Origin: an uncultured Lachnospiraceae bacterium
GTDB taxonomy: Bacteria > Bacillota > Clostridia > Lachnospirales > Lachnospiraceae
DNA length: 64,000 nt
Assembly: GCA_902775555.1 (NCBI GenBank)
Contig: CACYMQ010000028.1
Span: 17,303-81,302 of the forward strand
Direction of reading: 5' to 3'
Shown here one piece after another: positions 1 through 64,000 of the stretch (position 1 is its first letter; every line of letters starts with the position of its first letter). The notes under the pieces were generated by a model that searched no databases, was not told the origin of the DNA, and saw only the letters and a list, made by a program, of their open reading frames with translations. Both the position numbers and the translations under genes were made by a program.

Positions 1-3000
1 GCCCCGGCAAATGCTTTTGCTGTCACTTTAAAATTATATAGATTCTCAAAGCAATATCTGTATGTATCAGCAGCAGTCGAATTTAAGAAGCCTTCCTGAA
101 TGCCAACTGCCCCGCCAACATACATCTCCCCTCTAACGGAAATATCGCCTGACGAAGGACGTAAATTAATCAATATTGTTTGTTTTTTCCTATCCGCTGA
201 ACCGTTATCTCTTGCAAAAGTCCCAATAATACCGCCAACAGCCCGGTATCCGATCACATGGAATGAACAATCAACCTTTCCTTTTACACTATCATACTGG
301 CTTTTCTGGTTCAATCCCGGGTAACTACCTTGTCCACCATTATCACCGAAAGTTCCGACTATCCCGCCAACATTCTCATAGCCCAACACGCACATGCCGG
401 AACTACTGCTAGTCGCTTTATATGGGCATGCATTCGCAATCGCAGTATGTCCTCCCAGAGTTGCATGAGCAACCGTGTCACCAACAGCTCCGCCAACACG
501 GTTTCGTCCAAACACGATCGCATCAATATGCGAATTGAATTTAACCGAGCTCTCTTCCAGATTTAAACCAACATTAACATTTCCTGCACCCAACCCCATA
601 CCGGCAATTCCTCCGGTACCATCTGTAACAAACTGGGTCGCATCGATCAGAGCCCGCAAATCATCTATGGAAATGTCCTTCAACGAATTCAGAGTCAGAG
701 TCTTATTTGTTCCCCTGCAGATTATTTCCAGATAATCCTTTTTTGTACTCTCACTCTGGATATAATCTGAATCATCGATGGTCGTTGCCAACAGGCCTGC
801 TATTCCACCGACACCATAATATGACTGATTCGTCTTGTTGTATTTATTCGTTGTATTGATCTTTGAATTAAAACTATAGCCCAGAACAAGAGATGTATTC
901 AACAATCCATCAATCTTATGCTTATAACCCTGAACCGAGTTGCAGCTTATCGGATATGAAGTGTCCGATGCACTATAACACTCTTCCAGGCCTTCCTTAA
1001 CGGCATCCTTTCCGTCTGCCGCCTCCGGGCGACCAAAGGCTCCAGCAATTCCGCCGATCGCATAGTTTCCTGCGACTCCGGTGCCGTTAATTACAGAATA
1101 ATCCGTTCTAAAGCCAAGGCTGCCCTGACTTCCCTTCGCCTTTCCGGTTAGTTTTTCGATTTCCTCTGTTGTATAATCCTGCCCACCAATAAAATCGGTT
1201 TCAACCGAGTACCCGGCAATCCCACCAACATACCGATCTCCGAAGACAAACGAATACTCGGACCCGGACGCATTGTACTCCGGAGCGGTGGAACATTTCT
1301 CTATAGTTGCATATCTGGTTCCGCCTACAATCCCGCCGACAAAGTTCATCCGCATCAGGCGTTCCGCATTCCGAACCTGTTTCTGATCTGTCATTTTCGG
1401 ATCGATGATTGCATACAATTCATCTTTTGAATACTTATTTACGCTCGTACATCCGCTGATCACAGCACGTCTGGCACTCTGTTGGCCAAAATTAAAACCT
1501 GTGGAATCATTCCCATCGATATTGTATGCAAAAAAAGCAGCTCCTGTAATCCCTCCGTAGTAGAACCCTCTTTGAAGCGTGTTTGTTTCGATCACATTCT
1601 CTGCATAATAAGAGTCCATGGATATTTCACCATAGTTTTCACATTCAGATATCACAAACTGTTTGATGTCCTTCAGGCTATATGCCGTAGATGCTCCCAC
1701 ATCAAAATAATTGTCTGCATAGTTTACACCATCATAGTAAACATCAAACGCATTCTTGCCTTTTGATTCCTTGTTACCATCTCCGGACGGATAGATTCTT
1801 CCAATAATCCCTCCAACGTAACCAATCCCTGTTACTTTTGCATGATTAATACAACCGGAGATTGTCACCGAAGCATCTGCGTAAGGCGCTTCCGTCGTTG
1901 CGGTCGGAGCAGTAGAATTACCGTCCCCATCCTTATGATCTACCATTTTGTACTGATGCCCGACAATTCCTCCAACATCAAATCTGCCCCTGATATGGGA
2001 CTCTGTAACCGGTTCAGCATTTTCTCCGGTTTCGGGAGCTTCATATACATCAATGAAAAGGTCCTTCAGTTCACCAAAGTTCTCGCCAACAAATCCTCCT
2101 ACTTTCGAAGTAAACAAAAATTCATTGGGATCATCAATCGGGTATCCTTCTATTCCGCTTACATTGATATGATCAATTTCAATCCCCTGAAGTTTTCCAT
2201 AACTTTCAGCAAAAAGTCCAAGCGGTAATCTTCCCGCCTTGCCGTCACTGCTGATAAGCTCATACTGATGATTTTTGATCCGAGTCTGTACGTCTTTTCC
2301 ATAAACTCCATAGATGCAGTTTCCAGAAAGCGTAATATTAAGGTTGCTAAGTCGAGCTTGGTTTACCGTACTACCACTCTGTCCGGTGCCGGTGCTGTCT
2401 ATCCCGATAAATTGATCACTATAAGAAAGTGCACGGAACCCCGGGAATGGCATAGATGATGTATCTACAGGATAAGCAACCGTTGAAGACCAAGTGTCTC
2501 CCGTCTTGGTATTCTTCCAATACGCAAGCTCCGGCATCTGCGAACTCAGCGTCAGATCCAGGTTGATTCCGGACTCATCACCCATTGAATTGAAAGAATC
2601 CAGGAAACAATTTTCCAAAGAATTTCCATTTCCGGTGAAATCCTTTTTCCAATCAATTTCATTTTTTAATGTAAATACACGCGTTCTGCTCTGAATAGTC
2701 GGTTTTTTCTTTTTCAGTTCGTCACTGTAATCAGATTCAAACCGGATATTATACAGGTGCCTTCCGTTTGTAATTCCATAGGTCTCATTCGTGTCGCCAA
2801 CGCTCCAGTTGGCAAATGTAACGGCTTCACCATGAATCTTCCCATCCCCATCACTGTATTTTTCAAACAGTTCTTCAAAGTTCTTTCTACCTGCCACACC
2901 GTATCCGGGTGCACCGGCCATAGAAACATTTACACTTGCCCGTATAAATCGAACATCTGTCAGGCCAAACCGATAGAAACTATATGTATTCTCAAAAGTA

Positions 3001-4181
3001 TCCTTTTTACTCGAATCTGTCCCCGGCAATTCAAGCATGTTTGCATATGAAATCGACTGTGCCTGAATATCCGCAGCGTCAAGAGCCACACAGATTTCTC
3101 CTGTGGTTTCCTTCCACACAGGAAGTTGAAGAGTTTTCGTTCCACTGTGAATTCCCTCCAGGAACTCAACCGTCACCTTCGTCGGAGATACTCCGGCCTT
3201 TTGAATAGTATTCACACTGGATGGGACACTATCCGAGTTAAAGGACATCTTCATCACATCATGATAATTCGAATCCTTATTCTCCCCATAATTATAAGAG
3301 CCCTGGATCACAAAGGTAAGTGAAGCGTTTGAGAACTGCTGAGATATGCTCTTGGGATGAAGCGTCATAACCATCGCATTTCCATTTTCAAGTTCAAGCC
3401 AGTATTCATCCTTATTCAGCGATCTTCCACGGTTCTTATTTGTAAGTACATCAACGCCGTAATAACCCACCATGTGATCTTCTCTGACCTGGAGCGTCCT
3501 GTCCTTAATATTCACTGTATCTGAACTTGTATCCTGCGTATAAGAAAAAGCTTTCGCCTGATCTGAATAACAGACCGCAAAAACCTGACCCGCTTCAGGG
3601 GAGAACTCAATGGCAATGGAACCGTTCAGTACGGTTTTATCTGCAACATAGGGTGCGATCAGGTCGAACAACAATACTTCTGCCGGATCCATTGTCCTTC
3701 TTGTATTTGCATCAAGATACAGATCGTATCTTTTCTCAGCCACAGTTATTCCGAGAATCGTCCGGCTTTCTCGTTCACGGTTACTATCAAGCCAAATTTC
3801 GTTCCAGTCATAGCCTTCACCATTCGTCTTAACAAATCCACTCAGATTGTCATAAGACATATGGATCCCGTCTTTGCCCTGCGCAATAATATAATCGGAT
3901 TTGTAATTATCCGTGGAACTATCCCACAAAGCATCAATGACCTTGCGTTGCATAGCGCCACTCGAATCCAACTCCGTAAGCTGATTCTGTGCTGCAAAGA
4001 AGATATCCTCCGCAGTTTCATCCTCCTGCTGGAAACGAACCCAATCGATCCAACCCAACGCCCCAAAGAACGCAACGCTGAGCATGATTGCCATAAGTGC
4101 AAGCACAACAACCAGCTCAATCAGGGTAAATCCCCGTTGAGCTGATCGTCTGTTTTTAATTCTTGCATTCATTTTATCCAT
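1..4181 (-). CDS. Giant prepilin-type surface protein with GLUG repeats (partial, C-terminus off window)
   Basis: The frame stays open from the ATG at 4181 to the left edge, so about 1,393 residues are visible and the C-terminus is missing. Residues 1-45 form a type IV prepilin leader: a basic segment, then QRG|FTLIEL, where cleavage before Phe and Glu at +5 are the usual prepilin peptidase signals, then a hydrophobic helix. From about residue 695 to the edge there are at least twelve motifs of the form xVGGIxGx (for example near 2085-2102, 1045-1068, 354-371 and 105-122), typical of GLUG repeats of surface adhesins. An AGGG Shine-Dalgarno lies just before the start. It follows the BspA-type pilin by 49 bp, so the two are probably cotranscribed. 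An assembled, pilus-linked adhesin is inference; a pseudopilin-type display protein is the alternative. Confidence 0.85.
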   Translation of the reverse strand, partial: MDKMNARIKNRRSAQRGFTLIELVVVLALMAIMLSVAFFGALGWIDWVRFQQEDETAEDIFFAAQNQLTELDSSGAMQRKVIDALWDSSTDNYKSDYIIAQGKDGIHMSYDNLSGFVKTNGEGYDWNEIWLDSNRERESRTILGITVAEKRYDLYLDANTRRTMDPAEVLLFDLIAPYVADKTVLNGSIAIEFSPEAGQVFAVCYSDQAKAFSYTQDTSSDTVNIKDRTLQVREDHMVGYYGVDVLTNKNRGRSLNKDEYWLELENGNAMVMTLHPKSISQQFSNASLTFVIQGSYNYGENKDSNYHDVMKMSFNSDSVPSSVNTIQKAGVSPTKVTVEFLEGIHSGTKTLQLPVWKETTGEICVALDAADIQAQSISYANMLELPGTDSSKKDTFENTYSFYRFGLTDVRFIRASVNVSMAGAPGYGVAGRKNFEELFEKYSDGDGKIHGEAVTFANWSVGDTNETYGITNGRHLYNIRFESDYSDELKKKKPTIQSRTRVFTLKNEIDWKKDFTGNGNSLENCFLDSFNSMGDESGINLDLTLSSQMPELAYWKNTKTGDTWSSTVAYPVDTSSMPFPGFRALSYSDQFIGIDSTGTGQSGSTVNQARLSNLNITLSGNCIYGVYGKDVQTRIKNHQYELISSDGKAGRLPLGLFAESYGKLQGIEIDHINVSGIEGYPIDDPNEFLFTSKVGGFVGENFGELKDLFIDVYEAPETGENAEPVTESHIRGRFDVGGIVGHQYKMVDHKDGDGNSTAPTATTEAPYADASVTISGCINHAKVTGIGYVGGIIGRIYPSGDGNKESKGKNAFDVYYDGVNYADNYFDVGASTAYSLKDIKQFVISECENYGEISMDSYYAENVIETNTLQRGFYYGGITGAAFFAYNIDGNDSTGFNFGQQSARRAVISGCTSVNKYSKDELYAIIDPKMTDQKQVRNAERLMRMNFVGGIVGGTRYATIEKCSTAPEYNASGSEYSFVFGDRYVGGIAGYSVETDFIGGQDYTTEEIEKLTGKAKGSQGSLGFRTDYSVINGTGVAGNYAIGGIAGAFGRPEAADGKDAVKEGLEECYSASDTSYPISCNSVQGYKHKIDGLLNTSLVLGYSFNSKINTTNKYNKTNQSYYGVGGIAGLLATTIDDSDYIQSESTKKDYLEIICRGTNKTLTLNSLKDISIDDLRALIDATQFVTDGTGGIAGMGLGAGNVNVGLNLEESSVKFNSHIDAIVFGRNRVGGAVGDTVAHATLGGHTAIANACPYKATSSSSGMCVLGYENVGGIVGTFGDNGGQGSYPGLNQKSQYDSVKGKVDCSFHVIGYRAVGGIIGTFARDNGSADRKKQTILINLRPSSGDISVRGEMYVGGAVGIQEGFLNSTAADTYRYCFENLYNFKVTAKAFAG

Positions 4182-4230
4182 ATCATCATCCCTAACTTAT
4201 GACTTGTTCCTGTCGTGACAGTCTAAAATG

Positions 4231-7200
4231 TTATTTTGCAGTGAAATAACCCATCTGGCCACTCTTGTCTATACGGGCATAGTTTGAACTATTGTTTTTG
4301 GAATCATATTTCGTCCCATTTCCACCTACCAGTGAAGTGCAATTATTAAACATATTACCACCATTATTAATCCTGGAGGCTCTTCCGTTTACATTGGCGA
4401 AGAATCCACATCCCGCAGCTGTTACATCGTCCGGATCAGTCGCATAGATCTTTTCCAAGCCTTTGCACCCCATGAACATCTCTTTTGCACTAAGGTTTGC
4501 GCTATATGTCGCTGTCTTGCTGCAATCAAAACTTGAGATATCCAACGCCTTCATATTTTTACAATTCTTGAACATGGCCTCCATGGTTACTACGGATCTA
4601 CATCTGAATTCAGGTCCGAAGATCACTTCTTCGAGCACGGTATGATCACTTATCTTTCCGGATCCTGAATCATTATATATCATGTATTTATTATCCCTCA
4701 TATGAACAAGTGCGTGGCAGTCCGTCAATAATTCTGAACTAAATGTATGTAGATCCAGCCTTTTAATCGACGCCATATCCATAAAGGCTTCACCCAGTTT
4801 CGTAAGATGTGTTGTTCTTACGCCTGTCAAATCCAAGTCGGTGAGCAGTTTGCAGCTTCCGAAGGCCGCTTCCATATCAGTAACTATGTCCGACTTGAAA
4901 TGATATGGCACATCACTTCCTTTGCTTCCATCGTAAATCTTCAGAAGTTTTTCTGAATCACTAAAGAAACGCTTAAAACTAAGCATCTGGGTGGTATCAA
5001 CCCCCTGGAAATCCACCTCCGTCAATTTTGTAGGCTTATTATTTGCTTGTGCCTTATAATAGAAATTGAACATGCCCACAGTATCTTTGTGAATGTACAC
5101 TTTTGCGGCTTCTGACCACCAATAAAAGGCATCTGTACTATCAAACCATCCATAAACCTTGTACGTTCTGTCCGTAGCAGGATCACTATAAGTATTATCA
5201 CCTATTTCTTTTGCTTCAGGATGGAGTGAAAGTATATTATCTTCCGTAATGTTCTCATCTGTACAGCGCGAGAATTTTGTCATTTTCTCAATCGGCTTGC
5301 CAAATATCTTGTACGACCAGTTCTGGGAATTTAAGCATGTCATATTCACAAAACATGCCGTACCGATCTTTGCGGTGAAATATCCATGTTCGCCGGAAAG
5401 ATCATTTCCGTTTAGATTTTTACCAGCAGCTTCATCTGCTATTGCATACTGGGAAGATACCCCCGGATTCGAAGAAGGGATTGACTGTCCTGTTTCAGTA
5501 GCCGGATTCGTCCCACAGGACCCACTTAAAACCTGGCAGCCTGTAAACACATCCTTTCCTTCATCATTCGACGGATCAGGGAGTTCGTCTCCACGCCACT
5601 GTAAGGGATTTACGTAGATTTTCTTAAGCGCTGTACACCCACCAAACATTCCCTTGATGGATGTCAGACTGTCCGTGGTAAAGGCGCTGATATCCAACGT
5701 GGTCAGTTTTGTATCAGGTAATCCGGCACCATTGGAATTACCGAACATTCCTTCCATCGTGGTTACTTTTGAAGTATCAAACTCACTTAAATTCATTTTC
5801 TCGATTGAACGACAGTCATAGAACATATAACTCATGTTCGTAACGTTCGAAGTGTTGAGTGAATTCAAGCCAAATGAGCTTAATGATACGCACCCAAAGA
5901 ACATGCGACTCATATCCGTCACAGTAGAAGTATCCACATCACTAAATGAAATACTCTGAAGGGACGAACAGGTGTCAAACATAGAGTTAAGGGAGACAAT
6001 CCCCGGAAAACTTAAGCTTACAAAATCAACAGACTGCAACTTACTCTTTGATTTAAAGAGTCCACCAACAGTGTTCAATGCCGAAGATTTTAATCCTTTG
6101 ATTTCCACCTTCCGTAATTCAGGACAGTTATCGAAAACTTGTAATACACTGGGCAACTGTGTATCCGAGTCTCTGCCTCTGCCCAGAATAGATACTTCAG
6201 CCAAAACAGAACACTTATTGAACAAGCCCTGCACATTACTTATCGGATGCTCCACTCCACTACTTGCATCCAGATAAATCTTCGTGAACGAAGAATTTTC
6301 AAACATATACTGCATTTCCGTAGCTGATGCAACATTCATGTAAATCTCATTTGCATCTGCTGCCGGCTGACCTCCCGGCATTGAATTCATGCCATAAACA
6401 TGTTCAAGAGCAGTACAATTCTTAAACATATAACTGAAAACGGTTACCTTTTCTGTATTGAATCCCGTCAGATCCACATCTTTCAGTTTTGTACGGGAAT
6501 CGAATAACCCGTTAGAATCCGTCGACGCTTCGACGAAACGCAGAGCAAGAGCATGATCCGAATCAATATTCCTTAATGCAGCATGTGTCAAGTTCTCTGC
6601 CTGTCTGAAAACACCATACAAATACTCCATGTCGGACGCTTTTTTTGTTTCTCCGCCATCAAGATATATACCGGTGAGCTGATTTGCCTGTTCAAACATG
6701 AACCGGACATCCTTTGCTGCAGGAATATCAACATAAATTGCTGTTTGGGCAGTATCTGTTTTCTGCTGTACAGAGTGCGGGCCAATAACCTCATCTAACG
6801 CGTGACAATACTTAAACATATAACTGAAATCTTCAATCTCATCCGTATAGAATTCAGTCAGATCAACCTTCTTCAGTTTCTTTTTGCCATCAAAGAGCGA
6901 TTTAACACTCTTCAGTTTTGAAGAACGAATATTCGTAAAGCTTATATTGGTAAATTCATTTGCATTCAAGAATACGCCGGTAATATTCTCAAGATCGGGG
7001 GCCTGAGCTGAGCCACCATCCAGGTGAGCCTCTGTAAGCTTCTCTGCTTTTTCAAACATATATGAAATGTTCTTAGCAGCAGGAATATCAAAATATGCAG
7101 CCGTCCCGGCTGAGCCCGCCGGAATCGCCTGTGAAGTTACCGGACCGGTAATACTGTTCAAAGATGTACAATTTTTAAACATCTGTTGGAAATTCTCAAT

Positions 7201-9717
7201 TCGGCTTGTATTAAACCCGGTTAAGTCTACAGAAGCAAGGGCCGTTTTGTCCGAAAACAGTCCCTGAACACTCGTCAGGCAATCAGAGTTAACATTCTTA
7301 AACGATACTTGCGTCAACGCATATGCATTCTTGAAGAGGCTAGATACCGTCGATAATTCTTTAGCCCCAGTTGTTCCCGCATCAAGATTTACAGTTGTTA
7401 AAGCGTGAGCTTCGTCAAATGTACTCTCCAGTGAAGTAACACTGTCAATCTTCATGTTGATTGTTGATTGCAATTCGTAGCACTTATAAAACATAAGTTT
7501 CATACTTGTCACGTCCGCAGTATCAACATAATCCATCAGGTTCGTCGCACTCATTGCAGTGAAGTCAACAAAAAGGCCCTGCAGCGACCCTGCAGCTTTT
7601 ATATCCGAATCATCCTCAGTAACTACGTAAACCACTCCATCATTATTCTTAAGTGTATATGCAACTGTGTATGCGGGATACTCAGGATCCATGTAATTCA
7701 CAACATACTTTCCTGCACTGTCCCGTTCGAGATAATCACCGTCTTCTTTTACCGTTGTAACTGAAAGACATACCTCTTTTTGTATCTCATTCTTCGCCGC
7801 TTTGTCTGCATCCAAAATATACCGGACTTCTTGTATCTGTCCATCCGAGTATCCAAGACCGCGTATACGATTGCTCACCTCAGTCTTATCTAGTCCTGAA
7901 ACATTTTCGGAAACAACAAATTTCGTTGTCTGAGCAGCAACATCAATCTCAGCAACCTCACCATAATTTGTTGAACTATAAAGTTCCTGAACAACCTCCT
8001 TGGAGCAATCTAAATCCCTAAATGAATCGGTTGAGTCATCATTGATCAATTCGCCATTTTTATGACTGTCATACAGATTCATAAACTTTAGGTGTAACGG
8101 CTGGTATTCTGCTACAACCCCCTGAGATGTGAACATGGAATAGGTAGATCCTTCGCTCAGATCAACCTTCTTTTTCCCACCGTTATCACTAAGCTCATAA
8201 ACCTCACCAGGCTCCAACTCATTGTTTGAATACGAAACATCGAAAGAATATGACTCAGTCTGGCTCGCTCCGGTTCCCTTTACAAACTTTACCTTACCCG
8301 TAGGTTGATCATCAGGGGTAAGAGTCCCTCTGACATGCACCGTTTTATTGATATCAGCGGTCGCAACAAAAGAAACCCCTTGTTCAACCTCTCTTAGCTG
8401 GGTTGTATTTCCGGGATCAGTTATAATCGCCTTCGCCCAATTTGCAACTTCAGACTTCACTGCACTTTCCGTATTATTGAGGAGTTTGTATGAAGTCCCC
8501 TCCATCTGATAGTTCTCACCGGCCTTCATTCCCCACTTTCCACTAAAAGTGATTGCACCTGAGTCTGCTGCAGGGAGTGTCTTCGGTTGAACACTCACTG
8601 TACTCAAATCTGAAAGTATCGTTTTGGTTGCAAGCCCGTAAGACAGAAGAACTGTATCTGTTACGCCATCATTGTTACTGTCCGTAGCTTTGTCTGATTC
8701 AACTGAAACGCTTAAATTCTGACTATTGTATGCCACGAACGAAACGGGAATCGAGACCTTTTTCTGATCGACTTTCGCCTTCAACGTATAGGCGCCCGTC
8801 TGTCCCGGTTTTACCTTGGCGCCAAGAATAATAGCAATATCAGCAATACTGGACTTCTCTTCATCCTCAGTAAGAGCGTCACATTCCCAGATCAACGTTT
8901 GATAATCATACCAACGATTTACCGTAGGCTGTGGTTCTTTATCAAAGGTGCGATTCTTTACGTCATACTCTACGATATCCTGAACGGCATTTTCTTCTCC
9001 AAAAGTAACAACTCCCTCCGCTCCTACCAGAGTAAGATTTAATTTTGTGGTAAGAACAATGGGATCTGAAGATTCTTCGGAACTAATCTCCTCACCATTC
9101 CCGTCATCCCTGTCTTCCTTCTCATGGATAATATCATATATAGGATTTCCATCAGGATCTGCATCAGCGGTCATCCTACGATCTCCTGCGGTATCAGTCA
9201 TATCTGCTTTCCAAACCTTGATATAATTAGCCTTCTCGTTGGCTTTCGTCACCTTATCATCGTCAGGATCAACGATCTCAAAACTAGTTCCATCATAGTA
9301 TACATATGTCCCGTCAGCGGACTTATACAATGCACTAGCCACAGTATACGAACCAATGGTACCCGACGTACCATCAGCATCCTCAAAACTATTCACCGTG
9401 TAAATAGTAAACTCAGTATCCTCACCCAAGCCGGAGGTTTTCCACGCTTCTTCACGCATTCTCTCAGGAATAAAAACCAAATTATTTGTATAAACATCCG
9501 AAAGCATAGTCTGAGATGCTGCGAGTGCTTCTTTAGCCTCGGCAATATAGGTTTTTTCTTTCGCATCATCCGTATATCCCATCAGTACCGGTATTACTAT
9601 GGCTGCCAGAACCGCAAGTACGGCAAGCACGACAAGAAGCTCCACCATAGTGAAGCCTTTTCCGGGTCTATGTATGAAGTTTCTTTTTCTGTCCTTTATC
9701 CTATCTTTTTTCTCCAT
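4231..9717 (-). CDS. Giant prepilin-type surface protein with BspA/DUF285 repeats
   Basis: 1,828 residues. I start at the ATG at 9717, which has AGAGGA six to seven bases upstream, not at the ATG 18 codons earlier, which lacks a clear site. The N-terminus is a prepilin leader: MEKKDR-type basic segment, then GKG|FTMVELLVVLAVLAVL. Residues about 60-700 are a beta-rich, acidic region with a DSNNDG calcium-loop-like stretch. From about residue 735 to the end there are many copies of the DUF285/BspA leucine-rich pattern (LxxVxLxxFxTxxVxxFxxMFxxCxxL), the repeat of BspA-like adhesins. Such proteins usually carry a Sec signal and a wall anchor; here the export signal is pilin-like and I see no LPXTG. 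First gene of an apparent two-gene operon with the GLUG protein downstream. Confidence 0.9.
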   Translation of the reverse strand: MEKKDRIKDRKRNFIHRPGKGFTMVELLVVLAVLAVLAAIVIPVLMGYTDDAKEKTYIAEAKEALAASQTMLSDVYTNNLVFIPERMREEAWKTSGLGEDTEFTIYTVNSFEDADGTSGTIGSYTVASALYKSADGTYVYYDGTSFEIVDPDDDKVTKANEKANYIKVWKADMTDTAGDRRMTADADPDGNPIYDIIHEKEDRDDGNGEEISSEESSDPIVLTTKLNLTLVGAEGVVTFGEENAVQDIVEYDVKNRTFDKEPQPTVNRWYDYQTLIWECDALTEDEEKSSIADIAIILGAKVKPGQTGAYTLKAKVDQKKVSIPVSFVAYNSQNLSVSVESDKATDSNNDGVTDTVLLSYGLATKTILSDLSTVSVQPKTLPAADSGAITFSGKWGMKAGENYQMEGTSYKLLNNTESAVKSEVANWAKAIITDPGNTTQLREVEQGVSFVATADINKTVHVRGTLTPDDQPTGKVKFVKGTGASQTESYSFDVSYSNNELEPGEVYELSDNGGKKKVDLSEGSTYSMFTSQGVVAEYQPLHLKFMNLYDSHKNGELINDDSTDSFRDLDCSKEVVQELYSSTNYGEVAEIDVAAQTTKFVVSENVSGLDKTEVSNRIRGLGYSDGQIQEVRYILDADKAAKNEIQKEVCLSVTTVKEDGDYLERDSAGKYVVNYMDPEYPAYTVAYTLKNNDGVVYVVTEDDSDIKAAGSLQGLFVDFTAMSATNLMDYVDTADVTSMKLMFYKCYELQSTINMKIDSVTSLESTFDEAHALTTVNLDAGTTGAKELSTVSSLFKNAYALTQVSFKNVNSDCLTSVQGLFSDKTALASVDLTGFNTSRIENFQQMFKNCTSLNSITGPVTSQAIPAGSAGTAAYFDIPAAKNISYMFEKAEKLTEAHLDGGSAQAPDLENITGVFLNANEFTNISFTNIRSSKLKSVKSLFDGKKKLKKVDLTEFYTDEIEDFSYMFKYCHALDEVIGPHSVQQKTDTAQTAIYVDIPAAKDVRFMFEQANQLTGIYLDGGETKKASDMEYLYGVFRQAENLTHAALRNIDSDHALALRFVEASTDSNGLFDSRTKLKDVDLTGFNTEKVTVFSYMFKNCTALEHVYGMNSMPGGQPAADANEIYMNVASATEMQYMFENSSFTKIYLDASSGVEHPISNVQGLFNKCSVLAEVSILGRGRDSDTQLPSVLQVFDNCPELRKVEIKGLKSSALNTVGGLFKSKSKLQSVDFVSLSFPGIVSLNSMFDTCSSLQSISFSDVDTSTVTDMSRMFFGCVSLSSFGLNSLNTSNVTNMSYMFYDCRSIEKMNLSEFDTSKVTTMEGMFGNSNGAGLPDTKLTTLDISAFTTDSLTSIKGMFGGCTALKKIYVNPLQWRGDELPDPSNDEGKDVFTGCQVLSGSCGTNPATETGQSIPSSNPGVSSQYAIADEAAGKNLNGNDLSGEHGYFTAKIGTACFVNMTCLNSQNWSYKIFGKPIEKMTKFSRCTDENITEDNILSLHPEAKEIGDNTYSDPATDRTYKVYGWFDSTDAFYWWSEAAKVYIHKDTVGMFNFYYKAQANNKPTKLTEVDFQGVDTTQMLSFKRFFSDSEKLLKIYDGSKGSDVPYHFKSDIVTDMEAAFGSCKLLTDLDLTGVRTTHLTKLGEAFMDMASIKRLDLHTFSSELLTDCHALVHMRDNKYMIYNDSGSGKISDHTVLEEVIFGPEFRCRSVVTMEAMFKNCKNMKALDISSFDCSKTATYSANLSAKEMFMGCKGLEKIYATDPDDVTAAGCGFFANVNGRASRINNGGNMFNNCTSLVGGNGTKYDSKNNSSNYARIDKSGQMGYFTAK

Positions 9718-9829
9718 ACGCGTATCCTCTGATTTCGTATATTCCGAGATATAAATTGCTCTATCATTCATATACTCTACAAAAAGGGTAGAATATACCT
9801 ATACTATCATCTTATGTAGACTTATGCCG

Positions 9830-9858
9830 ATTTTACCATATTTTATGGGGGCGCGCAA
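9830..9858 (-). promoter_or_regulatory. Predicted promoter of the giant pilin operon
   Basis: On the minus strand TTGCGC (9853-9858) and TAAAAT (9830-9835) are separated by 17 bp, and the -10 is preceded by TGG, an extended -10. It lies about 115 bp upstream of the BspA-type pilin start. The -35 is weak, so activation from upstream sites is plausible. Confidence 0.5.
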
Positions 9859-9883
9859 GAATCGGGGGTTCTTTGTTCATACT

Positions 9884-9938
9884 ATTTTCACGAAATGATT
9901 TGTAAGAATTCACCAAATTTATACATTTTCACGAAAAT
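9884..9938. promoter_or_regulatory. Pair of TTTTCACGAAA direct repeats upstream of the pilin promoter
   Basis: ATTTTCACGAAAT (9884-9896) and CATTTTCACGAAAAT (9924-9938) are direct repeats about 41 bp apart, close to four helical turns. They sit upstream of the predicted -35 box of the giant pilin operon, where an activator would bind. The regulator is unknown. Confidence 0.35.
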
Positions 9939-10029
9939 CGAGGTGTTATTAAAGATTACGATGGATTTGGGGAGGATTCGACCTTATTGTGATATGCTGA
10001 TCAGCACAGATCCCGGCAGCAATTGCCGG

Positions 10030-10057
10030 TTGATTTTCGGAGAGAATCTGATATAAT
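10030..10057 (+). promoter_or_regulatory. Strong promoter for antisense RNA
   Basis: TTGATT (10030-10035) and TATAAT (10052-10057) are 16 bp apart with an extended -10 (TGATATAAT). It faces the 3' end of the small toxin gene and no protein-coding start follows it, so it most likely drives a small RNA beginning near 10064. Confidence 0.65.
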
Positions 10058-10063
10058 AAAGGC

Positions 10064-10158
10064 AGTTGGAGGGTGAGTGCACATCACCCGACCCGGCTGC
10101 AAAGTTAATAAGTTACGAGAACTAGCCGTCCTTCGCATACCAGTGGTCAGGACGGCTA
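10064..10158 (+). ncRNA. Predicted antitoxin RNA of a type I toxin-antitoxin pair
   Basis: A transcript from the promoter at 10030-10057 would run about 95 nt, contain no good reading frame, and end in the stem-loop at 10123-10158. That stem-loop touches the 3' end of the toxin message made from the other strand, so the two RNAs would be complementary at their 3' ends. This is the arrangement of known Firmicutes type I pairs such as TxpA/RatA. RNA ends are inferred. Confidence 0.55.
10123..10158. terminator. Shared stem-loop between toxin mRNA and antisense RNA
   Basis: TAGCCGTCC (10123-10131) pairs with GGACGGCTA (10150-10158) around an 18-base loop. On the minus strand it begins within the toxin stop codon; on the plus strand it is followed by ATTTCTT. 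It can serve both converging transcripts. Confidence 0.6.
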
Positions 10159-10248
10159 TTTCTTATGATTATGATCATTCATATCGATAAGCTTGACCAC
10201 GAGTGTAACCGCGGCAAGAATCAACATGCATATCTCATATGAACTCAT
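10156..10248 (-). CDS. Small holin-like toxin (type I TA peptide)
   Basis: A 30-residue peptide with the pattern of the putative holin-like toxin family: MSSYE start, one transmembrane helix (about residues 7-24, LILAAVTLVVKLI) and a polar tail ending NDHNHKK. A strong Shine-Dalgarno, AAAGGGGTGAGG, precedes the ATG at 10248; longer upstream starts in the same frame have no comparable site. The stop overlaps a stem-loop shared with a predicted antisense RNA driven from the opposite strand. Family members are membrane-disrupting or membrane-associated toxins repressed by antisense RNA; toxicity here is inference. Confidence 0.75.
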   Translation of the reverse strand: MSSYEICMLILAAVTLVVKLIDMNDHNHKK

Positions 10249-10460
10249 AAGCCTCACCCCTTTCGTCTGACGTCCGGACTGCGGGCGAGGAGCACGTCCC
10301 CCAACTGCATCTCTTATTCTACAAGATTTAGCCATAAAGCGCAAGTCAGTTCATCCATTATTGGAAATATTTTGGATGTTCCGATTGGCAAATGGATATT
10401 CCTGTGGTATTCTGTATATACCCGCAAACCCGTTCAATTCCCACATAAGGAGGGCAGCCC

Positions 10461-11300
10461 ATGAATGAAATGACTCTTGAGGATTTGAAAAGGCTGAAGA
10501 AATACGCCGGATATACGAATGCGATGATCGCCGAGAAGTCCGGAGTGCCGCTCAGTACGGTGCAGAAGGTCTTCAGTGGAAATACGGAATCTCCGAGATA
10601 TGGAACGCTTAAGGCACTTTACCATGCGTTTAGTGACGGGCAGGCTGCAAATGATCCCGATATCGATGGCTCCATGGTCGGGGAGGAGAACCGGTACTAC
10701 GCTCCCGGTTCAACCGCAGCTACAGAGTATATCCTTTCAAAAGACGGGCGGACCGGGAAAACCCTGGATGACTATATGGCGCTCCCGGAGGGCACCCGGA
10801 TTGAACTGATCGATGGTGTCTTCTATGATATGGCAGGTCCGACGGTCATCCATCAGAGGATCGCGTGTATGATCGACTACGCCTTTGAAAGATTTATCAA
10901 TGAGAACGGCGGTTCATGTATACCAAGCATTGCACCCACGGATGTTCGTCTGGACTGCGATGATAAGACTATGGTTCAGCCGGATGTTCTGGTGGTCTGC
11001 GACCGGAGCAAGGTGACAAAGCAAAGGATTGAGGGTGCGCCGGATCTGGTGGTTGAGGTCCTGTCCACCAGCCACTGGTACAATGACATGATCCTGAAGA
11101 TGGGGAAATACAGGAACGCCGGCGTACGGGAATACTGGATCGTGGTCCCGGAGCAGCAGGCCGTCCTGGTCTACCATTTCGAGAAAACGCCAGAGGCAGC
11201 TCAGTATTCATTTGCGGATCAGGTCCCCGTCGGGATATGGGATGGAAAATGTAAGGTGGATTTCAAAAAGATCCTGGAGAATATTCAATTCCTTCTGTAA
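10461..11300 (+). CDS. XRE helix-turn-helix fused to Uma2-family (DUF820) nuclease-like domain
   Basis: 279 residues with AAGGAGGG seven bases before the ATG. Residues about 5-55 are an XRE-type helix-turn-helix (MIAEKSGVPLSTVQKVFSG). Residues about 95-275 match the Uma2/DUF820 family of the PD-(D/E)XK superfamily: an RIELIDG strand, VQPDVLVV, PDLVVEVLSTS and KMGKYRNAGVREYWIV, giving the usual D...E-x-(L/V) acidic positions. Uma2 proteins are predicted nucleases of unknown cellular role, abundant in cyanobacteria. The start is distinct from the divergent toxin, and a strong terminator follows directly. Autoregulation through the HTH is inference. Confidence 0.85.
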   Translation: MNEMTLEDLKRLKKYAGYTNAMIAEKSGVPLSTVQKVFSGNTESPRYGTLKALYHAFSDGQAANDPDIDGSMVGEENRYYAPGSTAATEYILSKDGRTGKTLDDYMALPEGTRIELIDGVFYDMAGPTVIHQRIACMIDYAFERFINENGGSCIPSIAPTDVRLDCDDKTMVQPDVLVVCDRSKVTKQRIEGAPDLVVEVLSTSHWYNDMILKMGKYRNAGVREYWIVVPEQQAVLVYHFEKTPEAAQYSFADQVPVGIWDGKCKVDFKKILENIQFLL

Positions 11301-11309
11301 AGAAAAAAT

Positions 11310-11362
11310 GGGCCGGACCATCGACATCCGCTTTATGCGTACGATGGTCCGGCCCGTTTTGT
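11310..11362. terminator. Rho-independent terminator after XRE-Uma2 gene
   Basis: GGGCCGGACCATCG (11310-11323) pairs perfectly with CGATGGTCCGGCCC (11342-11355), followed by GTTTTG. A-rich sequence on the left side means it could also work on the opposite strand. Confidence 0.9.
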
Positions 11363-11429
11363 ATCTGTTTTATATTTGTTTAATATCTGTTCTCTATTGC
11401 AGGAGAGCAGCATGGTTTATCCGTTCTTC

Positions 11430-11537
11430 CACATGGAAAGCTACGTACAGCACGGGAAGCGTATCGCATGGAAAGCTACGTATCGCGCGGGAAGCATATC
11501 GCATGGGAAGCGTACCGCACAGGAAGCAACGCACTGC
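11430..11537. repeat. Degenerate tandem repeat, 16-19 bp units
   Basis: About six imperfect copies of a unit resembling CATGGGAAGCGTATCG (variants CATGGAAAGCTACGTA, CGCGGGAAGCATATCG, CACAGGAAGCAACGCA). It lies between the XRE-Uma2 terminator and the stop codon of the convergent membrane protein. No coding role seen. Confidence 0.6.
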
Positions 11538-11542
11538 GTGTA

Positions 11543-12895
11543 TTATCGATTCTGCCTTGCGAGATAATCCTGCGTCGTACAGGTGACAGCCAGGATCAGT
11601 AGATACTCGATCTCCCAAAGTGCACCATAGCTCAGCTGCCAGGTGGCGATCAGCAGGATGAGTATGACGAAGACCCTGCTTACCAGGCGACTGATCCGGT
11701 CGGTCTTTGCATGAACCACATCGGTTCCGCCGACACCCCAGCGGTAGAAGCACATGGGAATGATCACCGCCACAAAAAATGCGCCCAGGAGATACACCAG
11801 GCCGATGAACATGGAGGTAAAGCATAACAGCACTGTCGCCAGTACGGTAAGGATCCCGAAGAGTATCCCATTCACCTTGATGGATTTACGGCGTTCCATC
11901 TCTGCCCGTTCCTGCGCTTCCCAGTAATCCCAGGATGGCGCCAGGCTCCGTCCCAGCTGACGGAAGATCACCGCCGCCGCTGCTGCAATGACCATTCCGG
12001 CAAAGAGTCCATAATGCGTGTCCTGCTGCCGAATGGTGATCAGGGTCAGGATCCCCAGCGTAATAAACGCCAGACACCCGATCCCGAAGAATACGATGTA
12101 TATGATATCCCGGGATGTAAGCGCACCGCTCTCCTCGCCCGTACCTCTGCCGCTCGCTCCTCCTTTGGCATTTGCGGTCTCAGGAACAACATCCCCCGTC
12201 TTCCCATCCGGAGTGATGGTCTTCGTCGGATCCTGCTCCGTCTTAAGGTTCTCCGTGGTTTGGAGTTCCTCATTTTCCTCATTCTGTTTGTTCAATGGGT
12301 CTACGTCGACGAAGGTCAGGACAACCTCATCGTCATCGTCGTCGCCATAAATAATTTCATCCTGTCCTTTCGGATGGAAATATTCGTCCTGCCCTTCCGG
12401 ATGGACTTCTTCCGCCCTACTCTCTCCTTCATCTTCTAAGGAGATATCAGCAGTTTTCTCTACCACAGAATCATCTCCGTCTATCTCCGAAGCATGATCC
12501 GGTTGTTCCGTACCATCTCCTGCAGACTCCATAAACAGTCCCAGGTAGAGATCCTTCTCCGCCATGATCATCAGGATCAGGAACAGCAAGGTCATGACCA
12601 GTCCCTGTGACATCTCGTAGTGGAAATTCAATTCCAGAAGCACGCCCGCAAGCACTGTTCCGATAATGTAAACGATGCTGTCCACGTCTGCAGTTCCGCG
12701 TTTCTTAGCACCGGTCGCGATCAGGAATTTATCCAGGAACAGGCGTACCAGGATGCAGGCCAGAAGGATCGCTGCATTTCCGATCACCACGCCTTTTGTC
12801 ACGTCATAGGCCAGGGCATGCACGGCAACATCCCCCATCGCGTACGCGCTGAGGGTGTGGACAAAAAATGAAATTATAAGAATGATCCATGCCAT
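11543..12895 (-). CDS. Multi-pass membrane protein with acidic cytosolic-type loop, unknown function
   Basis: 450 residues. Two hydrophobic blocks (about 1-115 with three to four helices, and about 263-445 with five or six helices) flank a hydrophilic, very acidic region (about 120-255, including a run of five Asp and many Glu). Residues near 315-340 are a short charged segment (WDYWEAQERAEMERR). I do not recognise the family. It starts 18 bp after the stop of the symporter and has only a weak ribosome site, so it is probably translated from the same message. The acidic loop could be a binding or regulatory segment; that is a guess. Confidence 0.7.
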   Translation of the reverse strand: MAWIILIISFFVHTLSAYAMGDVAVHALAYDVTKGVVIGNAAILLACILVRLFLDKFLIATGAKKRGTADVDSIVYIIGTVLAGVLLELNFHYEMSQGLVMTLLFLILMIMAEKDLYLGLFMESAGDGTEQPDHASEIDGDDSVVEKTADISLEDEGESRAEEVHPEGQDEYFHPKGQDEIIYGDDDDDEVVLTFVDVDPLNKQNEENEELQTTENLKTEQDPTKTITPDGKTGDVVPETANAKGGASGRGTGEESGALTSRDIIYIVFFGIGCLAFITLGILTLITIRQQDTHYGLFAGMVIAAAAAVIFRQLGRSLAPSWDYWEAQERAEMERRKSIKVNGILFGILTVLATVLLCFTSMFIGLVYLLGAFFVAVIIPMCFYRWGVGGTDVVHAKTDRISRLVSRVFVILILLIATWQLSYGALWEIEYLLILAVTCTTQDYLARQNR

Positions 12896-12913
12896 AACAT
12901 TTCTCTTATTCTA

Positions 12914-14320
12914 TCAGAACTTCAGGATTCCAACCGCCATCAGCAGCAGTGTGAACAGCAGCACCGGAGCCACGAACTTCACCATGACGATGAAAAGATT
13001 CTTCCGCCCCAGACGCTCGCCGTTCTTCGTCACCTCGTCAATGACCGTGTTGGGCTTCAGTACCCAGCCGATCATGATACAGGTGGCTATGGCTACGACA
13101 GGCATCAGCACGTTATTGCTTATATAGTCGAAGAAGTCGAGGATCTGCGCGGAGCCACCGGGAGCGGTATTCGGCAGCTTTGTTTCGAAGTACCATACAT
13201 TGTATCCAAGGCAGACAACCACCGCCAGTCCCAGCGCCAGCAGGGACTCGATGATGGTGGCATTTCTCCGCTTCCACTTGAATTTATCGATCATGCTGGA
13301 AACCACTGCCTCCAGGATGGACATGGCACTCGTAACAGCAGCAAAAAGGACCATCAGGAAAAATGCCACACCGATAAAGGGGCCGATGGCACCCATTTTA
13401 TCAAAGACCTTCGGAAGGGCTACAAACATCAGGGACGGACCGGCCTTCATGCCTTCCACACCCTGGAATACATAGACCGCCGGAATGATCATGACACCGG
13501 CCAGGAACGCCACCACGGTATCAAAGATCTCAATCTGATTGACGGACTTCACCATATTTGCATCATCATTCACATAGGAACCATAGGTGATCATGATACC
13601 CATGGCCACACTGATACTGTAGAACAACTGCCCCAGCGCATCCATCAGGGTGGTCATGAATTTACTGAAGGTCAGGCCGTCCAGGTCCGGAACACACAGG
13701 ACCTTAAGACCCTGCATGCCGGTGACCGTCTCCCCATCTGCATTTGTATTCTTCAGGGTAAGGGAATAAATCGCGATTCCGACGACAAGGATCAGCAGGG
13801 CCGGCATAACGATGCGGGATACACGCTCGATCCCCTTTCCGACTCCTGCAAGAATGATCACGGCACAGATCAGCAGGAAGATCACTGTAAAGACGATAGG
13901 CTCCACATTTCCCGTGATGAAACCGCCGAAGAAACCATCATCCGTCGCTTCCGATCCTTTTCCGGTCAGGAATACGATAAGGTACTTCAGTACCCATCCG
14001 CCGATCACGCAGTAATACGGCATGATGATGAAGGGAACCGCGCAGGCGAAGCCTCCGATCCAGCCGCATCTTTTGTCCAGCCGGCCATAGGCGGTCAGCG
14101 GACTCTGCTTGGTCTTTCGTCCGATGGCCACTTCCGTCAGAAGGAGGGTAAATCCGAAGGTGACTGCAAGTGCCAGGTAGACTACCAGGAACAGCCCTCC
14201 GCCGTCCTTCGCCGCCAGCGACGGGAATCTCCAGATATTACCGAGGCCAACCGCACTTCCGGCTGCTGCCAGAACAAAACCGAAGGATCCTCTGAACGAA
14301 CTGCGTTTTTTCTCTTCCAT
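12914..14320 (-). CDS. Sodium-dependent symporter of the NSS/SNF family
   Basis: 468 residues from the ATG at 14320, preceded by AAGGGG. The N-terminus has the NSS TM1 signature GSAVGLGNIWRFPSL with the unwound Gly-containing segment that helps bind sodium and substrate, followed by about eleven hydrophobic helices. Bacterial members such as MhsT, TnaT and LeuT carry amino acids into the cell with sodium. The charged loop between TM1 and TM2 (ERKTKQSPLTAY-type, here GRKTKQ) is also typical. Substrate cannot be read from the sequence, though hydrophobic or aromatic amino acids are usual. The downstream membrane protein is probably cotranscribed. Confidence 0.92.
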   Translation of the reverse strand: MEEKKRSSFRGSFGFVLAAAGSAVGLGNIWRFPSLAAKDGGGLFLVVYLALAVTFGFTLLLTEVAIGRKTKQSPLTAYGRLDKRCGWIGGFACAVPFIIMPYYCVIGGWVLKYLIVFLTGKGSEATDDGFFGGFITGNVEPIVFTVIFLLICAVIILAGVGKGIERVSRIVMPALLILVVGIAIYSLTLKNTNADGETVTGMQGLKVLCVPDLDGLTFSKFMTTLMDALGQLFYSISVAMGIMITYGSYVNDDANMVKSVNQIEIFDTVVAFLAGVMIIPAVYVFQGVEGMKAGPSLMFVALPKVFDKMGAIGPFIGVAFFLMVLFAAVTSAMSILEAVVSSMIDKFKWKRRNATIIESLLALGLAVVVCLGYNVWYFETKLPNTAPGGSAQILDFFDYISNNVLMPVVAIATCIMIGWVLKPNTVIDEVTKNGERLGRKNLFIVMVKFVAPVLLFTLLLMAVGILKF

Positions 14321-14679
14321 GATTGATCTATCCCCTTTTCCCCGCACACGGGTACCATATCCGGATACAGCCGGACGAACGCCGTACAGCAAGTCATTTT
14401 CAGTATTTCACCCCAGGCAGCCGGAAAGCTTCATTCATCCGCAGACCGCCCAACGGCGCTATCCGTTTGATTGTATCAGAATCCGGAAGAATCTTCAATC
14501 AATAAGGGGCCATTTGCATTTCTTTTATACATTTAATCATTTCTGTCATGCCGGATCTGCCCATTTCAGATGGGTGTTCAGGCCACACTAAGGGCACATT
14601 CATCGGCCGGACGGCGTAGGCGGACATGTTTCCGTTCCGGCCATTTGAAAATCGATTTGCCGGAATTCGCAAATTTCAC
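14321..14679. other. Intergenic region between transporter and tRNA promoter
   Basis: I see no gene, riboswitch or repeat family in this 359-bp stretch. It must contain the promoter of the minus-strand transporter gene, but no clear -35/-10 pair stands out. Confidence 0.4.
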
Positions 14680-14708
14680 TTGCAAGTTTCCCACGTTTGT
14701 TGTAGTAT
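14680..14708 (+). promoter_or_regulatory. Promoter of tRNA-Pro
   Basis: TTGCAA (14680-14685) and TAGTAT (14703-14708) are 17 bp apart, and the tRNA begins 22 bp after the -10. Confidence 0.6.
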
Positions 14709-14729
14709 AGTACGGTACCGAAAGGGAAC

Positions 14730-14802
14730 CGGGATGTAGTTCAGGTGGTAGAACGCTTGACTGGGGGTCAAGAGGTCGCAGGTTCAAGTCCTGTCATTCC
14801 GA
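14730..14802 (+). tRNA. tRNA-Pro, anticodon GGG
   Basis: 73 nt folding as a cloverleaf. Acceptor CGGGATG pairs with CATTCCG (one G-U), the anticodon stem CTTGA/TCAAG encloses loop CTGGGGG with anticodon GGG, and the T arm is CAGGTTCAAGTCCTG. C1-G72 with discriminator A is usual for bacterial tRNA-Pro. The 3' CCA is not encoded. It stands alone with its own promoter and terminator. Confidence 0.95.
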
Positions 14803-14806
14803 CAAC

Positions 14807-14850
14807 AAAGAGGATATGTGCAGTTCATTTGCACATATCCTCTTTATTTC
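14807..14850 (+). terminator. Terminator after tRNA-Pro
   Basis: AAAGAGGATATGTGC (14807-14821) pairs perfectly with GCACATATCCTCTTT (14831-14845), followed by ATTTC. Confidence 0.9.
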
Positions 14851-14924
14851 TTTGCTGCGCTGAGGATCGCCTGTCCCCTGCGTTTATATCTGCTCTGCGT
14901 TTATATCTGCTCCATTCAAATGTT

Positions 14925-15434
14925 CTACGCCAGAAAGCTCTCCGCCATCGCCGATGCCTCAGGATTCAGTTTCCCGTTGTCATCCAGTATTCGGAGCTGC
15001 AGAAGTTTTCGCATCTTTTCGGATGCCTTCACTCCCTTATGGAAGACGCCGATCTGCATTGCATTATACTGTGTAAAACTGGTCCCGCGATTCCCGATCA
15101 GATCACGCATCTCATAATTAAGATGAGTGAGTGCGGCGTCCTGTGACGTGATCTGGTGATACAGGAGCTTTACGGTCTTTTTTACCGCCTTCAGATTCTC
15201 CTCATCCTTCGCCAGGCTCTCCACATCCTCCTTCGGAAAGTCCGCACCCCATAGGGTTCTGTCGATATCCGACATGCCGGTGCGGTCCAGTAATGCCTCC
15301 GAGTTACGGATCGTATCGATCAGCACCGTGTCCGTAAGGCGGTTATAGGATTCCAGAAGCTCGGTCACTTCCTCTGCAAGTCTCGGATCCGCATCCGGTT
15401 CCTTCTTGCTTTTACCAAAGAAAAATAACGGCAT
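14925..15434 (-). CDS. Small conserved-looking cytosolic protein, unknown function
   Basis: 169 residues, start with AAGGAGGG eight bases upstream. After a short hydrophobic start (MPLFFFG) and a basic patch (KSKKE), the protein is mostly helical and charged with predicted coiled-coil-like stretches near residues 75-115 (KAVKKTVKLLYHQ). No catalytic motif is visible and I do not recognise the family. Its ribosome site overlaps the stop codon of the upstream gene 12 bp away, so the two are translationally close and very likely one operon. Confidence 0.7.
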   Translation of the reverse strand: MPLFFFGKSKKEPDADPRLAEEVTELLESYNRLTDTVLIDTIRNSEALLDRTGMSDIDRTLWGADFPKEDVESLAKDEENLKAVKKTVKLLYHQITSQDAALTHLNYEMRDLIGNRGTSFTQYNAMQIGVFHKGVKASEKMRKLLQLRILDDNGKLNPEASAMAESFLA

Positions 15435-15445
15435 ACCTTCCCTCC

Positions 15446-16009
15446 TTACTTTCGACCCGTCATCTGTTCCCTCGCATGCGCAGAGATCACCCGTTCACGT
15501 TCCTTCAGATTTTTCAACTGGAGCTTCACGTCTTCATTTCCGGTCTCTCTTTCGCGGATAAGGGATTCCTCCATCGCCACGGCATTTGCGGCGATCAGCG
15601 TATGCTCCATCTCACGAAAATCCTTCTCGTCCACCTCCAGCTTTCTTACCGCTTCTTCGATGAGGCGGCGCTCGGCGTCTGCATACCCGCGATCACAGAG
15701 CGCGATCGTCAGCATATTCCATACCATCAATCGCCCCGGGATGGTCCGGTCCGTCTGGATATCCGTTGCACCGGCCAGCTCACGGTCTATGGCATTCATC
15801 AGATGAAATACGGGATCTCCCTCCGTGACCGTCAGGGCCTGCTGTTTGCATTCCCATAGAAGGTCAGCCTTATAGGTGTCATACACCGTATCATCCAGGA
15901 GGTAGCCCAGCTCATCGAATTTACTTCGCTCGTTATCGCTGATCAGCCCGTCGGCTGCCATCATGAAATAGCATATCTTCAGTGCATTTTTCTTGTCGAT
16001 ATACTTCAT
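15446..16009 (-). CDS. TerB-like helical protein, unknown function
   Basis: 187 residues. The N-terminal pattern MMAADGLISDNERSKFDELG resembles the acidic helix of TerB/DnaJ-like (tellurite-resistance-type) domains, where the xADGxISxxE motif may bind metal; the match is by eye only. The C-terminal third (ESLIRERETGNEDVKLQLKNLKERER) is likely coiled coil. It is the first gene of a two-gene unit with the protein that follows. A repeat cluster lies immediately upstream. Confidence 0.7.
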   Translation of the reverse strand: MKYIDKKNALKICYFMMAADGLISDNERSKFDELGYLLDDTVYDTYKADLLWECKQQALTVTEGDPVFHLMNAIDRELAGATDIQTDRTIPGRLMVWNMLTIALCDRGYADAERRLIEEAVRKLEVDEKDFREMEHTLIAANAVAMEESLIRERETGNEDVKLQLKNLKERERVISAHAREQMTGRK

Positions 16010-16054
16010 CCCGTCCTTCTCCCCTCTTGTATATATAACCCTGTCTGTTTTCGA

Positions 16055-16276
16055 TTTCAGGATCCTTCGCTTCGCTCAGGATGACACATTCTTGTCATTC
16101 TGAGGGCGCAGCCCGAAGAATCTTCTGTCCGGAAGATCCTTCGCTTCGCTCAGGATGACACCCACCCGCTCAGGAGGACACCCACATGTCATTCTGAGGA
16201 GCACAGCGACGAAGAATCTTTGAATCAGGCAGCTCCTTCGCTTCGCTCAGGATGACATCCACCCGCTCAGGATGAC
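16055..16276. repeat. Interspersed palindromic repeat cluster
   Basis: Several copies of GATCCTTCGCTTCGCTCAGGATGACA and its inverted partner TGTCATTCTGAGG...CGAAGAATCTT fill the gap between the TerB-like and FIST-GGDEF genes. The same family recurs at about 31.2, 60.5-60.85 and 61.67-61.89 kb. Pairs of copies in opposite orientation can form hairpins, like REP/MITE-type elements. Confidence 0.8.
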
Positions 16277-16278
16277 AC

Positions 16279-18060
16279 TCACCCGCGTACTACCTGATTC
16301 TTTCCCTGCTTCTTGGCCTTGTAGAGCGCATCGTCAACCCGCATACACAGGATATCCGGATCTTCCCCGGAAATGGCCTGGGCAACCCCGAGACTCATGG
16401 TCTGATGTCCACAGTGGTCGAATCCGATCTCCGTGAAGCTTTTCCGCATGATCTCCGCGATCCCGGCTGCCATTTCCAGATCAAAGCCCGGAAGCATCAC
16501 CATGAATTCCTCACCGCCCCAGCGTCCGGCCACACTTCCCGGCGCATGTACATCGATCGTACGCTTCAGCATTTCCGCCAGGCGGATCAGGACCTGATCT
16601 CCTTCCGCGTGGCCATAGGTATCATTTACCTTTTTAAAATCATCCACATCCATCATGATCAGGGACACGGGGTTCGTGGAAATGCCCTCTTCGGTTTCAT
16701 CACTGAACCGGTTCACCCTTTCCGTGATCCTTCTCTGGATCTCCATACGGTTGTACAGTCTGGTCAGTCCATCCGAGATCGCCACCATTTCCAGCTGACG
16801 ATTGACAGCTGCCAGTTCCTCCGTAGCCGCCTGGATAAATGTGGCAAGCCGGTTTACCATGGATACTCGTCCGGAGAATTCCATGCCATACCCTTCCATG
16901 GACGGCATCTCCTTCTGCTCGATGACGTCGCCTTCCCGAAGTGCTCCTACCACAAGCGTAACATTGTGCTGATTCAGGTGCTCCTTCGTCCGCAGAAACT
17001 CACCGGATGTGAAGAAGCCCGAAGCCGGAGCAAGCAGCTGGAAGGGCGCAGTCTCGCGGGAGACCTCCGAACCCCAGAAAGTCCGTCTGGCGCCACAGGA
17101 ATAAAGCTTGATCACTTCCGGACTGAACCGGTTCAGGGCCTTGATCTCTCCGGCGACCTCTCGCAGTATGGTTTCCGGATCGCCATAGGAGATCCGGGCC
17201 ATATCGCCTTCGTACATATCCGAGGTCATGACCAGCGCACCATCATCCAGACTGGCTGTAGGTGCCCGAAGAAGCTGGATCCCGTTATGATCGAAAACGA
17301 ACGGGAACTCCAGCGTGTTGCTGAAGAAATTCTCATCATTTTCTATATTCAGATATCTGTAGTACGTATCATATGCCGGACGGTTTTCGATCTCATACAG
17401 CACATTTCTCTTAACCTTTGTGATCTCAAGTTCGCGCCCCAGAGGCTTCCACCCGGTGATATAGGTGGTCTCTACGTGAAGATCGTCTCCGCCCATAAGT
17501 ACAAATACGACGCCATGATCTGTATAGCCTCCCACACTGGAGAACACACAGGCTTCGTCGTCATTCATATCCCTGTTAAATGCGCCGCCTCCGTAGATCG
17601 CTATATCTCTCCGGGCCGCACGAAAGCGATCCGAGAAGCCGGTCATGGACATGCCGCGGATCGTAACCAAAAGCTCTATCGCTGTCACCCATGTATTATC
17701 GTCCAGAAACCGAAGCAGTTCCGATGTGACACGGGATTCATTCTCTTCATTCAGATCATACTGCAGGATCTGCACCCTGCTTGTGGGATATTCAAATACC
17801 GTACAGGTGATGGCTATGGTCCTTCCCGACAGCTCCCCGTTAATGATATGACCATTGGTGGAGCAGCCGAAAATGAGTGCATCCGGGATCTCATCCTTGA
17901 TGGTATCCATTACCTTTTCTACCGCTTCCCGGTCGATGATATCGATGAATACCTGAAAAACCATCCGGGAATAGATCTTCGTCCTGGACCACTGGCTGAT
18001 CTTACGAAGCTCCCGTACCAAAGCATCCTGCCCTTTATAACCGAACTGAAACTGACGCAT
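16279..18060 (-). CDS. FIST sensor domain fused to GGDEF diguanylate cyclase
   Basis: 593 residues from the ATG at 18060, which has AAGGGGGG just upstream. Residues about 30-385 match FIST N and FIST C sensory domains (DALIFGCSTNGHI, IYGGGAFN, PFQLLAPASGFFTSGE), thought to sense small ligands in the cytoplasm. A short helical linker leads to a GGDEF domain with active-site GGEEF at about residue 515, plus DDFKKVNDTYGHAEGD and LYKAKKQGKN. It should make c-di-GMP from two GTP. The RxxD inhibitory site normally five residues before GGEEF is replaced by APGS; an RTID lies too far upstream. No membrane segments. A c-di-GMP-I riboswitch sits at 42.8 kb in the same window. Confidence 0.9.
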   Translation of the reverse strand: MRQFQFGYKGQDALVRELRKISQWSRTKIYSRMVFQVFIDIIDREAVEKVMDTIKDEIPDALIFGCSTNGHIINGELSGRTIAITCTVFEYPTSRVQILQYDLNEENESRVTSELLRFLDDNTWVTAIELLVTIRGMSMTGFSDRFRAARRDIAIYGGGAFNRDMNDDEACVFSSVGGYTDHGVVFVLMGGDDLHVETTYITGWKPLGRELEITKVKRNVLYEIENRPAYDTYYRYLNIENDENFFSNTLEFPFVFDHNGIQLLRAPTASLDDGALVMTSDMYEGDMARISYGDPETILREVAGEIKALNRFSPEVIKLYSCGARRTFWGSEVSRETAPFQLLAPASGFFTSGEFLRTKEHLNQHNVTLVVGALREGDVIEQKEMPSMEGYGMEFSGRVSMVNRLATFIQAATEELAAVNRQLEMVAISDGLTRLYNRMEIQRRITERVNRFSDETEEGISTNPVSLIMMDVDDFKKVNDTYGHAEGDQVLIRLAEMLKRTIDVHAPGSVAGRWGGEEFMVMLPGFDLEMAAGIAEIMRKSFTEIGFDHCGHQTMSLGVAQAISGEDPDILCMRVDDALYKAKKQGKNQVVRG

Positions 18061-18183
18061 ACTATCCCCCCTTAAGTAACCTAATCGTATAGTCAATGCC
18101 AAAAATACCCATACATCACCATATTATCCCGTCATATAAAATGTGTCAAGCACGCTATCTTCCTGTCACTGTCCCAAATACGA

Positions 18184-18226
18184 ACACAACCTCCGGAATG
18201 TGCATAAAACAACATTCGGAGGTTGT
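18184..18226. terminator. Stem-loop after pyridoxamine kinase gene
   Basis: CACAACCTCCGGAATGT (18184-18200) pairs with ACATTCGGAGGTTGTG (18211-18226) with one bulge. It lies between the kinase stop and the start region of the FIST-GGDEF gene. The U-run is weak (TGTTCGTATTT on the minus strand). Confidence 0.6.
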
Positions 18227-18260
18227 GCATAGTATATTGAGATATAAAAGGCGTGATCGA

Positions 18261-19112
18261 TCACTCCGACAGAGCCAGATCCACAGTCAGCCGGCTTACC
18301 AGCTGCGGGATGGTGGTCTCAAAGTTTACACCATACCAGGGTTCCTTCGGATCCCTCTTGGTAACACGAATGGTATCCGCGGTATAATCGGCCGCCAGGG
18401 CAAAGGCAGCTTCCATGGAGAGTCCTCTGGTCAGTCCGCCGACTGCCACGGATGCGAAGATATCACCGGTCCCGTGATAAGCAGCGTCCACACGTTCATT
18501 CTGATAGATAAAATGCTCTCCTGTCCGGGTATCCAGCCCGTACACACCCGTCTGGCCTTCGCTGAGAGAGATACCTGTCAGAACCACAACCTTGGAACCC
18601 AGAGCTGCCAGCTTCTTCAGAAGGTCCTTCACATATTCCTCATCATAGACTTCCTTATATTCCGTATCCGTCATGAAGCAGGCTTCGGTCAGATTCGGAA
18701 CGATGATATCCGCCGAACCGCAAAGTCCCGCATTCAGCTTTGCATACTCCATATCAAAGGCCGGATACAGTTTTCCGTTGTCCGCCATTACCGGATCGAT
18801 GAAGACCATCGTGTCATCCGTCTTGAACATGTCGAAGATCTTCTTTGCGATCTCGATCTCTTCCGCAGAACCAAGATACCCGGTATAGATCGCGTCAAAT
18901 GTGACGCCCTCCGACTTCCAGTGCTCCACGATAGGGATCAGCTGATCCGTCAGATCCTTTACGGTAAAATTCTTGAACATGGTATGTGTTGACAGCACCG
19001 CCGTCGGCAGGATCACTGTCTCGATCCCCATGGCTGAAATAATAGGCAATGCTACGGTTACGGAACATTTTCCCAGGCAGGAAATGTCCTGAATGGTTAA
19101 TATCTTCTTCAT
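18261..19112 (-). CDS. pdxY: Pyridoxamine/pyridoxal kinase (PfkB/ribokinase superfamily)
   Basis: 283 residues. Phosphorylates pyridoxal/pyridoxamine in vitamin B6 salvage, a cytosolic reaction using ATP. Visible motifs: ILTIQDISCLGKCSVTVALPI at the N-terminus, the PTAVLSTHT segment, DPVMADNGKLY, NLTEACFMT and the anion-hole/catalytic GTGDIFAS motif near residue 215 with the catalytic Asp. Length is normal for PdxK/PdxY. The exact substrate preference is not readable, so pdxY is the closest symbol, not a certainty. Monocistronic as far as I can see, with a stem-loop downstream. Confidence 0.88.
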   Translation of the reverse strand: MKKILTIQDISCLGKCSVTVALPIISAMGIETVILPTAVLSTHTMFKNFTVKDLTDQLIPIVEHWKSEGVTFDAIYTGYLGSAEEIEIAKKIFDMFKTDDTMVFIDPVMADNGKLYPAFDMEYAKLNAGLCGSADIIVPNLTEACFMTDTEYKEVYDEEYVKDLLKKLAALGSKVVVLTGISLSEGQTGVYGLDTRTGEHFIYQNERVDAAYHGTGDIFASVAVGGLTRGLSMEAAFALAADYTADTIRVTKRDPKEPWYGVNFETTIPQLVSRLTVDLALSE

Positions 19113-19458
19113 ATCGGTACTCCTTTATTCTTTTCCCCTCCGGGAAACCGGTTTTCCGGTCCGTTCTCATGGTCTGCCCCCGCATCCTGTCCCCGCGGTC
19201 CGTTTTCGCGGTCCGTTTTCGCGGTCCGTTCTCGCGGTCCATCCTTCCGGTTTCCCTTCGATGAGCGATATGAGTATTATAGCCCCTTCTGACCATATCT
19301 AAATGCCCAATTTTGTATTTTTTTATAATGCCAGTTTTTGACATGCTCCAACCGTACATCAAAAAATATCATTGAATTTTCCTTCATCCTGGCTTAAGAT
19401 GTTGATGGTCGGAGTGAACTCCGTCCACGCACAATACACCTTCGAAGGGACCTTCGTC
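19113..19458. other. Divergent intergenic region
   Basis: Separates the minus-strand kinase from the plus-strand DUF218 gene. It holds a 13-bp tandem repeat (19195-19242), a TATAAT on the minus strand near 19273-19278, and TTGACA on the plus strand at 19338 without a convincing -10. No RNA gene seen. Confidence 0.4.
19195..19242. repeat. 13-bp tandem repeat, about 3.7 copies
   Basis: GCGGTCCGTTTTC is repeated at 19195-19207, 19208-19220 and 19221-19233 (one change), then GCGGTCCAT. It lies in the leader between the kinase start and its probable promoter. Confidence 0.75.
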
Positions 19459-20961
19459 ATGACAAAGTCTGTGACTTCAACCAAAAAGAAATACCTGATC
19501 ATCTTCATTCTTCTTCTGATCCTTTTTGCCGCATCCATGATCACCACACTGCTGACCTCAAAAGAGATCGAACTGCATTTTCCTTCTTTTGGATATGAAC
19601 ATTCCAACTATTCCGTTGAATTCGAGACGGAAGGAATCGCAGAGACCGGATCGATTCGGGAAGAGAACGGTGATATCATACTTTGCCTTAAAGCGCTGCA
19701 TCCGGGGTCGACCTATGTCAATTTTCAAACGATCCATAAAGATGATCCGGCCCTGACAGACACCTTCAGCTTCACCATCCAGGTGACCGGACTTGGCATC
19801 ATTTACTCCCACCGATATACCTTCAACGGGATACATCTGGTATTTCTATATCTTGCCATATTCCTGCTGACATTGTCTGTCCTTCTTTTCATCTGGCACA
19901 GGCAGAGCAAAAAAGCCTTTCATTTTTCATATAAGACCATCCTGGATTTCGGACTGTCGCTCTTCTTTCTGGCGCAGTCTCTGATCCTTTTTGCCACGAT
20001 CATCTACACGAAGATCGCTCATATAACCCTGGAGGGAGAACATCTCTTTACCGTCATCGCACTGTCCCTGACTTTCATATCCCTCGTTGCTACGCCGGTG
20101 CTTCTGATCTTCTCCGTGCTGATCACCATCAGCAATATCGGGCTGATCCGAAAGGAAGGAGCACACCCTTCAAATGCACTGGGGATCCTGCTCAGCGCCC
20201 TGCTGATCATAGGATTGGTCGCCATCCTGATGCTGACCCTTATGACCAACTACTATCTGTCTCCGGGCGCACTGATCACCTGGGTCGCAGTAACGCGAGG
20301 GATCGTGTCCTCCCTTTTCTTCTATTTTGTGTGCATTTTATTCTCAACCCTGCTCTTCTGTCTGCTGGCCGGACGCCACAAGCCGGCATATGATAAAGAC
20401 TATCTGATCATTCTTGGGTGCGGTATCCGTGACGACGGAACCCTCTACCCGCTCCTTCAGGGGAGAGCGGACCGGGCCATCGAATTCTATAAAGAGCAGC
20501 TGGAGAAGACCGGGCGGAAAGCCTTCTTTGTCCCCTCCGGCGGACAGGGGACCGATGAATGTATGCCGGAAGGAATGGCGATCCGGAATTATCTTCTGTC
20601 ACAGGGGATCCCGGAGGAGCAGATCCTCCCCGAAACCGAGTCCGTAAATACCCTGCAGAATATGAAGTTCTCAAAGAAGATCATCGATGCAAATGCCGCA
20701 GATCCCGAAAAGAGCTGTATCGCTTTCTCTACCACGAACTATCATGTCTATCGAAGCGGGATTCTTGCCTCGGACGTCGGTATGAATGCCGACGGAATGG
20801 GAGCCAGGACCAAATGGTATTTCTGGCCAAATGCCCTGATCCGCGAATTCGTCGGCCTCATGGTCCGGGAGTGGCGGACCCACGCGTTTCTGTGCGTCAT
20901 GTTCATCCTCCAGTCCGTGATCAGCGGTAACCTTTCATGGTTCTTCTCGTTGATCCCCTGA
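19459..20961 (+). CDS. Membrane-anchored DUF218 (YdcF/ElyC/SanA-like) protein
   Basis: 500 residues from ATG 19459; an in-frame TTG at 19372 would add 29 residues but has no ribosome site, while the ATG has GAAGGGA upstream. One helix (about residues 12-32), an extracytoplasmic beta-rich segment of about 90 residues, then about six helices (130-310), followed by a DUF218 domain from about 315: LIILGCGIRDDGTLYPLLQGRADRAIEFY, SGGQGTDECMPEGMAMRNYL-type, and SFSTTNYHVYRSG. DUF218 proteins act in envelope and surface-polymer physiology but their chemistry is poorly known. The extra N-terminal ectodomain is longer than in YdcF. Convergent with rpsI. Confidence 0.85.
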   Translation: MTKSVTSTKKKYLIIFILLLILFAASMITTLLTSKEIELHFPSFGYEHSNYSVEFETEGIAETGSIREENGDIILCLKALHPGSTYVNFQTIHKDDPALTDTFSFTIQVTGLGIIYSHRYTFNGIHLVFLYLAIFLLTLSVLLFIWHRQSKKAFHFSYKTILDFGLSLFFLAQSLILFATIIYTKIAHITLEGEHLFTVIALSLTFISLVATPVLLIFSVLITISNIGLIRKEGAHPSNALGILLSALLIIGLVAILMLTLMTNYYLSPGALITWVAVTRGIVSSLFFYFVCILFSTLLFCLLAGRHKPAYDKDYLIILGCGIRDDGTLYPLLQGRADRAIEFYKEQLEKTGRKAFFVPSGGQGTDECMPEGMAIRNYLLSQGIPEEQILPETESVNTLQNMKFSKKIIDANAADPEKSCIAFSTTNYHVYRSGILASDVGMNADGMGARTKWYFWPNALIREFVGLMVREWRTHAFLCVMFILQSVISGNLSWFFSLIP

Positions 20962-21027
20962 CACACGCCCCACAAGCAAAAAAATAAGAGGCTATGCCGG
21001 TCATTCCCCAGTTCAACTTGATAATCA

Positions 21028-21055
21028 AAAACCCCCGCTGATGCGGGGGTTTTAC
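21028..21055. terminator. Bidirectional terminator downstream of DUF218 gene
   Basis: AAAACCCCCGC (21028-21038) pairs with GCGGGGGTTTT (21043-21053) around TGAT. Flanking A and T runs suit both strands. Confidence 0.9.
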
Positions 21056-21163
21056 TATATCGCTTGGTGAACTGTATGAGCGGGATCAAGAGGACATGCC
21101 GGTGGCATGTCCTCCCCGCGAATGTCATGACCGGCTATGCCGGTCATTCCGCAGTTCAACGCG

Positions 21164-21203
21164 ATAAAAAAATCGCCCCACGTATGTGGGGCAATTTTTT
21201 TAT
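21164..21203 (-). terminator. Terminator of rplM-rpsI operon overlapping the rpsI stop
   Basis: ATAAAAAAATCGCCCCAC (21164-21181) pairs with GTGGGGCAATTTTTTTAT (21186-21203). The rpsI stop codon (21200-21202) lies inside the right arm, and the pairing extends outward into the last rpsI codons to about 21220. Confidence 0.9.
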
Positions 21204-21595
21204 CGCTTACTGAACTGCGGAGCACGACGTGCTGCCTTCAGTCCGTACTTCTTTCTTTCCTTCATTCTCGGATCTCTTGTAAGGTATCCTGCCTTCTTGA
21301 GAGCCGGACGGTAATCCTCACTTGCCTCATTCAGGGCTCTTGCGATACCGTGACGGATCGCACCTGCCTGACCGGTAAATCCACCGCCATATACATTTAC
21401 AAGTACATCATACTTTCCTTCTGTACCTGTTACAGCGAAAGGCTGACGAACGATAACCTTCAGGGTATCAAGGCCGAAGTAATCCTCGATGTCCTTCTTA
21501 TTGATGGTGATCTTGCCGCTGCCCGGTGTTACATAGACACGGGCTACGCTGCTTTTTCTTCTACCTGTTCCGTAAAATCTTGTAGACTTTGCCAT
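21200..21595 (-). CDS. rpsI: 30S ribosomal protein S9 (uS9)
   Basis: 131 residues, normal length, with [13 protein letters not shown] near the N-terminus and the conserved basic tail ending [17 protein letters not shown], which reaches the P-site tRNA in the ribosome. AGGAGG precedes the ATG by eight bases. It follows rplM by 18 bp, the usual bacterial pair. Its last codons and stop form part of a long terminator hairpin, so the 3' end of the gene is constrained by both protein and RNA structure. Confidence 0.98.
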
Positions 21596-21613
21596 GACCT
21601 TTTCCTCCTACCC

Positions 21614-22048
21614 TTAGTACTTGATCTCGAGCGCTTCCGGCTGCTGTGCTGCCTGCTTATGCTCGGGGCCTGCGTAAACGAAAAGCTTCTTGTACATCTG
21701 TCTGCCAAGAGGTCCCTTCGGGAGCATACCCTTTACAGCATGCTCTACGACAGCTTCCGGCTTCTTTGCAAGCATTTCCTTCAGTGTCTTCGACTTCAAG
21801 CCACCGACGTAATCGGAATGGCTGTAATAAATCTTGTCATTCAGCTTATTACCGGTAACCTTGATCTTGTCAGCATTGACAACGATCACATAATCACCTG
21901 TATCAATATGCGGGGTGTAGATCGGCTTGTTCTTGCCGCGCAGCACCTTTGCTACCTCACTTGCGAGGCGGCCTAATGTATGTCCTGTAGCATCAACTAC
22001 ATACCACTTTCTGTCGATCGTCGATGGGCTTGCCATAAAGCTCTTCAT
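21614..22048 (-). CDS. rplM: 50S ribosomal protein L13 (uL13)
   Basis: 144 residues from ATG 22048, which has AAGGAGG upstream. Motifs [41 protein letters not shown] and [31 protein letters not shown] are diagnostic. L13 is an early-assembling 23S rRNA binding protein. First gene of the rplM-rpsI operon, with a strong promoter about 170 bp upstream and an untranslated leader that may mediate autoregulation as in other Firmicutes. Confidence 0.98.
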
Positions 22049-22211
22049 CGCATCTTCCTCCTTAAATTCGATCTTTACTTGTTTGCGGAAGTTTCTGCAT
22101 CCGCAGCTTCCCGTATGACCGGCCAATGTCCGAAAACCGGTCCCTTCGGGATGATTCTATGAAAATGTTCGTTCCGGGGCATGGTACGAACAACTTTCGC
22201 TATCGTCACAG
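22049..22211 (-). promoter_or_regulatory. Long rplM leader, candidate L13 autoregulatory leader
   Basis: The predicted transcript has about 160 untranslated nt before rplM. Stems visible on the minus strand include GTTCGT...ACGAAC near 22165-22195 and CCGGTTTTCGG/CCGG near 22120-22140. L13 leaders are known in low-GC Gram-positives; I cannot confirm that this one matches the described consensus. Confidence 0.4.
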
Positions 22212-22217
22212 ATAAAT

Positions 22218-22246
22218 ATTCTATAACACGCCTCCCCGTGTGTCAA
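22218..22246 (-). promoter_or_regulatory. Promoter of rplM-rpsI
   Basis: TTGACA (22241-22246 on the minus strand), 17-bp spacer and TAGAAT (22218-22223). A near-consensus sigma-A promoter. Confidence 0.85.
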
Positions 22247-22336
22247 GACTTTTTTTTACAGGCAGAGACAGTTCCTTCGCTCGGATATAAGGAATCCTCC
22301 CACACGCTCCGCGTGCGGGCCCTCCTTATACCTGAG

Positions 22337-23218
22337 TTATGACGTCAGGTGGATCTCAGCCACGATCACCATGAGGACAATGATCCCCATCAGGATCCCG
22401 AGGCCTACGATCAGCCATCCATACCCGGCACTGATCCGTTCCTGTCCCGGCCTTGCGACGCAGTCCTTGAACTCCGCCAATCCTTCTATCTCACGAAGGA
22501 CCTCCTTCTGCCTGTCCGACATCTCATCCAGGAAGACGTAATCCTCTCCCGCAGCAGGCTGATCCAGCTTCTCTGCTTTCACTCGCTTCTCAAAGTCCTT
22601 GATCTGCTGAAGATTATGATTCAGAAAATGCTCCTCTTCCGCAAAGCTGACGATATGATGCTCCTCCCGGTATTTACTGTGCTGGGTCGGGTGCGTCAAT
22701 ACATTATAGCGGAACCTGCAGTTTACATAATCTCTCACGGACGGTGGCAGGAAGAAAAATACACTGGTCAGGATGATGGGAAATGAGGCAAACTTCAACC
22801 CCAGATACAAGGCTGCAACAAAGCCGGATTTCGCGCCAATTTCCAAAAAGATCTGCGTCAGTACCCACATAACGACCGGGATCACAAAGCCAAACTTAAG
22901 TACGTTCCAGGCGGTCCGGCTCTTCTCCTTCATCATCGCTTCCTTCCGGAGCGGAAGCTGTCGCTTCTGATCCTCATACCGATCGCGGGTATTCTTCATT
23001 TTCGTATGAAGCGCATTAAAGGCATCCAGATATCCGGAGTCGGAATCTCCCATCCATGCCTTATGCCACTCTGCCGTTCCTACTCTTGCCCAGGGCGGAG
23101 TTTCCCAGTCCTTCCGGTCCCTCGGATCCTCCTCCTTCAGGCCCCTGGCCCCGCCTACCACGGTGCTCTTCTTTTCTTTCTCTTTTTCACCTTCCGGCCT
23201 TACCAACTCATATGCCAT
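22337..23218 (-). CDS. Membrane protein of unknown function between truA and rplM
   Basis: 293 residues. A charged N-terminal half with a Trp-rich stretch (KDWETPPWARVGTAEWHKAWMG, about 37-57), two closely spaced helices (about 104-155, FGFVIPVVMWVLTQIFLEIG and FASFPIILTSVFFF), a charged middle, and a C-terminal helix (about 268-290). I do not recognise the family and see no catalytic motif. It lies 118 bp after truA in the same direction and is an insertion in the usual ecfT-truA-rplM order. A GC-rich inverted repeat (CCCACACGCTCCGCGTGCGGG, near 22297-22317) follows and may end the transcript. Confidence 0.75.
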   Translation of the reverse strand: MAYELVRPEGEKEKEKKSTVVGGARGLKEEDPRDRKDWETPPWARVGTAEWHKAWMGDSDSGYLDAFNALHTKMKNTRDRYEDQKRQLPLRKEAMMKEKSRTAWNVLKFGFVIPVVMWVLTQIFLEIGAKSGFVAALYLGLKFASFPIILTSVFFFLPPSVRDYVNCRFRYNVLTHPTQHSKYREEHHIVSFAEEEHFLNHNLQQIKDFEKRVKAEKLDQPAAGEDYVFLDEMSDRQKEVLREIEGLAEFKDCVARPGQERISAGYGWLIVGLGILMGIIVLMVIVAEIHLTS

Positions 23219-23336
23219 GACCGTTCCCCCTTATATTTACAGGATCCGTGTATCCTCCCGCCTTTTTTCCATCCTTTCTCCATCCGGTACAGTTCCCGCA
23301 GTCATACGACCTCGCCGCATATCCGGCCTTCTTTAC

Positions 23337-24083
23337 TCACACGAAACGGATCTCCACCAGCGTCAGCCCCTGCGGTTCCGCAGTAGGACCCGCCTTGCTC
23401 CTGTCACAGGCCTCCAGGATATCCTTCATCTCCTCCGGCTCACGGAGTCCCATTCCGATCTCCATAAGCGTGCCGCTGATGATCCTTACCATATTGTACA
23501 GAAACCCGGTTCCCCTGACACGGATCCGGATCCTCCTCGGTTCCTCAATGTCTCTCTCACAGGTGAGACCGGTAATGGTTCTGACCGTTGTGGTCGCCTG
23601 GCTCCCTGCCGAGCAGAAGCTGGCGAAATCATGCGTTCCGATCAGAAGATCCGCCGCCTTCTGCATCCTCTTCACATCCAGATCATAGTAACAGAACTTT
23701 GAATACAGCCGCTCCACCGGATTGGCAAAGCAGTGATTCCAGATCCGGTATTCATAGGTCTTCACGGAATCGCAGTGTCTCGGATGAAAATCCGCCGCCA
23801 CCTCCTCCGCCTTCTGGATCCGGATATCCTCCGGCAAATGTGTATTCAGCGCATAGGACAGTTTCTCCGCCGGGATCCGCGTCTCTGTATCAAAGACCGC
23901 CACATTTCCAAGGGCATGTACACCGGAATCCGTTCTGGAGGCTCCGATCACCCGGATCTCCTCCCCCAGAAGCCGTGTCAGTTCCCGGTTCAGAACTTCT
24001 TCAATTGTGATCCCATTGGGTTGCAGCTGCCAGCCACAATAATTTGTGCCGTCGTATGCAACCACCAGCATGACACGTTTCAT
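23337..24083 (-). CDS. truA: tRNA pseudouridine(38-40) synthase TruA
   Basis: 248 residues, normal length. It converts uridines 38-40 of the tRNA anticodon arm to pseudouridine. Motifs: VAYDGTNYCGWQLQPNG at the start, the catalytic-Asp segment GASRTDSGVHALGNVA, the RxYEYRIW strand and GTGFLYNMVRIISGTLMEIG near the end. It lies 19 bp after ecfT, continuing the ECF operon, the usual Firmicutes arrangement. Confidence 0.97.
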   Translation of the reverse strand: MKRVMLVVAYDGTNYCGWQLQPNGITIEEVLNRELTRLLGEEIRVIGASRTDSGVHALGNVAVFDTETRIPAEKLSYALNTHLPEDIRIQKAEEVAADFHPRHCDSVKTYEYRIWNHCFANPVERLYSKFCYYDLDVKRMQKAADLLIGTHDFASFCSAGSQATTTVRTITGLTCERDIEEPRRIRIRVRGTGFLYNMVRIISGTLMEIGMGLREPEEMKDILEACDRSKAGPTAEPQGLTLVEIRFV

Positions 24084-24102
24084 ATGCTTCTCCGGTTATA
24101 GT

Positions 24103-24834
24103 TTACATAAAAATCCGTATACACAGCATGCACACTGTAAATATCAGCAGCAGGATTGCCGCGATCCTGTCATTCCGGGTGTATTTCAGCGGTTCGATGC
24201 GGGTTCTCTTCTGCCCGGCATTATAACCTCTCATATCCATCGCATCCGCCAGGTTTCCCGCATGCCGTAAGGTACTGCGAAACAGCGGGATCAGGAGGGA
24301 TATCATAGCCCCTGCTCTCTGCAGAGGGTTCCCTTCATCATAGATCGCCCCTCTGGAAGCCGCTGCGATCTTCAAACGTTCCATTTCCCTGCCCAGTTGG
24401 GGAAGGAAATCAAATGCGATCGCCACGGACATGGCGCCTCCTTCACCGATTGGAAATCCCGCTCTCAGCCCGTCCAGCAGCTCCCGTGGTTCGGTGGTCT
24501 TCGAGAATACCACCGACATCAGGGATACCAGGCAGATCTTCCAGAAGGTCAGCAGGACCGTTTCCACCGGCACCCAGATCAGGCTGAACAATTCCGCTAT
24601 CAGCAGCATGATCAGGACGCTTCTCGCAGACTTTACGATAGATGTAAGCGAACATCCCGATGTCCCCCACGCCACGATGAAAAGTGCCGTAGAGAGCCCC
24701 AGAGCCAGCGGATGTCCCTGGATCAGTGTCAAGACCACATAGAGGATCAGACTATATAGTTTTGTACGGGGATCCAGCCTGCGAAGCACACCCTCGCCGG
24801 GGCTGTAATTTCCCATGGTTACTGACTTTTCCAT
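24103..24834 (-). CDS. ecfT: Energy-coupling factor transporter transmembrane protein EcfT
   Basis: 243 residues with several hydrophobic helices and the two coupling motifs that contact the ATPases: AAASRGAIY (about residue 160) and AMDMRGYN (about 203). EcfT joins EcfA ATPases to vitamin- or metal-binding S components. Its start overlaps the 3' end of the fused ecfA gene by 16 nt, so the two are translationally coupled. No S component is in the window; in Firmicutes this module is shared by S components encoded elsewhere. Confidence 0.95.
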   Translation of the reverse strand: MEKSVTMGNYSPGEGVLRRLDPRTKLYSLILYVVLTLIQGHPLALGLSTALFIVAWGTSGCSLTSIVKSARSVLIMLLIAELFSLIWVPVETVLLTFWKICLVSLMSVVFSKTTEPRELLDGLRAGFPIGEGGAMSVAIAFDFLPQLGREMERLKIAAASRGAIYDEGNPLQRAGAMISLLIPLFRSTLRHAGNLADAMDMRGYNAGQKRTRIEPLKYTRNDRIAAILLLIFTVCMLCIRIFM

Positions 24835-26327
24835 TTGCTGCCCCCCTCGTGGGCGGTGATCACTACAGCCTTTCCTTGGTTTACATAATCATCTATCACA
24901 GTTTCCAGAACTCTCCGGCCTTCTCTGTCCATTCCCGCAAACGGTTCATCCAAAATGAGCACCTGCGGTTTCATGGCCAGGATCCCGGCGATGGCGACTC
25001 TCCGTTTCTCTCCCTCGGACAGCCGTTCCGGATTCCTCTCCCACAGTCTCTCCGGAACCTTCAACGCCCGGAGTGCATCTTCCGCATCCTGTCTCGCCAT
25101 AGCTGTGGGGCGTCCGGCCTTCATCGGACCATACATCACATCCAGATGCACCGATGTCTCAAAGAGCTGGTCTTCCGGAAACTGCATCGCATAGCCCACA
25201 TATCTCCTGACAGGTGCCATAGCCGTCGGCTTTTTTTTCGAAAAGAGAGACCATTTCACCTTTCGGCCGCTTACCGGCAGTTCCATCCCACCGACCCGGA
25301 TATGCCCGGAATGATGAGAGAGTGTCCCGTTCATTAGTTTACATAATGTGCTTTTTCCGCTTCCTGTCCCTCCACGCAGCAGATACAGTCCGCCTGCACA
25401 GATCTCAGCAGTAAAATGTTCCACCACATGATTTCGTCCGTACCGAAACCCCACATCAAGCAAAGACAGAAGGATCTTCCGGTCCTCAGGTTCCTTCCTG
25501 ATGATCCAGGACGGGCCTTTTCTACCCCCGCCTATAAAGGGATTCTCAAGCCCGGACCGACCGGTTTCTTCCGACGGATCCTCCTCCGGATCCTCCGGGA
25601 AGAGAGACCCGGCCTCCGGGTCCGTCGGATCATTCTCCGATTTCCGCAGTGTCATCTTCCCGTATGCATGTGCCTTTCTTTCCGTGATCCTGCCGTTCTT
25701 TAATACAAGAACACGTTTCATCCGTCCCAGCGTCTCCGGATCATGGGAAACCAGAAGCAGTGTCTGCCCGTTCCTTCTTGCAAGTGAAAGGATCAGCGAA
25801 AGGACCTCCTGTCCCTCCGATCTGCCCAGCATGGACAGAGGCTCATCCAGAAGAAGAAGCTGCGGCCTCATCATAAGCACCGATACCAGGGCAGCCTTCT
25901 GCTGCTGTCCGCCGCTCAGCATACGGAAATCCTGATCCTCCGGGATTCCCTCCAGCAGTTTTTTTCTTAACCCTTCCCAACGCTTTCGGATCACCTCGGG
26001 TTCCACAGCCAGATTTTCCGGTCCGAAGGCTGCATCCGAAGCCAGTCCCGAAAAAACCATGGTTTTCTCCGGCTGCTGGCACAACAGACCGATCTTCCCT
26101 CTCAGATTGTCCAGGTCTCTTGCATGGAAGGGATCCAGACCATCCATCACGATCTCTCCCATTTTCCCCGTCCGTTTCAGTCCGGCCAGATATTGAAGGA
26201 GTTCCGTCTTACCGGCACCGTTCATTCCCGTCAGTCCCACGATGTCTCCGGGCTTCAGTTCAAGGCTTACACTGCTGTCCGGTATATGCCGCATATGTAA
26301 TTCTTTCACTTTCACGCCCAGTCCCAT
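24819..26327 (-). CDS. Fused EcfA-EcfA ATPase of the ECF transporter
   Basis: 502 residues containing two complete ABC ATPase domains in one chain. Domain 1: Walker A GMNGAGKT (34-41), Q-loop CQQPE, signature LSGGQQQ (137-143), Walker B LLLLDEP, His 195. A charged linker (about 215-285) leads to domain 2: Walker A GGTGSGKST (319-327), QFPEDQLFE, LSEGEKRR (436-443), LILDEP and His 493. Firmicutes normally encode these as separate ecfA1 and ecfA2. The protein ends nine residues after the second H-loop, so the C-terminal dimerization part of a normal EcfA is absent. AGGTGG precedes the ATG. Confidence 0.93.
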   Translation of the reverse strand: MGLGVKVKELHMRHIPDSSVSLELKPGDIVGLTGMNGAGKTELLQYLAGLKRTGKMGEIVMDGLDPFHARDLDNLRGKIGLLCQQPEKTMVFSGLASDAAFGPENLAVEPEVIRKRWEGLRKKLLEGIPEDQDFRMLSGGQQQKAALVSVLMMRPQLLLLDEPLSMLGRSEGQEVLSLILSLARRNGQTLLLVSHDPETLGRMKRVLVLKNGRITERKAHAYGKMTLRKSENDPTDPEAGSLFPEDPEEDPSEETGRSGLENPFIGGGRKGPSWIIRKEPEDRKILLSLLDVGFRYGRNHVVEHFTAEICAGGLYLLRGGTGSGKSTLCKLMNGTLSHHSGHIRVGGMELPVSGRKVKWSLFSKKKPTAMAPVRRYVGYAMQFPEDQLFETSVHLDVMYGPMKAGRPTAMARQDAEDALRALKVPERLWERNPERLSEGEKRRVAIAGILAMKPQVLILDEPFAGMDREGRRVLETVIDDYVNQGKAVVITAHEGGSKWKSQ

Positions 26328-26410
26328 GGTTCCACCTGTTCTTTATTCCATCCCGCAGGATCCGATCCCCGTTCCTATACGATATGCATCTGCACTCTGT
26401 ATGTTAGAGA

Positions 26411-26445
26411 AAAGGGGATACCGTTTTCACGATATCCCCTTAAAG
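26411..26445 (-). terminator. Stem-loop between rplQ and ecfA
   Basis: AAGGGGATA (26412-26420) pairs with TATCCCCTT (26433-26441), followed on the minus strand by TTTCTC. It probably ends the ribosomal transcript before the ECF operon. Confidence 0.7.
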
Positions 26446-26457
26446 TACACATCCGGC

Positions 26458-26994
26458 TTATACGAGCTCCAGGAAAACTTCCAGAGCGCCGTCGCCCTTT
26501 CTCTCTCCGATCTTCACGATACGTGTATAACCACCGTTCCGTCCGGCATACTTAGCACCCAGCTCTGTGAAGAGCTTGTCTGTCAGATCAACCTTCTTGG
26601 TTGCTGCCTTCTTGCCTGCTGCCTCAGTCGGTACCTCAACAACCGGATACAGAACCTTCAGCATCTCGCGGCGTGCATGCAGTCTGCTGGGAAGATCCTT
26701 CTTAACGGTCTTCTCGATCTCGTCGTAAAGAGTAACCTTCTTACCGTCTACAACATTCTTCATGCGCTTTCCGTCTTTATCCTTGCGGGCAACCTTAGCA
26801 GTTACCTTAACCTCTTCGAAATTATCCTTTTCCTTAACAGCCATGGTGATCAGCTTCTCGGCGATCTTACGAACTTCCTTGGCTCTTGCCTCAGTTGTAC
26901 GGATCTTTCCGTGATAGATCAGCTGTGTTACCTGATTCCGAAGTAATGCTTTTCTCTGATCGCTCTTCTTACCGAGCTTTCTGTACATTGCCAT
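26458..26994 (-). CDS. rplQ: 50S ribosomal protein L17 (bL17)
   Basis: 178 residues. The N-terminus MAMYRKLGKKSDQRKALLRNQVTQLIYHGKIRTTEARAKEVR-type is diagnostic (RKLGRxSxxRxALLRN). Longer than the 113-130 residues common in bacteria because of an insertion at about residues 66-130 (KVTAKVARKDKDGKRM...), a form seen in clostridial L17. Last gene of the ribosomal series; 86 bp after rpoA. Confidence 0.97.
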   Translation of the reverse strand: MAMYRKLGKKSDQRKALLRNQVTQLIYHGKIRTTEARAKEVRKIAEKLITMAVKEKDNFEEVKVTAKVARKDKDGKRMKNVVDGKKVTLYDEIEKTVKKDLPSRLHARREMLKVLYPVVEVPTEAAGKKAATKKVDLTDKLFTELGAKYAGRNGGYTRIVKIGERKGDGALEVFLELV

Positions 26995-27080
26995 ATTCTT
27001 TTCCTCCTTGCCCCGTGACGCGGGTCCTCGCTTTGCTTACTGAGAAGTATAATACTTCTATTCTTCAGCTTAAGCGGTAA

Positions 27081-28037
27081 TCACTCTTCCCCGTTATTCA
27101 GGGAGAGTCCAAGTTCTTTCAGCTTGCCAAGAACTTCCTCGAGGGACTTACGACCAAGGTTACGAACCTTCATCATATCCTCAGGGGTCTTATCGCAAAG
27201 CTCTTTAACAGTATTGATACCGGCTCTCTTCAGGCAGTTGAAGGAACGAACGGAAAGCTCCAGCTCGTCGATGGACATAACGATCGCACGATCCTTGTCA
27301 TCTTCCTCTTTCTCAACCATGACATCCAACTGCTGAGCACTCTCAGACAGATCGATGAAAAGTGCCAGATGCTCGGACAGAACCTTTGCTGCGAGGCTGA
27401 CTGCCTCATCCGGTGCAAGTGTTCCGTTGGTGAAGACATCCAGTGTCAGACGGTCATAGTCTGTGATCTGTCCGACACGTGTATTCTCAACCGTCAGGTT
27501 TACACGCTCTACCGGTGTGAAGATGGAATCTACCGCGATCATGTCGATGGCGGAATCCAACTCCTTGTTCTTGTCTGCGCTTACATAGCCTCTGCCGTTG
27601 CGGATCGTCAGTTCCATATCCAGAACCGCATCCGGACCGCTCAGGTTTGCGATCACAAGATCCGGATTGAGGATCTCGATGTCGCTGTCTACCTTGATAT
27701 CGGCAGCTGTTACCACACAGTTACCGGAAGCCTCGATATAAGCGATCTTCGGCTCCTGGCTGGTGGAATTATTCTTGATGCAAAGCTCTTTGATGTTCAT
27801 GATGATCTCAGTTACATCTTCCTTAACTCCCGGAATGGAACTGAACTCATGAAGCACACCTTTGATCTTTACGAAGCTGACTGCAGTTCCCGGAAGGGAG
27901 GACAGCATGATCCGTCTCAGAGAATTTCCGAGTGTGGTACCATAGCCTCTCTCCAGCGGTTCTACAACAAATCTACCGTACTTGTTATCTTCAGATATTT
28001 CTTCGATCTCGATTCTCGGCTTTTCGAATTCAAACAT
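27081..28037 (-). CDS. rpoA: RNA polymerase alpha subunit
   Basis: 318 residues: N-terminal assembly domain (residues about 1-230, with [20 protein letters not shown]) and C-terminal domain (about 250-318, [22 protein letters not shown] and [15 protein letters not shown]) that binds UP elements and activators. Length and motifs are normal. Sits between rpsD and rplQ as in other Firmicutes. Confidence 0.99.
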
Positions 28038-28104
28038 GCGCTATTCCCCTCCTTATTCGTCGATTGCTGCCGCTATGCGGCTGTTACCCTACCCCTGCAA
28101 ATGA

Positions 28105-28698
28105 TTACTTGGAATACAGCTCGACGATAAGGGTCTCATTTACAGGAACATCGATCTGCTCGCGAAGCGGCTTCTCATTTACCTTACCGGAAAGGGTCTC
28201 GGAGCTTGCCTCCATCCATGCCGGTACAGCCACACCACCGTTTGCTTCTACGATATCCTTAAATCTCTGAAGAGACTTGCTCTTCTCCTTGATCTCGATC
28301 ACATCTCCCGGAGTCACCTTATAAGACGGGATGTTTACAACCTTGCCGTTTACGAGTACGTGTCTGTGTGTTACCACCTGACGTGCCTCACGACGTGTAC
28401 GTGCAAATCCCATACGGAAAATGATATTGTCCAGACGAAGCTCCAGAAGAGTCATCAGGTTGGTACCTACCAGACCCGGCATACGCTCTGCCTTCTTGTA
28501 AAGGTTACGGAAGGGCTTCTCCTGTACGCCATAGATGAACTTAGCCTTCTGCTTCTCTCTCAGCTGAAGACCATACTCACTTACCTTACGGTTCGCACGC
28601 ATGGACTTACGATTGGACTTCTTATTTACACCCAGATATGCCGGTTCCAGATCCAGAGAACGGCATCTTTTAAGAATGGGGGTTCTGTTAATAGCCAT
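28105..28698 (-). CDS. rpsD: 30S ribosomal protein S4 (uS4)
   Basis: 197 residues with the S4 RNA-binding domain (LDNIIFRMGFARTRREARQVVTHRHVLVNG). The N-terminal region lacks the four-cysteine zinc knuckle of some S4 proteins, so this is the zinc-free form. S4 nucleates 30S assembly. Between rpsK and rpoA. Confidence 0.98.
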   Translation of the reverse strand: MAINRTPILKRCRSLDLEPAYLGVNKKSNRKSMRANRKVSEYGLQLREKQKAKFIYGVQEKPFRNLYKKAERMPGLVGTNLMTLLELRLDNIIFRMGFARTRREARQVVTHRHVLVNGKVVNIPSYKVTPGDVIEIKEKSKSLQRFKDIVEANGGVAVPAWMEASSETLSGKVNEKPLREQIDVPVNETLIVELYSK

Positions 28699-28717
28699 AA
28701 TTTCCTGTACCTCCTAA

Positions 28718-29116
28718 TCAGACTCTTCTTCTCTTCGGCGGACGACAACCGTTATGCGGTACCGGTGTAACGTCCTTAATGGTCTTAACCTCAAGTCCGC
28801 ATGCAGCCAGCGCACGAATCGCTGCCTCACGTCCGGAACCCGGGCCTTTTACCATAACATCCAGTGTCTTCAGACCGTAAGGTGCAGCTGCCTTTGCTGC
28901 TGTCTCTGCTGCCATCTGTGCAGCATACGGTGTAGACTTCTTGGAACCTCTGAAGCCAAGTCCGCCTGCGCTTGCCCAGGAAAGTGCATTTCCCTCTGCG
29001 TCTGTAAGTGTTACGATCGTATTATTAAAAGAAGACTGAATATGAGCCTGTCCATGTTCAACGATCTTTCTATTACGCTTTTTTGTTACTTTCTTAGTCG
29101 TCTTAGCATTAGCCAT
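28718..29116 (-). CDS. rpsK: 30S ribosomal protein S11 (uS11)
   Basis: 132 residues with [43 protein letters not shown] and the C-terminal [16 protein letters not shown], all diagnostic. Part of the 30S platform, interacting with mRNA near the E site. Twenty bp after rpsM. Confidence 0.99.
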
Positions 29117-29136
29117 GAACGTTATCCTCCGATTTA

Positions 29137-29505
29137 TTACTTCTTCTTATTCGCTACCGTCTTCTTCGGACCCTTACGTGTACGTGCATTGTTCTTTGTG
29201 TTCTGTCCACGTACCGGAAGTCCCTTTCTGTGACGGATACCACGATAACAACCGATTTCCTGCAGGCGCTTGATGTTCAGCGCCGTCTCCCTGCGGAGAT
29301 CACCCTCTACCATAAGGGTTTCATTGATCACATCACTGATCCGGCGAACCTCATCATCCGTCAGATCGCGAACTCTTGTGTCCGGATTTACATCTGCGCT
29401 TGTGAGCACCTTCTTTGAAGTAGAAAGACCGATACCGTAGATATAGGTCAGTCCGATCTCGATGCGCTTCTCTCTCGGTAAATCCACACCTGAAATACGA
29501 GCCAT
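29137..29505 (-). CDS. rpsM: 30S ribosomal protein S13 (uS13)
   Basis: 122 residues with [25 protein letters not shown] and the tail [25 protein letters not shown]. Sits in the 30S head and forms intersubunit bridges. AGGAGG precedes the start. A 350-bp spacer, much larger than usual, separates it from rpmJ upstream. Confidence 0.99.
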
Positions 29506-29855
29506 TTTTTTTACCTCCGATTAATAAATATAAACTCTCGGCACATCACCCGGGTAACTCCTGTATGGACGCAGGAGGTGGAATGTTTTGGTATACCCAT
29601 GGATGTACGCATCCACATGTAGCATCACGAGGTATGACGAAACTCGTGTGCCCGTCGCACAGTCTCCTGTAAAATGTACCGCTCCCCCGTAGGATGCCGC
29701 ATACATCTGAAACCATGCTCTGTTTTTCAGCCGCTTTTTGTGGATCCTTCAATCCACACCTGTCGCATAACAACGACCGGGATCGATCACTTCCCTCCGT
29801 TACATCCGTAAGGACCATGATCATTCATCCGTGTATCTGCTCTGCAGATCCCACA
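29506..29855 (-). other. Structured 350-bp spacer between rpmJ and rpsM
   Basis: No recognised gene. Consecutive short inverted repeats fill it: CTCCTG/CAGGAG (29558-29577), TGGATG-TACG-CATCCA (29600-29615), CACGAG/CTCGTG (29626-29648), TGTGC/GCACA (29647-29661), TGTGGAT/ATCCACA (29739-29758), GTCG/CGAC (29762-29777) and ATCTGC-TCT-GCAGAT (29835-29849). A 92-codon frame (29546-29824, minus) is open but looks like no known protein. A structured RNA element inside the alpha operon is possible. Confidence 0.45.
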
Positions 29856-29969
29856 TTAACCCTGGCGCTGCTTGTGCTTCGGATTTTCGCAGATAATAAG
29901 TATTCTGCCTTTTCTTTTAATGACTTTGCACTTGTCGCAAATCGGTTTTACTGATGCACGAACCTTCAT
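29856..29969 (-). CDS. rpmJ: 50S ribosomal protein L36 (bL36)
   Basis: 37 residues, [20 protein letters not shown] then a short basic tail ending KHKQRQG. The zinc-ribbon Cys-x2-Cys...Cys...His (CDKC, C27, H32) marks the zinc-binding form. AAAGGAG precedes the ATG at 29969. It heads the alpha-operon transcript, with promoter and hairpin leader upstream. Confidence 0.98.
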
Positions 29970-30073
29970 TAAAATACTCTCCTTTCTGCTTTTCTCCTTT
30001 GACTATAACTACGGGTTTCCGCAGGGATCCTTCGGCCGTCTTCCCCTAAAATAACCGGCTTAGACGACCATAA

Positions 30074-30104
30074 CGACAGGAGGGCATAGTATGCCCCTCT
30101 GTCG
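30074..30104 (-). promoter_or_regulatory. Hairpin in the rpmJ leader
   Basis: CGACAG(G)AGGGCATA pairs with TATGCCCCTCTGTCG around a short loop. It lies about 20 nt after the predicted transcription start in a 150-nt untranslated leader, a position suited to autoregulation of the alpha operon. No further evidence. Confidence 0.5.
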
Positions 30105-30124
30105 AAAAGTCTCTGCAATCCGCT

Positions 30125-30153
30125 ATTCTATCATTTTCGCAAATGAAATGCAA
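30125..30153 (-). promoter_or_regulatory. Promoter before rpmJ (alpha operon)
   Basis: TTGCAT (30148-30153, minus strand), 17-bp spacer, TAGAAT (30125-30130). It means rpmJ-rpsM-rpsK-rpsD-rpoA-rplQ can be transcribed separately from the spc operon. Confidence 0.75.
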
Positions 30154-30176
30154 GCAGATTTTATATTATTTTTCGC

Positions 30177-30305
30177 GGTGCGTCCCTCGGATGCTTCGCA
30201 TCTCTCGGGATCGCGCTGGCGCGCTATGTGGCTTCGCGCATAAGGGCCCCTCTGTGAGCAAGCTCCCCGGGGCCCTTATGCGCTCATCCACGCACCGCTT
30301 GTAGA
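30177..30305. repeat. Nested palindromic element after infA
   Basis: Outer arms GCGGTGCGT and ACGCACCGC enclose GCGCATAAGGGCCCC/GGGGCCCTTATGCGC and GGATGCTTCGCATC. The core GTGAGCAAGCTCCC and the edge GCACCGCTTGTAG next to the infA stop recur in the rpsJ-rplC spacer at 41.8 kb, so this looks like a mobile or amplified extragenic palindrome. It may terminate the spc transcript. Confidence 0.65.
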
Positions 30306-30312
30306 TACGCGT

Positions 30313-30531
30313 CTATTTCGCTCTCCATGTGATCCGTCCTTTGGACAGATCATAAGGGGAAAGCACTACGGTAACCTTGTCACCGGGAAGGATCTTGATA
30401 TAATTCATACGAAGCTTCCCACTGATGTGCGCAAGTATCTGATGTCCGTTCTCCAGTTCTACATTGAACATGGCATTCGGAAGCTTCTCAAGCACTACAC
30501 CTTCGCATTCGATTTCATCTGATTTCGACAT
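30313..30531 (-). CDS. infA: Translation initiation factor IF-1
   Basis: 72 residues, an S1/OB-fold: [69 protein letters not shown] pattern. Binds the 30S A site during initiation. It follows adk by 18 bp; map, which often lies between them in Firmicutes, is not present here. Confidence 0.98.
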
Positions 30532-30549
30532 ACACTGACTCCTTACCTT

Positions 30550-31194
30550 TTACTGCTCAAGGACTGCTACGATAGCCTCAAATACATCATTCATATCCTG
30601 TGTGCCATCGATATTCCGAACCACGCCTGCCTTCTCATAATAATCGATGAGCGGCTGTGTCTGCTCATGATATACGGAAAGACGGTTCAGTACGGTCTCC
30701 GGCTTGTCATCATCACGAAGGATCAGCTTCTCACCGCAGGTGTCACATACACCCTCAACCTTCGGAGCATTGTACTTGATATGATAGGTTGCACCGCAGC
30801 CTACACATGCACGACGACCGGACATACGATTTACGATGTTCTCATCCGGAACATCTACATTGATGGCATAGTCTACCTTCTCACCGTTCTTTGACAGAGC
30901 AGCATCCAGCGCTTCTGCCTGAGGGATCGTTCTCGGGAAACCGTCCAGTACATATCCGTTCTTGCAGTCATCCTGTGCGAAACGATCCATGATCAGATCA
31001 ACTACCAGTTCATCCGGAACCAGTGCACCCTGATCCATGTATTCCTTTGCCTTCTTACCAAGCTCTGTACCCTGCTTGATGTTGGCGCGGAAGATATCTC
31101 CTGTGGAAATGTGGGGGATATCATACTTTGCTGCGATCATTTTTGCCTGTGTACCCTTTCCGGCACCAGGAGCTCCTAACATGATAATCTTCAT
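30550..31194 (-). CDS. adk: Adenylate kinase, zinc-lid form
   Basis: 214 residues. Catalyses ATP + AMP to 2 ADP. P-loop GAPGAGKGT (7-15), [14 protein letters not shown], and a long LID with a four-cysteine zinc site (CVGCGATYH...CDTCG), usual in Gram-positives. Normal length. Located after secY as in many Firmicutes. Confidence 0.99.
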
Positions 31195-31227
31195 CTTTGC
31201 TACTCCCTTCTCATATAAATGCGTCTA

Positions 31228-31266
31228 AGATCCTTCGTCTGTGCATGATTCGCGCAGCGAAGAATC
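31228..31266. repeat. Interspersed palindromic repeat copy between secY and adk
   Basis: AAGATCCTTCG and CGAAGAATCTT form an imperfect inverted repeat with CTGTGC/GCGCAG inside. It belongs to the same family as the clusters at 16, 60.5 and 61.7 kb. Confidence 0.65.
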
Positions 31267-31315
31267 TTATCCGCGACTTATGAATCTTCAGAACCGGTCT
31301 CAGAATCCGTATCTG

Positions 31316-32635
31316 TCAGCTCAGGAAGCCGTTGTAGTTCCGGACAACCATCTTAGACTCGATCTGCTTAATGGTTTCAATGATAACACCTACGATAATG
31401 ATCAGAGATGTACCACCGAAGGATACACCTGCTCCGAATCTTCCGTTGAAGAAGATGGGGATCAGTGCAACCAGCATCAGGCCGAAGGCACCGATGATGA
31501 CAATGTAGTTCAGAATGGCATTCAGGTAATCCTGTGTCGGCTTACCCGGACGAATACCGGGGATGAATCCGCCGCCCTTCTTCAGATTCTGGGAGATCTC
31601 CATCGGGTTGAAAGAGATCGATGTATAGAAATATGCGAAGAAGATAACAAGCAGGATGTAAACACCAAGTCCGATGTACGCCCACGGATATCCGGACCGG
31701 AACCAGTAATTGGAGTTCAGACCTTCCAGGATCCGGTTACCTACGGTACTCTCAACCTTGATACCAAAGAGGTTGATGATGACCGAAGGGATCGACATCA
31801 GCGTGGATGCGAAAATGATGGGCATAACATTTCCGGTATTTACCTTCAGCGGAATATGTGAGGATCTTCCGCCTGCATACTGACGACGGCCTGCCGTCTT
31901 CTGTGCGTAGGAAACCGGGATCCGCCGCTCCGCATCATTCAGTATGACCGTAAGGATCGTCGTACCCAGGATAACACCCAGGATGATGATGATAGCGAAG
32001 GACATATGTACTACATCCTTGCCGCTTACGAACATGTCCCACAGACTCTTAAGGTCACTGGGGATACGGGAAATGATGTTGATGAGAAGGATGATGGAGA
32101 TACCGTTTCCGATCCCTCTTTCGCTGATCCTCTCACCCAGCCACATAACCAATGCACTACCTGTGGTAAGTGCAACAACTACTACGATAACATTAAAGGC
32201 GTTATATTCCTTCAGGATTCCTGACCGTCCGAAGCCTATGGTAAGACCAAGACTCTCTACTACCGCCAGAACGATGGATACGATACGGGTGATCGCTGTG
32301 ATCTTCTTACGACCCTCGTCGCCGTCCTTCTGCATCTCTTCCAGAGCCGGAATGGCAATGGTGAGGAGCTGCATGATGATGGAGGCTGTGATATAGGGTG
32401 TAACCGATAATGCGAATATGGTCATTCTCGAGATCGAACCACCGGTCAGTGTGTTCAGGATCTCGGAAGCACCCTCACCGAGAGCACCTGTGAAAAGACC
32501 ATCCACCTTGGACGTATCAATGCCCGGTGCCGGGATTCTGGATCCCAGACGAACGATGATGATAACAAAGAATGTAAAGATGAGACCATTACGGATCTCC
32601 TTTACCTTCAGTGCGTCTTTCAAGGTTTTGAACAT
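31316..32635 (-). CDS. secY: Protein translocase subunit SecY
   Basis: 439 residues with ten hydrophobic helices. Motifs include the N-terminal VKEIRNGLIFTF, IPAPGIDT, GERISERGIGNGIS and the cytosolic-loop PGKPTQDYLN region. Forms the protein-conducting channel with SecE and SecG. Its ATG directly abuts the rplO stop. Confidence 0.98.
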   Translation of the reverse strand: MFKTLKDALKVKEIRNGLIFTFFVIIIVRLGSRIPAPGIDTSKVDGLFTGALGEGASEILNTLTGGSISRMTIFALSVTPYITASIIMQLLTIAIPALEEMQKDGDEGRKKITAITRIVSIVLAVVESLGLTIGFGRSGILKEYNAFNVIVVVVALTTGSALVMWLGERISERGIGNGISIILLINIISRIPSDLKSLWDMFVSGKDVVHMSFAIIIILGVILGTTILTVILNDAERRIPVSYAQKTAGRRQYAGGRSSHIPLKVNTGNVMPIIFASTLMSIPSVIINLFGIKVESTVGNRILEGLNSNYWFRSGYPWAYIGLGVYILLVIFFAYFYTSISFNPMEISQNLKKGGGFIPGIRPGKPTQDYLNAILNYIVIIGAFGLMLVALIPIFFNGRFGAGVSFGGTSLIIIVGVIIETIKQIESKMVVRNYNGFLS

Positions 32636-33076
32636 TTACTTCACCTCTACTTTTCCGCCAAGAGCTTCGATCTTCTCGATCGCTGCAGCACTGGCTGCGT
32701 TCACCTTTACGGTAAGCTTCTTTGTCAACTCTCCATTTCCTAAGATCTTCACGCCATCACGCGGGTTCTTTACAATTCCTGCCTCTACAAGAGATTCCAC
32801 CGTAACCTCAGCGCCATCCTCAAAACGATTCAGTACGTCCAGATTCAGTGCGATGATCTCCTTGTGGTTTCTGCACTTGAAGCCTCTCTTCGGGAGACGT
32901 CTGTACAGGGGCATCTGACCACCTTCGAAGCCCGGTCTCGGTGCTCCGGAACGTGCCTTCTGTCCTTTATGTCCTTTACCTGCTGTCTTACCGTTTCCTG
33001 ATCCATGGCCACGACCACGGCGGAAATCGTCACGGCTTACCGCGCCTTCTGCAGGTGCAAGTGTTGATAAATCCAT
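32636..33076 (-). CDS. rplO: 50S ribosomal protein L15 (uL15)
   Basis: 146 residues, with the Gly/Arg-rich N-terminus ([24 protein letters not shown]) that threads into 23S rRNA and the C-terminal globular part. Stop TAA is immediately followed by the secY ATG, implying coupled translation. Confidence 0.98.
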
Positions 33077-33182
33077 GATGCTTCCTCCTTTTTCTTTAGG
33101 GCTCCGTCACAGGCTTCCGCAACTGAAGCGGAAGCTCCGTATGACTTCACACCCGGATATCTGCTGTGCAAATATCCCTTCG

Positions 33183-33365
33183 TTATGCTTCCTCTACCTT
33201 AAGCATATAGCCAACCTGTGCGATCATTCCTTTTGTTGCTGCATTGTTCGGCAGCTCTACGGTCTTATGCAGTTTGGTCAGGCCAAGGGCCTCAACGGTT
33301 CTTCTATGCTTCGGGATTGCACCGATCGGTGACTTTACCAGAGTTACTTTCAACATATCTGCCAT
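33183..33365 (-). CDS. rpmD: 50S ribosomal protein L30 (uL30)
   Basis: 60 residues from ATG 33365, where AGGAGG lies nine bases upstream; an ATG two codons earlier is too close to that site. Motifs MLKVTLVKSPIGAIPKHRRTVEALGLTKL are diagnostic. The 106-bp spacer to rplO holds two hairpins (GCTTCCGC/GCGGAAGC and GGATAT/ATATCC). Confidence 0.97.
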   Translation of the reverse strand: MADMLKVTLVKSPIGAIPKHRRTVEALGLTKLHKTVELPNNAATKGMIAQVGYMLKVEEA

Positions 33366-33378
33366 CTTCATATCCCTC

Positions 33379-33882
33379 CTAGTTGAGAATCTCATCCACG
33401 GACTTGCCGCGAAGTCTTGCGATTTCATTCGGATCCTGGATAGCCTTCAGGCCATTCAGTGTGGCAAGAACTACATTCTGCTTGTTGTTGGATCCAAGAG
33501 ACTTTGTACGGATATTGCGATATCCTGCCAGATCCAGTACGGAACGTGCCGGACCACCTGCGATGATACCGGTACCTTCCGGAGCAGACTTCAGAAGTAC
33601 GGTTGCACTTCCGAACTCGCCTGTAAATCCGTAAGGAATACTTCCTGCCTCGTTGATCGGAACCTCGATCATGTTCTTGATCGCATCCTCTTTTGCCTTC
33701 CGGATCGCCTCCGGAATCTCGGCAGCCTTTCCAACTCCGGCACCTACATGTCCATTCCGGTCTCCGACTACGATAAGTGCTGCAAAACGCATGTTACGTC
33801 CGCCCTTAACAACCTTCGTAACTCGCTTGATCGCTACTACGTTATCGGCTAATTCTAACTGACTTGCGTCGATCTTTTTCAT
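33379..33882 (-). CDS. rpsE: 30S ribosomal protein S5 (uS5)
   Basis: 167 residues with [30 protein letters not shown] and [23 protein letters not shown]. Important for decoding accuracy and spectinomycin response. Normal length. Confidence 0.99.
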
Positions 33883-33900
33883 TACGTTCGTTCCTCCTTA

Positions 33901-34269
33901 TTAGAATTCCAGACCGGCTTCTCTTGCAGCATCTGCCAAAGCCTTGATCTTACCCTGGTAAATGAATCCGCCACGGTCAAATACGACTGTCTTTACACCG
34001 GCTGCGATCGCACGCTCTGCGATCACCTTTCCGACATAAGCGGCTGCATCTACATCATTTGTCTTCTCCAGTTCGGACTTTACAGCCTTCTCAACTGTAG
34101 AGGCTGCTACAAGGGTCTTTCCTTCGGAGTCATCAATAACCTGAGCGTACATATGATTATTACTTCTGAAGACCGCCAGTCTCGGGCGCTCTGCTGTGCC
34201 GCTGAACCGGTTGCGAATCTTCAGATGCTTCTTAGCACGAACTTCACTTCTGGATTCTTTATTTATCAT
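33901..34269 (-). CDS. rplR: 50S ribosomal protein L18 (uL18)
   Basis: 122 residues from ATG 34269. A GTG three codons earlier overlaps the AAGGAG site and is unlikely to be used. Motifs [30 protein letters not shown] and [23 protein letters not shown]. Binds 5S rRNA. Confidence 0.98.
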
Positions 34270-34284
34270 CTTATTCACACTCCT

Positions 34285-34851
34285 TTATTTCTTACCGGTC
34301 TTACCAACCTTGCGGCGGATTACCTCGTAATCATACTTGATACCCTTGCCCTTATACGGTTCCGGAGCACGCTTCTCGCGGATCTCTGCTGCATACTGCT
34401 TCTCGCGGATCTCTGCTGCATACTGTCCAACCTTCTCCTTGTCGATACCGCTGACAATGATCTTGTTGTCCTGTACTTCCGTTGTAAGGCCTTCCGGATC
34501 CTCCATCTCTACCGGATGAGAGTAACCCAGGTTGAGGACCAGCTTCTTACCCTGCTTAGCAGCACGATAACCTACACCGTTTACCTCAAGAGTCTTCTTG
34601 TAGCCGTCGGTAACACCGATAACCATGTTGTGAATAAGAGTTCTTGTGAGACCATGCAGGGCCCGGTTTCTCTTCAGGTCGTTCGGTCTCTTAACCGTAA
34701 GGACGCCATCCTCGATGGTAAGCTCCATCTCAGGCGCAAGCTGTCTTGCAAGCTCTCCCTTCGGTCCCTTTACCGTCACCTTATTATTTTCTGCTATATC
34801 TACAGTTACGCCTGCAGGAATAGCGATAGGCATTTTTCCGATACGTGACAT
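34285..34851 (-). CDS. rplF: 50S ribosomal protein L6 (uL6) with internal tandem duplication
   Basis: 188 residues against the usual 177-180. The excess is a 9-residue in-frame tandem duplication, QYAAEIREK, at 143-151 and 152-160, encoded by two perfect 27-bp copies (34372-34425). It lies just before the conserved [11 protein letters not shown] segment that contacts 23S rRNA near the sarcin-ricin loop. The rest ([25 protein letters not shown]) is normal. No good Shine-Dalgarno precedes the ATG, which lies inside the altered 3' end of rpsH. Confidence 0.96.
34372..34425. repeat. Perfect 27-bp tandem duplication inside rplF
   Basis: CTTCTCGCGGATCTCTGCTG... occurs at 34372-34398 and again at 34399-34425 without a single difference, which implies a recent event. 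Confidence 0.95.
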
Positions 34852-35249
34852 TTGCTGAACGCCAGTACTTCACCGCCGACATTCAGCTTACGAGCTTCCT
34901 TGTCGGTGATAACGCCCTTGTTCGTTGAAATGATGGCTGTTCCGTAGCCGCCCAGTACCTTCGGAAGGTTCTCGGTATCAGCGTAGATACGAAGACCCGG
35001 CTTGGAGATACGGCGAAGTCCGGAGAGGACCTTCTCGTTCTTATCCTTACCATACTTCAGTGTGATACGGATCACATCAAACTTTCCATCATTTACGATA
35101 TCAACCGCCTTGATATATCCCTCAGAAAGAAGGATGTCAGCGATAGCCCGCTTCATCTTGGAAGACGGGATATCAACGGTGTCATGCTTTGCTGTATTTG
35201 CATTGCGGATTCTTGTAAGCATATCTGCAATCGGATCGCTAATTGACAT
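34806..35249 (-). CDS. rpsH: 30S ribosomal protein S8 (uS8) with altered C-terminus
   Basis: 147 residues against the usual 130-133. Residues 1-130 are normal ([16 protein letters not shown], the rRNA-binding [21 protein letters not shown]). After GGEVLAF the family ending (YVW or similar, then stop) is missing; the frame instead runs 16 residues through the start of rplF, ending 46 nt inside it. A small deletion removing the true 3' end and the intergenic ribosome site of rplF would give this. S8 represses the spc operon in E. coli by binding its mRNA; whether it does here is unknown. Confidence 0.95.
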
Positions 35250-35269
35250 AGTTTTGTCCTCCTTTCATT

Positions 35270-35455
35270 CTACCAGCTGGATTTCTTCACGCCCGGGATC
35301 TCTCCCTTGTAAGCTAACTCACGGAAGCAGATTCTGCAGATTCCGTACTTTCTAAGGTAAGCATGCGGACGTCCACAGATCTTGCAACGTGTATACTCTC
35401 TGGTGGAGAACTTCTGCTTTCTCTGCTGCTTTATTTTCATTGCAGTCTTTGCCAT
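35270..35455 (-). CDS. rpsZ: 30S ribosomal protein S14 type Z (uS14, zinc form)
   Basis: 61 residues with CxxC...CxxC (CKIC and CRIC) zinc knuckle and the [26 protein letters not shown] ending. This short zinc form is the ancestral paralogue in Firmicutes. Confidence 0.98.
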
Positions 35456-35467
35456 GATACTTCCTCC

Positions 35468-36007
35468 TTATTTCTTAAACGGCATACCGAACAGTCTCAA
35501 TAACTCTCTTGCTTCCTCGTCAGTCTTGGCTGTGGTTACGAAGATCACATCCATACCGCGAACCTTGTCAACCTTATCATACTCGATCTCGGGGAAAATG
35601 ATCTGCTCCTTGATGCCGAGTGCGTAGTTTCCTCTTCCATCGAAGGAATCTGCGCTGACACCGCGGAAGTCACGTACCCGAGGCAGAGCCAGGTTGATCA
35701 GACGATCTGCGAATTCATACATCCGCTCGCCACGAAGAGTTACCTTACATCCGATGGGCATGCCCTCACGGAGTTTGAAGTTAGCAACAGACTTCTTAGC
35801 TTTGGTGATGACCGGCTTCTGTCCGGAGATCTCTGTCATATCCTTGACAGCAGACTCAAGAATCTTTGCATTTTCACGTGCCTCACCGACACCCATGTTG
35901 AGAACGATCTTCTCAAGCTTCGGAACCTGCATTACGTTCTTGTAACCGAACTTCTTGATCATTGCTACTTTTATATCACTTTCGTATGTATCTCTTAATC
36001 TACTCAA
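35468..36007 (-). CDS. rplE: 50S ribosomal protein L5 (uL5)
   Basis: 179 residues, with [30 protein letters not shown] and [21 protein letters not shown]. Binds 5S rRNA and contacts P-site tRNA. Normal length. Confidence 0.99.
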
Positions 36008-36029
36008 TGTTCAAAGCCTCCTTCCCGGA

Positions 36030-36347
36030 TTAATCAATGGTCTCGGTCTTGCCGTTTACATGAGCAACCCGAACCTTGTTCTTCTTCTCACCCTGGAAGC
36101 CGACTCTTACGGTAGATCCCTTATACAGGTACATAACGTTTGAGATATCGATCGGTGCTTCCTTCTCAATGATGCCGCCCTGCTGATTTGCTGCGCTGGG
36201 CTTGCTGTGCTTGTAAACCTTGTTTACACCCTCTACCAGAACCTTATGATTCTTGGGATCTACGGAAAGCACCTTGCCTTCTTTTCCTTTATCCTTACCG
36301 GCGATGACCCGTACCAGGTCATCCTTCTTGATTTTAGATGCTGCCAC
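36030..36347 (-). CDS. rplX: 50S ribosomal protein L24 (uL24)
   Basis: 105 residues with the KOW motif [25 protein letters not shown]. Early assembly protein at the tunnel exit. Confidence 0.98.
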
Positions 36348-36361
36348 TTATGGTCACCTCC

Positions 36362-36730
36362 TTACAGTACTTCCGGTGCCAGGGAGATGATCTTCATGAA
36401 TTTCTTATCTCTCAGCTCTCTTGCTACCGGTCCAAAAATACGGGTTCCTCTCGGATTCAGATCATCCTTGATGATAACTGCTGCATTCTCGTCGAAACGG
36501 ATGTAAGATCCGTCCTTACGACGTGCACCCTTCTTTGTACGAACAACAACTGCCTTTACAACATCGCCCTTCTTTACAACACCGCCGGGTGTTGCATCCT
36601 TAACGGTAGCAACGATGATGTCGCCGATTCCTGCATATCTTCTGACTGAACCGCCGAGAACGCGAATGCAAAGAAGCTCTTTTGCGCCTGTGTTATCAGC
36701 AACTCGAAGTCTTGTTTCCTGCTGTACCAT
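36362..36730 (-). CDS. rplN: 50S ribosomal protein L14 (uL14)
   Basis: 122 residues with [27 protein letters not shown] and [25 protein letters not shown]. Forms an intersubunit bridge. Normal length. Confidence 0.99.
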
Positions 36731-36748
36731 AGTTCTTTCTTCGCCTCC

Positions 36749-37003
36749 TTATTTCGCTCTCTCGATGATCTCAACGAGTCTCCAGCGCTTATCCTTGGAC
36801 AGAGGTCTTGTCTCCATAACACGAACTCTGTCGCCGCGCTTTGCTGTATTCTCCTCGTCATGTGCCTTCAGCTTGTAGGTTCTCTTTACGATCTTGCCAT
36901 ACAGCGGATGCTTTACGTTATCCACGATAGATACAACGATCGTCTTATCCATCTTGTCACTGGTCACGAGACCTACACGTGTTTTTCTAAGATTTCTCTC
37001 CAT
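36749..37003 (-). CDS. rpsQ: 30S ribosomal protein S17 (uS17)
   Basis: 84 residues; [24 protein letters not shown] and [19 protein letters not shown] are diagnostic of this primary 16S-binding OB-fold protein. Confidence 0.98.
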
Positions 37004-37026
37004 TGATCATATCTCCTTTCGGTCTC

Positions 37027-37233
37027 TTACGCATTCTGCTGCTTCTCGGTGATCACTGTCTGGATCCGAGCGATGTTCTTACGAACTACAGTAATGCGAC
37101 CTGTGTTCTCCAGCTGATTTGTAGCGTTCTGGAACTTCAGATTGAAGAGTTCCTTCTTTGCAGCCTCAAGATCGCCGTTCAACTCTTCGATGGACTTCGT
37201 CTGTAACTCTTTTACGTATTCCTTAGTTTTCAC
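37027..37233 (-). CDS. rpmC: 50S ribosomal protein L29 (uL29)
   Basis: 68 residues, two-helix hairpin with [28 protein letters not shown]. Near the tunnel exit and trigger factor site. The start overlaps the end of rplP by 11 nt. Confidence 0.98.
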
Positions 37234-37660
37234 TGCCGCTACCTCCTTCTAAATCTGCTTTTGAAACGATCTTACATTTCAAAGGAAGCTTATGTGTAGC
37301 AAGACGGAGAGCCTCACGAGCCTTCTCCTCTGTAACATTTCCTACTTCGAACATAACTCTGCCCGGCTTAACAACTGCTACCCAGTACTCCAGGGATCCT
37401 TTACCGGAACCCATACGGGTTTCTGCCGGCTTTGCGGTTACCGGCTTGTCCGGGAAGATCTTGATCCAAACCTTACCTTCACGACGGAGGTAACGGTTGA
37501 TGGCAACACGGGCAGCCTCGATCTGATTGGACTTTACCCATGCCGGCTCTACAGCTACGATACCGTATTCACCTTCGGTGATCTTGTTTCCACGAAGGGC
37601 CTTGCCTGCCATGGATCCTCTGAACTGCTTACGATGCTTTACTCTCTTAGGCATTAACAT
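37223..37660 (-). CDS. rplP: 50S ribosomal protein L16 (uL16)
   Basis: 145 residues starting [15 protein letters not shown], with [22 protein letters not shown]. Helps shape the A site and tRNA accommodation. The last residues ([10 protein letters not shown]) extend slightly beyond the core. Two bp after rpsC. Confidence 0.98.
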
Positions 37661-37662
37661 AA

Positions 37663-38328
37663 TTATTTGTCACTCCCTTCCTTGTTTCCCTTAGCAGGAA
37701 GTACTTCACCATGGTAGATCCATGTCTTTACGCCAACCTTACCATATGTGGTGTCAGCCTCTGCAAAACCATAGTCGATGTCTGCACGCAGAGTCTGAAG
37801 CGGGATGGTACCCTCGCTGTAGGTCTCCTTACGAGCCATATCTGCACCACCCAGACGTCCGGATACAGAGGTCTTGATCCCCTGTGCGCCGGCCTTCATG
37901 GTTCTGGACATGCAGGACTTCATAGCTCTACGGAAGGAGATACGATTCTCCAGCTGCTGAGCGATGTTCTCAGCTACCAGCTGTGCATCCATATCGGGGC
38001 TCTTGATCTCCTTGATATCGATAAACAGCTTCTTCTCTGTAAGCTTCTGAACCTCGTTACGTACCTTCTCGATCTCGGAACCGCCCTTACCGATCACAAC
38101 GCCCGGCTTAGCAGTGAAAACCTTAACCTTAACGCGGTCTCTGGTTCTCTCGATATCGATCTTGGAAATGCTTGCATCCTTCAGACGCTTCTTCAGGAAC
38201 TTACGGATATTATAATCTTCTACAAGATTGTTAGCGAACTCTTCGTTCTTTGTATCTGCATACCACTTGGAATCCCAATCCTTGATGATTCCGACTCTTA
38301 AACCATGCGGATTAACTTTCTGTCCCAT
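37663..38328 (-). CDS. rpsC: 30S ribosomal protein S3 (uS3)
   Basis: 221 residues: [24 protein letters not shown], a KH domain ([17 protein letters not shown]) and the C-terminal [17 protein letters not shown]. Part of the mRNA entry site. Confidence 0.99.
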
Positions 38329-38338
38329 GCTTTCCCTC

Positions 38339-38725
38339 CTATCTCTCGTCCAGCACGACTGTGATGTGGCTGGTTCTCTTCTCGATCCTGTAAGCTCTGC
38401 CCTGTGCTCTCGGGTGAATACGCTTCATGGTAGGTCCCTTGTTTGCGTAGCACTCTGCAACATACAGGTTCTCTCTCTTCAGTCCGTTGTTGTTCTCAGC
38501 GTTTGCAACGGCTGACTGAAGCAGCTTATAGATAACAGCGGAAGCATAACGGTTATTGTATGCCAGGATACCAAGTGCGGTATCTACGTCCTTCCCACGG
38601 ATCGCATCCAGTACAAAGCAGGCCTTTGTTACGGATACTCTAGCGTAGGAAACCTTTGCGGACGGTCTTGTATCTTTATTTTCGTTTCTCTGTCTCTTGA
38701 CTTGAGATCTGTGTCCCTTTGCCAT
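38339..38725 (-). CDS. rplV: 50S ribosomal protein L22 (uL22)
   Basis: 128 residues; [10 protein letters not shown]-like and the beta-hairpin region [18 protein letters not shown] that lines the exit tunnel. Confidence 0.98.
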
Positions 38726-38739
38726 CTTACGATCCCTCC

Positions 38740-39012
38740 TTATCTCTTCTTCTCGTCCTTACCATGACCACGATAGGTTCTGGTAGCAACGAACTCACCA
38801 AGCTTATGACCAACCATATCCTCGGTTACATATACCGGAACGTGCTTTCTTCCGTCGTAAACCGCGATGGTATGTCCTACAAATGAGGGGAAAATAGTAG
38901 AACGGCGAGACCATGTACGAATGACCTCATGAGCGTCCTTCTTGTTCAGCTCATCAACCTTCTTCAATAAGCTTGCATCTGCAAACGGTCCTTTTTTTAA
39001 TGAACGAGCCAT
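38740..39012 (-). CDS. rpsS: 30S ribosomal protein S19 (uS19)
   Basis: 90 residues; [22 protein letters not shown] and [30 protein letters not shown] are diagnostic. Head protein next to S13. Confidence 0.99.
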
Positions 39013-39023
39013 GTTCTTCCTCC

Positions 39024-39866
39024 TTACTTAACGTTCTTTCCTGATCTGTTTCTGATGATCAGCTTGTTGGACTTAGCGTTCTTCTTTCTGGTCTTCAGAC
39101 CCAGTGCCGGCTTACCCCAAGGAGTAGACGGGCCGCTGCGGCCGATCGGTGCACGTCCTTCACCACCACCGTGCGGATGGTCATTCGGGTTCATAACAGA
39201 ACCGCGGACTGTAGGACGGATACCCATGTGACGCTTACGTCCGGCCTTACCGATATTTACAAGGCCATGCTCGATGTTACCTACAGTTCCGACTGTTGCA
39301 CGGCAACTGATGGGAACCATACGCATCTCGCCTGAAGGAAGACGAAGGATGGCATATTTACCTTCCTTAGCCATGAGCTGTGCAGAGTTTCCTGCGGAAC
39401 GAACCAGCTGTCCGCCCTTTCCGGGAACAAGCTCGATGTTGTGGATCTCAGTACCGATCGGGATAGCGCTGAGCGGCAGGCAGTTACCTACGCGGATATC
39501 TGCATTCTCACCATTCATAAGGCTGTCGCCAACCTTGATCCCGTTCGGAGCAAGGATGTATGTCTTCTCACCGTCTGCATAGCAGATCAGAGCGATATTT
39601 GCTGTCCGGTTCGGATCGTACTCGATGGTGAGTACCTTTGCCGGGATATCATCCTTACGTCTCTTGAAATCAATGATCCTGTATTTCTGACGGTTTCCGC
39701 CACCGTGATGACGAACCGTGATCTTGCCCTGATTGTTACGTCCGGCAGTTTTCTTCTTGGATACCAGCAGGGACTTCTCCGGCTTATCTGTTGTGATCAC
39801 ATCGAAGTCCAGACCGGTCATATTTCTTCTAGAAGGTGTATATGGGGTGTATGTTTTGATACCCAT
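39024..39866 (-). CDS. rplB: 50S ribosomal protein L2 (uL2)
   Basis: 280 residues; [26 protein letters not shown] and the C-terminal [24 protein letters not shown] loop with the conserved His near the peptidyl transferase centre. Confidence 0.99.
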
Positions 39867-39892
39867 TTTAGTTCTCCTTTCAACTCTCTATC

Positions 39893-40192
39893 TTACAGTC
39901 CCTCGAAAAGCTCGATGTCAGCACTCTCAGCTGTCAGCTGTACATATGCCTTCTTACTCTTCGATGTCTTGCCGGAGGTTGCTCCGCGGCGCTTGGTCTT
40001 TCCGTCATAGTTAACTGTGTTGACCTTTGCTACCTTTGCTCCCTCGAACATCTTCTCTACTGCATCTGCGATCTGATTCTTGGTCGCATCCGGATGAACG
40101 AGAAATGTATACTTCTTCTCGGCCATAGCGTTCATACTCTTCTCAGTAAGAACGGGTCTCTGTATAACGTCATAGTACTTTAAATCTGCCAT
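39893..40192 (-). CDS. rplW: 50S ribosomal protein L23 (uL23)
   Basis: 99 residues; YDVIQRPVLTEKSMNAMAEKKYTFLVHPDATKNQI and VNTVNYDGKTKRRG. Docking site for SRP and trigger factor. Start overlaps the rplD stop by one base (TAATG). Confidence 0.98.
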   Translation of the reverse strand: MADLKYYDVIQRPVLTEKSMNAMAEKKYTFLVHPDATKNQIADAVEKMFEGAKVAKVNTVNYDGKTKRRGATSGKTSKSKKAYVQLTAESADIELFEGL

Positions 40193-40812
40193 TATGCGTA
40201 CACCTCCTCGATAGCCTTTGCAGCATCCTTTGTGATGATCAGAGAATCATACTTCAGGATATCATACACATTGATGGATGTGCTGATGGTTGTTGCCACA
40301 TCAGGAATGTTACGTGCGGAAAGAACTACATTGTCGTTCTTATCCTTTGTTACTACCAGCGCACTCTCTGCCTTCAGATTCTTCAGAACCTCAGCGAAAG
40401 CGGAGGTCTTCGGTGCATCCATGGAAAGCTCGTCAACCACGATCATCTTCTCGTCCTGAACCTTGGATGTCAGTGCGGAGAAGAGTGCGATCTGGCGCTC
40501 TCTCTTGTTCATCTTCTTGGAGTAGTCTCTCGGCTTCGGTGCGAATACCACGCCACCGCCTGTCCACTGAGGAGAACGGGTCGAACCCTGACGGGCATGT
40601 CCTGTACCCTTCTGTCTCCAGGGCTTCTTTCCGCCGCCGGATACCTCTGCACGTGTCAGGGCACTCTGTGTTCCCTGACGATTGTTTGCCAGATAGGTAA
40701 CTACTGCCTTATGAACCAGTGTTTCATTTATCTCTACACCGAAAATGTTATCGGAAAGGTCGATCTTCTCAACCTCTTTACCGTCGGTGTTGTATACTGC
40801 TAAAGTTGCCAT
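40192..40812 (-). CDS. rplD: 50S ribosomal protein L4 (uL4)
   Basis: 206 residues; RQGTQSALTRAEVSGGGKKPWRQKGTGHARQGSTRSPQWTGGG loop reaching the exit tunnel. In E. coli L4 represses the S10 operon; the long leader before rpsJ could serve a similar loop here, which is inference. Confidence 0.98.
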   Translation of the reverse strand: MATLAVYNTDGKEVEKIDLSDNIFGVEINETLVHKAVVTYLANNRQGTQSALTRAEVSGGGKKPWRQKGTGHARQGSTRSPQWTGGGVVFAPKPRDYSKKMNKRERQIALFSALTSKVQDEKMIVVDELSMDAPKTSAFAEVLKNLKAESALVVTKDKNDNVVLSARNIPDVATTISTSINVYDILKYDSLIITKDAAKAIEEVYA

Positions 40813-40835
40813 TCTTTTAATCCTCCTTATCGTGA

Positions 40836-41519
40836 CTATCTAGCCTTTACAGACTCTGCAACGATCACGAGTGACTTCTTCGGGCCCGGAACGGCACCCT
40901 TCACCAGGATCACATCATTTTCTGCATCTATCTTAACGATCTCAAGGTTCTGTACGGTTACCTGCTCGCAGCCTGCATGTCCGGCCATCTTCTTGCCCTT
41001 CATAACGCGGCCCGGTGTCGTAGCGGAACCATTGGAACCTGCATGGCGATGATACTTGGAACCATGTCCGGAAGGTCCGGAGTGGAGTCCGTGGCGCTTG
41101 ATACCGCCTGCGTATCCCTTACCTTTGGAACGAGCGGTTACATCGATCTTATCACCCTCTGCGAAGATGTCAGCCTTGATCACGCTCTCTCCTGCAACAT
41201 ACTCAGCAGCATTCTCAAAACGGAACTCTCTGATGAACTTCTTCGGAGTTTCGCCTGCCTTCTTTGCGTGCTGAACCTCAGCCCTGGTTGCACCATGCGG
41301 ATTTCTGATCACTTTCTTACCAGATCCGTCCTTCGATGTTACTTTCTCCTTCACGTCCTTGAAACCGACCTGAACTGCTTCGTAACCATCGTTCTCGATT
41401 GTCTTAACCTGTAATACTGCACACGGTCCTGCCTTAAGAACCGTAACCGGTGTAAGTACACCGTCTTCGTTGAAGATCTGGGTCATGCCGATCTTCTCTG
41501 CGAGAATCGCTTTCTTCAT
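40836..41519 (-). CDS. rplC: 50S ribosomal protein L3 (uL3)
   Basis: 227 residues from ATG 41519, with AGGAGG nine bases upstream; an upstream in-frame start would add 15 residues without support. Motifs [16 protein letters not shown] and [43 protein letters not shown]. Early 50S assembly protein. Separated from rpsJ by an unusual 371-bp repeat-rich spacer. Confidence 0.98.
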
Positions 41520-41890
41520 TTCTTTCTTCCTCCTAATGAATTTACAGCGGATTGGACTTGCCAATCATACTAAATCGCATCATCCGATTCCGGTTCTTCC
41601 GAATCCTGCACGGTATCCCGTGAAAATGTACCGGTCTACGGACTGCATTTGGCTGTGCTTCGCTTCCTTATATAATGAAGCGTTGCTGTGCCTGGTTGTT
41701 AACTAACTCGCGTTGCCGCATTCGCACTCACTTCGTTCGCGCTCACGCTGCTGACTCGCGTTGCCGCACTCGCACTCGCTTTGCTCGTGCTCGTGAGGTG
41801 CTGTCGCGCCATCGTCTGTCTCCGTCATGTGTCTGCCCGTGAGCAAGCTCCCGGCAGCCACCCGCCGGATCCAGCCGGCACCGCTCGTAG
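41520..41890. repeat. Repeat-rich spacer between rpsJ and rplC
   Basis: Holds two imperfect direct repeats beginning ACTCGCGTTGCCGCAYTCGCACTC (about 41706-41753 and 41754-41803), a hairpin CTGCCCGTGAGC/GCTCCCGGCAG (41834-41858), and edge sequence GCACCGCTCGTAG next to the rpsJ stop. The hairpin core GTGAGCAAGCTCCC and the edge also occur after infA at 30.2-30.3 kb. No gene seen. Confidence 0.7.
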
Positions 41891-42202
41891 TTATCTCATT
41901 TTCATATCAATGTACACACCGGCAGATACATCCATCTTGCGGAGTGCATCGATGGTCTTCTGGTTCGGTGCAATGATATCGATGAGTCTCTTATGAGTTC
42001 TCTGCTCGAACTGCTCTCTGGAGTCCTTATACTTATGAACAGCTCGAAGGATCGTTACCTTCTCAACCTTGGTCGGCATCGGAACCGGTCCGCTCACCTT
42101 AACACCTGTGTTCTTAACTGCATCGATGATGGACTTTGCTGCCTGGTCGATCAGTTTGTGATCATACGCCTTGAGTGTGATTCTCATTACTTGACTTGCC
42201 AT
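41891..42202 (-). CDS. rpsJ: 30S ribosomal protein S10 (uS10)
   Basis: 103 residues from ATG 42202, with AGGAGG eleven bases upstream. [40 protein letters not shown] and [17 protein letters not shown] are diagnostic. Also the NusE partner in antitermination. First gene of the S10 series with its own promoter and a 370-nt leader. Confidence 0.99.
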
Positions 42203-42576
42203 AAAAAAAGCCGCCTCCTTTTCGCACTTTTTAAAATAGTACGACAAGCGGTGACTGTACAACGTTCCCGTGTGTGTCGTGTAAGATCCGCACGCTCTGA
42301 GGCTCTCTCCGTTCCTTTTTTATAGAAGGATCCGTTTCGAGCCGCAGGAGCTTCCCTTTCATAGGAACTGCAGGAGGATTCAGCCTGCTTCCCACGTTGC
42401 CGGGTGTGTCCTACATCATTTCACACGTCATCTCCGGGTTTCCCCGGATGGTTTCTGGTACAGTGACTTGTCGCCAGTTTCTCTGAACTTGACATTCGCT
42501 CCACGAAATAACCTACTGCCGCGTATATTCGCAGATCAGTAGCAACCTCCGCTTCCACGCTATCAACGTCACAGCA
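42203..42576 (-). promoter_or_regulatory. Long leader of the S10 operon
   Basis: About 370 untranslated nt precede rpsJ. Visible hairpins on the minus strand include TCCGGGGAAACCCGGAG (42431-42449) and CCTGCAGTTCC...GGAGCTCCTGCGG near 42340-42375. Long S10 leaders carry L4-dependent control in some bacteria; I cannot assign a known class. Confidence 0.4.
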
Positions 42577-42582
42577 AACGCT

Positions 42583-42611
42583 ATTATAACAAAGTGCTCC
42601 CGGGAATGCAA
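42583..42611 (-). promoter_or_regulatory. Promoter of the S10 operon
   Basis: TTGCAT (42606-42611, minus strand), 17-bp spacer, perfect TATAAT (42583-42588). Points toward rpsJ. Confidence 0.85.
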
Positions 42612-42730
42612 GCACTTTTTTTCAGGATTTTCGAAGGTCTTTCAATGTGTCTCCACCCCTTCCCAAAACAGATCTCAAAACGCCGGCCCGAAACGTTCAC
42701 AATTTGTTTACAGTTTTTTTACATATTCTA

Positions 42731-42759
42731 TTGCCATTTGTATACTCCCGTGATAGAAT
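42731..42759 (+). promoter_or_regulatory. Promoter of riboswitch-pilin transcript
   Basis: TTGCCA (42731-42736), 17-bp spacer, TAGAAT (42754-42759). The c-di-GMP-I aptamer begins about 15 bp later. Confidence 0.75.
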
Positions 42760-42775
42760 TATTTGTACAAAAGAT

Positions 42776-42856
42776 ATAGAGAGGCAAAGCAGGAGCAATC
42801 CTGTGACGCAAAGCTATAGGGCCTGTCCGGGCGGTCAGGCAGCCAGTTGCAACGTG
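42776..42856 (+). ncRNA. Cyclic di-GMP-I (GEMM) riboswitch aptamer
   Basis: Matches the GEMM-I layout in order: GGCAAAG, a P1b hairpin CAGGA-GCAA-TCCTG with a GNRA tetraloop, the invariant GTGACGCAAAGC, then GGGCCTG...CAGGCAGCC forming the second arm. In this class the tetraloop docks into a receptor and c-di-GMP sits in the three-helix junction. A terminator follows at once and the downstream genes encode prepilins. Whether ligand turns expression on or off is not resolved: GTTG at 42846-42849 could pair with CAAC at 42865-42868 of the terminator, but competing folds need modelling. Confidence 0.92.
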
Positions 42857-42858
42857 TT

Positions 42859-42905
42859 ACACCACAACATCAGGGCGACCGTCTTCGTTCTTGTGGTGTT
42901 TTTTT
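42859..42905 (+). terminator. Riboswitch-controlled intrinsic terminator
   Basis: ACACCACAA (42859-42867) pairs with TTGTGGTGT (42891-42899), followed by seven T. It sits between the aptamer and the first pilin start, the position of an expression platform. Confidence 0.9.
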
Positions 42906-42969
42906 GCTATAAATGAACCGATTGATCTGAGCACTGTATGCTCATGAAGATAGAAAGTGAGATCAACCT

Positions 42970-43608
42970 ATGGAAAAACGAACGAATAAAGGTTTTTCCC
43001 TTGTTGAGCTGATCATCGTAATTGCGATCATGTCCATTCTGGCCGCTGGAATTGCGCCGGCTCTGATCAGATATATCAATAAGTCACGGAAAGCTGACGA
43101 CATAGCCGCCGCCGACTCTTTAGGTACTACCATCAACGCAGCCATAAACAGTGATGATGATGTTTATGACTATATAAATAAGTGTGCCTATTGGATCAAA
43201 AAAGAAAGACGTGACGGATATTTCAGAGTGATCTGTTACATGAATGCCGGATATGACTCCACCGGGTGGGACAACCGGTATTTTCCCGACGTAGGAACCG
43301 ATAACGGGATCGACTACACCATAGGAAGAGAAAAGATCAAAACCGCAATGATCGAGCTTATGGGCGAAAAAATGTTCAAGCTCAAGTTTACGAAGGATAT
43401 TTATTTTGATCAGTGGATCCTATGCTGTGATAAGGATCAGCACCTGTATGTATTTGTCGGCGGGGGGTTCGGAACCAATCAGTTCTACATCACTGATCAG
43501 CATCTGAATATGACGGGACATAGAAACCGTTTTTATATGCTTTGGCCCGAGCAGGATGCGGAATACAAAGAATTGGACACTCCGCCTGACAGTTGGATAA
43601 CAAGATAA
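42970..43608 (+). CDS. Type IV prepilin-like protein 1
   Basis: 212 residues. Short leader MEKRTNKG then cleavage before FSLVELIIVIAIMSILAAG, with Glu at +5, a classic class III/IV pilin N-terminus processed by prepilin peptidase. The globular part is acidic with Cys at about 57, 77 and 149-158 that could form disulfides, and YIxxSRKA after the helix. Expression is placed under the c-di-GMP-I riboswitch 110 bp upstream. The pilus assembly genes (pilB, pilC, pilD) are not in the window. Confidence 0.9.
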   Translation: MEKRTNKGFSLVELIIVIAIMSILAAGIAPALIRYINKSRKADDIAAADSLGTTINAAINSDDDVYDYINKCAYWIKKERRDGYFRVICYMNAGYDSTGWDNRYFPDVGTDNGIDYTIGREKIKTAMIELMGEKMFKLKFTKDIYFDQWILCCDKDQHLYVFVGGGFGTNQFYITDQHLNMTGHRNRFYMLWPEQDAEYKELDTPPDSWITR

Positions 43609-43676
43609 CTCCAACCGACATACGGTCTTTATCCCTTTTGTTCCGGATCTTACATGTACCTTATTTCATGCGTTTA

Positions 43677-43761
43677 TTGCACTCATCGTAGTTGTATGAT
43701 AGACTTTTTTTACACGATAGAATCAAAGAGTAGTATCGACCTATGTCAGTAGTTGTATGAT
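43677..43761 (+). promoter_or_regulatory. Possible promoter and repeat between pilin genes
   Basis: GTAGTTGTATGAT occurs at 43688-43700 and 43749-43761. TTGCAC with TAGACT 17 bp later is a possible second promoter for the downstream pilin. No second GEMM aptamer is seen in this 200-bp gap. Confidence 0.35.
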
Positions 43762-43809
43762 TGGCGAGCTACCCTTTCAATGAATCATCCGGATTCGGGA
43801 GGTAGCCAT

Positions 43810-44619
43810 ATGGAAAAAGGAAAACACAGGGTGAACCGGGGCCCAAACATGATGGGCTTCTGGGCCGCCAGAATTGCAAAGGATAAGAATAAGAAGAAAC
43901 GCGACAATAACGGTTTTTCTCTGGTTGAACTAATCATAGTTATTGCGATCATTTCCATTTTGGCCGCAGCAGTTACTCCAGTGCTGATCCGCTACATCGA
44001 TAAATCCAGAAAAGCCGTTGATATTGAAACTGCACAAAGTATTTTCGAAGCTGCAAATCTCGCTTCAGCTTCTTATGACGACGGTGTTGCTGAAGGTTGG
44101 ACGGTTGCAGCGACAACAAAGAATTCAAATTCAGTTGCCAGAACTACGGTAACCAATAGTGGACATAATTCGGCTTTGGATTCCTCCGCCCCATCGTCTG
44201 AAAGATACGAGATTAGTTGTGTTTCATGGGCTCGCGGAGTAAATTATAATGTCGGTGGTAAAGAATGGCAGAATGCTAAATTTAAGAGCACTATTGATAG
44301 CGGGAAAGAGGGGGATCTACAAAGAGAGTACACTAACGAGTTCCTACGAAATCTGGTTCACGACGAAGCCGTTGGCGCGGTCTACATAAAGCAAGGACAG
44401 AATAATTTTGATGGTTTTTCCACCCAAACAATGAAAATGAAATATAAAGGTGACGCCGGGTATGGAAAAGCCGAAGTTTGGATGGTATGCATTCGAACGG
44501 ATAATCATAAACCAGAGGTTTGGATCGGAGATAAAAACTTTAACGGACGTGGCAGCGGTCAGATTGTAAGACCTCTGTATCGAATATATCCAGATCCCTG
44601 TACTGAATATCGAAACTAA
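43810..44619 (+). CDS. Type IV prepilin-like protein 2
   Basis: 269 residues from ATG 43810, with GGGAGGT upstream. The leader is unusually long (35 residues, KDKNKKKRDNNG before the cleavage point), then FSLVELIIVIAIISILAAAVTPVLIRYIDKSRKA, nearly identical to pilin 1 in the helix but divergent after it. The body is Ser/Asn/Thr-rich. Either cotranscribed with pilin 1 through the riboswitch or driven by a weaker local promoter. A terminator follows directly. Confidence 0.9.
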   Translation: MEKGKHRVNRGPNMMGFWAARIAKDKNKKKRDNNGFSLVELIIVIAIISILAAAVTPVLIRYIDKSRKAVDIETAQSIFEAANLASASYDDGVAEGWTVAATTKNSNSVARTTVTNSGHNSALDSSAPSSERYEISCVSWARGVNYNVGGKEWQNAKFKSTIDSGKEGDLQREYTNEFLRNLVHDEAVGAVYIKQGQNNFDGFSTQTMKMKYKGDAGYGKAEVWMVCIRTDNHKPEVWIGDKNFNGRGSGQIVRPLYRIYPDPCTEYRN

Positions 44620-44657
44620 AAACATGACCACCCCTCTGACGGGTGGTCATGTTTTTT
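44617..44657. terminator. Terminator after pilin genes
   Basis: AAAACATGACCACCC pairs with GGGTGGTCATGTTTT around CTCTGAC, followed by TTCTG. Perfect 15-bp stem, usable from both sides, where the pilin and methyltransferase genes converge. Confidence 0.92.
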
Positions 44658-44676
44658 CTGTAAACATTCACTTTAT

Positions 44677-45633
44677 TTAGAATTCTATCCTTCCGCTGGC
44701 TCCGCAGGGGAGCACCAGTCCGTTGGACCGTACCGGAAGACCGATCTCCTCAGCCCGTACACGGATATTTCCCGGCCCGGCCTTTTCCCCGGAAGCCGGT
44801 TTCGCCAGATCCTTCTGCCCCGTCCGGTCAGCCCAGGGCTGAAGGACTGCGGTATGGAGCATATAGGATAATACTGCCGGTTGCAGACCCGTAGTGTAGG
44901 AATTGATCAGGAAGAACAGCGGGTCATCACTGAGCAGGTCACTGCACTTCTGCAGAAGCGGGAACACCAGATCCTCCAGCTTCCAGAGCTCTCCCTTCGG
45001 CCCTCTGCCGTAGGACGGCGGGTCCATGATGATCGCATCGTATTTTTTCTCCCGGCGGATCTCCCGCTCCACGAATTTCATGCAGTCATCCACCAGCCAA
45101 CGGATGGGTGCCTCAGCCAAGCCGCTGCTGACCGCATTTTCCTTTGCCCAGGTCACCATGCCCTTGGAGGCATCCACATGGGTGACATTTGCACCGGCTG
45201 CCGCTGCGACTATGGTAGCTCCTCCGGTGTACGCGAAGAGGTTCAGCACACGCACCTCACGTCCCTTGGCCTTCGCCTCGCGGATCAGCGGATAGAACCA
45301 GCTCCAGTTTACGGCCTGTTCCGGGAAGAGTCCCGTATGCTTGAAGGCGAAGGGCTTCAGGTGGAAGGTCAGCGTATGCTCACCGCCCCCGCCCCGCAGG
45401 ATATACCCGATGGTCCACTCCTTCGGCAGATCGTGGAACTCCCACTCTCCCCCGCCGGACTTGCTCCTGTGGTAATGTCCGTTCAGCTTCTTCCATTCGG
45501 GAAGCCTCATTTCCGTGTTCCAGATCACCTGGGGATCCGGCCGCCGCAGGATATACTTCCCCCAACGCTCCAGCTTCTCTCCCCCGGAACTATCCAGCAC
45601 CTCATAATCCTTCCATCCGTTCGCTATCCACAT
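44677..45633 (-). CDS. Class I SAM-dependent rRNA methyltransferase (COG1092-like)
   Basis: 318 residues. SAM-binding core LNLFAYTGGATIVAAAAGANVTHVDASKGMVTWAKEN (about 130-165) and catalytic-type motif DPPSYGRG (about 200). The fold is that of RlmI/RlmK-related 23S rRNA methyltransferases, but the N-terminal PUA domain of RlmI is missing, so the target is uncertain. A 15-bp tandem repeat lies between its start and the terminator of the upstream operon. Confidence 0.85.
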   Translation of the reverse strand: MWIANGWKDYEVLDSSGGEKLERWGKYILRRPDPQVIWNTEMRLPEWKKLNGHYHRSKSGGGEWEFHDLPKEWTIGYILRGGGGEHTLTFHLKPFAFKHTGLFPEQAVNWSWFYPLIREAKAKGREVRVLNLFAYTGGATIVAAAAGANVTHVDASKGMVTWAKENAVSSGLAEAPIRWLVDDCMKFVEREIRREKKYDAIIMDPPSYGRGPKGELWKLEDLVFPLLQKCSDLLSDDPLFFLINSYTTGLQPAVLSYMLHTAVLQPWADRTGQKDLAKPASGEKAGPGNIRVRAEEIGLPVRSNGLVLPCGASGRIEF

Positions 45634-45649
45634 ATCCTTATCCTTTCTA

Positions 45650-45709
45650 TTACATGAAGCACCGTTACATGAAACACCATTACATGAAGCACCGTTATAT
45701 GAAACACGG
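45650..45709. repeat. 15-bp tandem repeat, four copies
   Basis: TTACATGAARCACCR at 45650, 45665, 45680 and 45695, exactly 15-bp period with one to three changes per copy. It is placed just upstream of the methyltransferase ribosome site. Not coding: the minus strand has stops in each unit. Confidence 0.85.
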
Positions 45710-45767
45710 CTGTCCGTCCCTGCCCACGACCCTTTGGGGGTGATCCGCAGGTGGAACGGACAGCCGT
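45706..45767 (-). terminator. Terminator of the ABC exporter operon
   Basis: ACGGCTGTCCGT (45706-45717) pairs with ACGGACAGCCGT (45756-45767); the loop holds a further CCACGACCCTTTGGGGGTG hairpin. Lies 40 bp after the last permease stop. Confidence 0.75.
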
Positions 45768-45809
45768 ATCACTTCATAATTTATGCATCTACTTTGGATC
45801 TTTGCAAGA

Positions 45810-47177
45810 TCACTTTGTGGATATGATCTTGAATATCTTCTTAAAGCTCGTCGACTGCCCTTTATACAGCGCCATTGCCTTATAAACGCGGCCGGCAAAG
45901 ATTACCAGAAGCAGGGCCAGGACCACAAGGACCAAAACCCCGGTGATCGCAATCGGCGTACTGATCGTACCAAGCACCAGTCCCGTAGGCAGGATCAGTG
46001 CTGCGGTAAACGGACAGATAAATAACCACTCCGGTGCCGTGTTGATATCAGCGCCCTGTGTCAGGACAACGAGGTAAGAGACGACCAGGATGATAACGAA
46101 GATACCCTGATTACTTGCAGCCTGCTCCTGTGTACTTGAGATCGCACCCGCAAATGCCGCAAAGGACGAATACAGCAGGATACCGAATACCAGTACAAGC
46201 AATGCAATGATCACCGGAACGGGCCGGAACAGATCCATGGCTCCGAAATTCTTCAGGAAAATGATCACAGGGGCGTTTGCATCCGGGAAGAACTGATCCG
46301 AAAGGATGACGCCGGCGAAAACACCGATGACCAGACATGCGATCCAGGAAAAGAACTGCAACAGACCCGCCGCAAGAACTCCGGTCAGTTTTCCGAAGAT
46401 CATAGCCTCCGGTTTCACCGAGATCAGTAATGTATCCATCAGCTTGGATGATTTCTCCATAACGATATTCTTGGTGATACTTGCGCCGTAAGCCAGAACC
46501 ACGAAATACATGATCATACATACCAGCATGGTGATAATGAGACTGAAGGCATCCCGGATCCTCTCATTGTTCTGTTCATTTGCCTTGTTCTGATCCGCAT
46601 AAAGGCTGGTTCCGCTCTTCCATCCCGAAGCCTCAAACGCATCGGTATCGACTGTCCGGGTCACCTCTGCCATATCCTCAAAGCTGATACCCCGTGCCGA
46701 AACCACGAACATCATTTCCGCTTTCCCGATGGCTTCGTAGTAATTCTTGACGGTATCCTCCTTCAGCTCGGTACCATCAGCAGTTATGATATCTGCAGAG
46801 ATCTTCTCACTGTCATCCTTTGTTACCAGAAGAACGAAGGACTTCTTCTCGCCCGCATCCTTGATCTGCTTCAGACCTTCATCCACAGTGGGAACCATAA
46901 CATAGGTGATATCCGCATACCCGTCGCCGTCAATGGTTTTCATCAGATCGAAATTCGTATTCCCGGCAACTTCATTTACCACATAGATCTTTTCCGCACC
47001 GCAGGATTCGAGCTTTTTTTCCTTATCCTTATTCGCCGTAGCTGACAGGAGCACCAGGACCCCCGCCGGGATCAGGAGAAGCAGCACGGCGAAAATGATA
47101 GTCAGTGCCTTATAACCCTTCTGGGATACCTGATTGTGGAAGGTGAACTTGAATACTTTATCAAAATTCTTAAACAT
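45810..47177 (-). CDS. ABC-2 exporter permease (NatB-like), second subunit
   Basis: 455 residues from ATG 47177, with AGGAGG eight bases upstream. One helix near residue 25-45, a large extracytoplasmic region (about 50-205), then six C-terminal helices (about 210-440), the NatB/ABC2_membrane_3 layout. The segment KSSKLMDTLLISVKP before the second helix block is the conserved coupling region of this family. Third gene of the exporter operon, 12 bp after the first permease. Confidence 0.9.
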   Translation of the reverse strand: MFKNFDKVFKFTFHNQVSQKGYKALTIIFAVLLLLIPAGVLVLLSATANKDKEKKLESCGAEKIYVVNEVAGNTNFDLMKTIDGDGYADITYVMVPTVDEGLKQIKDAGEKKSFVLLVTKDDSEKISADIITADGTELKEDTVKNYYEAIGKAEMMFVVSARGISFEDMAEVTRTVDTDAFEASGWKSGTSLYADQNKANEQNNERIRDAFSLIITMLVCMIMYFVVLAYGASITKNIVMEKSSKLMDTLLISVKPEAMIFGKLTGVLAAGLLQFFSWIACLVIGVFAGVILSDQFFPDANAPVIIFLKNFGAMDLFRPVPVIIALLVLVFGILLYSSFAAFAGAISSTQEQAASNQGIFVIILVVSYLVVLTQGADINTAPEWLFICPFTAALILPTGLVLGTISTPIAITGVLVLVVLALLLVIFAGRVYKAMALYKGQSTSFKKIFKIISTK

Positions 47178-47189
47178 ATCCGTCACCTC

Positions 47190-48563
47190 CTAGTTCTTCG
47201 CCGCAGCGAAGATCGCAGCAAGCCTCGGCTTACTGGAATCACTGAGCAACAGATTTCTATAAGTCTTTGCCGCAAGGATCACAAGACAAATCAGGATCAC
47301 GATCTGGATCGCAAAGGATGCCAGCAGCATTTCAAGCCCGACACGTCCTCCGATATAGGCAACCGGTGCCATGAAGTAGGATACAGGCGGAACCAGAGTT
47401 CCAATAAGAGCATATTCAGACTTCATGCCAAGGAAAATGGTAGCAAAATATCCGATCATCGTAATGGTTGTGATGAGGGTTGTCGCATTCTGCTGATCCT
47501 CCGTCTTGCCACAGGCAGAGCCGAGGATACCGCTCAACACACCGAAGGAGCAAAGCCCGACCAGGATCTCCACCAGGAAGACCACAAGTCCCTTTGCGCC
47601 ATAGCTTGTGAAGATCGCAAGATTGAGGCCCGCCTTACTCAGGGTACTCATGTCCAGCTTCATCACATTTTCCATCACATAATTCACGATAGATGACCCG
47701 ATGACACCCAAAATGATAGTGCCTGCCACAAAGGTGAGCATTCCCAGCACCTTACCCAGAAGAAGTGCCATTGGCCGCACACTGACCAGCAGGGACTCGG
47801 CCAGCTTCGACTGCTTCTCTTCATTCACGGAGGCGATGATATAGCTTGCCGCCAGGGATGAAACGATCATGATAATGATCGAGAAACCAACGATCAGACC
47901 ATTGTACTCGCTGGTACTCATGGTGTTTTCCTTCTCCGACTCATACGCCTTTTCGCTCATGACGCTTCCCGTAGCGACTCCGGCGGTAATGGACTGAATG
48001 GCTTTCGAATCCAGTTTCATCTGTTCCTGACGGATCGCGTTAAACCGGCCTTCCACAAAGGATGTCGCATTGTCCAGACTCTTGACACCTACCTTCGACT
48101 GATCGGCTATAATACCGTTCATCTTATAGACATTGCCTTCCAGGCGGATGACCACAAGGATATCCTTTTCACCAAGCCCGGCGATCAGGTCCTCCTCCTT
48201 CGCATCCTCTTTATTCAGGAACTTTATATTCTCACTCCTGATCGCACCCGCGGGTTTCTCTCCCATATCCGGTGCAGTCTCCATCTCCTTATTAAATTCG
48301 TACTGTGTTTCATTATAAACGATGAGATTGTCCGCCTCTATATTTTCCAGACTGGCATCCATCCGTTTCGCCGCATTCTCGCTGGACTTGCTCATCCCAT
48401 ACATCAGAGGCTTCATCATGGACATCATGAAGATCATAAGGATCGCCGTCACGAGGAATCCTTTATTCTTCAGAGTCTGCATCAAGGTGAAACGGAAAAC
48501 CTTCCCAAAGCCCGTGAGGCTGTAAATATTTTCCTTACTGCGTTGCTTCACTGGCTTCTTCAC
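47190..48563 (-). CDS. ABC-2 exporter permease (NatB-like), first subunit
   Basis: 457 residues, starting at GTG 48563, which overlaps the ATPase gene by 29 nt; no ATG fits better. Same layout as its partner: one N-terminal helix, a large hydrophilic domain (about 60-215), coupling segment EEKQSKLAESLLVSVRP and six helices. The two permeases are distant paralogues and probably form a heterodimer. Substrates of NatAB-like exporters are sodium or antimicrobial agents; here unknown. Confidence 0.88.
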   Translation of the reverse strand: MKKPVKQRSKENIYSLTGFGKVFRFTLMQTLKNKGFLVTAILMIFMMSMMKPLMYGMSKSSENAAKRMDASLENIEADNLIVYNETQYEFNKEMETAPDMGEKPAGAIRSENIKFLNKEDAKEEDLIAGLGEKDILVVIRLEGNVYKMNGIIADQSKVGVKSLDNATSFVEGRFNAIRQEQMKLDSKAIQSITAGVATGSVMSEKAYESEKENTMSTSEYNGLIVGFSIIIMIVSSLAASYIIASVNEEKQSKLAESLLVSVRPMALLLGKVLGMLTFVAGTIILGVIGSSIVNYVMENVMKLDMSTLSKAGLNLAIFTSYGAKGLVVFLVEILVGLCSFGVLSGILGSACGKTEDQQNATTLITTITMIGYFATIFLGMKSEYALIGTLVPPVSYFMAPVAYIGGRVGLEMLLASFAIQIVILICLVILAAKTYRNLLLSDSSKPRLAAIFAAAKN

Positions 48564-49557
48564 CTACCTCTCTTACAAAGATCTCATGAAGTGAAAGTTC
48601 GGAAAGATCGAACTTGACCACCGGGATATTCTTCTCGATCAGACGCTTCAGCAGCTGATTGGCCTGCTCGTCACCGGTTACACGGATCCGGTATTCATTT
48701 TCCTTCTCGGTGATGATCTCCGCACCTACAGCGCTGATCTCTTCGGAGACATCCTGTTCTACTTTAAGAAGCAGATTGACACGACCGAAGGATTTCTTTA
48801 TGTCATTCAGATTACCGGACAGAACCACCTTTGAGCGGTGCAGGATGGTGATATCGGTACAGAACTCCTCAACCACCTCCATCTGGTGGCTGGACATGAT
48901 GATATACTTGCCGGCAGCGATCTGCTCCCGGACAACCTCCTTCAGGATATCCGCATTTACGGGATCCAGACCGGAGAACGGCTCATCAAGAACGATCAGT
49001 TCCGGGTCGGAGAGCAGTGCGATCAGAAACTGGATCTTCTGCTGATTACCTTTGGAGAGCTGGTCCGCCGTCTTCGGCTTAAGCTTCTTCTTTCTGCCGC
49101 CCATAGCAGATCTTCCTGCAGATGCAGACGTCTGTCCGTCATAATCTGCCCGCTCCTTTTCAGCTATTTCGGCCGCCTTCTCGGGATAGAGATACTCCTC
49201 GACCTTCAGACGCTCAGCCCAGTAAGCAATGCGGTCTGTCAGCGTCTGTCCGGTAACCCCGCGAAGTTCTCCGAAGTAACGGATCTGATCCATCAGGGTG
49301 TACTTCGGGTAGAGACCTCTCTCCTCTGCCAGGTATCCGATATTGCAGGTATCAAAATTCAGCGGTCCCCCGTTCCAGGTCACCTCTCCGCCGTTACGTT
49401 CCAGCATCCCGAGTGTCATCCGGATCGTAGTACTCTTACCGGCACCGTTACTACCCAGCAACGCGTACACACCCGGGCCGGGCAATTCGAAGGATATATG
49501 GTCCACTACCACCTTATCCCCGTACTTTTTAAACAAATCTTTTACAACCAGTCCCAT
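48535..49557 (-). CDS. ABC exporter ATPase (NatA-like)
   Basis: 340 residues. Walker A GSNGAGKST (about 34-42), Walker B IVLDEP, signature LSKGNQQK, H-loop SSHQ, and a C-terminal extension (about 240-340) with a regulatory-type fold common in NatA/YhaQ ATPases. A charged insertion (about 125-160, with ADYDGQTSASAGRSAMGG) precedes the signature and is longer than usual. First gene of the three-gene exporter operon. Confidence 0.93.
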   Translation of the reverse strand: MGLVVKDLFKKYGDKVVVDHISFELPGPGVYALLGSNGAGKSTTIRMTLGMLERNGGEVTWNGGPLNFDTCNIGYLAEERGLYPKYTLMDQIRYFGELRGVTGQTLTDRIAYWAERLKVEEYLYPEKAAEIAEKERADYDGQTSASAGRSAMGGRKKKLKPKTADQLSKGNQQKIQFLIALLSDPELIVLDEPFSGLDPVNADILKEVVREQIAAGKYIIMSSHQMEVVEEFCTDITILHRSKVVLSGNLNDIKKSFGRVNLLLKVEQDVSEEISAVGAEIITEKENEYRIRVTGDEQANQLLKRLIEKNIPVVKFDLSELSLHEIFVREVGEEASEATQ

Positions 49558-49654
49558 CCACTAACCTTCCTTTCGTCGTTCCAGTTGATCTCTTATCGGA
49601 TGTCCTGTTGTCTCGTCTCCGCAGACGGAAGCTCCGGTGGCGATCCGGTCAGGA

Positions 49655-51025
49655 TCACTCCTCATCCCACATTCTTTCTTCCATGGGCACATACTCTTTA
49701 TGCATTCCTACATACTTATATGCCGGACGAATGATCTTACCATTATTAACAAGTTCCTCGATCCGGTGCGCACACCAGCCGGAAATACGTGCAATAGCGA
49801 AAAGCGGAGTGAAAAACTCCATGGGAATACGAAGCATAGTATATACTAAACCACTGTAGAAATCAACATTTGCGCATACCGGCTTCTTCATATCCCGGTT
49901 CTTCATGATCAGTTCCTTTGCGATCCGTTCCACCCTGTCATAGAGCTCGAATTCCTTCTCAAATCCTTCCTCCTGTGACAGCCTGCGGGCATATTCCTTC
50001 AGGATCACGGCTCTCGGATCGGAGAGGGTATAGACCGCATGTCCCATACCGTAAATGAGTCCGCTTTGGTCAAATGCCTCTTTATTCAGAAGCTTCTGAA
50101 GATACGCCCGAAGCTCCTTCTCATTTTCCCAGTCCGATATATTCGCTTTCATGTCGGCAAACATCTGCTGAACCTTCAGATTCGCGCCACCATGCCGCGG
50201 GCCCTTGAGCGATCCCAGAGATCCTGCCACGGTGGAATACGTGTCCGTACCGGTGGAGGTGATCACATGGCTGGTAAATGTGGAGTTGTTACCTCCACCA
50301 TGCTCTGCATGGATCACCAGACAGATATCCAGCACCTGTGCCTCCAGATCTGTATATTTCGGATCCGGGCGGAGCAGGCGGAGGATATTCTCCGCTGTGG
50401 ACAGTTCCGGCTTCGGACGATGTACCACGAGACTGGAATCCAGGAATTTATGCCGATAACTCTGATATCCGTAGGCTGCGATCACGGGAAACCTTGCGAT
50501 GAGTCCCAAAGACTGCTCCAGTACATGGCGTACGCTGGTAGCATCCGGATCTCTGTCATAGGAATACAGTGTCAGCACACAGCGCTGAAGCACATTCATG
50601 ATATTCCTGCTGGGAGCCTTCATGATCACATCCCGGTTGAAATTCTCGGGAAGCGGTCTGTGATCTCCCATCACTCGCATGAACTCATCCAGCTGATCCT
50701 GCGTGGGAAGCTCCCCGAACAGTAGAAGAAAAGTCGTCTCCTCGAAGCCATGTTTGGAGCCATGAAATCCACGCACCAGATCCTTAACATTGTAGCCCTG
50801 ATAATACAGTTCGCCATCAATGGGTATCCGCTCTCCGTTCTCTATACGAAAGCCGTTTACATCCGAAATCTCCGTAAGTCCCGTCAGAACACCTTTACCA
50901 TTGGAATCACGAAGCCCTCTCTTAACATCGTACTGGGAATAGAGACGCTGGTCGATTCGCCCCGCATCCGCACAGAAGTCTTCGTATTTATCTACCAGAT
51001 CCTTCATCTCGTCACTGTTGATCAT
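49655..51025 (-). CDS. Citrate synthase
   Basis: 456 residues from ATG 51025, AGGAGG six bases upstream. Condenses acetyl-CoA and oxaloacetate. Motifs: IDGELYYQGYNVKDL, HAEHGGGNNSTF with the first catalytic His, GLIYGMGHAVYTLSDPRA with the second, and the NVDFYSGLVYTML catalytic Asp segment. The long N-terminus resembles the clostridial citrate/2-methylcitrate synthase type; methylcitrate activity cannot be ruled out. Its start overlaps the metallophosphoesterase by 14 nt. With malic enzyme nearby it suggests a carboxylic-acid cluster. Confidence 0.93.
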   Translation of the reverse strand: MINSDEMKDLVDKYEDFCADAGRIDQRLYSQYDVKRGLRDSNGKGVLTGLTEISDVNGFRIENGERIPIDGELYYQGYNVKDLVRGFHGSKHGFEETTFLLLFGELPTQDQLDEFMRVMGDHRPLPENFNRDVIMKAPSRNIMNVLQRCVLTLYSYDRDPDATSVRHVLEQSLGLIARFPVIAAYGYQSYRHKFLDSSLVVHRPKPELSTAENILRLLRPDPKYTDLEAQVLDICLVIHAEHGGGNNSTFTSHVITSTGTDTYSTVAGSLGSLKGPRHGGANLKVQQMFADMKANISDWENEKELRAYLQKLLNKEAFDQSGLIYGMGHAVYTLSDPRAVILKEYARRLSQEEGFEKEFELYDRVERIAKELIMKNRDMKKPVCANVDFYSGLVYTMLRIPMEFFTPLFAIARISGWCAHRIEELVNNGKIIRPAYKYVGMHKEYVPMEERMWDEE

Positions 51026-51878
51026 GCATTTCCTCCTTCTGCCTTGCAGCATTTTCCACGTCCGCGCTCTTTTGCGCCGCCGCTTCTCCTGCGGACTTCT
51101 GCCGCGCCGCCGCTTCCTCTACTGCCCTTCGCTCTGCAGCGTCCTTCTCCGACCGTCTCCGGATAGCCGCGCCGGTCAGTTCCTTCTTCTGTTCTTTTTT
51201 CTGCTTTCGCCTCTGCATCAGGGATTTTCTTCCCTCCGGCCGGCGGAAGAACAGCCCCCGCTTCGGAGGATTGTCCGGGATCTCAACATCAAAGACATAT
51301 CTTTCATAGGCATTGATCACCCGGGTATCCATATATACCTCTTCCCGGCGGATACTCCTGTCATAATTCATATGAACATGTCCATGCAGGAACAGGGTCG
51401 GATGATAGTCGATCAGAAGCTCGGTCAGTCCCATAAAGCCCCGATGCGGGATATCGTCTCCGTCATTGATCCCCAGAGCCGGGGAATGGGACACCAGGAT
51501 ATCGAATCCGCCCTTTTTCTCCAGCTTCAGACGCAGCTTAAAGATCCGGCGTTTCATTTCCGCATCGGTATACTGGTAAGGGCCGTAGTTATATTTCATA
51601 CTGCCCCCCAGTCCCAGGATCCGGACACCCCGGTATACATAGATCCGATCTTCGATGCACTCGCATCCCTCCGGCGGTGTCGAGTCATAACACGCATCAT
51701 GATTTCCATGGACATAAAGCACAGGAACCTTTGCGTAGGTTGCCAGGAAGGACAGATACTGAGGTGCGAGATCTCCGCAGGATATGATAAGATCGATCCC
51801 TTCTAATTTAGTTTTCTCGAAATAGTCCCACAGATATTTGGATTCAATATCAGCGAGCGCCAGTATCCTCAACTTCAT
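51012..51878 (-). CDS. Calcineurin-like metallophosphoesterase with charged C-terminal tail
   Basis: 288 residues from ATG 51878; a GTG four codons earlier overlaps the ribosome site. Phosphoesterase motifs: IISCGDLAPQY, VHGNHD, LVSHSPALG and FLHGHVHMNYD. The first metal motif, normally DxH, reads ADIE, so one metal-binding His is replaced by Glu. The last 80 residues are a basic then Ala/Glu-rich segment (QRRKQKKEQKK, repeated AAARQKSA), likely a coiled coil or RNA-binding tail. Overlaps both neighbours (ParB-BMP by 29 nt, citrate synthase by 14 nt), so one operon. Confidence 0.88.
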   Translation of the reverse strand: MKLRILALADIESKYLWDYFEKTKLEGIDLIISCGDLAPQYLSFLATYAKVPVLYVHGNHDACYDSTPPEGCECIEDRIYVYRGVRILGLGGSMKYNYGPYQYTDAEMKRRIFKLRLKLEKKGGFDILVSHSPALGINDGDDIPHRGFMGLTELLIDYHPTLFLHGHVHMNYDRSIRREEVYMDTRVINAYERYVFDVEIPDNPPKRGLFFRRPEGRKSLMQRRKQKKEQKKELTGAAIRRRSEKDAAERRAVEEAAARQKSAGEAAAQKSADVENAARQKEEMHDQQ

Positions 51879-53835
51879 CTTTCCGAACACCCTTCAGTTC
51901 TACGATGGATCTAGCCTTCTCCTTCAGAGAGTCCACAACCGGGATCTCTCCTTTTACATTATCCAGAAGCCAGTTCATGGTCATGATCTCCTCGATCGGA
52001 AGTGCCTCCCCAACCTTGCACTTCACCCCACCGGCCTGGTCCTTCAGATCTCCGGAGAAGGGTTCAAACTCTCCGGAAATGATCATCTTCTTCATCAGTT
52101 CGATCAAATGCGCACTGGACGACGGCACCTTCTCGGACAGGATCACGTCGATCACCCCTGAGGAGAGGCCCCACCAGTAATTGATCGCCTTCTCATCTGA
52201 GGGTGCATCCGTCTTCTCCCATGTTCCGTCCACGATCATCCGGATCAGGCGTTCGTACAGAACTCCCCAGTTCACTACCGGCATGGCGATATTCACCGGC
52301 TGCTTGTCCGTCAGCCTGTACATACCGAATTTTCGGGAAGCATGACGGGGTGTGATCATATCCTGATCGGAGATATAATCGATCCCGTCCCTGAAGAAGC
52401 TCTGATACAGAGCCTCCCTGGAGATCTCATCCTTCTTGGTGGTCCACTCCAGGCGCACCTCCACATCCGGATTCACCATCCTTGCGCCGATGGCAAAGGC
52501 ATTGATATTAGCGGTGATCCCGTAAATGGGATAGTCCGCCAGGTACCCGATGCGGTTGGTCTTCGTAAGGATACCCGCCAGCATCCCGGACAGGAATTTC
52601 GCTTCATACATCCGGGCATAGTAGGTCCGGATATACCGGTGTCCGGTATTCAGCGAGCAGTTCAGCACCTTCACCTCGGGATGTGCCACTGCGATCTTCA
52701 GACTTGCTTCGATCTGCTGGGAAGTCGTAGTGAAGATCACCCTGGTTCCTTCCTTTTCGATCAGTTCCTCCATTGCCTCCACGGCCTTATCTTCCGTATC
52801 CGCAGTGGTGATCTTCAGCGTGGTGATCTTCTCTCCGAAGACCTCCTTCAGATGGTTCCTTCCCAGTTCATGGCCGTACAGCCAGTCGGAGGTGGAAGGA
52901 TCCCTGTCATAGATAAATGCCACATTCAGCGGCTTGGATTTCTTGGGTTCGGTTGTTCCGAGGACCCTCTTCAGAAGAGGCGCCTTGGCTTCCGGCGGAT
53001 TCATGGCCACACTGACTTCCGTCCCCTGATTCAGCATCAGGAACTCCTCCCACATCTTGGATGTCGCTTCCTTGATCTGGGCTGTGGTCATTTCCAATAC
53101 CGTTTCGTAATTGTATACGGTGATCAGTGCAAGAAATGCATCGCCGGTGGTGATCTCCGTCAGTTCCTTACCGTCCAGTTCCTCAAATACCTTGGAGAAT
53201 TTATAGTAGGCGGAGGTGAGATTCTGAACCTGTTCATCCGTCCAGGTAAGCTCCGGCGCCTTCATATCCGTTCCTGTTTCCTCCAGCAGCTTCTGGAAAT
53301 TTCCCTCCTTCGAGAACCAGATGAAATTAACTCCCGTCTTCCGGTTAAAATCCATGAACTCATAATAGATCCGGATCTCGGGATCATCGGTCTTCAGCGG
53401 GATCTTCCTTGTGACCATGGCCGGAATGGAAACAGCGTCAAAATACTTCAGCACGCTGACTCTCTTATTTCCTTCCACTACATAATAATAATTCAGATAT
53501 TCATATACCTTGATGGGATCGTGGATCCCTTCCTCCATATGGGCATCACAGAGGACGGACCACTTCTGGGCAAATTCGGTTTCCTTTTCAAGAATAGGCA
53601 TGAAATTCCAGGCAAATGAACTGGATCTTCCCGCATTGGCAGTTCCTACGATACGGTCCAGCGGGATCGTTACCAGGCCGAGGTTCACCTCTCCCCGGAT
53701 CTTCGCTCCCACCAGCAGCTCGTCCAGAACCGCGGGATTCGGATTCTTCCCTGCGGAAGTGGCTGCTTTTACAGCCTTTTCACCCAGTTTTTTTGCCTTT
53801 TCATAATCTATATACGACAAGCTATTATCCTCCAC
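51850..53835 (-). CDS. ParB-like domain fused to BMP/Med-type ligand-binding domain
   Basis: 661 residues. Residues about 55-150 resemble a ParB/sulfiredoxin-fold domain (IPLDRIVGT, VVEGNKRVSVLKYF at about 119-132, the GxxR-type nucleotide loop). From about 300 to 590 there is a BMP family periplasmic-binding fold (NVAFIYDRDPSTSDWLYGHE, FTTTSQQIEASLKIAVAHPEVKVLNC, KFLSGMLAGILTKTNRIGYL), which binds purine nucleosides in BmpA/PnrA and occurs in the B. subtilis regulator Med. No signal peptide or membrane helix, so the ligand domain must act inside the cell. Role unknown; a nucleoside-sensing DNA-associated regulator is inference. Confidence 0.85.
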   Translation of the reverse strand: MEDNSLSYIDYEKAKKLGEKAVKAATSAGKNPNPAVLDELLVGAKIRGEVNLGLVTIPLDRIVGTANAGRSSSFAWNFMPILEKETEFAQKWSVLCDAHMEEGIHDPIKVYEYLNYYYVVEGNKRVSVLKYFDAVSIPAMVTRKIPLKTDDPEIRIYYEFMDFNRKTGVNFIWFSKEGNFQKLLEETGTDMKAPELTWTDEQVQNLTSAYYKFSKVFEELDGKELTEITTGDAFLALITVYNYETVLEMTTAQIKEATSKMWEEFLMLNQGTEVSVAMNPPEAKAPLLKRVLGTTEPKKSKPLNVAFIYDRDPSTSDWLYGHELGRNHLKEVFGEKITTLKITTADTEDKAVEAMEELIEKEGTRVIFTTTSQQIEASLKIAVAHPEVKVLNCSLNTGHRYIRTYYARMYEAKFLSGMLAGILTKTNRIGYLADYPIYGITANINAFAIGARMVNPDVEVRLEWTTKKDEISREALYQSFFRDGIDYISDQDMITPRHASRKFGMYRLTDKQPVNIAMPVVNWGVLYERLIRMIVDGTWEKTDAPSDEKAINYWWGLSSGVIDVILSEKVPSSSAHLIELMKKMIISGEFEPFSGDLKDQAGGVKCKVGEALPIEEIMTMNWLLDNVKGEIPVVDSLKEKARSIVELKGVRKDEVEDTGAR

Positions 53836-53963
53836 AAAGTACGGATCTGTTACAGCCCCTGCTGCCTGCCGACCCCCATCGGCCTGCTCTCAAAAATACC
53901 CGTCCTTATCACGCCTGCACACCGTCCGGTGATACCTGCTTTTTTCCCGGCCCGGCCTCACGC

Positions 53964-55133
53964 CTACCGGGTCACGCCTGCACGCTTCGCCTCATCGGCC
54001 ACAGCCTTTGCAACGACCTTCGATACATTTTCGTTAAATGCATCCGGGATGATATAGTCCGGGCGGATCTCCTCATCCGGGATCACGGCTGCGATCGCCC
54101 GTGCTGCCGCTTCCTTCATGGATTCGGTGATTGCCTTTGCCCTTGCATCCAGCGCTCCGCGGAAGATTCCGGGGAATACAAGCACATTGTTGATCTGGTT
54201 CGGGAAGTCGGAACGGCCGGTGGCGATGATGCCTGCCCCGCCCTTCTTCGCCTCATCCGGCATGATCTCCGGAACCGGATTTGCCATGGCAAATACCAGC
54301 GGGTCCTTCGCCATTGTGGAGATCATCTCTGCTGTTACGATATTCGGAGCGGAAACGCCGATGAAGATATCCTTGCCCTTCATCACATCCGCAAGGCTTC
54401 CGCGTTCCTTATTCTTATTTGTCACCTCGGCCATCTCTGCCTGCGCGGGATTCATAAAGGTTTCTCCCGGGCAGAGCGCACCCTTGGAGGAAACCAGAAC
54501 CACATTTCCGATCCCGAAACGCTGCATCAGCTTGCAGATGGAGATTCCCGCTGCACCGGCGCCGCTGATGACTGCGCTGCAGTCCTCCCATTTCCGGCCG
54601 GTCAGTTTAAATGCGTTGATCAGTCCGGCGCATACCACGACCGCCGTACCATGCTGGTCATCATGGAATACCGGGATATCCAGCTCTTCCTTCAGCCTGC
54701 GCTCGATCTCGAAGCAGCGCGGTGCCGCGATGTCTTCCAGGTTGATCCCACCGAAGGAGGGAGCGATCCTCTTTACGGTTTCGATGATCTCCTCCGTATC
54801 CTTTGTATCCAGGCAGATGGGAAATGCATCGACATTTGCAAAACGCTTGAATAAAACGGACTTACCCTCCATAACCGGAATAGCGGCCAGAGGACCGATA
54901 TCCCCCAGTCCGAGAACTGCGGTTCCGTCGGAAACCACCGCTACCGTATTGGCTTTGCAGGTGTAGGTATATGCCGCTTCCGGATCCTTGTTGATCACCC
55001 GGCAGGGCTCCGCAACACCCGGGGTATATGCGGTGGACAGGTCATCCTTGTTCTCGATGGCAACCTTGGACACCACCTCCAGTTTTCCTTTATTCTTCTC
55101 GTGCATCTCCAAACTCAACTTGTTGTAATCCAT
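53964..55133 (-). CDS. Malic enzyme, NAD(P)-dependent oxaloacetate-decarboxylating
   Basis: 389 residues, the short bacterial form without the phosphotransacetylase-like domain. Converts malate to pyruvate and CO2. Motifs: TAYTPGVAEPC, VVSDGTAVLGLGDIGPLAAIPVMEGK, FHDDQHGTAVV, the Rossmann loop SGAGAAGIS, and ANPVPEI. NAD versus NADP use cannot be told reliably. 129 bp before the ParB-BMP gene; no terminator between, so a shared transcript is possible. Confidence 0.95.
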   Translation of the reverse strand: MDYNKLSLEMHEKNKGKLEVVSKVAIENKDDLSTAYTPGVAEPCRVINKDPEAAYTYTCKANTVAVVSDGTAVLGLGDIGPLAAIPVMEGKSVLFKRFANVDAFPICLDTKDTEEIIETVKRIAPSFGGINLEDIAAPRCFEIERRLKEELDIPVFHDDQHGTAVVVCAGLINAFKLTGRKWEDCSAVISGAGAAGISICKLMQRFGIGNVVLVSSKGALCPGETFMNPAQAEMAEVTNKNKERGSLADVMKGKDIFIGVSAPNIVTAEMISTMAKDPLVFAMANPVPEIMPDEAKKGGAGIIATGRSDFPNQINNVLVFPGIFRGALDARAKAITESMKEAAARAIAAVIPDEEIRPDYIIPDAFNENVSKVVAKAVADEAKRAGVTR

Positions 55134-55249
55134 GATCGTATCCTTTCTATTCCTTTCTATATCTATGATCTTTGTTGATGATCTGTATTTGATCCGTGCC
55201 TGCTGTCTGCAGGATCCTTCGTCCCGCTTTTTTGTTTCTTAGTATGACA

Positions 55250-56116
55250 TTAGAAATCGAAGGTCAGCTGTGTACCCTCCGTCTGGTTGGAATACTGCCT
55301 TCTGTATGCGAGTATCTCTTTTTTGTCGCATATTATATCATATGCCGCACAAGTGTCAATCAAATGGCGCATCAGTTCCTTATGGTTCTCCGGCACCAGT
55401 TCCATTTCTTCACCGAACTTCTCTTCCAGCTGCTTCGCAACCTCGCGGTTCCTCTTACGCAGTTCTTTGTAGAAGTATTCGTAGCTTCCGTTCTGCAGCT
55501 GGCATTTCAGATCCCTGTGATCCACCATCCGTATCCCCTGATCCTTTGCCAGCTGGAGCAGCATTCCCAGGGTGGTGATGGAATCATTGATCCCCGGGAT
55601 CACCGGATCGATCAGAAGGATCGTCTCGATCCCGCCTTCCTTAAGGCCCTCCAGCAGCTGCAGCCGGTCGGAAAGCCCCAGCTCCCCTTCGATCAGCCGG
55701 AACTGATCGGTCTGCAGCGTCGGAAAAGGTACCGTTACCACAAGCTTGGTCTTCTTCGCGATCTCCTGAAGCAGATCCATATCTCTGAGGAGCAGGGAAT
55801 AGCGCGTGGTGATACTCAGTCCGAAGTCAAACCGGTCCAGCACCCTGAGGCAGTCCCGCATCAGTTCGAACTTCTTCTCCAACGGATTGTAGGGATCCGA
55901 GAATCCTCCTACGGATATCATTCCCCGGGACCGTTTTCTCCGCAGGGTATATGCCAGAAGAGAACCGGCATTTTCCTTTACCTCCACATCCTCCGGTTTC
56001 TCCACCCTGGAGGTCTTTGCCCTCACAGGTGAGACCAGGCAGTGGTCCGTTGCGCCGCGATATACATTTAACCCGTTCTGGGGCGTAAGGATCGTCTTCG
56101 CTTCCACTACATGCAT
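55250..56116 (-). CDS. Radical-SAM-fold protein (SPL-like) lacking the Fe-S cysteine motif
   Basis: 288 residues that follow spore-photoproduct-lyase-like radical SAM proteins through the barrel: MHVVEAKTIL, the NVYRG loop, SVGGFSDPYNPLEKKFELMRDCLRVL, FGLSITTRYSLLLRDMDLLQEI and LLIDPVIPGINDS. In that family the loop carries CxxxCxxC for a 4Fe-4S cluster; here it reads RGATDHCLVSP, with Ala22, Cys26 and Ser29, so two of three cysteines are lost (checked codon by codon at 56030-56055). It therefore should not form the usual cluster. It begins 18 bp after jetC and is likely cotranscribed, where jetD would be expected in a Wadjet set. Confidence 0.85.
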   Translation of the reverse strand: MHVVEAKTILTPQNGLNVYRGATDHCLVSPVRAKTSRVEKPEDVEVKENAGSLLAYTLRRKRSRGMISVGGFSDPYNPLEKKFELMRDCLRVLDRFDFGLSITTRYSLLLRDMDLLQEIAKKTKLVVTVPFPTLQTDQFRLIEGELGLSDRLQLLEGLKEGGIETILLIDPVIPGINDSITTLGMLLQLAKDQGIRMVDHRDLKCQLQNGSYEYFYKELRKRNREVAKQLEEKFGEEMELVPENHKELMRHLIDTCAAYDIICDKKEILAYRRQYSNQTEGTQLTFDF

Positions 56117-56134
56117 ACGCCTTCTCCCATCCTT

Positions 56135-59100
56135 CTATATAAAATCAAGTGTTGCCTGCTCATACTGCAGTTCCCGATACTCCGTGCTCTCCTCCGTGCT
56201 CCTGCTGCTGTAACGGTTCACCACGGTCAGGGCCTTTCCGCCTGTCATCTGCTGACCCAGCACATAATTCACATCGAAGCAGCCCGTGATCTCCGGCGTT
56301 GCCCCGCGGGAGGGTACGATCAGCTGCACCCGGTTCGTCCGGAGCAGTTCGAAGATCGGCTCCCAGATGTAAATATCCTTTGCCGCACCAAATGGGTTAT
56401 CAATGAAAATGGTCTTGCTCCGCTGTTCCCCTTCCTGCACGGAATACATACCGGAAATGTAATTGATCACCGACACCAGGAACTGGATATAGATACCCTG
56501 CGACTGGCCGGTACTTCCCACCGCTTCTTCATATCTGAGATACCGGCTCTGTTCCCGGATCCTCTCTCTCTTATACAGCTGCAGCCGGATCCGGTTCATA
56601 TCCGAAACGATGACTCCGAAGAGCTTCTTCAGTGCCAGCTCGGACTGCAGATACCGGTGCTGCTCGGCTTCCGTCTTCTTCTCATCCGCTTCCGCCACGA
56701 TCCGGTCGATATAGTCTGACATCCTCTGCTGCAGGAATTCATCCTTTACATAAGGAATGGACAGCCGGATCATCTGGATCTGTTCCTCCTGCATACGGAT
56801 CATGGACAGCCTCGGCAGCTTCTCAAGCTCCGTCCGCACATCCAGGCATCGCTCCAGACACTGTTCCACAAAATTCTCCTTCAGACGTTCCATGTCCGTA
56901 AGACCCTGCTCCACTCTGGAACGCTCCAGCCGGATCAGCTCCTCCATGTCGCCCAGACGTTTCGCCAGGTCATCCGCTGCCTCACGGGAATCCGGAATAT
57001 CCGCATCATCCCGCACCGATACCGACAGGGTGACCGCTCCCAGATCCATCAGACTCTGTGTCACCTGGCCCTTGGTGCGGAGCATCTGGTTCCGTGCCCG
57101 CTCCAGGCTCTTTTCATTTCTGTCGAGGCGCAGCAACACCTCCTCAAATTCACGCTGCAGCTCCGTCTCGGAGGCTTCGGACAGTTCTGCCTTGGAGAGA
57201 TCGATCCGGTAGCGCTCCACCAGCCGTCCTGCTTCCCGGAAGAGGCCCTCGCTTTCCCTGCTCTGCTTCGTAAATTCCTTCAGTGCCTCTCTGGCCCCGG
57301 TCAGGGCTGCTTTCGCCGCTTCCCGGGCCTCCTCTGCCAGAGGGATCTCTCTCTTCAGCTCTTCGGCAGTCAGCTCCGGGCTCTCATAGGAACCGAAGGC
57401 TGCACGGATATTCTCAATGGCATACTCCACGCTTCCGGCCAAATGCTGTACCTCTGCAGAGGCCTTCCCTGCTTCCACACGCTTCTGCTCCAGGAGCTGG
57501 CGGTCGCCTCGAAGCTTCTCCTCCTCGGCACGAAGCACATTTCGGTCCCCCGGCAGGATCTCGGTCTGTTCCAGCTCCTCGAGGCTGACTCTTCGTTCCC
57601 GGATGCCGCGGAGCAGCCGGCGGATCCCATCCTCCAGGGCGGACCGGAGCATTTGTCTCTCTGCCGCCAGGGCTTCCACCCCGGCCATATTCTTCCGCCA
57701 CAGCCGGAACTGTCCCTCCAGCTGTTCCCTGGTACCATGGGCTTTCGCGGTCCCCTCCACATAGTAGGCCTCATAATGATCCCTCCATGTAAGGTCGATC
57801 CTTTCCCGGTCGGATGCCAGAAGATTCCCGGCGTCCTGAAGAGATGTACATCTCTCCTGCAGCCCTGTCTCCTTTCTCTCCAGATCGGTGATGGACGAGG
57901 ACACGGTTGCTGCCCGTCTTCTCTGCTCCGAGAGTGCGCGTTCCTTCTCTTCTTTTTCCTGCTGCAGTGCCAGGAACTGCTGCAGCTTCTCTTCCTTTAT
58001 TTCAAATGCGTGAACTGCCGACCTGCTTTCTTCCAGCCCGCATCGTTCCGCCTCTGTTCTTTCTACCGCTTCGTGAAGGCTCTTCCTCATTTCTTCCAGC
58101 GCTGCCGCTGCCTGATCCCTTTTCGAGACCGGATCTTCGCCCTCGGCTGCGGATTCCTTCTCCAGCAGGAATTCCAGATCTGCCCGCTCTGTCTGTATGG
58201 CATCCTTCAGATACCCCAGCTCCGTCCTTCCGTTTTCCGCCAGTTCCCCGATGGTGGCCAGCAGCTTCTCCGCTGTCTCCTTCTCCAGGAAAAAGGCCCG
58301 GCTGTGCCGTACGGTCAGAAAATGCTCCGATATCTCTTCCTGCACATCCAGCGCAGCTGCATCATAGATCCTTACTGCAGAAGACCCCACTTCCATGGAG
58401 GTGAGCTGATTGTCCCGTGCCAGCTGCTCATATTCATTTACAATGATACCATAGGGCAGTTCCGGATTCGCAAGCAGCAGCTTCTCCCGTTCTTCCGTCT
58501 CCAGCCCGGCCAGATAGTCGGCTCCGAACACCGCATGGATGCCGTGTCTTGAGGAAATGTAGGAGAGTACCTTCTCCACATCCGGCGCCATGCTGACCAG
58601 GCGTCCGCTCCGGATCTCCCTGCTTCGCCGGTCCAGCCGCACCAGCTCCTTCTCCAACTCCGCCTGACGGTTCCCGTCTCTTTCCAGCTTCTGGTAGATG
58701 GCCTTCTTCGGATCCTCCTCCGAATGATAGATCCTGCAGATCTCTTCCCTTCTCTTCCGGTTCTTCTCCCGTTCCTCCGCGCTCTGTTCCCATTCCAGGA
58801 CCTCACGTTCCAGTCTTTCGGTTTCAGCCTCCTGCTCCTTCAGAGCTCTCCTCAGCTCTTCGATCGACTCTTCGTCTGCTTTCAGACGTTCCTCTCCCTG
58901 CTCCAGCTTCTGCTGTTCATTTTTCAGGCTGTCCCGAACCTCTTTCAGCTGGAGTTCCACCGGTTCCAGTCCTGTCGCTCCGGCTTCCCGGATCAGTTCC
59001 GCCGACCGGACATCCATTTCCTTACAACGGGTCTCACCCTCTGCAATCTCTTTCCGGATAACCGCCAGTTCGATCCGGGCATCCGTCAGCAGCTTTCGGC

Positions 59101-60469
59101 CCTGCGCGAGCCTTTCCTCTGTGTCCTTCTTCTCCTGTTCTACCCGCTTCTTCTGACTCTCGATCCGTTCCGCTTCCGCCACAAGGATATCATGGAGTGC
59201 CGCAACCACGGGTGCGATATCCTGTGGTGCTTCCTGCTCCGCCTCGGCAATGAGGGCCTGCAGCTTCCGGTTCTCCTCCAGATACTCCAGATAGTCCAGC
59301 TCTGCTCTTCGATGATTCAGCTGCTCTTCCTTCTCGAGGATGTTCGCCGCAGCCGCCTCCACCTCCGCACGGAGCTTCTCTTCCTTCTCTTTCAGACGCT
59401 CCAGCTGGCGCTCCTTCTCTCCCGTCTTCAGAACCTCAACACGGGCTCTTTGCTGATCAGACTTTACCTCCGCTTCTTCCACAGCACTTTGCAGCTTCTG
59501 CTGTGTCTCCTCCTTCGCAGCCCTCTCCTTATCCAGCGTCAGATAAATGGAGCCGATGCCCCGAAGGTATTCATCCCTTTCATCATACAGGCTGCTGAAG
59601 GAAAGGATCCGGTCACGGAGCAGCGTCACGAGTTCGGCTTCATGATCGAAGTTCGTGATATCTCTCTTCTTCTCCGCCAGCACCTTCAGCTGTTCCCGGA
59701 TACTCATGAGGAGCGATGCCGCATTTCTGTCGCTGTTCTCCTCCTGCCCCGTCTTTACCAGATAGGCCTTCTCAATGATCTCCTCGATCAGCAGGTCCTC
59801 CACTACTTTTCGTGTCGTCCGGTAATTGGTCTCAAAATAGGTCCGCACATGTCCCTCTGTCTTATTGATCCCCCGGACGATCTCCCACTGGCTCTCTATG
59901 ATCCCGTAGCTGCTGATAAATCTCTGATATTCTCCCTTCCGGTCAAAGATAAAGACCTCCACGCGGTTCTCCCGCCTGGCCAGATCATGAAGATAGTTCT
60001 TCAGCGCCTGAAAGGTCATCCTCTCGTCCCCTTCGGACAGGGGAAGGTTTACGATATCATACCGGTTATATTCCTGATAGAAGATACAGTAGTTAAAATA
60101 TTCCACGGAAGCAACTTCACGATTCTCATCCTCACTACGGTCTCTGGCCTTCCGTGCACAGAAGCCGGTGGTCATATACCGCATCCCGTCCTTCACATCC
60201 GACGGGTCCAGCTTCCATTCGATCAGGGAATGAATCGTGGTATTCCCGCAATTTTCCCGGAACAGTTTCTCCAGCGGCTGCTTCTCATCCAGCGTACAGT
60301 TGGGGATCATGCACTGCATAAGGAGAAGCATGAGCACGCTCTTCCCGCCTCCGTTGGCCAGATCGTACAGTGTATTCTGCCCGTAAAGCCGCATGGTGAA
60401 ATCATCATACGCCTGCGTGCCGAAATTATATTTTACATTATTTACCCGTATCCGGTTGATACTTGGCAT
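56135..60469 (-). CDS. jetC: JetC-like SMC/MukB-type ATPase
   Basis: 1,444 residues. The N-terminal head has Walker A NGGGKSVL (about 39-46); the middle (about 280-1,290) is two long coiled-coil arms separated by a hinge-like globular part near 640-790; the C-terminal head has a signature-type GQSQGIYIQF (about 1,320) and Walker B IFIDNPFGAAKD (Asp near 1,357), the DNPF form of JetC/MksB proteins. GGAGG precedes the ATG. In Wadjet, JetABC is a condensin-like motor that extrudes plasmid DNA and JetD cuts it. JetA and JetB homologues lie upstream; a JetD is not visible. Confidence 0.88.
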   Translation of the reverse strand: MPSINRIRVNNVKYNFGTQAYDDFTMRLYGQNTLYDLANGGGKSVLMLLLMQCMIPNCTLDEKQPLEKLFRENCGNTTIHSLIEWKLDPSDVKDGMRYMTTGFCARKARDRSEDENREVASVEYFNYCIFYQEYNRYDIVNLPLSEGDERMTFQALKNYLHDLARRENRVEVFIFDRKGEYQRFISSYGIIESQWEIVRGINKTEGHVRTYFETNYRTTRKVVEDLLIEEIIEKAYLVKTGQEENSDRNAASLLMSIREQLKVLAEKKRDITNFDHEAELVTLLRDRILSFSSLYDERDEYLRGIGSIYLTLDKERAAKEETQQKLQSAVEEAEVKSDQQRARVEVLKTGEKERQLERLKEKEEKLRAEVEAAAANILEKEEQLNHRRAELDYLEYLEENRKLQALIAEAEQEAPQDIAPVVAALHDILVAEAERIESQKKRVEQEKKDTEERLAQGRKLLTDARIELAVIRKEIAEGETRCKEMDVRSAELIREAGATGLEPVELQLKEVRDSLKNEQQKLEQGEERLKADEESIEELRRALKEQEAETERLEREVLEWEQSAEEREKNRKRREEICRIYHSEEDPKKAIYQKLERDGNRQAELEKELVRLDRRSREIRSGRLVSMAPDVEKVLSYISSRHGIHAVFGADYLAGLETEEREKLLLANPELPYGIIVNEYEQLARDNQLTSMEVGSSAVRIYDAAALDVQEEISEHFLTVRHSRAFFLEKETAEKLLATIGELAENGRTELGYLKDAIQTERADLEFLLEKESAAEGEDPVSKRDQAAAALEEMRKSLHEAVERTEAERCGLEESRSAVHAFEIKEEKLQQFLALQQEKEEKERALSEQRRRAATVSSSITDLERKETGLQERCTSLQDAGNLLASDRERIDLTWRDHYEAYYVEGTAKAHGTREQLEGQFRLWRKNMAGVEALAAERQMLRSALEDGIRRLLRGIRERRVSLEELEQTEILPGDRNVLRAEEEKLRGDRQLLEQKRVEAGKASAEVQHLAGSVEYAIENIRAAFGSYESPELTAEELKREIPLAEEAREAAKAALTGAREALKEFTKQSRESEGLFREAGRLVERYRIDLSKAELSEASETELQREFEEVLLRLDRNEKSLERARNQMLRTKGQVTQSLMDLGAVTLSVSVRDDADIPDSREAADDLAKRLGDMEELIRLERSRVEQGLTDMERLKENFVEQCLERCLDVRTELEKLPRLSMIRMQEEQIQMIRLSIPYVKDEFLQQRMSDYIDRIVAEADEKKTEAEQHRYLQSELALKKLFGVIVSDMNRIRLQLYKRERIREQSRYLRYEEAVGSTGQSQGIYIQFLVSVINYISGMYSVQEGEQRSKTIFIDNPFGAAKDIYIWEPIFELLRTNRVQLIVPSRGATPEITGCFDVNYVLGQQMTGGKALTVVNRYSSRSTEESTEYRELQYEQATLDFI

Positions 60470-60524
60470 GGTATATCCTCCAGAAAACCTTATTCTATCA
60501 TTCGCCTGTCAATCCACGCATTCC

Positions 60525-60850
60525 CGTCATTCTGAGCGACTTTGTCATTCTGAGCGCAGCGAAGAATCTTTCCCGCCCTGTCACTCTGGGCCAACTTTGT
60601 CATTCTGAGCGCAGCGAAGAATCTTTCCCGCAAGATCCTTCGGCTTCGCCTCAGGATGACATGTGCGGGCTTCGCCTCAGGATGACATGTGCGGGCTCCG
60701 CCTCAGGATGACATGTGCGGGCTCCGCCTCAGGATAACATGTGCGGGCTCCCTCAGGATGACATGTGCGGGCTTCGCCTCAGGATGACATGTGCGAGCTT
60801 CGCCTCAGGATGACACATGATTGCTTCGCCTCAGGATGACGCCCGGTGGC
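60525..60850. repeat. Interspersed palindromic repeats with 26-bp tandem array
   Basis: Begins with two copies of TTTGTCATTCTGAGCGCAGC plus CGAAGAATCTTTCCCG, then inverted copies: about eight tandem units of GCGGGCTTCGCCTCAGGATGACATGT (26 bp, one unit shortened by two). Fills nearly the whole 404-bp gap between jetB and jetC. Confidence 0.88.
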
Positions 60851-60873
60851 TTCACCGCTCGTTGGCTGTCTCC

Positions 60874-61593
60874 TCACTCCGCCGTAACTGTCTCTTCGCT
60901 TAGCAGCTGTCGAATCCTGCCCTTGTCGTCCTCAAAATACCCTTCCGCCAGGGCACGGAAGCGGTCGGTAGGATAGAATCTGTCCTCCGCAGTGAGGAAG
61001 AGTTTCTCGCCTTGCAGGAAGTTCATAGTCAGCTTCACGAAGCCCAGCCGGGAGCCCCGACTCGCTTTATTCCTGTCCTTGTCCTCATTCACCATCAGCG
61101 GAAGTTCGTGCCACAGAAGTGCCACGGACCGAAATCCCTCCTGCTCCCGGGAGGTCTGGTTAAAGACTTCATTTTCCTTTACGATACGGTCCGCTGCATG
61201 GCTTACCGCATCCAGAAGCTCTTCCAACCGCAGGTAGTCCCGCACCTGATAGGTCGCGGAATCCGTATAGAAGAAGAGCAGCGCCTGATACATGATAAAA
61301 TACACCAGGTAGAGTTCCCGGTTCTTACGAAGTCCCATGATCCGCTTCAGATCATCATTTGTATAACCAAAAACCTTATTGCCGTCTCCCGCTGTAACGA
61401 ACAGGGTTTCATTATACTCATATACGGACATGTTCAGCCTTGCCAGCAGTTTTGTCACCAGATCATAAACCTCTGCATTCGAATAGTAGATCTGATACAG
61501 CTCCGATGTCGCCGGCCGGTTCTTGGCGATCTCCTCACCGGACATCAGCATGCTGAAAATATCCATTGCTTTTGAAAGTACTTTTTCTTCCAT
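60874..61593 (-). CDS. jetB: JetB-like (MksE-type, DUF6063) accessory protein
   Basis: 239 residues, soluble and mainly helical, with a winged-helix-like middle (about 60-130) and C-terminal GFVKLTMNFLQGEKLFL, DRFYPTDRFRALAEGYF. The assignment rests on fold impression, size and position between JetA- and JetC-like genes; it would be the kite-type subunit (MksE) of the condensin. GAGGAA precedes the ATG. The distance to jetC is large (404 bp of repeats), so coupling may be loose. Confidence 0.75.
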   Translation of the reverse strand: MEEKVLSKAMDIFSMLMSGEEIAKNRPATSELYQIYYSNAEVYDLVTKLLARLNMSVYEYNETLFVTAGDGNKVFGYTNDDLKRIMGLRKNRELYLVYFIMYQALLFFYTDSATYQVRDYLRLEELLDAVSHAADRIVKENEVFNQTSREQEGFRSVALLWHELPLMVNEDKDRNKASRGSRLGFVKLTMNFLQGEKLFLTAEDRFYPTDRFRALAEGYFEDDKGRIRQLLSEETVTAE

Positions 61594-61671
61594 GATAATT
61601 CCTCAATTTAATCATGATGGGAGGTTGGTGCAGTCTCCCGCCTGTCCCGCTGTACCAGTCAAAGTAACACC

Positions 61672-61886
61672 CGCCTGTCATTCTGAGCCCTCCGGGGCGA
61701 AGAATCCTTCCGACTGCAAGATCCTTCGGGCTTCGCCCTCAGGATGACATGCAGCGCTTCGCCCTCAGGATGACATGCAGGGCTTCGCCCTCAGGATGAC
61801 ATGTTGCGCTCTGCCCTCAGGATGACACCCGCCTGTCATTCTGAGCCCTCCGGGGCGAAGAATCCTTCTGCCCTCAGGATGACAGC
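61672..61886. repeat. Interspersed palindromic repeats between jetA and jetB
   Basis: TGTCATTCTGAGCCCTCCGGGGCGAAGAATCCTTC occurs twice, separated by tandem units of GGGCTTCGCCCTCAGGATGACATGCA. The left boundary copy supplies the last codons and stop of jetA (TGTCATCCTGA). Confidence 0.88.
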
Positions 61887-63577
61887 GAAAATGTCATAGC
61901 CCGCACGGTTCCCAGCGGTTCTCCCGCATCTCCGGTAAGCTCCACATCTTCATCCCCATACTGCAGCGTCAGGACCATATCCCTGTAACGCTGTTTTTCT
62001 TCCTCCGAAAATGTATTTCTGACATAGAGTTCCAGGAAGGTCTCCGGCTCCTCGAAGCATTCCTTCATGGAATAACGGTCCTTCTTGGCAAGGTGCACCA
62101 GAAACGCATAATAATCTCTGTTTCGATAGATTTCTTTTCCGAACTTGATTTCCAGGATGGCATTGAACTCCGGAAGTGTTACGGTATTCCAGCGTTCCAG
62201 ACGATCCAGCAGCTCTCTGAACAGCATGACGAAATTCTGTCCGATCATCCGGCTGAGCGCCTCATCCTCATATTCGAAGCCCAGGTCCGGAGCCTCCTTC
62301 TCCCGCTTCTCTGTCAGATCCTCTTCCTCCCTGGCTTCATTCACCAGCTTGTCGATACTGAAGATCGATAGACTCTTCCTTCTTCTCGGGAGGAAGAAAG
62401 GCGCCAGGATCCGTCCCATCTGATCCGGCTCGTCCTTCTCCTGCATAAGACGAAGCGCCGTTTGAAAGTCAAATGCGGGACGCAGTTGTCTGGCCTTGCC
62501 CCGTTCCACCATTTCATCTGCCATACGGGAGAGCCCTGCCGCTTCCTCCATCAGAAGCCGGTGGCTTTCTATGGTCTTCTTCAGTTCCGTTTCAAGAACG
62601 GAAATATCCTGAAGAGAATTCCTCTTTCCTCTGCCGGAGTATGTCCCGGCCGTATCCTTTCGTTTCCCGCCGGAGTATGCCCCGGCCGAATCCTTCCGGT
62701 TTCCGTCGGAGCCTGCATTTACGGCGTCCTTCCCCCATGATCCTGCGTTTTTCCCGTCGGATCCCGCGCTCCCTGCATCTGCCTGTCCGGCTATGATGCC
62801 CGGATCCGCGGCAATTCTTGCAACCGCTTTATCCACCAGCACCTTGTTCTTGCGGAAGGATTCCCTCTCCAGATCAAACCATTTGGAGATTTCTGCCATA
62901 TAGGCCTCGCAGGCGCGCACCCCTGCCTTCAGATCGGACTGCAGCAGGCGTACGGTCTCTTCCCGTTCCTTCCTAAGCCTTGCCACCTCCAGATTGATGC
63001 GGCGCACCACATCGATCCCGCCACGGAAATTCTCGGTCCGGATCATTTTCTCCAGCAGCAGCTGTTCCGTGGTGATCGTACTTTCGTCCCGTACTTCTTT
63101 CGTGGAGAGATAGAATTCGATTCCATCCGCGGTGATGCCGTATGTCACTTCTCCATCCTGTACGGTACTTTCCACCAGCCGGACATAGCCCTCCTGCCGC
63201 ATGTGCGTCTCCGGATCATAAAAGGGAAAGATAAAAGGCCGCCCGTCATTTCTGATCTTGTCAAAGAGATAATGGATCAGTCCGCTTTCCTCTTCCCGTG
63301 GGATCATTTCCGCAAAATCCCTTCGCAGCACGCTGATCAGAAATTTCTCAATCTCCGGATAAGTAACCCGCCGCTGGCTCATTTGATTCTCCTGGATCAG
63401 AAAGCGGAGAAGCGCCATGGTGATATATCCCATGTCCAGATTCTGAAACCGGCCTTCCTTATATTGGCTGAGGGTAGTTTCATGCAACACAAAGAACGGA
63501 TAGTACTTCTTCAGGTACAGCATCCGTTCCTTCTCACTCCTCAGTATATCGTCTATCAGCACATGCTCCTCAGCCAT
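61874..63577 (-). CDS. jetA: JetA-like (MksF-type, DUF5716) kleisin subunit
   Basis: 567 residues with N-terminal winged-helix-type region (about 25-190), helical middle and a C-terminal helical domain (about 430-540). This pattern and neighbours fit the JetA kleisin of Wadjet systems. Residues about 267-325 are a low-complexity Gly/Ser/Lys/Asp-rich stretch encoded by degenerate 37-bp repeats near 62630-62760. The last residues (SLSS, stop) come from an interspersed repeat. Promoter TATAAT upstream; AGGTGG ribosome site. First gene of the jet set. Confidence 0.78.
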   Translation of the reverse strand: MAEEHVLIDDILRSEKERMLYLKKYYPFFVLHETTLSQYKEGRFQNLDMGYITMALLRFLIQENQMSQRRVTYPEIEKFLISVLRRDFAEMIPREEESGLIHYLFDKIRNDGRPFIFPFYDPETHMRQEGYVRLVESTVQDGEVTYGITADGIEFYLSTKEVRDESTITTEQLLLEKMIRTENFRGGIDVVRRINLEVARLRKEREETVRLLQSDLKAGVRACEAYMAEISKWFDLERESFRKNKVLVDKAVARIAADPGIIAGQADAGSAGSDGKNAGSWGKDAVNAGSDGNRKDSAGAYSGGKRKDTAGTYSGRGKRNSLQDISVLETELKKTIESHRLLMEEAAGLSRMADEMVERGKARQLRPAFDFQTALRLMQEKDEPDQMGRILAPFFLPRRRKSLSIFSIDKLVNEAREEEDLTEKREKEAPDLGFEYEDEALSRMIGQNFVMLFRELLDRLERWNTVTLPEFNAILEIKFGKEIYRNRDYYAFLVHLAKKDRYSMKECFEEPETFLELYVRNTFSEEEKQRYRDMVLTLQYGDEDVELTGDAGEPLGTVRAMTFSLSS

Positions 63578-63630
63578 TGTGAACCACCTGTTGTAATTTC
63601 CTGCCTCTCTGAAACCACAGAAAAAACCAC

Positions 63631-63658
63631 ATTATATTGTACCATTTTTATTCCACAA
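63631..63658 (-). promoter_or_regulatory. Promoter of the jet genes
   Basis: TTGTGG (63653-63658, minus strand), 16-bp spacer, perfect TATAAT (63631-63636), about 50 bp before the jetA start. Confidence 0.65.
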
Positions 63659-63666
63659 TCACAAGA

Positions 63667-63700
63667 AGCTCTGCATGATATTCGCATATCATACAGAGCT
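63667..63700. terminator. Stem-loop upstream of jet promoter
   Basis: AGCTCTGCATGATAT (63667-63681) pairs with ATATCATACAGAGCT (63686-63700), one mismatch. It can end transcription from the right-hand gene before the jet promoter; on the minus strand it is followed by TCTTGTG. Confidence 0.6.
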
Positions 63701-63784
63701 CCATTACATCCTCTATCGTTTCACCCGAAGAACCGGTTCAAAGCCCTCCTGCAGCCACTCATATTGATGAATAGCCGTAAATCG

Positions 63785-64000
63785 TCACGGATTTGCACAA
63801 ACACCATTACTCCTGAAATGATAGGTCTTCCCGTTGATCCGCATCGAACGATTGGTCAGCATTACACCATCGGAATTCATGTAGTACCATTTACCGGACG
63901 CCGTGAACTACCCCCACTTACACTTTGTATAGAAGTCGGGGCTTCTTGCTTCATCGATCCCGGTTATTGTCACACCACGTGGTAGTTTTCCCATGATCTC
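63785..64000 (-). pseudogene. 3' remnant of a cell-wall-binding-repeat protein with in-frame amber
   Basis: The minus strand encodes a C-terminal choline/cell-wall-binding-type repeat, SGKWYYMNSDGVMLTN then RINGKTYHFRSNGVC, ending at TGA 63785-63787. The same frame is open to the right edge but broken by TAG at 63908-63910. In the family this place is usually Trp (TGG) before the repeat (GW-FTASGKW), so a single change TGG to TAG would explain it. The 5' part is outside the window, so a real short protein cannot be excluded. Confidence 0.6.

Follow-up and report, generated by a model that had tools for sequence, protein, structure and literature searches.

What does a radical-SAM-fold protein do when it has lost the cysteines that held its 4Fe-4S cluster, and is its function tied to the SMC operon behind which its gene lies? 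The question is raised by a reading frame in a 64,000-nucleotide stretch of DNA from an uncultured Lachnospiraceae bacterium (the window). The frame at 55250–56116 on the minus strand starts 18 bp after the stop codon of jetC (spacer 56117–56134). From the letters of the window, the first-pass annotation described the product as an SPL-like radical SAM protein with one of the three loop cysteines left, took it to be non-catalytic as a radical SAM enzyme or to use the barrel differently, and raised the possibility that it is a Jet-associated partner.

An SPL-like protein without its cluster site

The gene and its former cluster loop are as follows.

55250–56116, minus strand: SPL-like (radical-SAM-fold) protein without the cluster, 288 residues, ATG start (open reading frame, profiles, loop alignment, AlphaFold2, and PDB structure matches)
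56030–56056, minus strand: former 4Fe-4S loop, residues 21–29 (G-A-T-D-H-C-L-V-S), in which A22 and S29 occupy the positions of Cys1 and Cys3 and Cys26 is kept (alignment)

In its predicted fold, the protein is like SplB (PDB 4fhc and 4rh0) and PA0069/Rv2578c-type proteins, and the NCBIfam profiles cover most of the barrel. The PA0069 profile matches with an E value of 2.2e-27 and 96.0 bits, against a curated cut-off of 360, and the Rv2578c profile with an E value of 2.5e-25 and 89.2 bits, against a curated cut-off of 430. The Pfam Radical_SAM score is 18.8 bits, under the 29.5-bit cut-off. The genome of the window, G000, also has an intact paralogue, which matches the same NCBIfam profiles and is also under their cut-offs, with 141.3 bits for PA0069 and 133.9 bits for Rv2578c. 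A PDB sequence search with the 288-residue protein or with profile A2 gives no meaningful match. Structure prediction, which the first-pass annotation had proposed for the cluster site, returns the SPL fold. The AlphaFold2 model, made from 55 aligned sequences, has a pLDDT of 93.0 and a pTM of 0.90, the last residue block being of low confidence (mean 49), and the first six PDB matches of this model in Foldseek are all SPL entries (for 4fhc, E value 2.1e-6 and TMq 0.63). The identical six entries rank first for the model of an intact Jet-linked relative (L178; pLDDT 91.1). By prediction, the barrel is related to radical SAM structures.

Unlike SplB and the PA0069/Rv2578c-type proteins, the window protein lacks CxxxCxxC, scores far under the cut-offs, and has many of the canonical positions gone. 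Its loop reads YRG-A-T-D-H-C-L-V-S, compared with YRG-C-T-H-G-C-I-Y-C in the intact paralogue of G000, and YRGATDHCLVSPV stands at the place of YRGCTHGCIYCDS in intact relatives. Cys1 and Cys3 are gone and the middle Cys is retained; the paralogue alignment and the NCBIfam profiles thereby bear out the first-pass description of an SPL-like protein with a single loop cysteine.

The loss is common to the genus. Our same-genus set comprises 61 genomes, 56 of which have a readable degenerate copy, and CxxxCxxC is absent from all 56 copies (40 + 16). Two of the 61 genomes (G011 and G050) are without any SPL-like match, and in three (G033, G051, and G060) jetC is cut by the contig end and there is only a paralogue-level match or fragments. 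The degenerate copies read have open frames of 280–300 residues. In a simple NG86 codon test on hand-chosen close pairs, dN/dS is 0.015–0.137 in the 13 unsaturated of 16 degenerate pairs (the other three are saturated) and 0.028–0.134 in 11 pairs of intact paralogues. The values are far below one and similar to those of the intact paralogues, indicating that the gene encodes a conserved protein and is no pseudogene.

The missing CxxxCxxC in the window protein is neither decay nor error. Recent decay, a sequencing error, or a frameshift would find some favor in the intact copies that other lineages have at this locus, which the first-pass annotation had named as grounds against its own claim. 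Such copies do occur, eight in number, but they all lie outside the 61 genus genomes and therefore show ancestry, not recent decay. Given a loss shared by every readable genus copy, in open frames with dN/dS well below one, we attach practically no weight to this explanation. Another possibility is that the Fe-S cluster is held by other ligands and that the protein is still a radical SAM enzyme. Among the 40 aligned degenerate copies, Cys1 is kept in none, Cys2 in 20 (that of the window included), and Cys3 in four, and a few copies (L006, L009, and L022) have other clustered cysteines. The 20 copies with a motif cysteine and the clustered cysteines would suit such an enzyme, but at no position of the protein do all 40 copies have a cysteine, and the loop is also shortened in 17 of them, and we consider it very improbable. 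With the cluster site lost clade-wide under purifying selection, the reading of the protein as non-catalytic, as far as radical SAM chemistry is concerned, is well supported at the sequence level, as the first-pass annotation had it.

The jetABC operon, its fourth gene, and their ancestry

The operon and the downstream landmark gene are as follows.

56135–60469, minus strand: JetC3-like SMC ATPase, 1444 residues (PADLOC PDLC00581, 1509.5 bits; GGGKS, STGQSQG, and FIDNPF motifs kept)
60874–61593, minus strand: JetB3-like subunit, 239 residues (PADLOC PDLC00571, 300.1 bits; Pfam DUF6063)
61874–63577, minus strand: JetA3-like subunit, 567 residues (PADLOC PDLC00560, 588.9 bits)
53964–55133, minus strand: landmark gene, with a homologue 3' of the SPL-like gene in the majority of the same-genus loci read, though some lack it

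Like Wadjet type III (JetABCD), the window has JetA3, JetB3, and JetC3 (PADLOC) in one operon, and the gene order is identical. With its three motifs kept, JetC should be an active ATPase. Its Walker B motif is FIDNPF, with Asn where Glu stands in many SMC ATPases; the five aligned JetC proteins of true type III systems also have DNPF. Unlike Wadjet type III, the operon has no JetD3 that we could find beside jetABC. In the 61 genus genomes, the one model searched of the several for JetD3, PDLC00592, yields no more than eight weak matches of at most 23.2 bits, and the match of G000 falls inside its type I JetD. In the remote type III loci of the family, a gene of 333–354 residues precedes the jetA-like gene in all eight loci read, and JetD3 is recognized by profile in all three loci scanned. 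The JetC proteins of these remote loci are 22–31% identical to the window JetC and have SGG/SSG where it has STGQSQG. Among 344 genomes from the order, 11 have a JetC of the close kind (E < 1e-200); G360 belongs to another family, and the other ten to the family of the window.

The available part of PMC10586767 regards MksBEF of Pseudomonas aeruginosa, which organizes the chromosome, as probably a JetABCD without JetD. Like MksBEF as described there, the window operon encodes an SMC complex that lacks the nuclease, and most loci read have it at a conserved position in the chromosome; unlike MksBEF, it has type III-like subunits and a cluster-less SPL-like fourth gene, and its role as a condensin is putative. 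Since no JetD3 is found, we liken jetABC to a nuclease-less (MksBEF-like) condensin, which it resembles more than Wadjet defence.

The operon neighbourhood is the same in most loci read, and in two genomes the contig is longer than 3 Mb. We take the order at the site to be an aldolase, jetABC, the SPL-like gene, a malic-type enzyme, and MoxR, the gene at 53964–55133 presumably being the malic-enzyme-like one. Synteny at this site holds for most of the genus loci read. The YtxH-like, MoxR, DUF58, and malic-type genes are absent in some loci, and the linkage to jetC stays.

JetC is matched in 54 of the 61 genus genomes. Three of these have jetC cut at a contig end; in all 51 that have its 3' end on the contig, the SPL-like gene lies 3' of jetC on the same strand. 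The gap is 6–248 bp, measured from match ends with a possible error of a few bases, and is below 60 bp in 40 of the 51. Relatives thus share both the loss and the jetC neighbour (56/56 and 51/51), which the first-pass annotation had asked to be checked. In five genomes (G003, G017, G036, G037, and G059; completeness 88–100%), the degenerate gene is present and there is no jetC match, as judged by a genome-wide search for JetC alone, JetA and JetB not included. In four of the five (L066, L067, L077, and L078) the gene occupies the usual syntenic position, and the contig of the fifth is too short. The retention of the gene in these genomes indicates that its product cannot simply be an obligatory subunit of Jet. 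Of the suggested Jet partnership, the gene linkage therefore stands, with two qualifications: no JetD3 is found, so that the operon cannot be taken for a Wadjet defence system on this evidence, and five genomes keep the protein without a jetC match.

Outside the genus, we read 20 family loci of the close JetC kind (family set of 299 genomes), and none of them has an SPL-like gene, indicating that the complex has no general need of such a protein. In 13 of these 20 loci (L121–L140), jetABC, with no SPL-like gene, is followed by a gene of 646–1246 residues; the one next-gene product scanned, that of L125, has TPR repeats.

Type III jetC lies beside canonical SPL in none of 41 canonical loci with a readable gene row, a set without L116, in which a contig end truncates several loci (that of L087 immediately 5' of the gene). 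As a general rule, canonical SPL beside Jet genes was rejected, with one case among the 41 loci, that of G000 itself, in which the Jet genes are type I jetABCD. There (L062:4893–12883, G000:C11), a complete type I jetABCD (PADLOC) is immediately followed by the intact SPL-like radical SAM gene of G000, and the gene after it is one that we take to be GNAT-like.

Many genomes have an intact paralogue alongside the degenerate copy; that of G000, at C11:41935, is 35% identical. In the tree, which has no outgroup to place its root, the 46 intact non-Jet-linked copies form one clade and the 40 degenerate copies another (97/87), with the Jet-linked intact copies between them as a grade. In a 52-row tree made without the loop columns, the degenerate clade is still recovered (96/86). 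The eight distinct Jet-linked copies that keep CxxxCxxC are L063, L064, and L065, which belong to three further genera of the family, and L175–L178 and L181. A scan of named genomes gives 55 loci, 8 with CxxxCxxC and 47 without. It uses the single peptide pattern TPQNG[LMI]N[IVL]Y from the profile and misses copies with another N-terminus (e.g., L064 and L068). The records of the 55 loci are titled Lachnospiraceae, Eubacterium sp., or unclassified Clostridia/Clostridiales, and several are metagenome-assembled genomes from the rumen or other gut sources.

We scored canonical residues over 100 columns whose constancy among the copies of the intact clade is 97% or higher. The Jet-linked intact copies keep 95–96 (five copies), 82 (L033), and 68 (L032 and L034) of these columns, and the degenerate groups keep 61–66, 51–54, 46–58, and 43–50. 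Expressed as losses, 34–39 positions are gone in the GGPN group and 42–57 in the other degenerate groups. In L032 and L034 the cysteines are still there while a good part of the canonical pattern is already gone, a hint that the function changed before the cluster was lost. The copies at L066, L067, L077, and L078, which have no jetC match, keep 61–66 of the 100 residues, compared with 43–58 in the other degenerate copies.

A clamp-binding-like C-terminal tail

The C-terminus of the protein carries one further feature.

55253–55300, minus strand: C-terminal signature RxYxNxxxGxQ with the clamp-binding-like tail QLTFDF, residues 273–288 (alignments, motif counts, and PolC comparison)

Residues R273, Y275, N277, G281, and Q283 are invariant in alignments A1 and A2 and are followed by a hydrophobic pattern. 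The tail Q is present without exception in the 40 degenerate and 46 canonical copies. In the available parts of PMC12309361 and PMC3716654, the bacterial clamp-binding consensus is QL[S/D]LF or QxxLF. At the tail, Q[LM][SD]LF is found in 25 of 46 intact paralogues and in 6 of 40 degenerate copies; on the latter count, QL[SD]LF was rejected as a general motif of the degenerate clade.

Since so few degenerate copies have Q[LM][SD]LF, we added PolC of the genus as a control. PolC is matched in 59 genomes; each of the 30 genus loci read encodes a PolC with a C-terminal QLxFxF (recognized by pattern in 29 and by eye in G057), and in five of the 30, the tail is exactly QLTFDF, as in the window protein. 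The C-terminal PolC motif of the genus (PolC of G000, L298, and 29 others) is QLxFxF, compared with QLSLF in B. subtilis. According to the available part of PMC12309361, the C-terminal QLSLF of B. subtilis PolC binds DnaN and could not be removed, and binding to the E. coli clamp is reported there for the hexamer QLSLPL and not for the exact QLxFxF form. DinB of G000 has an internal QLDLF, and MutS of G000 has no clamp motif by the pattern used; the clamp code of the host therefore rests on PolC and the internal QLDLF of DinB.

We then counted a strict clamp pattern, defined as Q[LMI]x[LI]F or Q[LMI]xFxF within the last 30 residues. It is found in 39 of 46 canonical, 6 of 8 Jet-linked intact, and 23 of 40 degenerate copies, against a background of 4 in 1029 other open reading frames of the fetched loci and 0.35% of shuffled tails. 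The other 17 degenerate copies lack the strict pattern, and 16 of them still have Q[LM]x[LFI]. Among the 17 are all ten of the closest relatives of the window copy (L003–L012), which retain QLSF or similar.

The window protein is like clamp clients with QLxLF or QLxFxF (PolC and DinB) in its tail sequence, with the C-terminal placement seen in PolC. Unlike PolC and DinB, it is no polymerase and would be a candidate client, and its nearest relatives lack the strict motif. Judged by its residues, the window tail has the form of a sliding-clamp client motif. In the phylum-level CxxxCxxC relatives (L266–L294; two of this family), a looser pentamer is absent from the tail in 13 of 29 and present in the other 16.

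Candidate roles of the protein

The sequence facts are firm: the gene is linked to jetC, the loss was stepwise, selection is still purifying, the tail resembles a clamp motif, and the barrel retains G70, D74-P75-Y76, T104, R111-D112, and F215 in all 55 rows of alignment A2. To account for them, we favor, tentatively and at somewhat less than an even chance, a pseudo-enzyme SPL scaffold that joined jetABC without JetD3, lost its cluster, is tethered to the clamp via its tail, and works with the JetABC condensin. An SPL-like protein of the radical SAM fold would have been recruited behind a jetABC that lacks JetD3 and encodes a MksBEF-like SMC complex of the chromosome. The 4Fe-4S cluster would have been lost after recruitment, and SAM cleavage with it. 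The old barrel may still bind a small ligand or DNA, and the tail would dock on the DnaN sliding clamp. The protein could in this way mark replication forks, gaps, or lesions and bring, guide, or restrain the JetABC condensin there. In some species the clamp route may work without JetABC, and the retention of the gene in genomes with no jetC match would then be accounted for. Against this scaffold stand the five genomes with the gene and no jetC match, the 17 degenerate copies (the ten closest ones included) that lack the strict clamp pattern, the missing clamp motif in MutS, and the 20 family loci in which the close JetC kind does without an SPL-like gene. That a clamp-tethered pseudo-photolyase acts as the SMC loader or regulator linking the JetD3-less type III-like Jet complex to the replication clamp seems to us rather doubtful.

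The protein may instead be a cluster-free barrel for SAM or a nucleotide, serving as a SAM-sensing regulator or as a non-radical enzyme of the operon, with the tail as an ancestral leftover. In accordance with a working barrel, TPQNGxNxYxG, GxxxDPY, T104, RDxD, and PxxP are invariant or nearly so across the degenerate copies, and the AlphaFold2 model is confident. However, T136, C143, W173, and G209 (L002 numbering), constants of the intact clade, are missing in all 40 degenerate copies, as are T134 in 35 and R213 in 36, and a Q kept at the tail throughout the degenerate and canonical copies would be needless in a leftover. We regard a SAM-binding barrel of this kind as unlikely, though worth keeping in view. 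The gene may also be no more than a neighbour in the operon, its role tied to the nearby core metabolic or cell-envelope genes and its linkage to jetABC an inherited synteny. The conserved site in most genus loci read would fit, as would the four loci (L066, L067, L077, and L078) in which the gene holds the same site without jetABC; the linkage to jetC nevertheless persists where other neighbours vary, and the short gaps (below 60 bp in 40 of 51) speak against mere synteny, which we think distinctly improbable.

If the clamp-tethered scaffold working with JetABC is right, the degenerate copies constitute a conserved clade with the radical SAM fold and no cluster, intermediates included, and trace a route from a DNA-repair enzyme to a part of a chromosome-organizing complex. 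If the clamp tether is real, it would follow for the phylum that its intact SPL-like radical SAM proteins repair DNA while tethered to the clamp. An association of SPL-like radical SAM proteins with SOS and repair genes has been described earlier (PMC3765255, available part). The clamp-binding-like tail is possibly a general feature of the intact SPL-like subfamily across the phylum, and its occurrence on many intact SPL-like proteins makes for a cheap and directly testable prediction for this group of radical SAM proteins, whose members are unassigned.

In the openly licensed literature, outside which most subscription-journal papers lie, we find no account of Wadjet with SPL or radical SAM proteins, of radical SAM or SPL/SplB proteins with a clamp motif, or of such degenerate radical SAM proteins or JetABC without JetD as described here. 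The operon would be a natural Jet complex minus the nuclease and plus another partner, which bears on the interconversion of defence SMC complexes and housekeeping condensins.

The intergenic jetB–jetC and jetA–jetB gaps (window 60539–60866 and 61667–61880) contain 26-bp tandem repeats of the CCTCAGGATGACATGTGCGGGCTTCG type and CATTCTGAGC...GAAGAATC units, and units related to these jet intergenic repeats are also found at window 16061–16254.
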